Below, piece after piece: positions 1-49,003 of a DNA stretch of 49,003 nucleotides. Location: NCBI GenBank assembly GCA_947475815.1, contig CANJOT010000003.1:1-49003 (forward strand), given 5' to 3'. Both the position numbers and the translations under genes were made by a program. The notes beneath the pieces were generated by a model that was given only the letters and a program-made list of their open reading frames with translations, was not told the DNA's origin and made no database searches. This DNA is from Burkholderiales bacterium. Lineage in GTDB: Bacteria > Pseudomonadota > Gammaproteobacteria > Burkholderiales > Burkholderiaceae_D. Each line of letters opens with the position of its first letter. The first letter of the stretch is position 1.

Positions 1-228
1 CATCAGGTCGGCCTGAGTGGCACGACCGTGGCGCCTGACCTGTATATCGCCGTCGGTATTTCCGGTGCGCCCCAGCATCTGGCCGGCATCACCGCCGCCA
101 AAACCGTGGTGGCGATCAACAATAGCGCCGACGCGGAAATCTTCAAACGCGCCGATCTGGGCGTGGTCGGTGACTATCAGGAAGTGCTGCAGGGGTTTGT
201 CGAGCGGGTCCGGCAGCTGCGTTCCTGA
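1..228 (+). CDS. etfA: Electron transfer flavoprotein alpha subunit, C-terminal part (truncated by window start)
   Basis: Frame 1 is open from base 1: [63 protein letters not shown], the typical EtfA FAD-binding C-terminus. Confidence 0.93.
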
Positions 229-330
229 GGCCCCTGTTGTTGATGTCACAAAAGCCGGGCGGGCAGCGCCAGAGTTCGGCGGGCGGAGTGCTACACTCGC
301 CCTCCGCACTGGTTCAACCTGCACTGCCTG

Positions 331-2334
331 ATGTCCTCGTCCCCACCGCTCAACGCCCCGCAACGCGAAGCCGTTCATTATCTTGATGGTCCCTGTCTGG
401 TGCTGGCTGGCGCGGGCAGCGGCAAGACGCGCGTCATCACCCACAAGATCGCCCATCTGATCCAGAAGGCGGGCTATACCGCCAATCAGATCGCCGCGCT
501 GACCTTTACCAACAAGGCCGCCAAGGAAATGCAGGAGCGTGCCGCCACCCTGCTCGAAGGCAAGACCGGCAAGGGCCTGACCGTCTGCACCTTCCATTCA
601 CTGGGTGTGCAGATTCTGCGGCGCGAGGCGGCACATCTTGAACTCAAGCCACAGTTTTCCATTCTCGATTCCGACGACGCGTTTGGCATCGTTCAGGATC
701 TGTCGGCGACCACCGACCGCAAGCTGGTGCGCAACATCCAGAACCAGATTTCATTGTGGAAAAACACCCTGGTCGACCCGGACGCGGCGGTGCACCATGC
801 CTCTGGTGACGATGAGCTTCAGGCGGCGCGCATTTACCGCAGCTACGTGGCCACCCTGCGCGCCTACCAAGCGGTCGATTTTGACGACCTGATCGGCCGC
901 GTGGTCGAGTTGTTCAGCAAGCATGAGGACGTGCGTTATCGCTGGCAGTCGCGCCTGCGCTACATTCTGGTCGACGAGGTGCAGGACACCAATGCCTGTC
1001 AGTACGCCCTGCTGCGCCACCTGACGGGCGCACGCGCGGCGTTCACGGCGGTGGGTGACGACGATCAGGCCATCTATGCCTGGCGTGGTGCGACCATCGA
1101 CAACCTCAAGAACCTCAATGACGATTACCCCGGCATCAAACTCATCAAGCTCGAGCAGAACTATCGCTCGACCGGTCGCATTCTGTCGGCTGCCAATGCC
1201 TTGATCGCCAACAACCCCAAGCTGTTCGAGAAAAAACTCTGGAGCGAGCACGGCCCGGGCGACCCGATCACCATCTCGGCGATGAACGACGAGGAACATG
1301 AGGCGGAGTCGGTTGCCATCCGGCTCTCGGCTCACAAGTTCGAGCGCCGCACCAAATTTTCCGATTACGCCGTGCTCTATCGCGGCAACCATCAGGCACG
1401 CATTCTTGAGCAGGCCATGCGCAAGGAGAAAATTCCCTACATTCTGTCCGGTGGCCAGTCGTTTTTCGACCGTGCCGAAATCCGCGACCTGTGTGCCTGG
1501 CTGCGCCTGATGGCCAACCAGGACGACGACCCGGCCTTCATTCGCGCCATCACCACCCCCAAGCGCGGCGTCGGCGCGGCGACGCTCGAAGCGCTGGGCG
1601 GGTACGCCGGGCAGCGTAAAGTGTCCCTGTTTGCCGCCGCCTGTGAGGGCAGTTTCGCCGGCCGCGTGCAGGCGCGCCAGCTTGAACCGATCACCGAGTT
1701 CACTGGCTTTATCAATCGCATGGAATGGCGCGCCGCGCGTGAGCCGGCGGGTCAGGTGCTTGATGATCTGGTGCGCGCCATTGGTTATGAAGCCTGGCTG
1801 TTTGACAGTCAGGACGAGCGTGCCGCGCAGAACAAGTGGCAGAACGTGCTTGAATTCACCGCGTGGATCAAGAAAAAGGCCGAGGAAGACGGCAAGACCC
1901 TGATGGAAATGACCCAACTGGTCGCCCTCATGAACATGCTCGAGGGTCGCGACGCCGAGCCTGACAGTGTGCGCCTGTCCACCCTGCATGCCGCCAAGGG
2001 GCTGGAGTTTCCGCATGTGTTTCTGGTTGGTGTCGAAGAAGGCTTGTTGCCGCACAAAGGCAGCGACGACGACGACATCGCCGGCCTGGGCGCACGCATC
2101 GAGGAAGAGCGCCGCCTGATGTATGTCGGCGTGACGCGCGCCCAGCGCAGCCTGCAGATCACCTGGTGCAAAAAACGCAAGCGCGGCCGCGAGGCCGATG
2201 CCCGGGATCCGTCACGCTTCATTGGGGAACTGGGGCTTGAATCGGCGGCACCGGCGGAGCCGGGCGAGGTCATGACGCCCCAGGACCGTTTTGCCGGGCT
2301 CAAGGCCCTGCTCAACAAACCGCGCGGAGTTTGA
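331..2334 (+). CDS. rep: UvrD/Rep-family ATP-dependent DNA helicase
   Basis: LNAPQREAV, GAGSGKTRVITHKI (Walker A), VDEVQDTN, GDDDQAIYAWRGA, VGVTRAQRSL helicase motifs. Confidence 0.93.
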   Translation: MSSSPPLNAPQREAVHYLDGPCLVLAGAGSGKTRVITHKIAHLIQKAGYTANQIAALTFTNKAAKEMQERAATLLEGKTGKGLTVCTFHSLGVQILRREAAHLELKPQFSILDSDDAFGIVQDLSATTDRKLVRNIQNQISLWKNTLVDPDAAVHHASGDDELQAARIYRSYVATLRAYQAVDFDDLIGRVVELFSKHEDVRYRWQSRLRYILVDEVQDTNACQYALLRHLTGARAAFTAVGDDDQAIYAWRGATIDNLKNLNDDYPGIKLIKLEQNYRSTGRILSAANALIANNPKLFEKKLWSEHGPGDPITISAMNDEEHEAESVAIRLSAHKFERRTKFSDYAVLYRGNHQARILEQAMRKEKIPYILSGGQSFFDRAEIRDLCAWLRLMANQDDDPAFIRAITTPKRGVGAATLEALGGYAGQRKVSLFAAACEGSFAGRVQARQLEPITEFTGFINRMEWRAAREPAGQVLDDLVRAIGYEAWLFDSQDERAAQNKWQNVLEFTAWIKKKAEEDGKTLMEMTQLVALMNMLEGRDAEPDSVRLSTLHAAKGLEFPHVFLVGVEEGLLPHKGSDDDDIAGLGARIEEERRLMYVGVTRAQRSLQITWCKKRKRGREADARDPSRFIGELGLESAAPAEPGEVMTPQDRFAGLKALLNKPRGV

Positions 2335-2503
2335 GAACGACCGGCCCGCAACCCTGCCTGCCGATTTTCGACGGGATATGCAGGCCGGGATGCTGGACCC
2401 GGCACGCGGTGCCGGCTGACAAAACCTGAGTGGGCAGGACAGGATTACCGGATGTGATCAGGATGTGGCATCCTTATGTTTCATTTCCCTGGCAGGAGTT
2501 GCC

Positions 2504-2728
2504 ATGACCTTCTCCACACATGATCTTGAAGCGGAAGTGCTGAAGCTTCCACCCGAAGATCGGGCGCGCCTGCTTGAGCGCTTGATCGCCAGTTTTGAAC
2601 CCCGGTCGTCGGTGCACCGTGCATGGCACGAACTCGCGTTGCAACGTCAAGCTGAGGTGCAGACGGGCAAGGTCGTCATGGCGCCAGGTGGAGCAGCACT
2701 GGACAGAGTGCGCGCCAGACTCGCGTGA
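2504..2728 (+). CDS. Addiction module antitoxin-like protein
   Basis: MTFSTHDLEAEVLKLPPEDRARLLERLIASFEP resembles addiction-module component proteins; overlaps the downstream toxin ORF. Confidence 0.75.
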   Translation: MTFSTHDLEAEVLKLPPEDRARLLERLIASFEPRSSVHRAWHELALQRQAEVQTGKVVMAPGGAALDRVRARLA

Positions 2729-3021
2729 ATTTCTGGATTCATCCTGATGCCGAGGCTGAATTTGGTGATGCCGCTGTGTACTATGCCACGCAAGCGAACC
2801 TCGTCATCGCGGAGGCATTTCTGGCCGAATTTGAACGGGTACGCGACCTGATCGTCGAGAATCAGCATCGCGGACCGCGTCTCGGAAGCGGCCTTCGGGT
2901 TTATCACTTTGACCGATTTCCCTACTCGGTCATTTATGCGATCGATGAATTGTCCGGCCCCCAAATTTACGCGGTATCTCATCAGAGCCGTGAGCCTGAC
3001 TACTGGCGCGACCGGTCCTGA
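2725..3021 (+). CDS. RelE/ParE-family toxin-like protein
   Basis: GTG start overlapping the antitoxin stop; FWIHPDAEAEFGDAAVYYA...YAVSHQSREPDYWRDR typical of ParE/RelE. Confidence 0.75.
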   Translation: MNFWIHPDAEAEFGDAAVYYATQANLVIAEAFLAEFERVRDLIVENQHRGPRLGSGLRVYHFDRFPYSVIYAIDELSGPQIYAVSHQSREPDYWRDRS

Positions 3022-3232
3022 TCTGTCTTCGGTAAGCATATGTGAACAATTGAGTCCCGCTTGACGCGCCGATTGTATTCTTCGCCGTGGCGCGGCAGAC
3101 TGGCGGCTGGCAGGTTCACCGCAACATGAAGCAAGCAGCGGGCGGGGCAGGTAGCGAGCCCGGCAAGCCCGGTGTTCGTGACGCGGTGACTTCAAGTTGT
3201 GCCCACACTCATCAAAAAGGAAAATCCGGACC

Positions 3233-4426
3233 ATGACTGAGCTTGTTTATCCGCACGAGCGCACGCTGGGCAAGATCACTTTGGTGCTTGGTTTGCTGGT
3301 CTGGTTGGCACTGATCGTCGGCACGGTCGGCATCGCCCTCGTGGCGCTGGCCCTTGGGTTTGTTCTCTACCTGTTCCTGCAGTCGACCCTGATAGCCCAT
3401 ATCCGCGGCAACGGCGTGGAATTGTCTGCGCAACAGTTTCCGGATCTGCATGCGCACTTCGTGGCGTGCTGTGAACGCCTGCAGATTGCCAAACCGCCCG
3501 AGGCGTATGTGATGAACGGCAATGGTGGCCTGAATGCCTTCGCCACCCGCTTTCTTGGCACGCAGTATGTGGTGCTGCTGTCGGATGTGGTCGATGCGAT
3601 GGCCCAACACGAAGACGGTGTGCGGTTTTATCTTGGTCATGAGCTTGGTCATTTGCGCATGAAACACCTGACGGGTCACCTGCTGCGCTGGCCGGTCCTG
3701 TGGTTGCCCCTGCTCGGCGCGGCGTATTCCCGGGCGCGCGAAAGTACCTGCGACCGTCATGGGCTGGCCTGCAGCAGCAGCCCGCAGGGTGCCGCGCGCG
3801 CGCTGGCGGCGCTTGCCGCCGGAGCGGATCGCTGGAAAACCCTCGACATCCCGGCCTACCTGCATCAGGCGCGGTTGTCCTCGGGGTTCTGGATGTCTTT
3901 TCACGAGTTGACGGGTGCTTATCCCTGGCTGACCAAACGGGTGGCGCGTGTCATCGATACCAATGCCCGGATGCCGTCGCGCAATGGTTTTGCTTTTGCG
4001 CTCGCGGCGCTGGTTCCGTACGCCGGGCGCCTCGGCGGCGGCTTTGGTCTGTTGATACTGGTGTACATCATCGGTGCACTGGCGGCGATTGCCATTCCGG
4101 CCTATCAGGATTACACGATTCGCGCCAGGACCAGCCTCGCCCTCACCGAATCGCAGCCGGTGCGCGATGCCCTTGGCAACTTTTACCAGACCAATCGCCG
4201 GGTTCCGCCCACTCTCGCGGTGGTCACCCAGCCTGAACGCCTGCCCGGCGGTTCCAGCTTGAAGCTCGATCCGGACAGGATGGTGCTGACGGTCAGCACC
4301 GGGCAAGGAGACCTGGTGTTTATTCCCAAAGCCATGCCCGATGGCCGCATCAACTGGGCTTGTGTGCAGGGCGAAGGCATGAAACCTACGCATCTGCCGC
4401 CCTCCTGCCGCGCGCCCAATCCCTGA
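3233..4426 (+). CDS. M48-family membrane metallopeptidase with C-terminal type IV pilin-like domain
   Basis: HELGHLRMKH zinc motif; C-terminal segment ALAAIAIPAYQDYTIRARTSLALTESQPVRDAL resembles the PilA N-terminal helix. Confidence 0.8.
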   Translation: MTELVYPHERTLGKITLVLGLLVWLALIVGTVGIALVALALGFVLYLFLQSTLIAHIRGNGVELSAQQFPDLHAHFVACCERLQIAKPPEAYVMNGNGGLNAFATRFLGTQYVVLLSDVVDAMAQHEDGVRFYLGHELGHLRMKHLTGHLLRWPVLWLPLLGAAYSRARESTCDRHGLACSSSPQGAARALAALAAGADRWKTLDIPAYLHQARLSSGFWMSFHELTGAYPWLTKRVARVIDTNARMPSRNGFAFALAALVPYAGRLGGGFGLLILVYIIGALAAIAIPAYQDYTIRARTSLALTESQPVRDALGNFYQTNRRVPPTLAVVTQPERLPGGSSLKLDPDRMVLTVSTGQGDLVFIPKAMPDGRINWACVQGEGMKPTHLPPSCRAPNP

Positions 4427-4448
4427 TGGTTGCCGGCGCTGGCGGAAC

Positions 4449-5546
4449 TCAGCCTGCCAGTGCCTGACTCAGGAAGGGCAGGCTGTGGTCGAGCCGGTAA
4501 TCGACGCCCGAGTGGTTGTCATTGAATTCTTCGTACACATGGGGGATGCCATGGGCAGCTAGGCGTTTGGACAGAATGCGGCAACCGAAATGGATCTGGT
4601 ACTGGTCGGCCCAGCCGCAATCGATGTACAGACCCTTGAGACTGCGCAGCGCATCCAGATGATCGGCGACCATGTTGATCGGATCGTGCCGTAACCATTG
4701 CTGCCAGCGTTGCGGCAACAACTCGCCGGTTTCGAGGTTGAAGGGCAGGCGAAAACCGTTGGGTGCTGCCGGATCGGGATCATAGCTGGCCGCCATGGCG
4801 ACGTTCATCAGGGTATCGACATTCTTTGCCTTGTTGCTCATCCAGAAGGCCTCGAGAAAGCGTTTGACGCGGCCATCGTCCAGACCCTGATCGCAGCCCA
4901 GTTCCAGAGCGGCGATGTCGATCGGTCCTGCGCGCCGCTGCGGCTCGGCGTGGCGCGCCAGCGTGTTGAGCGTATCGGCCCAGGCGTTGCGGTAAACAAA
5001 ATCAAAATAGGCGTCGCCCGAATGATTGGCCGCCGCGCCCCAGGTTTCGGGATGGCGCATCACATGCACCATGGCGCCATAACCGCCCGAACTATGGCCG
5101 AAACAGCCACGGTGATCGCGGCTGGCGAGCGTGCGAAATTGCGCATCGACGAAGGGTACGAGTTCTTGCGTCAGGTAATCGGCGTAGTCGCCCAGGGCGG
5201 ATGAATTGATGTACTGATTGCCCCCGAGTGCCGTGAAACAGTCGGGAAACACCAGAATCATGGGCGCCATCTTGCCTTCTTGGATCAGGCGCGCGGCGCG
5301 CTCGATGACGTTTTCGCCAAAATTCTTCCAGTTGACGTGGCCCAAGCCAGAACCGGTGAAGCCGGCCAGATCGTAGAGCACCGGGTAACGTTGCTGCTCC
5401 TGTCCGGGCTGGTCATATTGGGGCGGCAGCCATACCGGCAGCTTGCGCCGCTGCGGGTCACCGAGCGCGTTGCCGGCCAGCACGAGCGAGTCATGCTCCA
5501 GTTGAACAAGGCGGCCGCCGGGCCAGCTGGCGCGTTTGATCGGCAT
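4449..5546 (-). CDS. Alpha/beta-hydrolase esterase (enterochelin esterase-like)
   Basis: GCFGHSSGGYGAMVHVMRHPETW nucleophile elbow; NDNHSGVDYRLDHSLPFL C-terminus. Confidence 0.82.
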   Translation of the reverse strand: MPIKRASWPGGRLVQLEHDSLVLAGNALGDPQRRKLPVWLPPQYDQPGQEQQRYPVLYDLAGFTGSGLGHVNWKNFGENVIERAARLIQEGKMAPMILVFPDCFTALGGNQYINSSALGDYADYLTQELVPFVDAQFRTLASRDHRGCFGHSSGGYGAMVHVMRHPETWGAAANHSGDAYFDFVYRNAWADTLNTLARHAEPQRRAGPIDIAALELGCDQGLDDGRVKRFLEAFWMSNKAKNVDTLMNVAMAASYDPDPAAPNGFRLPFNLETGELLPQRWQQWLRHDPINMVADHLDALRSLKGLYIDCGWADQYQIHFGCRILSKRLAAHGIPHVYEEFNDNHSGVDYRLDHSLPFLSQALAG

Positions 5547-5579
5547 GATAAAACCTCGGTTGATCTACAACATGATCTG

Positions 5580-5605
5580 AAAAAAAAGGCGGCCGAAGCC
5601 GCCTT
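5580..5605 (-). terminator. Rho-independent terminator downstream of cytochrome c gene
   Basis: AAGGCGGC-CGAA-GCCGCCTT stem-loop; T tract in minus-strand orientation. Confidence 0.8.
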
Positions 5606-5624
5606 CCTGTCGGCGCTGCCAGGC

Positions 5625-6515
5625 TTATTTACCGGCGGCAACCATGTAACGCACGGCAGCCTTGATGTCGTCATCGCTGGCACTCGAGCCACCCTTGGGC
5701 GGCATCATGCCTGCCTTGCCCTGGAAGCCCTTGATGGCATGCGTGACCAGCGTGGCTTCACCCTGGGCGATGCGTGCTTTCCAGGCGGCTTTGTCGCCAA
5801 ATTTCGGCGCGCCGGCAATGCCAGCGCTGTGACAGGCGGCGCAGGCCGATTCGTACAATTTCTTGCCGGCATCGGCGCCACCACCAGCGGCAGCGGCTGG
5901 CGCTGGTGCAGCCTGCTTGGCCGCGGCAACCGCGGCGACGGCAGCAGCGGGCGCGGCGGCAGCTGCCGGTGCGGCTTGGGCAGCGGGTGCGGCGGCTGCC
6001 TTCACTTCAGGCTCCTTGAGCTTGCCACCCGATGCATTGGCCATGTAGACGACCGCACGTTGCACTTCCACATCATCCAGATCGCTGTTGCCACCCTTGG
6101 CGGGCATCGCGCCGGCCTTTCCCTGAAAACCCATGATGGCGTGCGAGAACAGGGTCTGGGCACCTTGCGCAAGGCGCGGCGCCCACACGCCGGCGTCGCC
6201 GAATTTCGGAGCGCCACCGATGCCCGCGCCATGGCAGGCCACACAGGAAGCCTTGTAAACCACCTCGCCGGTCTGCAGTACACGCGGCGCGCTGGCATCC
6301 TTGATTTCGAGTTTGGCGACGGGGGCGATGCGTTCGGCGATGGCCTGAGGCGTCATGCCGCTGCTGCCTTCACCGGTCTGCTTGTTGCCGGTGACGTAAG
6401 TGACCAGCAATACAATGATTGCAATGGGGACCACAAAGGCCGCGACCACCGCGATGATCAGCTGCTTGGGTGTCTTGATCGGGGATTGGTGCTCGTCGTG
6501 CGCGTCGCTCATCAT
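5625..6515 (-). CDS. Di-heme cytochrome c (c5-like), membrane-anchored, Ala-rich linker
   Basis: Two CXXCH motifs (CVACHGAG, CAACHSAG), N-terminal TM helix, Ala/Pro-rich interdomain linker. Confidence 0.9.
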   Translation of the reverse strand: MMSDAHDEHQSPIKTPKQLIIAVVAAFVVPIAIIVLLVTYVTGNKQTGEGSSGMTPQAIAERIAPVAKLEIKDASAPRVLQTGEVVYKASCVACHGAGIGGAPKFGDAGVWAPRLAQGAQTLFSHAIMGFQGKAGAMPAKGGNSDLDDVEVQRAVVYMANASGGKLKEPEVKAAAAPAAQAAPAAAAAPAAAVAAVAAAKQAAPAPAAAAGGGADAGKKLYESACAACHSAGIAGAPKFGDKAAWKARIAQGEATLVTHAIKGFQGKAGMMPPKGGSSASDDDIKAAVRYMVAAGK

Positions 6516-6706
6516 GCGTCCTTGCGTATTTTTGGCGTGAGGTGGTGCGATGGTTCAGGCGTGCTGGCAATGGCCGGCCTGGTCGAAAAACAGGCCAGGT
6601 TGGCATGCCGCCGACCGTCGTAAACCTCGAATTATAGCTGCAACAACCGCGGTATTGCACCTGCCCGAAGCTGGAGGGCGTGCCGATCCGTTACAATACG
6701 CGCTCT

Positions 6707-6781
6707 GCGACCGTCGTCCAACGGATAGGATACGAGCCTCCGAAGCTCGCGATACAGGTTCGATTCCTGTCGGTCGCACCA
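6707..6781 (+). tRNA. tRNA-Arg (anticodon CCG), CCA encoded
   Basis: GCGACCG/CGGTCGC acceptor; CGAGC-CTCCGAA-GCTCG anticodon arm; ACAGG-TTCGATT-CCTGT T arm. Confidence 0.96.
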
Positions 6782-6801
6782 GAATCCGTATTCTCGACAT
6801 G

Positions 6802-6831
6802 ACAAAACGCCCGCGACAGCGGGCGTTTTGT
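6802..6831 (+). terminator. Rho-independent terminator after tRNA-Arg
   Basis: Perfect 13-bp stem ACAAAACGCCCGC-GACA-GCGGGCGTTTTGT. Confidence 0.9.
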
Positions 6832-6987
6832 TTGTTGCGCTACTCGTGCTGCGTGCTGTGCTGCAGTGACTGTGCTGCCTACGGCGGTGCTGCGCCTGCC
6901 TTGTTGCTGATGCTGCACTTCATTTGCTGCACTTCGGTTGCTTCACTGCGCTTGCTGCGATGCCACGGTGCTGCGGACCTGCAAAAA

Positions 6988-7512
6988 TCAGGCGGCTTTG
7001 GATTTGGTCGCACGCTCGGCTTGGGTCTTGACGGTGGCCATGGTCGACTTGGCGACGCGGTTGAAGTTGTCGATCGCGGCGCTGCTGGCGGCAACAGCCG
7101 ACTTCAGGGCGGCAACGGCAGACTCCGAACCGGCCGGGGCGTTCTTGGCGACGGTATCAATGAACTTGGCGGCTTCCTGGTTGGCCTGGGCAAACTGCGC
7201 TTCGGCGGCCTTGTTGAATTCTTCGCTGGAGGCCGAGACGATGTCGTATACGGCACGGCCATAGGCGGTAAACTTTTCCGTATTCGGCTTGGCTTGTGCC
7301 TGAGCGAAGGCGATGAAGGCTTGCGGATCCTTGATGGTGGTCAGCGTTTGCATGGTCGCAGCGGATTCGCTGGCCATGGCCTTGACGACGCTCATGTTGA
7401 GTTCGGCAAGTTTCTGGACACCCTCGAAGGCTTTGGCCGACATCGCCATGCAGGCGTCCATCGAAGCTTTGCTGGCAGAGAGGAATTGTTCGGGATTGAA
7501 AGTGTTGGTCAT
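6988..7512 (-). CDS. Phasin family protein (PHA granule-associated)
   Basis: FNPEQFLSASKASMDACMAMSAKAFEGVQKLAELNMSVVKAM; AGGAG ribosome-binding site upstream. Confidence 0.92.
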   Translation of the reverse strand: MTNTFNPEQFLSASKASMDACMAMSAKAFEGVQKLAELNMSVVKAMASESAATMQTLTTIKDPQAFIAFAQAQAKPNTEKFTAYGRAVYDIVSASSEEFNKAAEAQFAQANQEAAKFIDTVAKNAPAGSESAVAALKSAVAASSAAIDNFNRVAKSTMATVKTQAERATKSKAA

Positions 7513-7842
7513 GGCGTTGCTCCTAGGTTAGGGTTGCAAGTCAAATGCAATGAAAAGGGCTGGAAAAAGAGCTGAAATATTCTTTGCCGCGCCTTTTCCA
7601 TCTCTATGGTGCGCCGCAACAATCCATAGTTTATAGGCTCTTGGCGGAAATGCAAGCACTTTTTTTGCAGTGCAACAAAAATCCCGCCAGAGCCCCTCGG
7701 CTCCGCTCGCAAAGCGCGTGAAATTGCCGGTGTGTGCGCCGTCGATCGCGGCACTTCATCCGCTTTGGCCGTGTTGTCGGCCTGTCACAGGGTTTGCAAA
7801 TATAATCAGGCCGATAACCAGAGATTCCAGAGACCCCAGCCC

Positions 7843-9102
7843 ATGATTTCAGCAACGTCCCCGGCCATGCCTCCCCTCACTCCGGGCGCCATGTCGCACA
7901 TTCGTGTGCTCGATATGACCCGCATCCTTGCCGGGCCGTGGTGCGCGCAGAATTTTGCCGACATGGGCGCCGAGGTCATCAAGGTGGAACGTCCCGGCGC
8001 CGGTGACGATACGCGCACCTGGGGCCCGCCCTGGATCAAGGACGGCGACGGCCGCGACACCACCGACGCTGGTTATTTCGCCTGTGCCAATCGCGGCAAG
8101 CAGTCGGTCGCGGTCGATATTTCCAAACCCGAGGGGCGTGCCCTGATCCTTGAACTGGCTGCCCAGTGTGATGTGCTCATTGAGAACTACAAGGTTGGCG
8201 ATCTCAAGCGCTATGGCCTCGATTACGAAGCGGTCTCGGCCATCAACCCGCGCATCGTCTATTGTTCGGTGACCGGCTATGGACAGACCGGCCCTGATGC
8301 CCACAAGCCCGGTTACGATTTTGTTTTCCAGGGGATCGGTGGCCTCATGAGCGTGACCGGCGAGCGTGACGACCGTCCTGGTGGCGGCCCGCAGAAAGTC
8401 GGCATTGCCGTTACCGATGTACTGACGGGTATGTATTCCACTGTCGCCATTCTTGCGGCCCTCAATTACCGTGCCATTTCGGGTCGGGGTCAGTACATCG
8501 ACATGGCTTTGCTCGACTGCATCGTCGCCTTTGGCGCCAACCAGATTTCGAATCAATTCGTCAGTGGCAAGGCGCCTGCGCGCTATGGCAATGCGCACGC
8601 TAGTCTGGTGCCCTATGAGGCCTTTCGCACGGCGCAGGGTCATCTGATCATCGCCGCGGGTAACGACCAGCAGTGGTTGCGCTGCTGCGAGGCGCTCGGC
8701 CGGCCTGACCTGGCCGCGGACACAGAGCTGGCGCGCGGGCCCGGCCGGCTGGCGCGCCGGGAAGAACTGGTCGCCGATCTGCAAGGCACCCTGATGACGC
8801 GCCCGGCGGCGTACTGGATCGAACGCCTCGAAGCGCTCGGTGTGCCCTGTGGTCCGATCAACAACTACCAGCAGGTCTTCGAGTTGCCGCAGGTGAAACA
8901 CCGCGGATTGCGGGTTGACCTGCAGCGCGGCGATGGTGGCGCCACCTCCGTGGCGGGCAGTCCGTTGCGCATGTCGGCCACGCCGGTGCGCTACAAGCTT
9001 GCACCGCCGCTGCTCGGGGAACATACCGAGCCGGTATTGCGCCGCCTGCTGGGCAAGAACGATGGTGAAATCCGCCGCCTGCGGGCGTGCGGCGTGTTGT
9101 AG
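7843..9102 (+). CDS. CaiB/BaiF family CoA-transferase
   Basis: IRVLDMTRILAGPWCAQNFADMGAEVIKVERPGAGDDTRTWGPP. Confidence 0.95.
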   Translation: MISATSPAMPPLTPGAMSHIRVLDMTRILAGPWCAQNFADMGAEVIKVERPGAGDDTRTWGPPWIKDGDGRDTTDAGYFACANRGKQSVAVDISKPEGRALILELAAQCDVLIENYKVGDLKRYGLDYEAVSAINPRIVYCSVTGYGQTGPDAHKPGYDFVFQGIGGLMSVTGERDDRPGGGPQKVGIAVTDVLTGMYSTVAILAALNYRAISGRGQYIDMALLDCIVAFGANQISNQFVSGKAPARYGNAHASLVPYEAFRTAQGHLIIAAGNDQQWLRCCEALGRPDLAADTELARGPGRLARREELVADLQGTLMTRPAAYWIERLEALGVPCGPINNYQQVFELPQVKHRGLRVDLQRGDGGATSVAGSPLRMSATPVRYKLAPPLLGEHTEPVLRRLLGKNDGEIRRLRACGVL

Positions 9103-9148
9103 GCAGCCTGCCTGAACAGCCGCCAGATCTGATGAGGGAGGGGACACC

Positions 9149-9940
9149 ATGAACCAGCTTGCAGACCCGGCCCCGGGCCGACCCGCCGGGATCAGCTCCG
9201 AAGAATGGCAATTGCGCCAGGATCTGGCGGCCTGTTGCCAGCTTGCCGACGTGTACGGCATGAGCGACATGGCCGGCACCCACATTTCAGCGCGCCTGCC
9301 TGGCCCCGATCACGTGTTCCTGCTCAATCCCTTTGGCGCGTTCCTGGAAGAGGTCACGGCCAGCTCGCTCATCAAGGTCGACCTGGAAGGCCGTGTGCTG
9401 GTTGGCGCGCCGCATCAACTCAATCGCGCTGGTTTCACCATTCACAGTGCCGTGCACATGAACAATCTGGACATCGTCTGTGTCATGCACACCCACGCCA
9501 TGGCCTGTGTTGGCGTGAGCATGCAGCAAGACGGATTGCTGCCGCTGAGTCAGAAGGCCCTGCTGATGTGGGACTTCGTGCGGTATCACGATTTTGAGGG
9601 CGCCGCCCTCAATCTGGATGAGCGCGCACGCATCGTTGCCGACCTCGGGCCCGAAGGGCGAGCCATGCTGTTGCGCAACCATGGCGCCCTGTCAGTGGGC
9701 AACAGTGTCGCCGAGGCGTTTTGCTGGATGTACAAGCTGGAGATGGCCTGCCGTCACCAGATCGATGCGCTGGCCGGTGGCCGCCCCCTGAATACGCTGA
9801 CGGCGCAGACGGTCCAGCATTGTGCTGCCCAGGGCCGCGCGCTGATCGGTCCCGGTGGTCAGGCCGAAACCGGCACACTCGAATGGCCGGCGCTGCTGCG
9901 TAAACTCGAGCGCGAGCGCGGCACGTCCTGGCGCAACTGA
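9149..9940 (+). CDS. Class II aldolase/adducin family protein
   Basis: YGMSDMAGTHISARLPG, VMHTHAMACVGVS, LLRNHGALSVG. Confidence 0.92.
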   Translation: MNQLADPAPGRPAGISSEEWQLRQDLAACCQLADVYGMSDMAGTHISARLPGPDHVFLLNPFGAFLEEVTASSLIKVDLEGRVLVGAPHQLNRAGFTIHSAVHMNNLDIVCVMHTHAMACVGVSMQQDGLLPLSQKALLMWDFVRYHDFEGAALNLDERARIVADLGPEGRAMLLRNHGALSVGNSVAEAFCWMYKLEMACRHQIDALAGGRPLNTLTAQTVQHCAAQGRALIGPGGQAETGTLEWPALLRKLERERGTSWRN

Positions 9941-9951
9941 AGTGAAAGGCT

Positions 9952-10740
9952 TCAGCCTCGCAGGGCAAGCTGATGTTGCAGCCAGCCCAGCCCAGCCACC
10001 GTGCCGCTGGCGGGTTTGTATTCGGCGCCGACATGGCCGGCATAACCGATGCGGTCGAGAAACGGCAGCAGCCAGTCAAAATTGATTTCGCCTGTGCCCG
10101 GCTCGTTGCGGCCCGGGTTGTCGGCAATCTGGATGTGGCCGATGCGCGCCAGATGGTTGCGCAGGGTATTGCCGAGTTCACCCTCCATGCGTTGCGCATG
10201 GTAAACGTCGTATTGCACCAACAGGTTGTCGGCGCCCACGTCGTCAAGCAGGGCCAGTGCCTGATCGGTACGGCACAGGAAAAATTCGGGAATGTCGAAG
10301 GTATTGATGGGCTCGATCAGCAGCTGCAGGCCGGCCCGGCTCAGTTCGGCCGCAGCGTAACGCAGGTTTTCGACCAGCGTGGCGCGCGCCTCGGCGTCGC
10401 TCACTTCATCTGGCTTGATGCCGGCCAGACAATTGAGACGCGGACAGCCGAGGGCCAGAGCGTAGTCGATCGCCTGCCCCACGCCAGCGCGAAAATCGTC
10501 CATACGATCGGGCAGGCAGGCGATGCCACGCGCGCCGGCCACCCAGTCACCAGCTGGCAGATTGAAAAGCACCATGGGCAGCTGATGCTGTTTGAGTGCC
10601 GCGGCGATATCCTCGCGCCTTGCGATGTAGGGGAACTGGCATTCAACGGCATCAAAACCTGCCTGACTGGCCGCACCAAAACGTTCCAGAAACGGCAGCT
10701 CGGTAAACAGCATCGACAGGTTGGCGGCAAAACGGGGCAT
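9952..10740 (-). CDS. Hydroxypyruvate isomerase-like TIM-barrel protein
   Basis: MPRFAANLSMLFTELPFLERFGAASQAGFDAVECQFPY; IEPINTFDIPEFFL; PGRNEPGTGEINFDWLL. Confidence 0.9.
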   Translation of the reverse strand: MPRFAANLSMLFTELPFLERFGAASQAGFDAVECQFPYIARREDIAAALKQHQLPMVLFNLPAGDWVAGARGIACLPDRMDDFRAGVGQAIDYALALGCPRLNCLAGIKPDEVSDAEARATLVENLRYAAAELSRAGLQLLIEPINTFDIPEFFLCRTDQALALLDDVGADNLLVQYDVYHAQRMEGELGNTLRNHLARIGHIQIADNPGRNEPGTGEINFDWLLPFLDRIGYAGHVGAEYKPASGTVAGLGWLQHQLALRG

Positions 10741-10749
10741 GGGGACTCC

Positions 10750-11727
10750 TTAAAGCTTGATCTTGACCAGATCGATCAGTTTTGACCAGCGCTCGGCTTC
10801 CTCGCGCAACGTCTGGGTGAATTGTGTGGCCGGTCCATACTCCGGGGCAATGCCCTGGCCGACCAGCGTTTCGGTGACCGCAGCATCTTTCAAGGCCTGC
10901 TGGATGGCATCGCCCAGCGCGGCCGCCGTACGCTCGGGCATGGCTGCCGGTGCGAGAACACCCCATACGCCGACGACGTTGAAGTCGCGCGCGCCGGCCT
11001 CGGCGAAGGTCGGCAGATTCGGAAACGCATCCGAGCGCCGGTTGCCGCTGATGGCCAGCGCGCGCAGCCGCCCGGCCTTGACCAGCGGCACGGCGGCAAC
11101 ATTGTCCATCGACACCTGAACATGATTGGCGATCACGTCATTCATCGCCGGGCCGCTGCCGTTGTAGGGCACGTGCAGCATCTTGAGGCCCTCCATACTG
11201 GCGAACAGTTCCATGACCAGATGCGGCGCGCTGCCAACACCGGCTGAGGCATAGGAAAATTTGCCCGGCTGCGCGCGCACGAGTCGGATGTAGGCGGCGT
11301 AGTCGGCTGCCGGAAAATCCGGGTTGACCACCAGCATGTAGCGCAGCGTGCCAATGCTGGCGAGGGGACGAAAGCTGCGGATGGCGTCGTATTTGAGGTC
11401 GGGGTAAAGCTTGACGCTCGAGGTGTGCTGCAAGGCGTTGACCAGCACGATGGTGTTGCTGTCGGCGCTGGCGCGGGCGACGTAATCGATGCCGATGGTG
11501 CCCCCTGCGCCGGGACGGTTTTCAACGATCACCGGCACACCAAGAACTTCACCGACCTTCTTGCCGAGCACGCGGCCGATGGCATCGGTGGCGCCGCCGG
11601 CGGCAAAGGGCACCACCAGGTGTACGGGTTTGTCGATGGCGCTCTGGGCGTGTGCGGCGCCATCAAGCACGCTCAGGCTCAGGGCAGCAGTGCTGGCAAG
11701 GACACGCATCAGTTTCACGAATTGCAT
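10750..11727 (-). CDS. Tripartite tricarboxylate transporter (Bug) substrate-binding protein
   Basis: VHLVVPFAAGGATDAIGRVLGKKVGEVLGVPVIVENRPGAGGTIG; signal peptide; start chosen at MQFVKLMR. Confidence 0.93.
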   Translation of the reverse strand: MQFVKLMRVLASTAALSLSVLDGAAHAQSAIDKPVHLVVPFAAGGATDAIGRVLGKKVGEVLGVPVIVENRPGAGGTIGIDYVARASADSNTIVLVNALQHTSSVKLYPDLKYDAIRSFRPLASIGTLRYMLVVNPDFPAADYAAYIRLVRAQPGKFSYASAGVGSAPHLVMELFASMEGLKMLHVPYNGSGPAMNDVIANHVQVSMDNVAAVPLVKAGRLRALAISGNRRSDAFPNLPTFAEAGARDFNVVGVWGVLAPAAMPERTAAALGDAIQQALKDAAVTETLVGQGIAPEYGPATQFTQTLREEAERWSKLIDLVKIKL

Positions 11728-11791
11728 GCTGTTCTCCACGGCGCGCGGGCCGTCAGGGATGGATCGGTTCGGGGCAGGGGGCACGGACTGC

Positions 11792-12715
11792 TCATTGATA
11801 ATTGAGGCGCAGTCCCGGCCGTGCCCAGGGCATTTCGACCAGCCGGCCGGCGTACGACTGCGTCAGGTAGGCCGTTTTCAGATCCGATCCTCCAAAACAC
11901 AGATTGGTCAGATGGGTATCGCCCGGTACCGGCACGAATTCGGCGTGCGAGCCATCGGGCGCACACACCGACACGCCACCGCGGTCCAGATTGCCGACGC
12001 AGACATTGCCGTTGGCCTCGATGGCCAGCGAATCAAAGCGCGCATAAACCGGCGAAATATGCACCAGCCTGCCGCCATGCGGTGAAGTGGTCGAACCTTC
12101 AACGGGTGCGGCCAGTTTGCCAGGGCCGGCCAGCTTGAAGGCCCAGACACGCGCCGTTTCCGTTTCGGCAATGAACAACTCCGAACCGTCGGGCGACAGC
12201 CCCATGCCGTTGGGCCGGCTGATCGGGAAGATCAGTTCGTGGATGGCCGAGCCATCGGCCTTGGCGTAATACACCGCGCCGCGGTCCATGTCGCGCGCGC
12301 GCGTTTTGCCCGGATCGCTGAAGTAAAAACCGCCAAAGGCATCAAACACCAGATCATTGGCGCCACCGATGCGATGGCCGTCACACTGGTCATACAAGAC
12401 CTCGGCCTTGCCGGTTTCAATATTGACGCGCTCGATGCGGCCGCTCAGGTAGTCGGCGGGCTGGCCGGCATTGACCCAGGCGCCATCGGCGCGCTGTTTC
12501 CAGTTGAAACCACCGTTGTTGGCGACGTAACAATGGCCGTCCGGTCCCATCGCTGCGCCGTTCGGCCCGCCGCCAAGTTTGGCAACATAGTGTTTGCGGC
12601 CGTCCAGCCAGACACGTGTGAGGGTCTGGCGGCGGATTTCCACCACCAGCAGGCTGCCATCGGCGAGCCAGATCGGCCCTTCGGGAAACCACAGGTCTTC
12701 GGTGATCACTCTCAT
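11792..12715 (-). CDS. SMP-30/gluconolactonase/LRE-like protein
   Basis: MRVITEDLWFPEGPIWLADGSLLVVEI; GGANDLVFDAFGGFYFSDPG; RPNGMGLSPDGSELFIAET. Confidence 0.9.
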   Translation of the reverse strand: MRVITEDLWFPEGPIWLADGSLLVVEIRRQTLTRVWLDGRKHYVAKLGGGPNGAAMGPDGHCYVANNGGFNWKQRADGAWVNAGQPADYLSGRIERVNIETGKAEVLYDQCDGHRIGGANDLVFDAFGGFYFSDPGKTRARDMDRGAVYYAKADGSAIHELIFPISRPNGMGLSPDGSELFIAETETARVWAFKLAGPGKLAAPVEGSTTSPHGGRLVHISPVYARFDSLAIEANGNVCVGNLDRGGVSVCAPDGSHAEFVPVPGDTHLTNLCFGGSDLKTAYLTQSYAGRLVEMPWARPGLRLNYQ

Positions 12716-12725
12716 GGCGGGCTCC

Positions 12726-13694
12726 TCAATCGACCATCGGCAGTTTGGCGCGCACGACAATGTCCTTGAGGCGCGCGATCTCACCCTGATATTTGCGCAG
12801 CGCCTCTTCGGTGCTGCGTTGCACCGGTTCGGCGCCGCCTTCGCGCAAGGTCCTGATGACCTCCGGTTTGGCGGTGATCGTGTTGATCGCGGCATTGAGT
12901 TTGCGCAGCACCTCCGGCGGCGTACCGGCGCGCGTGTAGACGGCGAAAAAGCTGCCGTAGTTGTAGTCTGGCATGCCGGCTTCACGGGTGGTCGGCACAT
13001 CGGGAATGTCCCACTGGCGTTGCGGCGCGGTGACCGCCAGGGCGCGCAGCTTGCCGGCCTTCATGTGGCCGATGATGCCCGGCGTGTTGACGATCATGAA
13101 ATCGGCCTCGCCTTGCAGCAGGGCGAGAATGGCGTCACCGCCACCGCGGTAGGGAATGACCGCCACGTCGAGCGAATTTTGCAGACGGAACATGTCGATG
13201 GGCAGGCGCGAGCCTCCTGCGGCAGCGTTCAGCTTGCCCGGATTCTTGCGGATCAGATCGACAAATTCAGCGAGGTTGCGCACGCGCGTTTTTTCCGGAT
13301 TGATGACGATGACGTTGTAGTACTCGCACACTACCGCCACGGGCACCAGATCATTGACCGCATCAAAACGCAGCTTGCTGTACATCACCGGGTTGACCGT
13401 CGCCGCGCTTGAATTCATCAGCAGTGTGTAGCCGTCCGGCGCCGAGCGCGCCGTCGCTTCCATGCCGATGTTGCCATCGGCGCCGCTACGGTTTTCAATG
13501 ACCACCGACTGGTTCAGGGTCATGGCCAGCTGCTGGCCAATCAGGCGGCCAAAAATGTCGGTGCCACCACCCGGGGGAAACGGCACGATGGCCTTGATCG
13601 CGTGATCGGGATACTCAGCCTGTGCGGCACTCATGCCCAGACACAGTGCCAGGCTGACCAGCCCGGCGCGAAGGATGTTCATGGAACGGCGCAT
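12726..13694 (-). CDS. Bug-type substrate-binding protein
   Basis: YPDHAIKAIVPFPPGGGTDIFGRLIGQQLAMTLNQSVVIENRSGADGNIG. Confidence 0.93.
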   Translation of the reverse strand: MRRSMNILRAGLVSLALCLGMSAAQAEYPDHAIKAIVPFPPGGGTDIFGRLIGQQLAMTLNQSVVIENRSGADGNIGMEATARSAPDGYTLLMNSSAATVNPVMYSKLRFDAVNDLVPVAVVCEYYNVIVINPEKTRVRNLAEFVDLIRKNPGKLNAAAGGSRLPIDMFRLQNSLDVAVIPYRGGGDAILALLQGEADFMIVNTPGIIGHMKAGKLRALAVTAPQRQWDIPDVPTTREAGMPDYNYGSFFAVYTRAGTPPEVLRKLNAAINTITAKPEVIRTLREGGAEPVQRSTEEALRKYQGEIARLKDIVVRAKLPMVD

Positions 13695-13733
13695 CGTCGT
13701 CTCCTCTGGATGGTGATTATCGGCCGGGGTGGC

Positions 13734-14567
13734 TTAGCGCAGTTTCCAGACCGGTTTGCGTTTGTCGCGGAAGGAGCGTGCGCCCTCGGCGCCATCTTCA
13801 CTCTCGGCGGTTTCCTGATCCAGATGTTTGGCATACGAAATCAGCGCCGGATCGAAGGCTGCGGTCAGGCGGTACAGGCGCACCGCAGCCTGCACGGCCA
13901 GCGGCGAACTGTTGCACACCATCTCGGCCATTTCCTCGGCCTTGGCCATCAGGTCTTCGGGTTTGGTGACGAAGTTGATGATGCCGTACTGCATGGCTTC
14001 CTGAGCGGTCAGGCGCGCATTGCACAAGGTCAGGTAGGCCGCCACGGCACGCGGCAGCGAGGCGTACAGGTTATGGGCCGAGCCAAGCCGACCGATGGCG
14101 GTGTGGGTGTCGCCCAGCCAGGCGGTTTCCGACATGACGCGCAACTGACACTGCAAGGCCAGTGACAGGCCAACACCGACGGCCAGGCCGTTGATGGCGG
14201 CGATCAGCGGTTTTTCCAGATTGGCATCGCTCGGCTGGCCGCCGCCGCCCCAATGAAAAATCGGATTGTTCGGATCTTCATGCGGCGTGCGGATGCCCTT
14301 GGCCTGATGCTCGGCCAGGAACTTGACGTCGCGGCCGGCGCAGAATGCCCGGCCTGTACCAGTAACGATGCCGACATAAACGTTCGGATCGCGCTGCATG
14401 TCGAGCCAGCAGCGGCGCAGTTCGACATAGGCGTAGCTGTGCAGCGAGTTCAGGCGGTCCGGCCGGTTGATGGTGACATAAGCGACGTGGCCCTTTTTTT
14501 CGTAGAGCACGTGCTCAAGATCATTGGGGGCGATGGCGGGGTCGTAGGGCGATTCATAACGTGGCAT
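13734..14567 (-). CDS. Enoyl-CoA hydratase/isomerase family protein
   Basis: VAYVTINRPDRLNSLHSYAYVEL; GTGRAFCAGRDVKFLAE; IAAINGLAVGVGLSLALQC. Confidence 0.93.
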   Translation of the reverse strand: MPRYESPYDPAIAPNDLEHVLYEKKGHVAYVTINRPDRLNSLHSYAYVELRRCWLDMQRDPNVYVGIVTGTGRAFCAGRDVKFLAEHQAKGIRTPHEDPNNPIFHWGGGGQPSDANLEKPLIAAINGLAVGVGLSLALQCQLRVMSETAWLGDTHTAIGRLGSAHNLYASLPRAVAAYLTLCNARLTAQEAMQYGIINFVTKPEDLMAKAEEMAEMVCNSSPLAVQAAVRLYRLTAAFDPALISYAKHLDQETAESEDGAEGARSFRDKRKPVWKLR

Positions 14568-14597
14568 GGTGGCTCCTGTGGATGGGTGCTGGCGCGG

Positions 14598-16730
14598 TCA
14601 GTCGGATTCGATCAGCAACAGGCCGTCGACCGCCGCGAGGCTGTCGGTGGCCAGCTTGACCGGGTTGATTTCGAAGGTGAAATGGGCCCATGGGGCGCTG
14701 GCCACTAGGGCTGAAAAGCGTGCGATGAAATCGGCGGCGAGTGTGCGTTGTGTGGGGCTGAACAAATCGGGCAGGCGTCGCGTCGTGCGCAGGCTACCGA
14801 TCAGGTCGTCGGCGCCGTCGGTGTTGAGGGGCGCGCGTGCGAACACGACATCGTCGATGATCTCGGTCAGGCCACCACCCATGCCAACGCCCACCATGAC
14901 GCCAAATTCACGGTCGCGGAAGGCCGTCACGAGCAGTTCGTGCTGGCCGGTAAACATGTGTTGCACCCAGACGCCATCAAGCGTGACGCCGCGGGCCAGA
15001 GCGCGCTGCCGCAGCAGCGTGTCGGTGCTGCGCACGGCATCGGCATGCTCGATATTGAGTGCCACCAGCCCTGCTGCGGCGCGGTGCGTAATGGCGGGCG
15101 AAATACCCTTCATGGCGACCGGATAACCTACCTCGGTGGCCAGGCCCGCAGCCTGTTCGGCGTTGCGTGCAATGCGGCCACGTGCCACCGGCAGGCCGGC
15201 CGCTTCAAGCAGGCCGGCAACGACATCCTCGGACACCACGGCGCTGTCTGTACCGGCGGGGACAAAGTCGTGCCATGGAAAGTGGCCCGGCGCCACGTCG
15301 ATCTTGCGGATGCGGTGACGCAGGTCAGCAGCATGGCGCGCCAGATGCCCGAGCGTGCGTGCGGCGCGCGCGTGTTCGGTAAAGGTGTAAATGCCGCGCG
15401 CAGCCAGCGCCTCGAGGGTGCCCTCGGGCATCGACTGCCAGGTCAGCAGCACCGGCACCTCCACGCTGTGGCGCAGAGTGTCGAACATCTCGATGAGCTC
15501 CGGTGCAAGCGCATCGAAACCGGCGGCCAGAAACAGCCAGGCATCAATGCCACGCGCTTCGCCGAGCACGCGCAGGGCGGCCGGCATGTTGGCGCGGTGT
15601 TTTGCGTTGGTCATCATGCCCGGCGTGAAATCGATGGGATTGAGGGCTGAGCTGAGCGGCGTGAGCAGCGGTTTGACCGTCGCCTGCGCCTGGTCATCGA
15701 GCGGCAGCACCACCAGCCCTTCTCGGCCTGACTGGTCGGTGCAGATCACACCACTGCCGCCGCCAAAGGACGAAATCAGCACTTTGTTACCTGTTGGTAG
15801 CTGTCCCGGGCGCAGCGATGCCAGCTGCAGGCAGACGTCGAGCATTTCCTCAGTGGAGTACACACGGATGACGCCGAATTCGCGGAACAGTGCTTCGTAG
15901 GTGCGGTCTTCACCGGCCAGCTTGCCGGTGTGGGCCAGTGCGGCCCGGCTGCTGGCGGCACTGGCGCCACCCTTGAGCATGACCACCGGTTTGCCGTACT
16001 GGCGTGCCGCGCCCAGGGCATCGATAAAATCATCGGCGCTCGACAGGCCTTCGGTATATACCGCGATGACCCGCGTACCCTCGTCTTGCGCCACGGCACG
16101 GATAAAATCGGCCACGCTCAGGTAGGCTTCGTTGCCGACGCTGACCGTGACCCGAAACCCCAGACCGAGATACTGCGCGCGCGAATGCGCCATCACGCTG
16201 ATGCCGCCGCTCTGGCTGATCATTGACACCACGCCACGGCTCAGGCGCGCATGATCGTGCAGCATCGAACTGAACGATGCCGTCAGGCCGATGCCGGTGT
16301 TGATGATGCCGATGCAATTCGGTCCGCACAGCAAGATGCCGGTAGCGCGGCAGATGGTCTCCAGTTCAGCCTGCATGGCGCGGCCTTCCGGTCCTTGTTC
16401 GGCAAAGCCGCCGGCCCAGACCACCGCCGCGCGCACGCCGGCTGTCGCGCATTCGCGCAGCAATGCGGCCACCGCTTTGGCCGGCACTGCCAGAATGGCC
16501 AGATCGGGCACCCCCGGCAGATCTGCCACGCTGGCGTAACAGGGCAGACCCGCGACCGTGCTGTTACTACTATTGACCGGCCAGATCGGCCCGGCATAAC
16601 CAAATTTACGCAGGAACGTGGTCGCCGTGCCGCCCAGATTGCCGTCACGATCGGATGCGCCAATGACGGCGACCGAACGCGGCGCGAGCAGCGGGGTGAG
16701 CGCGCCGAATGAAGAAACATCCTGAATCAA
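14598..16730 (-). CDS. Acetate-CoA ligase family protein (ADP-forming acyl-CoA synthetase)
   Basis: APRSVAVIGASDRDGNLGGT CoA-binding; GPNCIGIINTG; SQSGGISV; C-terminal ATP-grasp domain. Confidence 0.92.
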   Translation of the reverse strand: MIQDVSSFGALTPLLAPRSVAVIGASDRDGNLGGTATTFLRKFGYAGPIWPVNSSNSTVAGLPCYASVADLPGVPDLAILAVPAKAVAALLRECATAGVRAAVVWAGGFAEQGPEGRAMQAELETICRATGILLCGPNCIGIINTGIGLTASFSSMLHDHARLSRGVVSMISQSGGISVMAHSRAQYLGLGFRVTVSVGNEAYLSVADFIRAVAQDEGTRVIAVYTEGLSSADDFIDALGAARQYGKPVVMLKGGASAASSRAALAHTGKLAGEDRTYEALFREFGVIRVYSTEEMLDVCLQLASLRPGQLPTGNKVLISSFGGGSGVICTDQSGREGLVVLPLDDQAQATVKPLLTPLSSALNPIDFTPGMMTNAKHRANMPAALRVLGEARGIDAWLFLAAGFDALAPELIEMFDTLRHSVEVPVLLTWQSMPEGTLEALAARGIYTFTEHARAARTLGHLARHAADLRHRIRKIDVAPGHFPWHDFVPAGTDSAVVSEDVVAGLLEAAGLPVARGRIARNAEQAAGLATEVGYPVAMKGISPAITHRAAAGLVALNIEHADAVRSTDTLLRQRALARGVTLDGVWVQHMFTGQHELLVTAFRDREFGVMVGVGMGGGLTEIIDDVVFARAPLNTDGADDLIGSLRTTRRLPDLFSPTQRTLAADFIARFSALVASAPWAHFTFEINPVKLATDSLAAVDGLLLIESD

Positions 16731-18242
16731 TCAAACCTCCGAGTCATGGCCACGCAACATCTGCACACCCTTGCGGGTGACCGGTCGCAGCGCCAGATGC
16801 AATACTGAACCGATGGCCACCAGCATCAGAACCGTGGAAATGGGACTTCTGAACAACACCAGCAGGCTACCTTCGGACATCACCAGCGACTGGCCGAGCG
16901 AGGTTTCGAGTTGCGGCCCGAGCACCAGCGTGAGTGCGATCGGCGCCATCGGAAAACCGAATTTGCGCATGACATAACCAATCACGCTGAATACCAGCAT
17001 GACGGCGACATCGAACATGCTGCCGTTGACGCTGAATGTGCCGATGACGGTGAACACCAGAATGATGGCGAACAGCACCGCATACGGCAGCCTCAGGATG
17101 CGCACCCACAGGCCAACCAGCGGCAGGTTGAGGATCAGCAGGATGACCGAAGCCGTCACCATGCTGGCAATCAGCGACCAGACGATGTCGGGGTGATCCT
17201 TGAACAGGAAGGGGCCGGGCGTGATGCCATGAATCAGAAAGCCCGCCATGATGACCGCTACCGTGGCCGAGCCGGGGATGCCGAGCGAGAGCAGCGGCAG
17301 CAGGGCGGCATTGGCGCTGGCGTTGTTGGCCGTCTCCGGACCGGCCACACCTTCGATGGCGCCTTCGCCAAACCGCGAAGGATCGCGCGCCAGCTTTTTT
17401 TCCAGCGCGTAGGACAGAAACGATGACGTGGCCGCGCCCAGGCCGGGGATGACACCGATCAGAAAACCCAGTACCGAACCACGCACGATCGGCATGGCCG
17501 AGGCGCGCCAGTCCTCGCGCGACAACCACAGCGAGCTGATCGGCGCCGTGCTAAAACCGCGCTGGCCCTGCTCGACGTTGAGCAGGATTTCGGAAATGCC
17601 GAACAGGCCCATGAGCACGGGCACGAAACCAAAACCGCTGAGCATCTGCGGGCTGTCGAAGGTCATGCGGCCGACGCCGGTGAGCGGGTCCATGCCTGGC
17701 AGGGTCAATAGCAGCCCGAACAGCGCGGCAATGGCGCCCTTGAGCAGCGAGTCGCCGGCCAGGCCGACCAGCAGGGTAAAACTGACCAGCACCAGCGCGA
17801 AAAATTCGGGCGGGCCAAACAGCAGACTGAGCTTGCTGAGCGGTGCCGCGACCAGCATCACCGCCAGCGTAGCGACCAGGCCGCCGATCGTCGAGCCGAT
17901 GGCGGCGATCGCCAGCGCCGCGCCGGCACGCCCCTGACGGGCCATCTTGTGGCCGTCGATGCACGTGACCACTGAAGCCGTTTCGCCCGGCACATTCATG
18001 AGCACGCTGGTGATGGTGCCGCCGTACATGGTGCCGTAGTAGATCGAGCACAGCATGATGAGCGCGCCCACCGGACTCATGCTGTAGGTCACCGGCAGCA
18101 GGATGGCCACGCCGGCCACCGGCCCGACACCCGGCAACACGCCGATCAGGGTGCCGATGATGCAGCCGATCAGAGCCGCGAACAGATTGGCCGGCTGCAT
18201 CGCCAGCCATAAACCATCGCCGAATGCCGAGAGGATGTCCAT
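16731..18242 (-). CDS. tctA: Tripartite tricarboxylate transporter large permease (TctA)
   Basis: GCIIGTLIGVLPGVGPVAGVAILLPVTYSMSPVGALIMLCSIYYGTMYGGTITSVLMNVPGE. Confidence 0.95.
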   Translation of the reverse strand: MDILSAFGDGLWLAMQPANLFAALIGCIIGTLIGVLPGVGPVAGVAILLPVTYSMSPVGALIMLCSIYYGTMYGGTITSVLMNVPGETASVVTCIDGHKMARQGRAGAALAIAAIGSTIGGLVATLAVMLVAAPLSKLSLLFGPPEFFALVLVSFTLLVGLAGDSLLKGAIAALFGLLLTLPGMDPLTGVGRMTFDSPQMLSGFGFVPVLMGLFGISEILLNVEQGQRGFSTAPISSLWLSREDWRASAMPIVRGSVLGFLIGVIPGLGAATSSFLSYALEKKLARDPSRFGEGAIEGVAGPETANNASANAALLPLLSLGIPGSATVAVIMAGFLIHGITPGPFLFKDHPDIVWSLIASMVTASVILLILNLPLVGLWVRILRLPYAVLFAIILVFTVIGTFSVNGSMFDVAVMLVFSVIGYVMRKFGFPMAPIALTLVLGPQLETSLGQSLVMSEGSLLVLFRSPISTVLMLVAIGSVLHLALRPVTRKGVQMLRGHDSEV

Positions 18243-18250
18243 GGTTGCGC

Positions 18251-18748
18251 TCAGAAGCCGAGGGCTTGCAGGAATTCGAGGTCCGGCGCGGGCAGTTCAA
18301 CCCCCAGGCCGCGTTCAAAACCATAAGCAACGCCAAAACTGAGCAACAGCGCCATGGCGGCGCGTTGCCACAAGGGCCGCGCGCCAAACACCCGCGGCAC
18401 GACCCAGACAAAGGCCAGCATGGCTAGGCGAAAGCCCAGATATTTCAGGCCTGGCCACAAGGCCAGCAGGGCGACGATCACCAGCAGCACGCGCTTGCCC
18501 CCTTCGGCATCTTCAAAAAACGGCGTGCCGGCCTCGTCACGTCCTTCCGAAAGACTGTTGAACAGCGCAGCGAGACAGGCGAGCGTCAGCAGGATGCCGA
18601 TCCATACCGGGAAGAACCCCGGCCCGGGTCCGAGCGGCCCGTAATATTTCAGGCGCCAGCCGCTCCAGATCACGAACAGCGCAATGGCCGTGATGACGGC
18701 CAGAAACAGCCGGTAAGCGAGGCGCAGGCGCACCGCGCTCAGGTTCAT
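18251..18748 (-). CDS. tctB: Tripartite tricarboxylate transporter small permease (TctB)
   Basis: YYGPLGPGPGFFPVWIGILLTL; ATGA overlap with upstream receptor gene. Confidence 0.88.
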   Translation of the reverse strand: MNLSAVRLRLAYRLFLAVITAIALFVIWSGWRLKYYGPLGPGPGFFPVWIGILLTLACLAALFNSLSEGRDEAGTPFFEDAEGGKRVLLVIVALLALWPGLKYLGFRLAMLAFVWVVPRVFGARPLWQRAAMALLLSFGVAYGFERGLGVELPAPDLEFLQALGF

Positions 18749-19725
18749 TTGGCGCCGGTCTTGCTGGCCAGCAGTTTGGCGACTACTGGCTGGTAGAGGC
18801 CCGAAATGCGTCGTGTTGTTTTGAGCGCTTCCGGCCCGCTGGAAAATTGCACCGGGAAGTCGAGTGCCGCCAGCGCCTTGACGACCTCCGGATTTTCTAC
18901 CGACTTTTTCACTGCGGCCTCAAGCTTGGCGCGTACCGGTTCGGCCATGCCCGGTGGTGCAATCACCACCGTGGTATTGACCAGTTCATAACCATACAGA
19001 TCACGTGTTTTGGGCAGCTTGAGAGCCTCCATGCTGGCATCCGATACGTCAGACACGATGGCAATCGCGCGTAGCGACCCGGCCTTGACATGTTGCATGT
19101 AAGTGACCGGCGAACCGCTGGCGAAATTGGCGTCGCCGGCCAGCACGCGCGAGGTGCCCTCGGCGGCGCTGTTGGTGGGCAGGGTGCGGTATTGGAAGCC
19201 GCCGGAACGTTCGGACAGCAGGCCCATGCCGACTTCGTGCAGGTTGAAGCCGCCGGTGGTCACGGCCACCAGCTTGCCCGGATTGGCCTTGGCCCAGGCC
19301 ACCAGTTCGGGCAGGGTCTTGGCTGGAACCGAGGGATGGACCACCGCGATGTAAGGCCAGCCGAAATAGCTGGCGATGTAGGTAAACTTGAAGGGGTCGT
19401 AGGCCACCGGCGTGGCATGCGGGATGATCGATGTGTTCGATGCCGTGCCGACAGCGATGGTGTAACCATCGGGCCGGCCAGCGTACAGACCGCCGAGGGC
19501 CACTGCGCCGCCGCCGCCGGCGTCATTGCGCACCACGACGCGCTGGCCGAGCACCTTGCTCATCTCGGTGGCGAGAATGCGTGCGGCCAAGTCGGTGCCG
19601 CCGCCGGCGCCGTAGGGCACCACCATGGTGATCGGCTTTTCCGGGTATTCGGCGCGCGCCGGGCCGCAGGCGAGTACCGCAAGCGTGAGGCAACTCCAGC
19701 CTGCGACGGTATGTTTGAGCGTCAT
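18745..19725 (-). CDS. tctC: Tripartite tricarboxylate transporter substrate-binding protein (TctC)
   Basis: YPEKPITMVVPYGAGGGTDLAARILATEMSKVLGQRVVVRNDAGGGGAVALG; adjacent to tctB/tctA. Confidence 0.93.
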   Translation of the reverse strand: MTLKHTVAGWSCLTLAVLACGPARAEYPEKPITMVVPYGAGGGTDLAARILATEMSKVLGQRVVVRNDAGGGGAVALGGLYAGRPDGYTIAVGTASNTSIIPHATPVAYDPFKFTYIASYFGWPYIAVVHPSVPAKTLPELVAWAKANPGKLVAVTTGGFNLHEVGMGLLSERSGGFQYRTLPTNSAAEGTSRVLAGDANFASGSPVTYMQHVKAGSLRAIAIVSDVSDASMEALKLPKTRDLYGYELVNTTVVIAPPGMAEPVRAKLEAAVKKSVENPEVVKALAALDFPVQFSSGPEALKTTRRISGLYQPVVAKLLASKTGAK

Positions 19726-19795
19726 GGTGTCTCCCTTGTTCTGGTTGTGTGTCCGCGGCACGCTGGCTGCGGCAGGACTGCTGTCACAGGGCGGA

Positions 19796-20776
19796 CTACT
19801 CCGGTTTGATGCCCGCTGCTTCAATCACCTTCTTCCACTTCTGCCGTTCCTGTTCGACCTGACGGGCGATCTCATTGGGCGTGCCCGGCTTGGGCATGAT
19901 GCCCAGATCCAGCAGGCGCGCGCGCAGCGCCGGCGTCGCCAGTACCGTGTTGAGTTCGCGATTCAGCCGCTCGATGATGGCCGGCTGGGTGCCGGAGCGT
20001 ACCGACAGGTAGGCCAGCGACGACGCATCAAATCCCTCCATGGTCTCAGCGATGGTGGGCAGGTCGGGCAGGTTGGGCGAGCGGTCGAGCGCGGCGATGG
20101 CAATCGGGCGCAGTGCGCCGGCATTGATCTGCGGCAGTAGCGCAGCCAGCGTGTCGATGGTCATCTGCACGCGGCCGGCGAGCAGGTCCTGCAGGGCAGG
20201 GGCCGAGCCCTTGTAGGGCACGTGCACGATGTCGATGCCGGCCAGGAACTTCAGGTATTCACCGCCCAGATGGTTGGCCGAGGCGATGCCCGGGCTGGAG
20301 AAATTGAGCTTGCCCGGATTGGCCTTGGCATACGCGATCAGCTCGCCAATGTTGCGCGCCGGCACCGATGGGTGCACGACCAGCACGGCAACAAACACCC
20401 CGAGGCGTGCCACCGGCGTTAGATCCCGTACCGGGTCGTAAGGCAGTTTGGCCATCAGGGACGGATTGGTGATCTGTGGTCCCGGTGGCGTGAACAGCAA
20501 GGTATAACCATCGGCCGGTGCCTTGGCGACAAAATCGGCGCCGATGGTCGCGTTGGCGCCGGGCTTGTTGTCGATGATGATCGGCTGGCCCAAGCGTTGC
20601 GCAAGCGGATCGGCGATCAGGCGGGCGAGCACGTCCGAGCCGCCACCCGGGGCAAACGGCACAACCAGACGCAGGGCGTGATCGGGCCAGGACTGGGCCG
20701 AAGCGGCGCTGGCAAGCAGCAGGGTGGTCAGTGTCACGCCGAGAAACTGGCGGGTGAGTTTGGTGATCGGGCGCAT
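19796..20776 (-). CDS. Bug-type substrate-binding protein
   Basis: WPDHALRLVVPFAPGGGSDVLARLIADPLAQRLGQPIIIDNKPGANATIG. Confidence 0.93.
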   Translation of the reverse strand: MRPITKLTRQFLGVTLTTLLLASAASAQSWPDHALRLVVPFAPGGGSDVLARLIADPLAQRLGQPIIIDNKPGANATIGADFVAKAPADGYTLLFTPPGPQITNPSLMAKLPYDPVRDLTPVARLGVFVAVLVVHPSVPARNIGELIAYAKANPGKLNFSSPGIASANHLGGEYLKFLAGIDIVHVPYKGSAPALQDLLAGRVQMTIDTLAALLPQINAGALRPIAIAALDRSPNLPDLPTIAETMEGFDASSLAYLSVRSGTQPAIIERLNRELNTVLATPALRARLLDLGIMPKPGTPNEIARQVEQERQKWKKVIEAAGIKPE

Positions 20777-20897
20777 GCAGGCGTCTCCCCTGACTGTGGT
20801 GAATCGAATCTTCGTGTTCTTGACCTTTGGCAGAGTATTGCAGGGATACAATGGGGGTCAAAGCGAATTTTTTTGGCCTTATGCATGAGGTTTATGA

Positions 20898-21815
20898 ATG
20901 AGCAGGCGGACGCTGGTCCCTTCGATTTCACTGCTTGAGGCGTTTGAGGCCTCTGCACGGCACCGTAGTTTCACGCTGGCCGCCGATGAACTGGCCCTGA
21001 CCCAAAGCGCGGTCAGCCGTCAGGTGCAGGCGCTGGAGGAGCAGCTCGATGTGCCGCTGTTCCGGCGCACCGGCCGGCGCATTGTGCTCACCGATATTGG
21101 CCAGGCGTATGCCCGCGAGATTGCGGCGGCGCTGGCGCGCATCCGCACCGCCAGCTCACGGGCGATTTCGTTTCGTACCGGCGCCGGTTCCCTGCAATTG
21201 GCGATCCAGCCGACCTTCGGGTCAAAGTGGCTGGTGCCGCGCCTGGGCTCGTTTTATGCCCGCCATCCCGGCATGCTGGTGCACATTCATTCACGCATCG
21301 GCGAGATCGATTTCGACCAGTCCGGCATGGATGCCGTGATCGCCGCCAGTGACGGCCATCGGCCGGGCCTGGTGGCGCATCACCTGCTTGAAGACGAGCG
21401 TGTAGTCATTATCAGTCCGGAACTGCTGGCGCGCCGGCCTTTGCAAAGGCCGGAACAATTGCTTGATCACCTGCTGCTCGAGGTCTCGACCCGGCCGCAG
21501 TCGTGGCGCGACTGGATGGTCGGGCAGGGCTTGTCGGTGCGCGGTGTGAGGATGGGGCCACAGTTTGAGTTCACTGCGCACCTGATCCAGTCGGTGATGT
21601 CCGGCATCGGCGTTGGCCTGGTGACGCGCGTGCTGGTCGAAGATGAGATTCGCAGCGGCGCCCTGATCGTGCCGTTCACCGTGCCTTCGTCGGTGCGTTG
21701 GCATTACTACCTGTTTTACCCGCCAGAACGGGAAAGCTTTCCGCCGCTGGTGGCGTTTCGCGACTGGGTGCTGGGCGAGGCGCGCGCCGTCACGGACGGC
21801 GCGGCGCGTGCTTGA
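20898..21815 (+). CDS. LysR-family transcriptional regulator (GcvA-like)
   Basis: PSISLLEAFEASARHRSFTLAADELALTQSAVSRQVQALEEQLDVPLFRRTGRRIVLT. Confidence 0.95.
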   Translation: MSRRTLVPSISLLEAFEASARHRSFTLAADELALTQSAVSRQVQALEEQLDVPLFRRTGRRIVLTDIGQAYAREIAAALARIRTASSRAISFRTGAGSLQLAIQPTFGSKWLVPRLGSFYARHPGMLVHIHSRIGEIDFDQSGMDAVIAASDGHRPGLVAHHLLEDERVVIISPELLARRPLQRPEQLLDHLLLEVSTRPQSWRDWMVGQGLSVRGVRMGPQFEFTAHLIQSVMSGIGVGLVTRVLVEDEIRSGALIVPFTVPSSVRWHYYLFYPPERESFPPLVAFRDWVLGEARAVTDGAARA

Positions 21816-22871
21816 TTACTTGAAGGTGCGATCAAACATATTGATGATGGCCTGATACTCGATGGTCGTTTTGTTGACCGTGTAGTCGGCACGCACGCGG
21901 GCCGGGTCCGGCGCGGCCAGCGTGCCGGGCAGGTTGCCGAGCAGGCTCGACGCGCGGTTTTCACCGTTGTGCACGGTCTGGCCCTCCACCGACATCAGCC
22001 AGGCCGCGAATAGTTTGGCGGCATTCGGCTTTTGCGCTTTGGCACTGATCGCCACATAGGTGCGCGCCGTGGTGATCGGATCCAGATAGGTGTAGGCAAT
22101 CGGCGCGCCCGGATTGGCGGTGACGATGTTGGCGGCATCATAGGGAATGCCGTTGAACGCCACCAGTGCTTCGCCGGAGGCGGTCAGTTGCGCCACCAGC
22201 GCCGGCGTGGCGACGATGCGCGGTTTTTGCAATGCCAGTTTCTGGAAGAAGGCTTCGCCGTAATTCGGGTCTTTCAGCAGGGCGTAATACTGCGTGGCGT
22301 AAGCGGTGCCAATGCGCGGGCTGCCAATGACGATCTTGCCGGTAAACTTGGGCTTGAGCAGGTCATTCCAGGTTTTCGGGATGTCGGCCTTGGCCACGCC
22401 GGCCGTGTTGTAGAACAGGCTCTGGTAGATGCTCTGGATCGGCGCGACGAATTCCGTGCGGTCCGGAAAGGGTACGTCGGGCAGTTTGCCGATATAGCCG
22501 CCCGCTACCCAGCGGTAGAGCGTGGTGGTGTCGGCGGAGACGATCAGGTCGGCGTTGATGCGGCCGGCCTTGATTTCCTGGTCGACCCGCGCGGCCATCG
22601 GGCCTGAGGTCATTTGCGTGTAGCTGACCTTGATGCCATAGGCTTTTTCAAAAGCCTCGGCGTCGGCTTTCAGGGCCGTGGCGCTGGAAGCGGTGTAGAC
22701 CGTCAGCGTGGCGTCGGCTTTGCCAGCGGCGATCAGCTTGGCGTCGGTGGGCCGCTGTGGCGGCTTGGCCTGAGCCTGGGCGCTTGACCACACACCGGCG
22801 GCCACGATCATGCCCGTCAGGGCGAGGCAACGTACGAGGGTGCGGCGTTCGATACGGGATGTTTTTTTCAT
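21816..22871 (-). CDS. ABC transporter extracellular substrate-binding protein (FbpA-like)
   Basis: LTVYTASSATALKADAEAFEKAYGIKVSYTQMTSGPMAARVDQEIKAGRINADLIVSAD; signal peptide. Confidence 0.88.
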   Translation of the reverse strand: MKKTSRIERRTLVRCLALTGMIVAAGVWSSAQAQAKPPQRPTDAKLIAAGKADATLTVYTASSATALKADAEAFEKAYGIKVSYTQMTSGPMAARVDQEIKAGRINADLIVSADTTTLYRWVAGGYIGKLPDVPFPDRTEFVAPIQSIYQSLFYNTAGVAKADIPKTWNDLLKPKFTGKIVIGSPRIGTAYATQYYALLKDPNYGEAFFQKLALQKPRIVATPALVAQLTASGEALVAFNGIPYDAANIVTANPGAPIAYTYLDPITTARTYVAISAKAQKPNAAKLFAAWLMSVEGQTVHNGENRASSLLGNLPGTLAAPDPARVRADYTVNKTTIEYQAIINMFDRTFK

Positions 22872-23046
22872 TGGATCTCCTGATTGATTTTTTGCCACAG
22901 CGCAGACACGAGTAGCATTTAGCCCCGCGCAGGGCCGAACGTCAATATCATTGTGTCAAGAGGTGAACCATTGGCGCGCGCCGGGCGCCGTGGTACTTGA
23001 CCCGGCGAGCCAATGAAATCGATACTGAGCGGCTCAGGGCGACACA

Positions 23047-23547
23047 ATGAGCCGGGTTCCCATGGCTACCGCCATGCGTACACCGACCGGAGACCGTGAC
23101 TTGAACATCCAGAACAATTCCACCAGCGGCGCCCGTTTCGAGGCTGTTGCGGTCGGCGATGCGTTGCCCGACCTGCAGGTGACGCCTACCCTTCAGAACG
23201 CCGTCATGTATGCGGCGGCCATGTGGGAATTCCAGAAAATCCATTTTGACCACGAGTGGTCGCGTACGCGCGAACATCTTGATGGCGCAATCATTCAGGG
23301 CCCGGTGCTGGGCAATTATCTGGCGCGTGCGCTCGGGCGCTGGGCCGGACCGCGCGGCCGCATCAAACGGCTGGCGTGGCGCAATCACGGCACGGCGCCG
23401 CTCGGCGAGGCGCTGGTGTGCAGCGGCCGCGTGACCGCGCGCCATGAAAATGGTCTGGTTGATTGTGAACTGGCTATTACCAATCCCCGCGCTGAAAAGA
23501 TTGTCTCCGCCACCGCCAGTGTGCAACTCGCCAGGGAGCAGGTTTGA
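23047..23547 (+). CDS. MaoC-like hot-dog dehydratase
   Basis: FEAVAVGDALPDLQVTPTLQNAVMYAAAMWEFQKIHFDHEW; IIQGPVLGNYLARALGRW. Confidence 0.82.
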   Translation: MSRVPMATAMRTPTGDRDLNIQNNSTSGARFEAVAVGDALPDLQVTPTLQNAVMYAAAMWEFQKIHFDHEWSRTREHLDGAIIQGPVLGNYLARALGRWAGPRGRIKRLAWRNHGTAPLGEALVCSGRVTARHENGLVDCELAITNPRAEKIVSATASVQLAREQV

Positions 23548-24734
23548 TGAAAGGTCCGCTGGCAGGTATCACCGTCATCGATTTCACCCGTGTGCTTGCC
23601 GGTCCGCTGGCGTCGATGACGCTGGCCGATATGGGTGCCGATGTCATCAAGATCGAAGAGCCGGAAGGCGGCGATCTGTATCGCACCTCGGGATCGATAC
23701 ATATCAATGGCGAAGCGGTCAATTTCCTGAGCACCAACCGCAACAAAAAAAGCGTCACCCTTGATGTCACCAAAGCGGAGGGCTACCGCATCCTTGAGCA
23801 ACTGGTCGCGAGCGCCGATGTCTTTCTGGAAAACTTCCGGCCCGGCGTCACCGACAAGCTGCGCATTGATTATGAACGCCTGCGTGTTCTCAATCCGCGC
23901 CTGATTTACGGTTCGATTACCGGCTTTGGCAGCAGCGGGCCGTTTCGCAACCGTGCCGCCGTCGATCCGGTGATTCAGGCCGAGTCGGGCATCATGAGCC
24001 TGACCGGGGATCAGGGCGGCAGCCCGGTGCGCATCGGCACCGCGGTCGGTGACATCTATGGCGCCATGCTCGCCGCCCAGGGCATCGGTTTTGCCCTGTA
24101 CGCGCGCGAAAAAACCGGCCTGGGCCAGAAGGTCGAACTGTCATTGCTCGATGCTTCGCTGTTTGGCCTGATCCCGCGCGAAGGCGAATACCTTGCGACG
24201 GGCACGGTGTTTCCGCGCATGGGCAGCGGCCATCCGCAATTCGTGCCCTTCCAGAATTTCGCCACCAGTGATGGCTTTGTGTTTGTCGCCGCCTTTCATG
24301 ATGCCCTGTACCGCAAGCTGTGCACGGCACTGGGCCGCGCCGATCTGGCGACGCATCCGGATTATCTCGACAACACGGGGCGTAGCCGTAACCGTGTTGC
24401 CCTGCTGGCTGAACTCGAGCCGATTTTCGCCACGCGGACTTCGGCCCAATGGGTCGCCCTGCTCGAACCCTCGGGTATGCCGATCGGTCGCGTCAACGAT
24501 CTGGCCGATGTGTTCGAACATCCGCAGGTCAAACACAACGGCATGGTCGTCGAGATGGATCATCCGGTCGCTGGCAAGATCCGTCTGCTCAACAATCCGC
24601 TGCGCTTTTCCGAAGATCCGGTGCAGTTGCACAGCCCGCCGCCGCTGCTGGGGCAGCATACCGGCGAGGTCCTGGCGCGCCTTGGTTATGCCGAGGGCGA
24701 CCTGGAGGAGTTGCGCCGTCAAGGGGTGATCTGA
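23544..24734 (+). CDS. CaiB/BaiF family CoA-transferase
   Basis: ITVIDFTRVLAGPLASMTLADMGADVIKIEEPEGGD; overlaps preceding gene by ATGA. Confidence 0.95.
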   Translation: MMKGPLAGITVIDFTRVLAGPLASMTLADMGADVIKIEEPEGGDLYRTSGSIHINGEAVNFLSTNRNKKSVTLDVTKAEGYRILEQLVASADVFLENFRPGVTDKLRIDYERLRVLNPRLIYGSITGFGSSGPFRNRAAVDPVIQAESGIMSLTGDQGGSPVRIGTAVGDIYGAMLAAQGIGFALYAREKTGLGQKVELSLLDASLFGLIPREGEYLATGTVFPRMGSGHPQFVPFQNFATSDGFVFVAAFHDALYRKLCTALGRADLATHPDYLDNTGRSRNRVALLAELEPIFATRTSAQWVALLEPSGMPIGRVNDLADVFEHPQVKHNGMVVEMDHPVAGKIRLLNNPLRFSEDPVQLHSPPPLLGQHTGEVLARLGYAEGDLEELRRQGVI

Positions 24735-25819
24735 TGCGCTCGGTGCTGGTCGTTGGCGGCACCGGCCCATCCGGTTATGCCATTGTTGAGCGCCTGATCG
24801 CGCGCGGCGACCAAGTCACCATTTTTCATACCGGCCGGCATGAGCTGGAATTTTCGGCGCCGATCGAACACCTGCATGGCGACCCCAATGAACTGGCCGA
24901 TCTGCAGCGGCTGTTGGCCGGGCGCCAGTTTGATCTGGCCATCAGCACGTCGGGCCGCATTCGTCACGTGATCGAAACCCTGCGCGGCCGCATCGGCCGG
25001 CTGGTGGCCGTCAGCGGGCTGCCTTATTACCGGCGCTCGCGGCAGGTGGCCAGTGGCGCCAGCGGCGCATCCGCCATCCACGAACGCTCGTTTCTGCCGC
25101 CCGGTGAGATGGGCATACCCATGCCGATCCGGGAAACCGACGAACGGGTCACTGATCCTGCCGACCGGTATGGCTATCTGGTCGGGCGCAGTGAAGACAG
25201 CGTCATGCAGGCGCATGCGCGTGGCGATTTCGAGGCCAGCATTGTGCGTTACACCATGGTGTACGGGCCGCACACCTACATCCCGTTTGAATGGTTTCTG
25301 GTGCGCCGCATTCTTGACGGCCGGCGCGCCATCGCCCTCGAAGGCGGTGGCCTGATGATTCCGCAGCGCGGTTATGCGGGCAATCTGGCGCAGGCGGTGC
25401 TGCTCTGTGGTGAACATCCGGCGGCCAGTGGCCAGGCCTACAACGTTGGCGATGAACAAAGCCTGTCGGTGCTCGACCTGACCATACTCGTGGCGCGCAC
25501 CCTGGACCATGACTGGGAGATTGTCGAGGTGCCGATGGCCCTGAGCCCCTGCCGCAATCCCTTCGCCATCCGCCAGAACACCCTGTTTGACATGTCGAAG
25601 ATTCGCTACGAACTTGGTTACCGCGATGCGCTGCCGGTCGAAGAAGCGACGCGCCAGTTCGTGCTCTGGCTGCGTGACCATCCAATCACACGCGGCAGCC
25701 CTGAGGAACTGGCGCTCGGCGCGCGCGTGTTTGACTATGCAGCGGAAGACCGTGTCATTGCCGCCTGCCAGAATTTTTACTCCACAGTACAACAGAGCTT
25801 ACAACCCGGAAGTGTCTGA
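24734..25819 (+). CDS. NAD-dependent epimerase/dehydratase family protein
   Basis: MRSVLVVGGTGPSGYAIVERLIARGDQVTIFHTGRHE; TGATG overlap with CaiB. Confidence 0.85.
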   Translation: MRSVLVVGGTGPSGYAIVERLIARGDQVTIFHTGRHELEFSAPIEHLHGDPNELADLQRLLAGRQFDLAISTSGRIRHVIETLRGRIGRLVAVSGLPYYRRSRQVASGASGASAIHERSFLPPGEMGIPMPIRETDERVTDPADRYGYLVGRSEDSVMQAHARGDFEASIVRYTMVYGPHTYIPFEWFLVRRILDGRRAIALEGGGLMIPQRGYAGNLAQAVLLCGEHPAASGQAYNVGDEQSLSVLDLTILVARTLDHDWEIVEVPMALSPCRNPFAIRQNTLFDMSKIRYELGYRDALPVEEATRQFVLWLRDHPITRGSPEELALGARVFDYAAEDRVIAACQNFYSTVQQSLQPGSV

Positions 25820-25820
25820 C

Positions 25821-26285
25821 ATGAACACCAACATCCTGCTGACCGATGCGGTCAAGGCGCTGATCGGCCATGCCATGTGGGATGCGGAAACCGTCGAGGT
25901 GCACGAGAGCGACATTCTGCGTTACCACGAAGCCATCGAAGATCCGATGATCGTGCGCGACGACGACGGCGTGCTGCTCGCGCCGCCGCTGTTCCTGCCG
26001 CCCTTTCACCATGGCGGCACCATCGGCGAAGACGGCCGGCGCAGCAAACCGGGCGAGCTGGATATCGATTTGCCGGTCAAGCGTCGTTTGATGGCGGGTT
26101 GCGACATTCGTTTTGACGTGCCCATCCGTGCTGGCGACACCATCACCGCCACGACCACGATTACCAACCTGACCGAAAAACAGGGCAGCACCGGCCCGAT
26201 GCTGCTCATTGAAACGGCAACCGCTTATACCAACCAGAAGGGCCAGACCAACCGGATTGAAACCTGGGTGGTGATTCGCCGTTAG
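25821..26285 (+). CDS. FAS1-like dehydratase (MaoC N-terminal-like hot-dog) protein
   Basis: HAMWDAETVEVHESDILRYHEAIEDPMIV...APPLFLPPFHHGG...VPIRAGDTITATTTITNLTEKQG. Confidence 0.82.
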   Translation: MNTNILLTDAVKALIGHAMWDAETVEVHESDILRYHEAIEDPMIVRDDDGVLLAPPLFLPPFHHGGTIGEDGRRSKPGELDIDLPVKRRLMAGCDIRFDVPIRAGDTITATTTITNLTEKQGSTGPMLLIETATAYTNQKGQTNRIETWVVIRR

Positions 26286-27682
26286 GCCTGCAGCCGCGGC
26301 AACTGGGCCGCGAACGCCGTTTCGTCTTCCAGACAGCGCAGGTCGAGCTGCAGCTTGTTGTCGACCACGCGGCCCACGACCGGGATGGGCAGGGAGCGCA
26401 GGCGTTTGGCCAGCGCGTTCAGGGCAGAGCCGGCGCGTGCCTTGTTCGGGATGATGGACAGCGCGACGCTCGGCAGGGTTTCCACCGGCATCGAGCCACT
26501 GCCCACCTGACTCTTGACCGCTGCGATGTCTACCCGCCAGTCTGGACCGAGTGCACTGGCCAGCGGTGCGCGCAGGCGATCGGCCAGGCCCTGCATCTGT
26601 TCGAGCGGTCGCGTCAGCAGGCGCAGCGTGGGTAATTCCTGGGTCAGGCGTTCGGGATGACGATAGGTCAGCAGGCTGGCCTCCAGCGCCGCCAGCGTCA
26701 GCTTGGAAACACGCAGGGCGCGTTTGAGCGGGTGGCGTTTGATCTTGGCGATCAGGTCTTTGCGGCCGACGATCAGGCCGGCCTGGGGTCCGCCGAGCAG
26801 CTTGTCGCCGCTGAAGGTGACGACGTCGGCACCTGCAGCGAGCACGTCGCGCACCACCGGCTCTTTGGGCAGACCATAGGCCGACAGGTCGATCAGGCTG
26901 CCGGCACCGAGGTCGACCAGATAGGGCAGGTTATGGCGATGGGCGATTTGTGCTACCTCGCTGCCCGACACCTCGGCGACAAACCCGCTAATGGTGTAAT
27001 TGCTGGCATGCACCTTCATGAGCGCCGCGCTGCGTGGGCCGATGGCCTCTTCGTAATCGCTCGCGTGGGTGCGGTTGGTCGTGCCGATTTCCACCAGACG
27101 CGTATTGGCGCTGCGCATGACATCGGGAATGCGGAAGGCGCCGCCAATTTCTACCAGTTCGCCGCGCGATACGATCACTTCACGGCGCGGCGCCAGTGCG
27201 GCCAGCACCAGCAGCACGGCGGCGGCATTATTGTTCACCACCGTGACCGCTTCGGCACCGGTCAGATCGCGCAGCAGTGATTCGACCAGGCTGTCGCGTT
27301 CACCGCGCCCGCCACTGTCGATCTCGTATTCCAGATTGCAGGCCTCGGTCATGGCCATGTTGACGTGCGCGATGGCGCTGGCCGGCAACAAGGCACGGCC
27401 CAGATTGGTGTGCAACACGGTACCAGTCAGATTGAACATGCGCCGCAAGGAAGGCGTGGCGCGTTGCTCAACGAAAGACGTGACTTGCTGCGTGAGCTCG
27501 TTTTCACTGGCCGCTGCTTGTTCGGGCGCTGTTGCGCGGTGCGCGCGCGCTCGTTCGAGCACATCACGCACTGCGTCGACCGTGGCGCTGCGTCCGAAGC
27601 GCGCAATCAGGTCCTCGACGGCGGGCAGGCGCATGAGCCGGTCGACGGATGGAAAAGGGCTGGATTTTTTTTCGTGGGTCAT
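26282..27682 (-). CDS. selA: L-seryl-tRNA(Sec) selenium transferase
   Basis: FNLTGTVLHTNLGRALLP; VVNNNAAAVLLVL; FSGDKLLGGPQAGLIVG (PLP lysine). Confidence 0.97.
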   Translation of the reverse strand: MTHEKKSSPFPSVDRLMRLPAVEDLIARFGRSATVDAVRDVLERARAHRATAPEQAAASENELTQQVTSFVEQRATPSLRRMFNLTGTVLHTNLGRALLPASAIAHVNMAMTEACNLEYEIDSGGRGERDSLVESLLRDLTGAEAVTVVNNNAAAVLLVLAALAPRREVIVSRGELVEIGGAFRIPDVMRSANTRLVEIGTTNRTHASDYEEAIGPRSAALMKVHASNYTISGFVAEVSGSEVAQIAHRHNLPYLVDLGAGSLIDLSAYGLPKEPVVRDVLAAGADVVTFSGDKLLGGPQAGLIVGRKDLIAKIKRHPLKRALRVSKLTLAALEASLLTYRHPERLTQELPTLRLLTRPLEQMQGLADRLRAPLASALGPDWRVDIAAVKSQVGSGSMPVETLPSVALSIIPNKARAGSALNALAKRLRSLPIPVVGRVVDNKLQLDLRCLEDETAFAAQLPRLQA

Positions 27683-27932
27683 GGATGAGGAGGCTGTGAG
27701 CGGACCGCCGTGGTGCCTGTGCGTGATTGTAACGATGAACCTGTCATGCGCGCGATGGAACGACAGGTTAAAATGTGTGCGTCACATCGTGAAACGGTGT
27801 CTGGCCCTTTCCGCCGGACCGGCGGCGAAACGCGGCATCATGCACCATTACAGGGAATTCCAGTCGTTGGCATCCATCAGGCAGGGATCTGGCCCCGAGA
27901 TTTTTCCTTACTCGCACATCTGAACGGTCCCC

Positions 27933-29960
27933 ATGCTCGTCGCTACCGCCGGTCACATTGATCACGGCAAAACCTCGCTGGTTCGGGCACTCACGGGCGT
28001 TGAAACCGACCGGCTGCCCGAAGAGCGCGCGCGCGGCATTTCCATCGACCTCGGTTTTGCTTACTGGACGGTAGAAGGCCGGACCATCGGTTTTGTCGAC
28101 GTGCCCGGCCACGAGCGCTTTGTGCGCAACATGCTCGCCGGCGTGAGTGCTATCGACTTTGCCATGCTGGTGGTGGCAGCCGACGACGGCGTCATGCCCC
28201 AAAGCATCGAGCATGTGCAGATTCTCGATCTGCTCGGCGTCGCCCGTGGCGTGGTGGTGCTGACCAAGGTGGATCGGGTGGGCCGCGAACGCATCGACGA
28301 GGTGAGTGCTCAGGTGCGGGCGCTGCTGGCGTCTACCGTGCTGGCCCATTTTCCGGTGTTTGAAGTGTCGACCGTCGAGCGCACCGGCATCGAGGCGCTG
28401 TCGGCCGCGCTGATCGAAGCCCAGCGCACGGAAACCAGCCGGCGCGCCACCGGGCGCAATTTCCGTCTGGCCATCGATCGCGCCTTTTCCGTGCCGGGCA
28501 CGGGCACGGTGGTGACCGGCACTGTGCAGGATGGCCTGCTTGATGCCGGCGCCCATTTGTGCCTGTCGGCCAGCGGCCGCGAGGTGCGTGCGCGTGGCCT
28601 GCAAACGGGGGGCCACGAAGTGCCGGGCATCGGTCCGGGCGAACGTTGCGCCGTGAATCTGGCCGGCGCCGAAGTGGCGGACGTCAAGCGCGGCGACTGG
28701 CTGCTGGTGCCGGGCATGGTGGCGCCAACGCGGCGCATCGAGGCGCGCCTGCATCTGCTGCCGGGCGAGTCGCACGGCCTGAAACACAATGCCGCTGTGC
28801 ATGTACACCTAGGCACCGCCGATGTTCTGGCCCGCGTCCTGATCCCGGGACAGGCGGGTCTCAAGGCTGGCGAAACTGGCTTGGTGACGCTGCTGCTTGA
28901 ACAGCCGGTGTGCACCTTCAATGGTGACCGTTTCATCGTGCGCGATCAATCGGCGCGGCGCACGCTCGGCGGTGGCCGTGTGGTCGACCCGCAGGTCAGC
29001 AATGACCGGCGTGACCAGGCCCATCGCGCGCGCTGCAGCGCGGCGCTTGAACGTTTCGAACCCGCGGCAGCGCTGGCGGGTTTGCTGGCCATCGATGGCC
29101 ATGAAGTGGATATCGTGCGCTTTGAGCGCAGCTTCAACCTTGAGCCGGCCTACGCTCGCACCCTGTATGAGCAGGCCAATGCGCTGGTGTTTGGCCGCAG
29201 CCGGCCGGTGGCCCTGCCGGCTGCGGCGATCGAAGCCTTGCGCGAGGCCATTGTGGCCGCGCTCGGAGAATTCCATCGCAAGCAGGCCGATGCGCCCGGC
29301 ATGGCGGTGCGCGCCCTGAAGGCCGAGGTTGCGCCCGGCCTGTCGATTGAAACCTTCCTGGCGGTACAAAAAGAGCTGGTTGAACAGCGCCGCATCGAAT
29401 CCGGCGGCAACCTGCTCAAACTGCCCGGTCATGTTGCCGGGACACGCACCGCCGACCGGGCGCTGTGGGAGCGTCTGTTGCCCAAGCTCAAGGAACGCGG
29501 TGTGGTGCCCCTGACCACGCGCGAGCTGGCCGACGAGTTGCGCACTGGCGAGGCAACGGTCAAGGCCTTGCTGTACCGCCGGCGCGCCGAAGGCGAGGTC
29601 TGGCGCATCACGGACGAGCGCTTTTTGCCGCGCGAAATCGTCGCCCAGCTGGCCGCCTCCGCCGCATTGCTGATGAACAAATCCGAAGGCAAGGGTTTCA
29701 CCGCGGCGCAGTACCGCGATGTGGTGGGCTGCGGACGCACCCTGGCGATTCAGATTCTGGAATTTTTTGATGGCATCGGGGTGACCCGGCGCAGCACCGA
29801 TTTGCGTAAAATGCTGCCGGATTACGAACTCATCGTCGGCCTGGCCGCGCCCATCATCGCCGAGCGGCCGCCGAACAATCCAGCCCAGCCGGCGCCCAAG
29901 CAGAAAACCAATCCCGGACCCGGCTCGCCCCAGCGACCGTCCCGACCTACCAGGAGTTAA
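27933..29960 (+). CDS. selB: Selenocysteine-specific elongation factor
   Basis: MLVATAGHIDHGKTSLVRALTGVETDRLPEERARGISIDLGFAY; long C-terminal region of winged-helix type. Confidence 0.97.
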   Translation: MLVATAGHIDHGKTSLVRALTGVETDRLPEERARGISIDLGFAYWTVEGRTIGFVDVPGHERFVRNMLAGVSAIDFAMLVVAADDGVMPQSIEHVQILDLLGVARGVVVLTKVDRVGRERIDEVSAQVRALLASTVLAHFPVFEVSTVERTGIEALSAALIEAQRTETSRRATGRNFRLAIDRAFSVPGTGTVVTGTVQDGLLDAGAHLCLSASGREVRARGLQTGGHEVPGIGPGERCAVNLAGAEVADVKRGDWLLVPGMVAPTRRIEARLHLLPGESHGLKHNAAVHVHLGTADVLARVLIPGQAGLKAGETGLVTLLLEQPVCTFNGDRFIVRDQSARRTLGGGRVVDPQVSNDRRDQAHRARCSAALERFEPAAALAGLLAIDGHEVDIVRFERSFNLEPAYARTLYEQANALVFGRSRPVALPAAAIEALREAIVAALGEFHRKQADAPGMAVRALKAEVAPGLSIETFLAVQKELVEQRRIESGGNLLKLPGHVAGTRTADRALWERLLPKLKERGVVPLTTRELADELRTGEATVKALLYRRRAEGEVWRITDERFLPREIVAQLAASAALLMNKSEGKGFTAAQYRDVVGCGRTLAIQILEFFDGIGVTRRSTDLRKMLPDYELIVGLAAPIIAERPPNNPAQPAPKQKTNPGPGSPQRPSRPTRS

Positions 29961-29966
29961 AAACCC

Positions 29967-30872
29967 ATGAGTAATTTCGACGTCATCGTCATTGGCCAGG
30001 GTTACGCCGGCCTGACCGCCGCCAAGCTGGCTGCTCAAAAAGGCCTGCGCACGGCCAATCTTGAAGCCGAGATGTTTGGCGGTCTGATCATCAACATCAA
30101 TGAGCTCGATCCCGTGCCGGCCGATGCGGCGGCAGCGGGCACCGCCTCCGGCGTCGATCTGGCCAGCAACCTCGCCATGGAAAACATGGACGCCGGTATC
30201 GAGGCGATCTCCGAGCCGGTGACCGCCATTGCCCAGCAGGCCAGTGGCGGTTTTGTCGTGACGACCGACGGCGGCCGTTACACGGCACGCAACGTCATCA
30301 TTGCCACGGGCGCGAAGTTTCGCACGCTCGGCATCCCCGGCGAGGCCGAGTTTGTCGGTCGCGGTGTGTCCAATTGCGGCGACTGTGATGGCCCGATGTT
30401 TCAGGGCAAGGAAGCGGTTGTCGTCGGCGGCGGGGATTCAGCCTTTCAGGAAGCGCATGCCCTGGTGCAGTGGTGTTCGCGTGTGACCATCGTGTTTCGC
30501 GGGGAAGCCCCGCGTGCTGCCGCCCATTTTATCGAGCACCTGGCCGGCAATCCGAAAGTCGTGCTGATGAATCGCACCACGCCGCTGGCCATCCTTGGCA
30601 GCAATGGTGTGGATGGGCTGCGGGTGTCGCGCGAGGGTGAAGGCGAATCGACGCTGGCCTGCGCCGGCGTGTTTGTGTTTGCCGGCCTCGAACCCAACAC
30701 GGCCTGCGCGCCTGCCGATCTGGCGCGCGACGAGGGGGGCTGTCTGGTGGTATCGGACAAGCGGGCCACTGCCTTGCCGGGCCTGTGGGCGATTGGTGCC
30801 GTGCGTGCCGGGTTCGGCGGCAGCCTGAGTGATGCTGCCGAAGATGCCGCCCTGGTGGTTGGCGCCCTTTGA
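29967..30872 (+). CDS. Thioredoxin reductase-like FAD-dependent oxidoreductase
   Basis: VIGQGYAGLTAAKLAAQKGL; NCGDCDGPMFQGKEAVVVGGGDSAFQEA (CxxC plus second Rossmann); 6 nt after selB. Confidence 0.92.
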   Translation: MSNFDVIVIGQGYAGLTAAKLAAQKGLRTANLEAEMFGGLIININELDPVPADAAAAGTASGVDLASNLAMENMDAGIEAISEPVTAIAQQASGGFVVTTDGGRYTARNVIIATGAKFRTLGIPGEAEFVGRGVSNCGDCDGPMFQGKEAVVVGGGDSAFQEAHALVQWCSRVTIVFRGEAPRAAAHFIEHLAGNPKVVLMNRTTPLAILGSNGVDGLRVSREGEGESTLACAGVFVFAGLEPNTACAPADLARDEGGCLVVSDKRATALPGLWAIGAVRAGFGGSLSDAAEDAALVVGAL

Positions 30873-30885
30873 TTCTGCTCCAGCC

Positions 30886-32004
30886 TTAACGGCCGGCGAG
30901 CGCTGCCGGAAACGGTACGCCCGCCTGCTCGCCAAGCTTGCTGCAGTGCTCAATGATGTGCGCATCCAGCGGCACACCCAGCCGGCCCCGCTCGGCGCGC
31001 AACGTCGCGCTGCGGTCGCCCGGCACGGCCACCGGGCCCTGACCCTCGACCGGGCGCGTGCCGCGAATGTGATCGGCCATGCGCTTCATCTCGGCCTTGA
31101 ATTCCACCGGATCGATGAAGGCGTCAATGCGCCAGGCTGCAAACCACTGGCCCTGCTGCCACGCCGGGGTGTAGGTCTGCCACAGGCCTGAGCCGGTGCC
31201 CGACAGGATGCCGCTGACCACCTCGACCATCATCGCCAGGCCATAACCCTTGTAACCGCCGCCCTCGGGGGTGGCGCCCAAATACAGCAGAGAGCCGCCT
31301 TCCTCGCGCACGTAGGCCGAGGTGCTCGCCTTGCCGTCCTTGTCGACTGCCCAGCCGGGCGGAATGTCAACGCCGCGGCGCTGCGCCACGCGCAGGTTCA
31401 GGCCGGCCGCCAGCGTGGTCGCCATGTCGAGCGACAGCGGGTGCGAGCCTTCGACCGGCGCGGCAAAGGCAATCGGATTGGTGCCCGCCACCGGCTCGGT
31501 GCCGCCGGGTGGAAAACTGCTGGCAATCGAATGGCTCATGACCATGCCGATCATGTCGTGCTCGGCGGCCATGCGCGCGTAATAACCGATCGCGCCGCAA
31601 TGGCAGCCGTTGCGCACCGTAATCATGCCGATGCCGGTGTTGCGCGCCTTGTCGATGGCCGCGTTCATGGCGTGACAGGCCACCACCGGCCCCAGGCCGC
31701 GGCCTGAATCCCACGAGGCAGCGACCGGCGAGTCGCGCAATACTTTCATCTCGGGACGGGGCTGGACCGAGCCTGATTGCAGGCCCTTGGCGTACTGCAG
31801 GTGCACCGGGAAATTGGCGATGCCATGGGTGTCGACGCCCGACAGGTCGGCATCGCTGATGGCGCGGGCACCGAGTTGCGCGTCAGCGCTGGAGAGGCCG
31901 TAATGTTCCAGTACGGCCTCGATGAACTGACGCAAGGCGCTGGCGTCGTAACGGGGGCGCGGGTCGTGTGCCGGTGTTGTGCTCGTGTCTGAAGCGGATA
32001 CCAA
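30886..32004 (-). CDS. Ldh family (malate/L-lactate/ureidoglycolate-type) oxidoreductase
   Basis: SGVDTHGIANFPVHLQYAKGLQ; NGCHCGAIGYYARMAAEHDMIGMVMSHS; PVAGTNPIAFAAP. Confidence 0.93.
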   Translation of the reverse strand: MVSASDTSTTPAHDPRPRYDASALRQFIEAVLEHYGLSSADAQLGARAISDADLSGVDTHGIANFPVHLQYAKGLQSGSVQPRPEMKVLRDSPVAASWDSGRGLGPVVACHAMNAAIDKARNTGIGMITVRNGCHCGAIGYYARMAAEHDMIGMVMSHSIASSFPPGGTEPVAGTNPIAFAAPVEGSHPLSLDMATTLAAGLNLRVAQRRGVDIPPGWAVDKDGKASTSAYVREEGGSLLYLGATPEGGGYKGYGLAMMVEVVSGILSGTGSGLWQTYTPAWQQGQWFAAWRIDAFIDPVEFKAEMKRMADHIRGTRPVEGQGPVAVPGDRSATLRAERGRLGVPLDAHIIEHCSKLGEQAGVPFPAALAGR

Positions 32005-32076
32005 GTCGGTCTTCCTTATTATCGATCGCTGCCGGGCATGCCGCTGCCGGTGATCACCGTCGATGGCGTCCGTGGT

Positions 32077-32988
32077 TTATTGCGGCACCGTATGCTGAGT
32101 GCCGGGCGCTGAGGAGGTCGCCTTGCGTCGTTCGCGACGCTCATGGAGGTTGTCGAGCAGGCGTTCCGGGGTGACGCGGGCCGGGATGAACGGCGGGCAG
32201 GGTTCCGGGCGGCGCTGTCGGCCAAAGACGGTTTCGCTGATGTCCTGCAGGCGTTGCGCCGTGCGTTTCAGTACCGCCAGGCTGTTTTCGAGACGCGCAT
32301 GGGTGAAATGGCCGGCCGGTGCGCAGATCATAACCGACGCGAAGGCTTCCTGTTTTTGAAAAAGGGCGATGGCGTATGAATTCCAGCCCGGCACCAGTCG
32401 GCCTTCGTTGTAGCCCATGCCCATTTCCAGCGATTGGTTGAGCAAACGCTCGAGCGAGGGGTGCACGCTGGTGGCCTGCTGGGTCAGGGCCAGGCAATTG
32501 CGTTCGAAGAGGGCTTGGCGCTCCTCGGCCGGCAGGGTGATCAGCAAGGCCGCGCCACCGCTGGAGCCCGCCAGCGGCCGGCGGGTGCCGAGGTTGAGCG
32601 TGAACGCATGGTCGGGTACTTCGCCGATGCGTGCTGCACAGACCAGATCGTCACCGCTGCGCAGACAGAGAAAGCCGACTGCATTGGTCTGGCTGGAAAG
32701 CTGATCGAGCAGCGGGTAGGCCGCCATTTTGAATTCGTCGAAATCAGTCAGTGCGAGACCGAGTTCAAACAGCAGCGGGCCCGGCAGGTAACGCTGGTCA
32801 GCGGGGCTGCGCTCGGCCAGACGCTCGCGCACCAGACAGGTCAGGATGCGCCGCGCCGTGCCTTTGTCGATGTCGCAATGGCGCGCCAGATCGGACAGGC
32901 GCCAGCCGAAACGCGCTCGCGCAGCCAATGCCCGCATCAGCTTGATGGACCGCTCAATACTCTGGGTGCCGCCTCTTGCCGCTGTCAT
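32077..32988 (-). CDS. IclR-family transcriptional regulator
   Basis: TQSIERSIKLMRALAARARFGWRLSDLARHCDIDKGTARRILTCLVRERL. Confidence 0.93.
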   Translation of the reverse strand: MTAARGGTQSIERSIKLMRALAARARFGWRLSDLARHCDIDKGTARRILTCLVRERLAERSPADQRYLPGPLLFELGLALTDFDEFKMAAYPLLDQLSSQTNAVGFLCLRSGDDLVCAARIGEVPDHAFTLNLGTRRPLAGSSGGAALLITLPAEERQALFERNCLALTQQATSVHPSLERLLNQSLEMGMGYNEGRLVPGWNSYAIALFQKQEAFASVMICAPAGHFTHARLENSLAVLKRTAQRLQDISETVFGRQRRPEPCPPFIPARVTPERLLDNLHERRERRKATSSAPGTQHTVPQ

Positions 32989-33063
32989 GATCGCTCGATG
33001 GATGACGTACGCCGCCTGCAGGGAGATAGTATCAGCCGTCGCAGAGCGCGGCTATGGACAACG

Positions 33064-33110
33064 CCGGGAGGGTGCAGCGGCGTCTGGCGCGCCGTGCTGC
33101 ACCCTCCCGG
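33064..33110 (-). terminator. Strong stem-loop downstream of selenoprotein gene (terminator or 3' stabiliser; no obvious U tract)
   Basis: 15-bp perfect inverted repeat CCGGGAGGGTGCAGC / GCTGCACCCTCCCGG between the gene's stop codon and the IclR gene. Confidence 0.6.
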
Positions 33111-33114
33111 GACC

Positions 33115-34818
33115 TTAGCGGACCAGGTCGTGGACCGATTGCAGCGGCGACCCATCGGCGCGCACGATGGGTCGCGTGATCAGATGGGTGCCGTTGAAGG
33201 TCGCCAGGATGGCACTGTGCGGGCCGCTTTCACCGCCGCCGACCGCAATGCCGATATCCTCCGGGTTGACCGTCGGGTAGATGATTTCCTTGCCGTCCTC
33301 GATGCGCAGGGTGCGCTGCTTCCATTCCTTGATCGCCTTGTAGGAGGTCGGATGGAAACCCTTGAGCTCGAACTTCGCGTGCTCCCAGAGATACCTGCGG
33401 ATTGCCGGCTTGTCGAAGCCGCCCTCGGCCATCTGTCGCGCCTGCACCGGGCTGATGATGACCATCGGTTCGTGGTCAAAGATGGTGCAGTTGCTGCCCG
33501 CCGAGGTCATGGCACGCGCCAGAATGTTGAGAATGGTGACCGGGTCGGACGACAGCTCGATGACGTTTTGCGGCGCCGCCGTGGCGACTGCCGTGACGGT
33601 CGACGTCGAGGCGTCGTAGCCTTTTTCCACATGGTAGGGAATCCACGGGCTCATGGCTTCGTTTTCGGCGATGCATGAACCCCATTTGTTCGGATTGCCC
33701 AGCGTCGACATGTCGCCTTCGCCGGGCCGCCCACCGCCGATGTTGGACAGGCACAGACGCACCGCGCGGCCTATCGTACCGTTGGCATACCAGCCCTGAC
33801 CAAACAGGTTGGTGCCGCCGTTGATGTCGAGCTCGCGCGCGATCGGACCGTTGACCATCAGCATCACGCCGGCCGGATTGGTCGTGCCCTGCACACCGTA
33901 GATGTTGAGCTTGGGATCCAGCACGGCTTCGATGCCGGCGACCACGACCGGGAAATATTCCGGCCGGCAGCCAGCCATGACGGCATTGACCGCCACATGA
34001 TGGATGGTGGTCGGCGCCCAGCTGGGCCCCATGTTGCCCAGCACCGTGGCGGGTGCCCGGTCGGTATAGCGCAGCATCGCCGTGACGCGTTCTACCGTGG
34101 GTGGCACGATCGGCAGACCGTCGCTCCACTTGCGTTCGTAAAACGTGCGGTTGACGTTTTCGTACGACAGGTCGTCAATGTCGGTGACCAGCAGCGACTT
34201 TGACTTCATCGCCTCGGCGACCTTGTCCATCTCCAGCTTGGAGCCGTCGGGCATTTTCGTCAGGCCGCGAACGATGTCGTCGCGGATGGCGATGGCGCGC
34301 CGCTGCGCTTCCTCGGTCGACACGCCACCCATCGGGTAGGGCACGACCGCGACCGGCAGCGCTGGCATGCCGAGCGCTTTGCGTTCGTAATTGGCCAGCA
34401 CGGTAAAACGTGTGGCAACCAGCGTGACCGTCGGGATGCCCCGGCGTTCCAGTTCATACGCGTCATGGATACTCCACGACGTGCACGATCCTCAGTCGCC
34501 TAAGGCGACGACTGCGGCCTGACAGGTGGAGGCAATCTCGTTGAGGATGTCTTCACTCGCGCCCAGACTACAGCTGGTTTTTTCGCGGAACAGGGTGCCG
34601 GCGGCACCGAGCTTCATGACCTCGTCTTCGGTGGTGTGCAGCAGCACATCGCAATTTGGCTTGAGGTTGCCGAGAAAGCCAATGCGCAGGCCCTGCAGGG
34701 AACCGCCGCGTTGTGCGAGTGTGATGCCGCTCAGGTCTTCGACCGGGACCGGACACATCAGGGCACCCGGGGGAGCGCTCACGGCCGGTCCGGAGGTCTG
34801 GTTGGATTGCTGGTTCAT
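33115..34818 (-). CDS. UGSC-motif selenoprotein (567 aa including Sec109); in-frame UGA at 34492..34494 read as selenocysteine
   Basis: ORFs 34492..34905 and 33115..34401 are in the same frame. The codons between them read GAC TGA GGA TCG TGC ACG TCG TGG (D-U-G-S-C-T-S-W) and stay open for 31 codons into the second ORF. SECIS-like hairpin follows. selA, selB and selC are nearby. Confidence 0.93.
34461..34481 (-). promoter_or_regulatory. Bacterial SECIS-like hairpin downstream of Sec UGA
   Basis: CGTCGTGGA-GTA-TCCATGACG: 9 pairs with one G-U, beginning 11 nt after the UGA; G in apical loop at +20. Confidence 0.72.
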
Positions 34819-34854
34819 GATTGCCCCTATGGGTTCTGAAGCTGCTTTTTTGAC

Positions 34855-34948
34855 TGGCGGAAGAGGTGAGAGTCGAACACACCGAAGACGCGCAGCGCCT
34901 TCCACCGGGTTTGAAGTCCGGGCATCCCACCGGGGATGTTTCTCTTCC
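34855..34948 (-). tRNA. selC: tRNA-Sec (anticodon UCA), CCA encoded
   Basis: GGAAGAGAAACATCCCCGGTGGGATGCCCGGACTTCAAACCCGGTGGAAGGCGCTGCGCGTCTTCGGTGTGTTCGACTCTCACCTCTTCCGCCA: 6-bp D stem with 4-nt loop, TCA anticodon, 8-bp variable arm, G73 discriminator. Confidence 0.94.
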
Positions 34949-35282
34949 GTGATTCCATCGTATCACCGCTCAGGCGGAAATGCTTACCGAGCACGCCCGG
35001 CCCCAGCGTCTTATTGAGATTATGCGAGGGGACCGCAGCGAACCCAAGACAGGAAGTGGCGCATTCGGTGCGCGAGTATCACAATGTGACGGGGCGCGAT
35101 TGTGCGATCCGCCCAAGTGTTTAGAATCGCCAAGACCGGCCATGGACTCGCAGAGTCTTTCGAATAACGTTCACACTGAATACGGCATGGATGGGAGACT
35201 GGGTGACTGACCGAACAAGAATAAGCTGCGGCGCGACCCCCGTGCGTGGTGCTGACCTGCTGGCTGGTTTCTGAGGCCCATC

Positions 35283-36404
35283 ATGTTCATTCAAGTTGAA
35301 AATGTCGCCAGGATTTTTGCGCGCCGCCGGGGTGATCCGGGCAACAAACAGAATGCCGCCCTCGGTGGCGTGAGCGTGGCCGTGGCCAAGGGCAAAATGC
35401 TCGCCTTGGTGGGCCCGAGCGGCTCCGGCAAAACGACGCTGCTGCGCTGCATTGCCGGCCTTGAACAGCCGGACAGCGGCGTCATCCGCATTGGTGAGCG
35501 GGTCGTGTATGCGTCCGGCGAAGGCATCAACGTGCCGACCGAGCAGCGCAACCTCGGGCTGATTTTCCAGAGTTACGCCCTGTGGCCCAACATGACGGTG
35601 CAGCGCAATGTGGCTTATCCCCTGCGTCGCCGCAAGGTCGCCGATGCCGAGTGCAACACCCGTGTGGCACGGTATCTTGACCTGGTGGGCTGTGGGCATC
35701 TGGCGCAACGCTACCCGCACGAACTGAGCGGTGGCCAGCAGCAGCGCATTGCTCTGGCGCGCGCGCTGGTGTACGAGCCGGCCGTGGTGTTGTTCGACGA
35801 GCCGCTCAGCAACCTCGATCCCATGCTGCGTGAACATCTGCGCGCGCAGATCCGCGACATCCAGCGCAGCGTCGGTTTTACCGGCGTGTATGTGACGCAC
35901 GACCAGAACGAAGCTTTTTATGTCGGCGATGAGGTGGTCATCCTCAGCGAAGGCAACATCGCCCAGGCCGGCTCACCCGATGAAATCTACCGGCGACCGG
36001 TGAGCAGCAAGGTTGCCGCGTTTGTCGGCGCCTCGAACAGTGTTGAAGGCCAGCTTGCCGATGGCGGGCAGACCTTCACCTCGGCGCAACTGGGCAGTCT
36101 GAAACTGGATCCGCCGGCGCTCGACCTGTACCAGTCGGGCGTTCGCGATGTCGTGCTCTTGACACGGCCCGAATCCACCACCCTGCGCGCCGTGTCCGCC
36201 GGGCCGCAGGCCGCGCGCATCATTGAACGGGTTCCCTCGGGCGGCATGGACGAATATGCCGTCAGCCTGCCTGGCGGTGGTGTCTGGCGTGCGCGCGTCG
36301 ACATGCGCACGCCGCGCCTTGAAGTCGGCACGAGCGTCGTGGTCGAGCCGTTCGCCGATGCCGTGCTGCTCTACCCGCGAGACGCGCGCGGGGAGTCGGC
36401 GTGA
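35283..36404 (+). CDS. ABC transporter ATP-binding protein (FbpC/PotA-like)
   Basis: LVGPSGSGKTTLLRCIAGLEQPDSG; HELSGGQQQRIALARALVYEPAVVLFDEPLSNLD. Confidence 0.94.
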   Translation: MFIQVENVARIFARRRGDPGNKQNAALGGVSVAVAKGKMLALVGPSGSGKTTLLRCIAGLEQPDSGVIRIGERVVYASGEGINVPTEQRNLGLIFQSYALWPNMTVQRNVAYPLRRRKVADAECNTRVARYLDLVGCGHLAQRYPHELSGGQQQRIALARALVYEPAVVLFDEPLSNLDPMLREHLRAQIRDIQRSVGFTGVYVTHDQNEAFYVGDEVVILSEGNIAQAGSPDEIYRRPVSSKVAAFVGASNSVEGQLADGGQTFTSAQLGSLKLDPPALDLYQSGVRDVVLLTRPESTTLRAVSAGPQAARIIERVPSGGMDEYAVSLPGGGVWRARVDMRTPRLEVGTSVVVEPFADAVLLYPRDARGESA

Positions 36405-38107
36405 AGATCGGCGCGAAGATCGGCGCGACCATGGCGGTGACCCGCGGCCGCTCCCTGAGCGCTTCCCTGCTCGGCCTGTCGATGGCCGTAATGGTGCTGG
36501 TATTGGTCGCCTGGCCGATGACCCAACTGGTCATCAGCACACTGGGCGGCGATGAAGGACCCTTGCACTACTATGTGGAAGCGTTCGACAGCCCGGTGGC
36601 CCTGTCGGCGCTGTGGGGCTCGGTCTGGCTGACGGTCGTCACGCTGTTGTTTGGCATCCCCCTGGCCATGCTGCTCGCCTGGATCACCAGCAGCACTGAT
36701 GCGCCGCTGGCCGAACCTCTCGAAGTGTTGCCCACGCTGACGCTGGCACTCTCGCCGCTGGTGGGTGCGATCGGCTGGATGGTTCTGCTTTCGCCGCGTG
36801 TGGGCATTCTCAATCTGCTGCTGCGCCAGTGGTTTGGCCTCGACATGGACAGCGGGCCGCTGAACGCCTTCAGCCTGCCGGTCATCATCATGCTGATGAC
36901 GTTTTATGTCGTGCCTTATATTTATGGGCCGGTCAATGGCGCGTTCCGGCAGGTTGACGCCAGCCTGCTCGAGGCGGCGCGTGCCTGCGGCGCCAGCAGT
37001 TCGGCGACCCTCTGGACCGTCACCCTGCCGCTGCTGCGCCCGGCGCTGCTGGCCGGTGGCCTGATCGGCGGGGTCATGGTGGCGTCGATGTTTGCCATTC
37101 CGCTGATCCTCTCGAGCGGTACCGGCCTGAACGTCATCCCCACGCAGATCTACCACTACATCAACCAGGAAGGCCGGCCCGGCCCGGCCATGGCTATGGC
37201 CTCGCTGCTCACCATCGTCACCGTCACGGCCATGGGGTTCTACTTCAAGGTATTGGGACGCGGCCGGTTTGTCACGGTGGCGGGCAAGGGCGCACGGCGT
37301 GTGCGCGTGGCCCTGGGCATCTGGCGCTGGCCGGCGACGCTGTTTGTGCTGCTGTTCCTGTTTCTGGCCATGGTCGTGCCGCTGTTGACGCTGCTCTATC
37401 TTTCACTTGTGGGCTTCTGGAGCAACAATGTCTTCAGTCAGCCGCTCAACTTCGTGCAATACCAGCGTCTGGTGGATTTTCCGGCGGCCGTGCAAGGGCT
37501 CTATAACAGCACCTGGCTGGCCGGCGTCGGTGCGACGCTGGCCCTGGTGGGCGGCTTCATCGCCAGCTACCGCCGCTTGCGCGTCCCGAGTCTGGTGACC
37601 CGCAGCGTCGCTTTTCTGGCCGGCTTGCCGCTGGGTATTCCGTCGATCGTGCTTGGTCTGGCGTTTCTGTATACCTTCACCGGCGGGCCGCTGCCCCTGT
37701 ACGGTACGGCCTTCATCCTGATCGCCTGTTATGCCATCCACGTCATGCCGATTGCCATGCGCAACAGCGACGCCAGCCTGTTGCGGGTTTCGCCCGAACT
37801 GGAAGAAGCCGGTCTGGTCTGCGGCGATACGCGCAGCGGCATCGTCTGGCGCATTCTGCTGCCGGCAATCCGCCAGCCGCTGCTGACGGCCTGGGGACTG
37901 AGTTTCATCATCCTGTTTCGCGATCTGTCGATCTCCATCCTGATGTACACCTCCTCGACCACGCCATCGTCGGTCGCCTTGCTGGGCATTTTTGATCAGG
38001 GCTGGATCACCGGCGCGGCAGCGTATTCGATCATCATGACCGTCATCAGCGCAGGGGTGGTAGCGATGATCATCAAGACCAGTTCCCGCATCGAGTCCGT
38101 CGAATAA
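36401..38107 (+). CDS. ABC transporter permease, two fused permease domains (FbpB-like); ATG at 36431 is an alternative start
   Basis: Two EAA-like regions (EAARACGASSSATLWTVTLPLLRPA; EEAGLVCGDTRSGIVWRILLPAIRQP), about 12 TM helices. Confidence 0.92.
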   Translation: MKIGAKIGATMAVTRGRSLSASLLGLSMAVMVLVLVAWPMTQLVISTLGGDEGPLHYYVEAFDSPVALSALWGSVWLTVVTLLFGIPLAMLLAWITSSTDAPLAEPLEVLPTLTLALSPLVGAIGWMVLLSPRVGILNLLLRQWFGLDMDSGPLNAFSLPVIIMLMTFYVVPYIYGPVNGAFRQVDASLLEAARACGASSSATLWTVTLPLLRPALLAGGLIGGVMVASMFAIPLILSSGTGLNVIPTQIYHYINQEGRPGPAMAMASLLTIVTVTAMGFYFKVLGRGRFVTVAGKGARRVRVALGIWRWPATLFVLLFLFLAMVVPLLTLLYLSLVGFWSNNVFSQPLNFVQYQRLVDFPAAVQGLYNSTWLAGVGATLALVGGFIASYRRLRVPSLVTRSVAFLAGLPLGIPSIVLGLAFLYTFTGGPLPLYGTAFILIACYAIHVMPIAMRNSDASLLRVSPELEEAGLVCGDTRSGIVWRILLPAIRQPLLTAWGLSFIILFRDLSISILMYTSSTTPSSVALLGIFDQGWITGAAAYSIIMTVISAGVVAMIIKTSSRIESVE

Positions 38108-38160
38108 GCGCTTGCGCGACGGTTCTTGCAGTGCACGCAGGCAACATAAAGGAGACAGCC

Positions 38161-39105
38161 ATGAAGTTGCGGATCGGAGTCATCGGGACCGGTGTGATTG
38201 GCGGCGGCATGGTGCGCCGCGCGCTCGCCGAGGGACACGAGGTCGGCGTGTTTGACTTGCGTGCCGAGGTCCTCGAGGAACTCGCGGCGGTCGGCGCGCG
38301 ACCTGCCAGCAGTTCTGCTGATCTGGCGGCGCACTGCGATACCGTGGTCATCAGCCTGCCGCGCGCCGAGGACGTTGAAAAAGCCTGCTTTGCTGCCGCT
38401 GGACTGCTCGAAGGCCTGCGCCCGGGTATGGTGGTGATCGACAGTTCGACGACGCCGCCGGCCGGCATGGAAAAGCTGCGTCAGGCCGTGACCGCACGGG
38501 GCGCGCATCTGATTGATGCGCCACTGTGCCCGTCGCAAAACCGCGAACTGCAATTCCGGCCCATCCCTACCCGGCCAGGATCGTTCAATGCCGCCGGGTA
38601 TGCTTCCGAAGCCGGCAACCTGTGTTTTTTTGTTGGCGGCGACACGGCCGATGTGGCGCTGGCGCGGCCCGTGCTTGAGGTGCTCGGCCTCGAATTTCAC
38701 CATGTGGGCCCGCTTGGATCCGGCAAGCTCGTCAAGCTCTTGCATAACGCCATCAACATCACGGCGCTGGCGGCGATCTCGGAGGCCATGCTAGTCGCCA
38801 AACGCAATGATCTGGACTTGCGCGTGGTCACCGAAGCGCTCATGACCAGCCTGGCCGACAGCGCCATGCTGCGTCAGCAGGGACGCAAATTCATCGCCGA
38901 GCAGCATTTTCCGAAGGGTCTGTTTCCTCTGCATTTTTCCGTCAAGGACCTTGGTTACGCCCTCGACTGCGCGCGTGCCGTCGGGGTCGTGCCGAGCGTG
39001 ACGGGCGCGACACACGCCCTGTACACGCGTGCTGCTGCCAGTCCTTACGGCGATTATTACAACCCGGCGATTTTCCGTTTCATTGAAGACGAGGCGAGCA
39101 CGTGA
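38161..39105 (+). CDS. NAD(P)-dependent beta-hydroxyacid dehydrogenase (3-hydroxyisobutyrate dehydrogenase family)
   Basis: MKLRIGVIGTGVIGGGMVRRALAEGHEVGVFDL; GPLGSGKLVKLLHNAINI. Confidence 0.92.
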   Translation: MKLRIGVIGTGVIGGGMVRRALAEGHEVGVFDLRAEVLEELAAVGARPASSSADLAAHCDTVVISLPRAEDVEKACFAAAGLLEGLRPGMVVIDSSTTPPAGMEKLRQAVTARGAHLIDAPLCPSQNRELQFRPIPTRPGSFNAAGYASEAGNLCFFVGGDTADVALARPVLEVLGLEFHHVGPLGSGKLVKLLHNAINITALAAISEAMLVAKRNDLDLRVVTEALMTSLADSAMLRQQGRKFIAEQHFPKGLFPLHFSVKDLGYALDCARAVGVVPSVTGATHALYTRAAASPYGDYYNPAIFRFIEDEAST

Positions 39106-39635
39106 GCGCCGTCGGACTGGGGGCGCGCCTGAGCGAACGGCTGGCCGCGCAGGGCCTCACCCATCTGGTCAGTGTCGCCAATGGCGAGGGCTTCGGTTTA
39201 TACCAGGCGTTCAAGACTGATAGCCGCTGCCGCGTGATTGATGCCTGTCGCGAAGGCGAGGCCGTGGCCTTGTGTTGCGGTCTGGTGCTGGGCGGGCAGT
39301 TACCCGTGCTGTCGATCGAGAATTTCGGTTTGTTCGAATGCCTGGACACGCTGCGCGCCCTGCCGCTCGACATCGGCATTCCGATGCTGCTGGTGATCGG
39401 TTATACCGGCCGCGGCGGCAAAACCCCGGAGGGCGAGGCGGCGCTGGTCGAACGTCTGGGCAACATCGGCCCGCAGGCCGCGCTGGCCGGCCGCTGGACC
39501 GAACCGGTGCTGCAACTGGCCGGTATTCCCTTCTGGTATCTCGATCCGGCCGACAGCGGCGCCGTGTGTGATGAAGCGCTTGCCCTGTGCCGCAGTTCCA
39601 GCCGGCCGGTGGCGCTGCTGGTTGACCTGACCTGA
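39102..39635 (+). CDS. TPP-dependent decarboxylase-like, PYR-domain subunit (sulfopyruvate decarboxylase alpha-like)
   Basis: LVSVANGEGFGLYQAF...REGEAVALCCGLVLGGQLPVLSIENFG. Confidence 0.75.
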   Translation: MSAVGLGARLSERLAAQGLTHLVSVANGEGFGLYQAFKTDSRCRVIDACREGEAVALCCGLVLGGQLPVLSIENFGLFECLDTLRALPLDIGIPMLLVIGYTGRGGKTPEGEAALVERLGNIGPQAALAGRWTEPVLQLAGIPFWYLDPADSGAVCDEALALCRSSSRPVALLVDLT

Positions 39636-39648
39636 CCCGGGGCCCCTC

Positions 39649-40242
39649 ATGAATCTTGCCGACATCCTCTCCGATCTCTCCGCCCATCGTGGCGACGAAG
39701 TCGTCATCGCCACCATGACCGCCGGTTTTGCCTGGCCACTGCACAGTCATAGCGCGCGCGACTTCTGTTACATCGCGCCCATGGGGTCGGCCTCGTCCAT
39801 TGGCCTTGGTCTGGCCCTGGCGCGGCCCGACCTGCGGGTATGGGTGCTCGATGGCGACGGCTCGCTGCTCATGAACCTCGGTACGCTCGTCACCATCGGC
39901 GCGCAGTCCCCACGCAATTTGGTGCACATCGTTCTGAACAATGGTGTGTACGCCATCACCGGCGGGCAGCGCGTGCCGGGCAGCGGCGTGGCCGATCTGG
40001 CGGCCATGGCGCGCGCTGCCGGGGTGTCGACCACCTTCACCCTCGAAAACACGGCCGACTGGAAGGAGTTTCTGGTCAACGGCCTGTCAGGCCAGGGTCC
40101 GGTATTTGTCGATGTGCGCGTTGCACCTGCGTACGACCGGCCCGCTGTGCCGGCCATGACGCACACGGCGCGCGCCCTGATGACCCAGGGCGGGCCGGGG
40201 TTTCACAATCTGCGCGCCCTGCTCAGGCCGCAAACCCCTTGA
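39649..40242 (+). CDS. TPP-binding (PP-domain) subunit (sulfopyruvate decarboxylase beta-like)
   Basis: FCYIAPMGSASSIGLGLALARPDLRVWVLDGDGSLLMNLGTLVTIGAQSPRNLVHIVLNNGVYAITGGQ. Confidence 0.82.
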   Translation: MNLADILSDLSAHRGDEVVIATMTAGFAWPLHSHSARDFCYIAPMGSASSIGLGLALARPDLRVWVLDGDGSLLMNLGTLVTIGAQSPRNLVHIVLNNGVYAITGGQRVPGSGVADLAAMARAAGVSTTFTLENTADWKEFLVNGLSGQGPVFVDVRVAPAYDRPAVPAMTHTARALMTQGGPGFHNLRALLRPQTP

Positions 40243-41308
40243 TGCGCTCTTCGTCGAGCTGCAGGCCGAGGCCAGGCCGGTCGCTCAACTGAATGACGCC
40301 GCCGCGCGGTGCCGGCGGCTCGACAAACATCATGTCCATCCAGGGCATGAACTCCACCCAGGCGCCGGTGCGCGCGCCACCGAGCAGGTGCATGCTCACA
40401 TAGGGATTGCTGTGCGCCGACAGCGGCTTGTTGCGCATGTCCAGATACGCCGCCGCCTTCAGCCATGGCGTGATGCCGCCGAGATGGTAGATGTCGAGAA
40501 TCACGTGGTCGACCGAATCGGCCATGCGCGGCAGCAGGTCCAGACGCGAAATGCGTTCGCCGCCGGCGATCGGCACGGCGCAACGCGAGCGCACATCGGC
40601 CAGTGCGTCGTAATCGCTTTCGCGCACCGGCTCTTCCAGCCAACTGCAGCCGATCTCATGCAGGCCGTGGGCCATTTCGAGCGCCTCAGTGCCGGTGAGA
40701 CTCCAGAGCGCGTCGACCATGATATGCATGTCCGGTCCGACGGTGCGCCGGATCAGGCGTGCGCGTTCGAGGTCTTCGGCCAGCGGCCGCTGGCCCATGC
40801 GCATTTTCAGGGCCTTGTAGCCCAGTTCGGCCACCTTGACCGCTTCGCTCTCAAGGCGCGCCAGATCCATGTAACGCCAGAACGACCAGCTGGCATACGC
40901 CGGCACGACATCGCGTGTGCCGCCGAGCATTTTCCAGAGTGGCTGGCCAGCCTGCTTGCCGGCCAGGTCCCACAAGGCGACATCAATGGCACCGAGCGCC
41001 AGATTGGCCACGCCCTCGTGCAGCAGGTCGCCGCTGATGGTCCACATGCGCTCGTAAATCTGCGCGCGGCGTGCCACATCCATGCCCTTGATGATGCCCT
41101 CGAGTTCGAGCACCACCTGCTCGACCGCCTTGACGAAACCCAGCTGTTGTACCGAAGCGTAGCCAAAGCCGATTTCACCGGTCGAACTGTAGACCTCGAC
41201 GATCAGGGTAGATTTTTGCGTGCGCGTGCCGATGCTCATGCCGCGGATTGGCTCGTCGAGCGGCAGCAGCACGACACGCGTGCGGATTTTTTCGATGACG
41301 GAAGTCAA
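40223..41308 (-). CDS. Mandelate racemase/muconate lactonizing enzyme family protein (probable TTG start)
   Basis: KSTLIVEVYSSTGEIGFGY; YKALKMRMGQRPLAEDLERARLIRRTVGPDMHIMVDALWSLT; ISRLDLLPRM. Confidence 0.9.
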   Translation of the reverse strand: MTSVIEKIRTRVVLLPLDEPIRGMSIGTRTQKSTLIVEVYSSTGEIGFGYASVQQLGFVKAVEQVVLELEGIIKGMDVARRAQIYERMWTISGDLLHEGVANLALGAIDVALWDLAGKQAGQPLWKMLGGTRDVVPAYASWSFWRYMDLARLESEAVKVAELGYKALKMRMGQRPLAEDLERARLIRRTVGPDMHIMVDALWSLTGTEALEMAHGLHEIGCSWLEEPVRESDYDALADVRSRCAVPIAGGERISRLDLLPRMADSVDHVILDIYHLGGITPWLKAAAYLDMRNKPLSAHSNPYVSMHLLGGARTGAWVEFMPWMDMMFVEPPAPRGGVIQLSDRPGLGLQLDEERIKGFAA

Positions 41309-41339
41309 TGGGTTTCCCGGTGAAGGAGAGGGAGGAAAA

Positions 41340-42248
41340 TCAGGCCGCGGCCTTGTTGGGCACCAGACTGGCGAGCGTCGTGCGGTGCATGGTGCGGTGC
41401 AGGGGCAAATCAAAATCGCCGATTGCCTTGTGCAGGCAGGAGATGTTGTCCCACATCACCAGATCACCCACGGCCCAGCGATGGCGGTAGACATACTCGG
41501 GCCGCAGCACATGCGCGCGCACGGCTTCAAGCACCGCGGCGGACTCCTCCACGCTCATGCCCTCGATGTGGCTGATGGCTTCTTCGCTGAAATAGATGCT
41601 CTTGCGTCCGGTGCGCGGATGCACCTTGACCATGTCGTGATGCTGCACCACGTTCTGGCTGCGCTGGGTCATGCGTTTTTTTACATCTTCGGAATAGTCG
41701 CCCGTAATCGGATCTTTCGGCGTGCGCGACATGCGCGACATGAAATAGGCTTCCGAATCAAACACCGCGCGCCGCCCTTCGATGGTTTTGCGCAAGTCTT
41801 CCGGCAGACCGTCGTAGGCCGCTGCCGTGCTGGCGAAACAGGTGTCGCCACGCGCCTCACCATTGCTGTCGATCGGCACCTCGATGGCGTAGAGCATCGA
41901 GCCGCGCGGTGGATTGGCGGTCACCCACATGTCCGTGTGCCAGTAGCGTCCGGCGTCGACCATGCCCAGCGGTTTGCCATCGACCACCACATTGGAGACG
42001 ATGAAAATCTCCGGATGGTCGGCCATGTTGTATTGTTTGACCGTGTATTCGGTCAGATCGCCAAATCGTTTTGAAAAGGCGATCTGCTGCTCGGGCGTCA
42101 GATGCTGGTTGCGAAACAGGATCACGCCATACCGGTCGTAGGCGGCTTCGATCTCGGCGAACACGTCGGCCGCAATGTCGCCGGCGGTATTGATGCCGAG
42201 GATTTCATGACCGAGAGGCCGGTCCGAAAAGCGGATTTGCAGGCTCAT
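41340..42248 (-). CDS. TauD/TfdA-family dioxygenase
   Basis: YGVILFRNQHLTPEQQIAFSKRFGDL; GRYWHTDMWVTANPPRGSMLYA; HRWAVGDLVMWDNISCLHKA. Confidence 0.93.
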   Translation of the reverse strand: MSLQIRFSDRPLGHEILGINTAGDIAADVFAEIEAAYDRYGVILFRNQHLTPEQQIAFSKRFGDLTEYTVKQYNMADHPEIFIVSNVVVDGKPLGMVDAGRYWHTDMWVTANPPRGSMLYAIEVPIDSNGEARGDTCFASTAAAYDGLPEDLRKTIEGRRAVFDSEAYFMSRMSRTPKDPITGDYSEDVKKRMTQRSQNVVQHHDMVKVHPRTGRKSIYFSEEAISHIEGMSVEESAAVLEAVRAHVLRPEYVYRHRWAVGDLVMWDNISCLHKAIGDFDLPLHRTMHRTTLASLVPNKAAA

Positions 42249-42255
42249 GGCAGAT

Positions 42256-43227
42256 TTACTCCGGTTGAATGCCGGCGGCGAGAATGATCTTGCGCCACTT
42301 GCCGTACTCCGCCACCTGAAATTTGCCCAGTTCATCGGGCGTGGTCGGGAACGCCACGGCACCGGCGTTCATCATGTATTCCTTCACCTTGGGACGTTTC
42401 ATGGCGTTGATGATCAATTCATTGATGCGAGTCACCACCTCTTTCGGAGTCCCCGCCGGTACCCAGGCGGCGTTCCAGAAGGTCAGCTCAAAGCCCGGCA
42501 CGCCGCCTTCCTGCATGGTCGGCAGATCGGGCAGGCCGGGCCAGCGCTCATTGCTCGATACGGCCAGCGGCCGCAGCGTGCCGGCGCTGATCTGGCCGGC
42601 AATGCCGCCGAGCGCGGCCATCATGATGTCGACCTCGCCGGTCATCACCGCCGTACTGGCCTGCGGGCTGGTCTTGTAGGGCACGTTACGGATTTTCAGG
42701 TTGGCCATCAGCTTGAGCAATTCCACGCCGCCTTGGCTCGACGAATTGGCCGAGGAGAAATTGAGCTTGTCGGGCTGCGCTCTGGCCAGCGCGATCAGTT
42801 CACCCAGCGACTTGGCCGGCACTTTCGGGTTGACCACCAGCACCAGACCACCGCGTGCCACGCCGCTGACCGGCGCGAAATCGTTGACGTAATCGTAGGG
42901 CAACTTCTTGTACAGCGACTGGTTGGCAGCGTGTGTCGAATTGGTACCGATGAGTATGGTGTAGCCGTCGGCCGGCGCCTTGGCGACATACTCGGAAGCA
43001 ATAATGCCGTTGGCGCCCGGCTTGGGCTCGACAATGACCGTCTGTTTGGTGGCCTCGGCAATTTCCGTGGCCAGCGCGCGTGCCGTCTGTTCGGGAAAGC
43101 CGACGCCCATCGGGATGATGCGGATCGGGCGCGACGGGTAGGCTTCCGCCGCGCGTGAGGCTGGGGTTATGGTGACGAGCGTGGCGCAGGCGAGCGCCGC
43201 GCAGAGTGCGCGCATGAGGGTGTGCAT
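42256..43227 (-). CDS. Bug-type substrate-binding protein
   Basis: YPSRPIRIIPMGVGFPEQTARALATEIAEATKQTVIVEPKPGANGIIASEYVAKAPADGYTIL. Confidence 0.92.
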   Translation of the reverse strand: MHTLMRALCAALACATLVTITPASRAAEAYPSRPIRIIPMGVGFPEQTARALATEIAEATKQTVIVEPKPGANGIIASEYVAKAPADGYTILIGTNSTHAANQSLYKKLPYDYVNDFAPVSGVARGGLVLVVNPKVPAKSLGELIALARAQPDKLNFSSANSSSQGGVELLKLMANLKIRNVPYKTSPQASTAVMTGEVDIMMAALGGIAGQISAGTLRPLAVSSNERWPGLPDLPTMQEGGVPGFELTFWNAAWVPAGTPKEVVTRINELIINAMKRPKVKEYMMNAGAVAFPTTPDELGKFQVAEYGKWRKIILAAGIQPE

Positions 43228-43252
43228 GTTGGTCTCCTGGTTTCCTTTTTTA

Positions 43253-43275
43253 TTCCTTGCCTTGACGGCAAGGAA
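43253..43275. repeat. Perfect 9-bp intergenic hairpin
   Basis: TTCCTTGCC-TTGAC-GGCAAGGAA between SDR and Bug genes. Confidence 0.7.
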
Positions 43276-43296
43276 ATTCAGGAGTCATTTTAGCTG

Positions 43297-44079
43297 TTAA
43301 ACATGCGCGGCTCTAGTCCCTCCGTCGACCGGCAGCACAACACCGTTGATGTAGCGCGCACCATCGCTCAGCAGATAGGAGACCGCATCGGCCATGTCGT
43401 CGGGCTGGGCCATGCGGCCAAGAGGCGACTTGCCGGACAATTTGAACGGTACTTTTGAGGTGGTCTGACCCATCTGCACGATCATCGGTGTGTCGGTGGT
43501 GCCCGGTGCGATGGCGTTGACCGTGATGCCCGAGGGTGCCAGCTCTACCGCCATGATGCCCGTGAGCACATGAACCGCTGCCTTGGTGGCTGCGTACATG
43601 CCCGAGCCCACTTTTGGCCGCAGGCCCGATACCGAACCGACGATCACGACGCGTTTGGGCTTGTCGACGTTGGCACCCTCACGCAGCAGCGGCAGGGCGG
43701 TGCGCACGCACAGCCAGGGGCCCTTGATGTTGACGCCAAGCATCAGATCGACTTCCTCAGGTGTGTATTCTTCCATCCAGCCGATGCGGATGGCGCCGGC
43801 ACAGCAGATCAGGGCTTCGATGCTTTTGGTGCTTGCACTGATGCGTGCGAAGGCCTGTATCGTGCTGGCCGTTGAGGCCACATCGCAGGTGGCCGTGCGG
43901 TATTGGTCGCCAGCATTGAGCTGGCCCGCGGCCTGTTGCAGGCTGGCCTCGGAAATGTCGAGCGCCCAGACAGTCCAGCCTTCGCTGATCAGTCGTTTTG
44001 AAACGCCCAGGCCAATGCCGGACGCGGCTCCAGTGATGACTGCGATGCGATTCAATTCAGACTCCTTGGAAAAGGTCAT
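43297..44079 (-). CDS. SDR-family oxidoreductase
   Basis: IAVITGAASGIGLGVSKRLISEGWTVWALD; MYAATKAAVHVLTG; INGVVLPVDGG. Confidence 0.95.
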   Translation of the reverse strand: MTFSKESELNRIAVITGAASGIGLGVSKRLISEGWTVWALDISEASLQQAAGQLNAGDQYRTATCDVASTASTIQAFARISASTKSIEALICCAGAIRIGWMEEYTPEEVDLMLGVNIKGPWLCVRTALPLLREGANVDKPKRVVIVGSVSGLRPKVGSGMYAATKAAVHVLTGIMAVELAPSGITVNAIAPGTTDTPMIVQMGQTTSKVPFKLSGKSPLGRMAQPDDMADAVSYLLSDGARYINGVVLPVDGGTRAAHV

Positions 44080-44109
44080 GGCCAGAGGCCGTTGGAAATG
44101 TTGTGCTGC

Positions 44110-44901
44110 TCATTGCATTGTTACGGCTGCCTCACCGATGTTTTCAAAAACCACGCGCACCTCGTCGCCGGCGCGCGCAGCGGTCATGCCAGTCCACGAC
44201 CCGGTGATGATGAACTGGCCGGCGCACAATCCAGTGTTGTCCGCCGGGTGATTTGCCAGCCAGATCAAGGGCACCAGGGGATCGCCGTTCGGGTGTCCGC
44301 CGCGTCGTGCCACGCGCTCGACGCCGGCGGTTTGCAAACTGACCTGGATTTGTTCGAAATCGATGTTTTGCCAGTCGAGTTGTCCTGAACCGGCGACCAC
44401 CGCGCCATTGCCAACGTTATCGGCAACTCGGTCGGGCATTGGTGCCTGATAGAAATTGGCTAGGCGTGAATCGGCGACTTCAATGGCCGCGCAAGCCTGC
44501 CCGACTGCACCGGCCACCTCTTCCCGGGAGTAAGGTTTGGTGCGCGGCGGCAGGTCAGCAGTCAGCCAGAAGCCGATTTCGGCCTCCATGATCAACATTG
44601 GATGCCTGCTGGCATCAAGGGTCGAGCCGCTGGGAACCAGTAACTCGCGAAAGATCGGCGCGCGCGTGGGGGGGCTGCCAAACGGGGTGCCCGCCTTCCA
44701 GGCCGCTGCAGTCGTGCCCAGCAGTTTCATGACCCGCATCTGCACGGCGAAAGCCTCGGCCATGGACGCAGGTTTTAGTTCGTCGGGCAGCGCGGCGAGT
44801 TTCGTGCCGCTCTGGCGCGCCTGCACCAGAGCGATGGCGAGTTGCTCGATGCGCTGCTCGTTCACCGCATTGTTCGGCGACCTGGTAGGGTGCCCTATCA
44901 T
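44110..44901 (-). CDS. 2-keto-4-pentenoate hydratase / fumarylacetoacetase-fold protein
   Basis: AFAVQMRVMKLLGTTAAAWKAG; MEAEIGFWLTADLPP; GAVVAGSGQLDW. Confidence 0.9.
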   Translation of the reverse strand: MIGHPTRSPNNAVNEQRIEQLAIALVQARQSGTKLAALPDELKPASMAEAFAVQMRVMKLLGTTAAAWKAGTPFGSPPTRAPIFRELLVPSGSTLDASRHPMLIMEAEIGFWLTADLPPRTKPYSREEVAGAVGQACAAIEVADSRLANFYQAPMPDRVADNVGNGAVVAGSGQLDWQNIDFEQIQVSLQTAGVERVARRGGHPNGDPLVPLIWLANHPADNTGLCAGQFIITGSWTGMTAARAGDEVRVVFENIGEAAVTMQ

Positions 44902-45710
44902 GCGAAACTCGGGCGTGGCTCAACATCAAGGCGTACCACGATGCCCTCGAGATCGGCGCGTGGCGCCGGATATTTTTTCATCACCAGCGGATCGTGGCCG
45001 GGAATGATGTGCTCTGGCGAACTCGCCAGCCTGCGCAGCGTGCGAAAGCCTTCCATCATGTTGGCCACGTTGTGGACGATGGGAAACGGCCGGGATTCGA
45101 CCATGTTGGCGTAAAAATGCGCCGCATCCGAGGCCAGCACCACCCAGCCGCGTCGTGTCCAGACGCGCACTGCCTGCAGGCCCTGGGTATGGCCGCCGAT
45201 GTGGTGCACGCTCAGCCCGGGCGCGAGTTCTTCAGTGCATTCGTGAAACTGCAGCTTGCCGCGATACAGGCGCCGCACCATCGCCACCACGTCTTCGCAC
45301 TCATAGGCGTGCGACATGATGGAGTGGCACATATGCCGGCTGGTGGCGAACGACATTTCCGCGTCCTGCAGATGGAAGGTCGCGCCCGCGAACAGTTCCT
45401 CATTGCCCGCATGGTCATAATGCATGTGGGTAATGATGACGTCCTTGATGTCGGCCACGCTGATGCCGAGCAGCGCCAGGCCTTCGCTCGGACAGCGCAG
45501 TCGTGGCCGCTCGCGCCGGACTGCCATGTCGGCGTCAAAGCCGGTGTCGACCAGCCAGGTGCGGCCATTGCCAACGATCACCCAGACAAAATAATCGTGA
45601 GGCATCGGTCCGTTGTGTGGATCGCCGCCGATGAAATTTTGCCCGGCCAGGCGCGGGTTCTCCGCATAACGGATCGCATATACCTCGTAGGGTTTCAGTT
45701 CGGTCGTCAT
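44898..45710 (-). CDS. MBL-fold hydrolase (N-acyl homoserine lactonase-like)
   Basis: VIITHMHYDHAGNEELF; VHHIGGHTQGLQAVRVWTRRGWVVLASDAAHFY; ATGA overlap with hydratase. Confidence 0.92.
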   Translation of the reverse strand: MTTELKPYEVYAIRYAENPRLAGQNFIGGDPHNGPMPHDYFVWVIVGNGRTWLVDTGFDADMAVRRERPRLRCPSEGLALLGISVADIKDVIITHMHYDHAGNEELFAGATFHLQDAEMSFATSRHMCHSIMSHAYECEDVVAMVRRLYRGKLQFHECTEELAPGLSVHHIGGHTQGLQAVRVWTRRGWVVLASDAAHFYANMVESRPFPIVHNVANMMEGFRTLRRLASSPEHIIPGHDPLVMKKYPAPRADLEGIVVRLDVEPRPSFA

Positions 45711-45726
45711 GATTGAGCCGCCGGGG

Positions 45727-46596
45727 TTAATGAATCTGCGTCGCGAGTTGCGCCAGCATTGGCTCCTCGACGGTAGGCGTGCCGCGTATGGTGGTGCGCA
45801 GGAAACGGCGCGCTTCGAGCGGGGGATAGTCCTGCTGCCCCGAATGCCAGGCAGAGCGGTTCTCCCAAATGACGGTATCGGCGACGCGCCACACCTGTTG
45901 CCACTGGAATTCCGGACGCATGCACCAGTCGAATACCTCATCGAGCAGCGCGTCGCTGTCGCTGCGTGACAGACCGATGATCGAATCGGTGTGGTAGGGA
46001 TTAATGTACACCGACTTACGGCCGGTCTCGGGATGGGTGCGAATCGCCGGATGAATGGCGCGCGGCACCTTGCTTGGATCCTGCAGGACGCCTTGCGTCA
46101 ACTGGTGACGTCCGCCGAGCTTGAACAGGGAAAATTTGCCATCAATGCGGGCCTTGAGAGTGGCCGGCATGGCTTCGTAGGCCATGACCATGTTGGCAAA
46201 CGCGGTGTTGCCACCGCTGCTGGGCACCGCCGTGGCGTGCAGCAGCGTGGCTTTTGCTGGCACCTGCTGGTAGGGCAGATCGGAGTGCCAGCCGACTCCG
46301 CGGTCAGCGCCGAGTTTGTCGTAGTTGCCCTGGTCATCCAGATTGGTGTTGAGCACCACCTCCGGCACTTCGGGATGCTGATAGCGCTTGGCGATGTGCG
46401 TCTGCAGTTCACCAAAATTGCGGCTGAACTGGACCAGTTGCTGGGCGCTCAGGGGCGCATCGCGGAACAGCAACACCTGCCGGTCGACAAACGCGGCGTT
46501 GAGGCGCGTGAGGTCGTCGGCCTGGATCGGTAGGCGGGGGTCCAGACCCAGCACCTCGGCGCCCATCGGGCCGTCGGTCGGAATGATCTTGATCAT
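45727..46596 (-). CDS. TauD/TfdA-family dioxygenase
   Basis: VDRQVLLFRDAPLSAQQLVQFSRNFGEL; VGWHSDLPYQQVPAKATLLHATAVP; WRVADTVIWENRSAWHSG. Confidence 0.93.
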   Translation of the reverse strand: MIKIIPTDGPMGAEVLGLDPRLPIQADDLTRLNAAFVDRQVLLFRDAPLSAQQLVQFSRNFGELQTHIAKRYQHPEVPEVVLNTNLDDQGNYDKLGADRGVGWHSDLPYQQVPAKATLLHATAVPSSGGNTAFANMVMAYEAMPATLKARIDGKFSLFKLGGRHQLTQGVLQDPSKVPRAIHPAIRTHPETGRKSVYINPYHTDSIIGLSRSDSDALLDEVFDWCMRPEFQWQQVWRVADTVIWENRSAWHSGQQDYPPLEARRFLRTTIRGTPTVEEPMLAQLATQIH

Positions 46597-46621
46597 GTGA
46601 AGTTTTCCTTGTGGTCGGATT

Positions 46622-47629
46622 TCAGTTGGCGGTTGCGCCGGAGGCCTGCACCACGGCTTTGTACATGACAAGTTCGGACTTGATCTTGGCAGCGAAATCG
46701 GCCGGACTGCTGCGTTGCGGCTCAGCTCCCTGGCCCGCAAACTGTTTGCGCAGCGCTTCCGAGTCGAGGGCTTTGGCGATCGCGGCCTCGAGGCTGGCGA
46801 CGATTGGTTTTGGCGTGCCGGCAACCGCCAGCAGACCCACCCACAGGTCAATCGCGAAGCCCGGTACGGTTTCGCCGATGGCCGGGATTCTGGGCGCAGC
46901 GGCCGAGCGTGTGGCGCCGCTGATGCCAAGCGCCTTGAGGCGACCGCTGTTGATATATTCGAGGGTGCTTGGCAGCGTGGCAAAGCCGATCGGTACTACG
47001 CCGGACAATACATCCACCAGAGCTGGCGCCGCGCCGCGATAGGGCACCGACAGCAACTGGATGCCGGTTTCGGTTTTCAGTTTTTCACCGGCGATATGAT
47101 TGATCGTGCCATTGCCGCCATGGGCATAAGCGATGTTTCCGGGCTGCTTTTTTGCCAGAGCGATCAGTTCGGCCATGTTGTTGGCCGGGAATGAGGGATG
47201 CGCTACGAGCACCGTCGGCACCACGGCCAGCAGGGCAATTGGTTCGAAGTCCTTGACCGGATCGTAACCAACGCTCTTGTAGACGAAGGGATTGATGACG
47301 TGGGTGCTGATGGTCAGCAGCAGGGTGTAACCATCGGGTGCGGCATGGGCGGCGAACTCGGTGCCGATGTTGCCGCCCGAACCGGCTTTGTTCACGACGA
47401 CAAAATTGCCGTTCATGATCTTGTTGAGGCTCTCGGCGATTTGACGGGCGATGATGTCGTTGGCGCCCCCAGGAGTTTGTGGAACGATGATGTTGACAGG
47501 GCGCGTTGGGTAGTCCGCCGCGCGTGCTGCCGGCAGCATTGCGGCCATGCCGAGGCCCATGGCCAGCAGCGCTTTCGCGGCCATTGAAGCCACGCGTTGC
47601 GGGACTGCAAAATTGCTTTCGGTCTTCAT
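46622..47629 (-). CDS. Bug-type substrate-binding protein
   Basis: YPTRPVNIIVPQTPGGANDIIARQIAESLNKIMNGNFVVVNKAGSGGNIGTEFAAHAAPDGYTLLL. Confidence 0.93.
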   Translation of the reverse strand: MKTESNFAVPQRVASMAAKALLAMGLGMAAMLPAARAADYPTRPVNIIVPQTPGGANDIIARQIAESLNKIMNGNFVVVNKAGSGGNIGTEFAAHAAPDGYTLLLTISTHVINPFVYKSVGYDPVKDFEPIALLAVVPTVLVAHPSFPANNMAELIALAKKQPGNIAYAHGGNGTINHIAGEKLKTETGIQLLSVPYRGAAPALVDVLSGVVPIGFATLPSTLEYINSGRLKALGISGATRSAAAPRIPAIGETVPGFAIDLWVGLLAVAGTPKPIVASLEAAIAKALDSEALRKQFAGQGAEPQRSSPADFAAKIKSELVMYKAVVQASGATAN

Positions 47630-47674
47630 GTTGTCTCCTCCTGGTTATTTTTTTAGCGGGCTGCATTACGCCCG

Positions 47675-48415
47675 CTATTCAAGTCTGACGTGATAGTGAA
47701 ACCGGTCTCCATGGCCAACGGCTTCACGGTATTCGATCGGCCTGTTTTCAAAAGTGTGGGCAATCCGCTTGAGGCGGATCACGGCGCTGCCGCCGGGGAT
47801 GCGCAGCCGGGTGGACTCTTCCTCATTGGCAAGGCCAGCCTGCAGATATTCGTCGGCCGACACTACGTAGAGTTCGCACTCGTCGCGAAAGATGTTGTAG
47901 AGCCGGTGGGCGGCCAGATCGGTGTGCTCGATCAAATTCCAGATTTCCATCGAAAAATAGGAATCGACGATCAGGAAGGGTTCACCGTCGCAATGGCGCA
48001 GGCGTCGCAGTGCTGCCACCTCGGTGCCGGGAGCCAGGCCGAGGGCATGGGCGACGGCATCGCTGGCTGGCAGCACGTTCTGGTGCAGCACCGTGTGCTG
48101 CGGCAGGATTTCCGTATCGTCATTGGCATTCTTGTAGCGAAAATAGCGCTCCATGCTCTTGAACGATGTGCCTAGCACGAAGGTGCCTCGGCCTGACTGC
48201 CGGTGCAGCAGTCCCTTGCGCACCAGTTCGCTGATGGCCATGCGCAGGGTGCCGCGGCTGGCGCCCAGCTGAGCTTCGAGCTCGGGCTCGGTCGGGATCT
48301 GGTCGCCAGGTTTCCAGATGTTTTCGCGGATGGCGCGTTCGAGGGCGTTGGCGACATCGCGGTACAGCGGTGCTGCGGTGCGAATCAGTTGGGCGGTGGC
48401 GAAATTCTTCGACAT
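47675..48415 (-). CDS. GntR-family (HutC/UTRA) transcriptional regulator
   Basis: YRDVANALERAIRENIWKPGDQIPTEPELEAQLGASRGTLRMAISELVRKGLLHRQSGRGTFV. Confidence 0.94.
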   Translation of the reverse strand: MSKNFATAQLIRTAAPLYRDVANALERAIRENIWKPGDQIPTEPELEAQLGASRGTLRMAISELVRKGLLHRQSGRGTFVLGTSFKSMERYFRYKNANDDTEILPQHTVLHQNVLPASDAVAHALGLAPGTEVAALRRLRHCDGEPFLIVDSYFSMEIWNLIEHTDLAAHRLYNIFRDECELYVVSADEYLQAGLANEEESTRLRIPGGSAVIRLKRIAHTFENRPIEYREAVGHGDRFHYHVRLE

Positions 48416-48460
48416 TACGGGTTCTTCAGGGGTTTATCGAGATTCGTTCAACAACTTTGG

Positions 48461-48480
48461 CTAAACTTATAAACGTTTAG
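48461..48480. promoter_or_regulatory. Candidate GntR-type operator
   Basis: CTAAAC-TTATAAAC-GTTTAG inverted repeat in the divergent GntR/Bug intergenic region. Confidence 0.5.
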
Positions 48481-48634
48481 ATGTTTGTCGTCAATGAGGC
48501 AAATCCCGCTCAAGAGGACTAATATCTCACCGCAGGCACAAACTGATTGTCGATGCGCCTGGCGGTTCAGGGGCGGTGCGGCGGGCAGGCAGAGTGGGCG
48601 CACAACAACAATTCAAACGCTACACGGAGAGCAT

Positions 48635-49003
48635 ATGAACAACTGGTCAGGTCGTGGCAAAGCATGGTTCATTCGTCTGTTCACACTTTGTCTGGGTGTG
48701 TTGCCCCTGAGCGGAGTCGCGCAGTCCTATCCTGACCGCCCGGTGCGCCTGATCATTCCCTACCCGGCCGGTGCCGGCATCGATATCGTTGCGCGCATGG
48801 TGGCGCAAAAAGTGTCCGAGGGTCTGGGCCAGCAGATGATCATCGACAATCGTGCCGGTGCTGGCGCCATCATTGGCGTGGATGCCGTGGCAAAGGCGGC
48901 TCCGGACGGGTATACGCTTGGCATGGCCGATGCGGGTCCGCTGGCGATTAATCCTTCCATCTTCAAACAACTGCCGTACGACCCCCTGCGTGATCTCGCG
49001 CCG
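48635..49003 (+). CDS. Bug-type substrate-binding protein, N-terminal part (runs off window end)
   Basis: MNNWSGRGKAWFIRLFTLCLGVLPLSGVAQSYPDRPVRLIIPYPAGAGIDIVARMVAQKVSEGLGQQMIIDNRAGAGAIIGVDAV; open to window end, absent from ORF track. Confidence 0.93.
   Translation, partial: MNNWSGRGKAWFIRLFTLCLGVLPLSGVAQSYPDRPVRLIIPYPAGAGIDIVARMVAQKVSEGLGQQMIIDNRAGAGAIIGVDAVAKAAPDGYTLGMADAGPLAINPSIFKQLPYDPLRDLAP

Follow-up and report, generated by a model that had tools for sequence, protein, structure and literature searches.

tRNA-Sec gene identity

Within the 49,003-nucleotide stretch of Burkholderiales DNA analyzed here (the window), a short minus-strand gene with a UCA anticodon raises the question of whether it is a genuine, working tRNA for selenocysteine (tRNA-Sec) and, if so, which proteins it serves.

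34855..34948, minus strand: tRNA-Sec gene (selC), UCA anticodon, 7+5 acceptor/T stem, G73, encoded CCA

Read from the sequence, the gene is 94 nt long and extends from G1 at 34948 to its CCA end at 34855. ARAGORN reports a tRNA-SeC (tca) at 34856-34949, one base shifted relative to these exact coordinates, and the gene scores 63.6 bits (E 1e-10) with the Rfam model RF01852, which is over the gathering cut-off of 47, so that the covariance-score check proposed in a preliminary description of this DNA does not refute it. At the level of sequence, these two independent programs confirm the locus as a genuine tRNA-Sec gene, bearing out the minus-strand, 94-nt, UCA-bearing tRNA-Sec that had been described. 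The UCA anticodon, 6-bp D stem with 4-nt loop, long variable arm and G73 by which a tRNA-Sec is recognized are all present, and the earlier account of the D arm, 8-bp variable arm, T loop and G73-CCA is correct.

A second, better tRNA-Sec was sought across the draft genome (3.93 Mb, 377 contigs, 98.7% complete, 5.4% estimated contamination), where the selC of the window is the sole match to RF01852 above the cut-off; no other place passes, and ARAGORN identifies the next matches (45.1 and 40.7 bits) as tRNA-Ser(UGA) and tRNA-Leu. As the genome has a tRNA-Sec gene, there is strong evidence that the organism can encode selenocysteine. Besides selC it encodes SelA, SelB and SelD (the SelD match scoring 426 bits).

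A seven-base-pair acceptor stem

The gene had been described as a close parallel of E. coli selC. That is true of its D arm, variable arm, T loop and G73-CCA, but its acceptor stem departs from the E. coli form, with 7 bp in place of 8. In the 3′ half, the T loop TTCGACT is followed by CTCAC (T stem), CTCTTCC (acceptor) and G73. This leaves just 12 nt from the T loop to G73, so the acceptor and T stems must be of the 7+5 and not the 8+5 form; the canonical 13-bp form is absent. The gene thus shares with E. coli selC and RF01852 the UCA anticodon, the 6-bp D stem and 4-nt loop, the long variable arm, the TTCGACT T loop and G73-CCA, and differs from E. coli selC in its 7-bp acceptor, a linker from acceptor to D stem that is one nucleotide longer (AAA, three nt) and two stem mismatches, U52·U62 in the T stem and A31·C39 at the top of the anticodon stem. 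An 8-nt acceptor was found in 44 of the 46 distinct tRNA-Sec genes sampled in the family; the two with 7 nt are that of the window and that of one relative (L077, genome G031), which has the same 7+5 form and the same 94-nt length.

tRNA-Sec genes of the 7+5 form are known from Gammaproteobacteria, Clostridiales, Spirochaetes, two Alphaproteobacteria and others, and some occur with intact Sec machinery (PMC5330540). The window gene has in common with these the 7 nt between the T stem and G73 and the extra linker nucleotide (their type D, position 7a), and its genome likewise contains the Sec machinery; the text of that study on 7+5 tRNA-Sec nowhere names a betaproteobacterium, to which group the organism of the window belongs. 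In E. coli the 8-bp acceptor stem is the main SelB determinant and an EF-Tu antideterminant (PMC7609411), which lends the 7-bp stem some mechanistic interest.

It may be asked whether the short acceptor and the U·U and A·C mismatches are instead signs of decay, making the gene a degenerate selC pseudogene. The stem lacks the feature that excludes EF-Tu and favors SelB in E. coli (PMC7609411), the two mismatches also count against a working gene, and the RF01852 score of 63.6 bits is the lowest among the 97 family genomes with a match. However, L077 retains the same form and length, 7+5 genes beside intact Sec machinery are documented (PMC5330540), and the genome, which has no other tRNA-Sec above the cut-off, retains at least 23 UGSC genes that contain a UGA and have invariant SECIS codons (see below), so that we regard decay as very unlikely. 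A different proposal, that the gene specifies an allo-tRNA or other serine tRNA that reads UGA, could draw on its 12-bp acceptor domain and UCA anticodon, as allo-tRNAs combine a 12-bp acceptor domain with serine identity (PMC7609411). Against this, the 7+5 fold is better than 8+4, which loses one G-C pair and adds an A·C pair, the 6-bp D stem and 4-nt loop are a feature for SelA, selA and selB lie in the same 9 kb, and the best-matching family is RF01852; the probability left to an allo-tRNA is negligible. We conclude that selC is apparently functional; it is an ordinary type of gene whose acceptor form is less common and whose position is unusual.

A selenoprotein gene directly downstream of selC

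The preliminary description was correct in identifying selC, but overlooked the selenoprotein gene that adjoins it downstream.

33115..34818, minus strand: UGSC-family selenoprotein gene, 567 aa with Sec109; ATG at 34818, 36 nt after the tRNA CCA
34492..34494, minus strand: in-frame TGA, the U of the UGSC motif, predicted selenocysteine codon
34454..34488, minus strand: SECIS-like hairpin immediately 3′ of the UGA; its inner stem is 34481-34461 and its loop begins with G

The frame contains a single in-frame TGA which, read as Sec, gives a product with the motif GDUGSCTSWS; the gene has both an in-frame UGA within U-G-S-C and a bacterial-type SECIS directly downstream. The Pfam domain PF24696 (UGSC) matches residues 21-187 at 155.7 bits (cut-off 25), and NCBIfam NF041046 gives 118.5, slightly short of its cut-off of 125. 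The C-terminal domain of ~350 aa has no Pfam or NCBIfam match. Three orthologs (L036-L038) are 63-68% identical over the whole length and keep the frame through the UGA; since they have no adjoining selC, the adjacency of selC and the UGSC gene is a local feature and not a conserved one. A UGSC domain fused to a conserved domain, Unknown_1, with UGA-encoded Sec has been reported from metagenome fragments (PMC2398784). The present protein is likened to that fusion by description, both having UGSC, a conserved unknown domain and UGA-encoded Sec; the difference is that here one genome holds fused, split and second-subtype (UGSC-TPAVLR) forms.

The 55 nt around the UGA fold at -22.2 kcal/mol (z -3.2). 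Type-1 UGSC genes share the hairpin, GTCGTGGAGTGTCCATGAC, with minor variations, and the type-2 genes (UGSCTPAVLR) have a different one, GCCCGCCGTGTTGCGGGC. Among 21 type-1 genes there is no synonymous variation at codons +4, +5, +7, +8 and +10 after the UGA (z 6 to 14, values that serve as a guide only, as paralogs are not independent), and across 16 type-2 genes the synonymous choices are fixed at codons +5, +6, +7 and +9. The flanking codons, which are the control, mostly vary as codon usage predicts, with a few isolated exceptions. Only one of the seven stem pairs varies, being G-U, G-C or a compensatory C-G (in L160, where a conserved His becomes Gln). With the other six invariant, covariation by itself is weak evidence, its score being reached by 24 of 500 shuffles.

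Were the downstream UGA a real stop and the following frame a separate gene, selC would have no adjoining client. Standard annotation would indeed split the gene at this codon, and relatives encode the UGSC and C-terminal domains separately. Yet the UGSC domain itself crosses the UGA (match 21-187, Sec at 109), the frame through it is conserved in the orthologs at 63-68% identity, and the SECIS codons are kept in all 37 sampled homologs with a UGA, which leaves termination at this codon extremely unlikely. With a tRNA-Sec present, it would be wrong to annotate the UGA codons in the UGSC genes of this genome as stops.

Arrangement of the sel genes and their neighbors

26282..27682, minus strand: selA, selenocysteine synthase (TIGR00474, 582.6 bits, cut-off 267.9)
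27933..29960, plus strand: selB, Sec-specific elongation factor with winged-helix domains (TIGR00475, 376.5 bits, cut-off 242.25)
29967..30872, plus strand: thioredoxin-reductase-like flavoprotein, 6 nt after selB, below the TIGR01292 cut-off

The selB product also matches SelB-wing_2 and SelB-wing_3, and the flavoprotein gene that follows selB encodes a possible electron donor. That selA, selB and selC lie within 9 kb, as had been noted, is accurate (their span is 8.7 kb, 26282-34948), with the qualification that the genes are not collinear: selA and selB are divergent, and selC is 4.9 kb beyond selB on the opposite strand to it. The three genes are not an operon.

Related genomes typically have selA-selB-selC, in this order, on one strand. 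Nine of them (L072-L076, L078, L079, L093 and L094) also have two UGSC-system genes upstream of selA in the same direction, one for the C-terminal domain and one for the UGSC domain. The window has in common with the operons of L072-L111 that the three genes are within a few kb, several of those operons having UGSC genes directly upstream; it differs in that selA and selB are divergent and selC is opposite to selB, in front of a fused UGSC gene. Because the relatives usually keep selA-selB-selC on one strand, the layout of the window resembles a known cluster that has been rearranged. One genome (G057) has two different tRNA-Sec genes (L046/L080, on G057:C81, and L079, on G057:C82), each directly after its own selB, and one of these two clusters holds UGSC genes.

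An ABC transporter gene pair (ATPase and fused permease) adjoins the orthologous UGSC gene both in the window (35283-38107) and in L036 (1-2246). Its nearest models are of the 2-aminoethylphosphonate type, below cut-off, and its linkage to the orthologous gene in both genomes suggests a linked substrate. The selenoprotein gene is also flanked, at 30886-32004 and 38131-40242, by Ldh_2-family, 3-hydroxyisobutyrate-dehydrogenase-like and sulfopyruvate-decarboxylase-like genes, which have sulfolactate and sulfopyruvate enzymes among their best NCBIfam models, none of them reaching its cut-off.

Expansion of the UGSC family

The draft genome contains 24 PF24696 matches, all above cut-off and each with exactly one in-frame TGA.

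L143-L166, genome G000: UGSC loci on contigs C3, C4, C17, C30, C50/C63, C66, C99, C106 and C115
L143-L166, genome G000, further contigs: UGSC loci on C122, C164, C165, C174, C182, C207, C222, C230 and C352

The matches at the ends of C50 and C63 share 149 identical bases and so represent one gene, giving 23 distinct genes. These fall into the subtypes UGSCTSW and UGSCTPAVLR and carry the hairpin specific to their subtype. The 22 that were compared are at most 71% identical, which makes them paralogs rather than strain duplicates. In a survey of the family that scored no more than eight candidates per genome, UGSC was above cut-off in 11 of 394 genomes, the ten others carrying one or two each; all ten have a tRNA-Sec, ~6.5 kb or less from a UGSC gene. 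Two betaproteobacterial drafts found via the nearest orthologs, G295 and G296, have 22 and 14 UGSC matches, 18 and 12 of them with TGA. The genome of the window has the most UGSC-rich gene set among the genomes examined, and each of its UGSC genes apparently relies on recoding of the UGA.

A search for tRNA-Sec in G295 and G296 found none; the best tRNA-Sec-like matches were rejected, being tRNA-Ser and tRNA-Leu. The corresponding contigs are probably missing from these drafts, or the tRNA-Sec there may be divergent. SelB was found in G295 only, on a 3.1-kb contig (loci of both drafts: L037, L038 and L135).

No Sec-type formate dehydrogenase was above cut-off in the genome of the window. Judged by the two families scanned, UGSC and Sec-type formate dehydrogenase, selC apparently serves an unusually UGSC-rich selenoproteome. 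For comparison, the largest bacterial selenoproteomes quoted in PMC13188914 comprise 57 genes in a deltaproteobacterial symbiont and 63 in a Methylomirabilota draft. We put forward only tentatively, and consider somewhat doubtful, the broader reading that in this betaproteobacterium a single 7+5 tRNA-Sec supports a selenoproteome that is largely one expanded family of at least 23 UGSC paralogs in two subtypes.

A UGSC gene with the same UGA and SECIS hairpin is also present on the IncP conjugative plasmid of Acidovorax sp. T1 (NZ_CP021650.1, L181 8235-8279), with IS1071 and IS91 elements and a gene of the PEP mutase/isocitrate lyase family close by; the annotated protein of this UGSC gene is short, ending at the UGA. 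The location on a conjugative plasmid indicates that such genes can probably move between bacteria.

Function of the UGSC proteins

From the family and its UxxC motif, we infer that the UGSC proteins likely carry out Sec-dependent redox or reductive chemistry. The UGSC domain weakly matches GrdF (E 4e-4) and PrdB (E 0.02), both below cut-offs; these are subunits of Sec-dependent reductases, and the weak similarity may serve as a lead only. PDB sequence searches were negative. An AlphaFold2 model of the fused protein, built with four sequences, had a mean pLDDT of 40, the UGSC domain alone reaching ~50-83 with a parallel alpha/beta fold, and a fold search of the PDB with this model returned nothing below E 0.001; given the poor model and empty search, we draw no function from structure. 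TctC receptors make up 24 of 86 neighbor proteins, a bare count that was not accepted as an association because it is not set against a genome background.

Proposed working of selC

It is very probable that selC is a working gene that would serve at least 23 UGSC proteins, the adjoining one included, by the SerRS/SelA/SelD/SelB route. The proposal builds on the computed gene identity, single copy above the cut-off, SelA, SelB and SelD, in-frame UGAs and conserved hairpin, from which we infer co-transcription, charging and decoding as follows. Transcription probably begins upstream of selC, within a divergent intergenic region of 334 nt, and probably reads on into the UGSC selenoprotein mRNA; no terminator-like site was found on the minus strand between selC and the UGSC ATG, which allows a joint transcript but does not prove it. 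RNase processing would free the tRNA from such a transcript. SerRS would then charge it with serine via G73 and the long variable arm, SelA, recognizing the 6-bp D stem, would make Sec-tRNA using selenophosphate from SelD, and SelB would deliver it to UGA codons followed by a SECIS hairpin. The predicted clients are the UGSC-family proteins of the genome, with that encoded immediately downstream among them.

The tRNA itself is of a known kind, and the interest lies in the UGSC expansion that it serves. Its 7-bp acceptor raises the testable question of how SelB and EF-Tu distinguish this tRNA-Sec from tRNA-Ser. The presence of at least 23 members of one selenoprotein family in many neighborhoods makes UGSC function approachable. 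If the paralogs are substrate-specific Sec enzymes of catabolic clusters, they would represent a Sec-dependent class that has diversified in the manner of the reductive dehalogenases.
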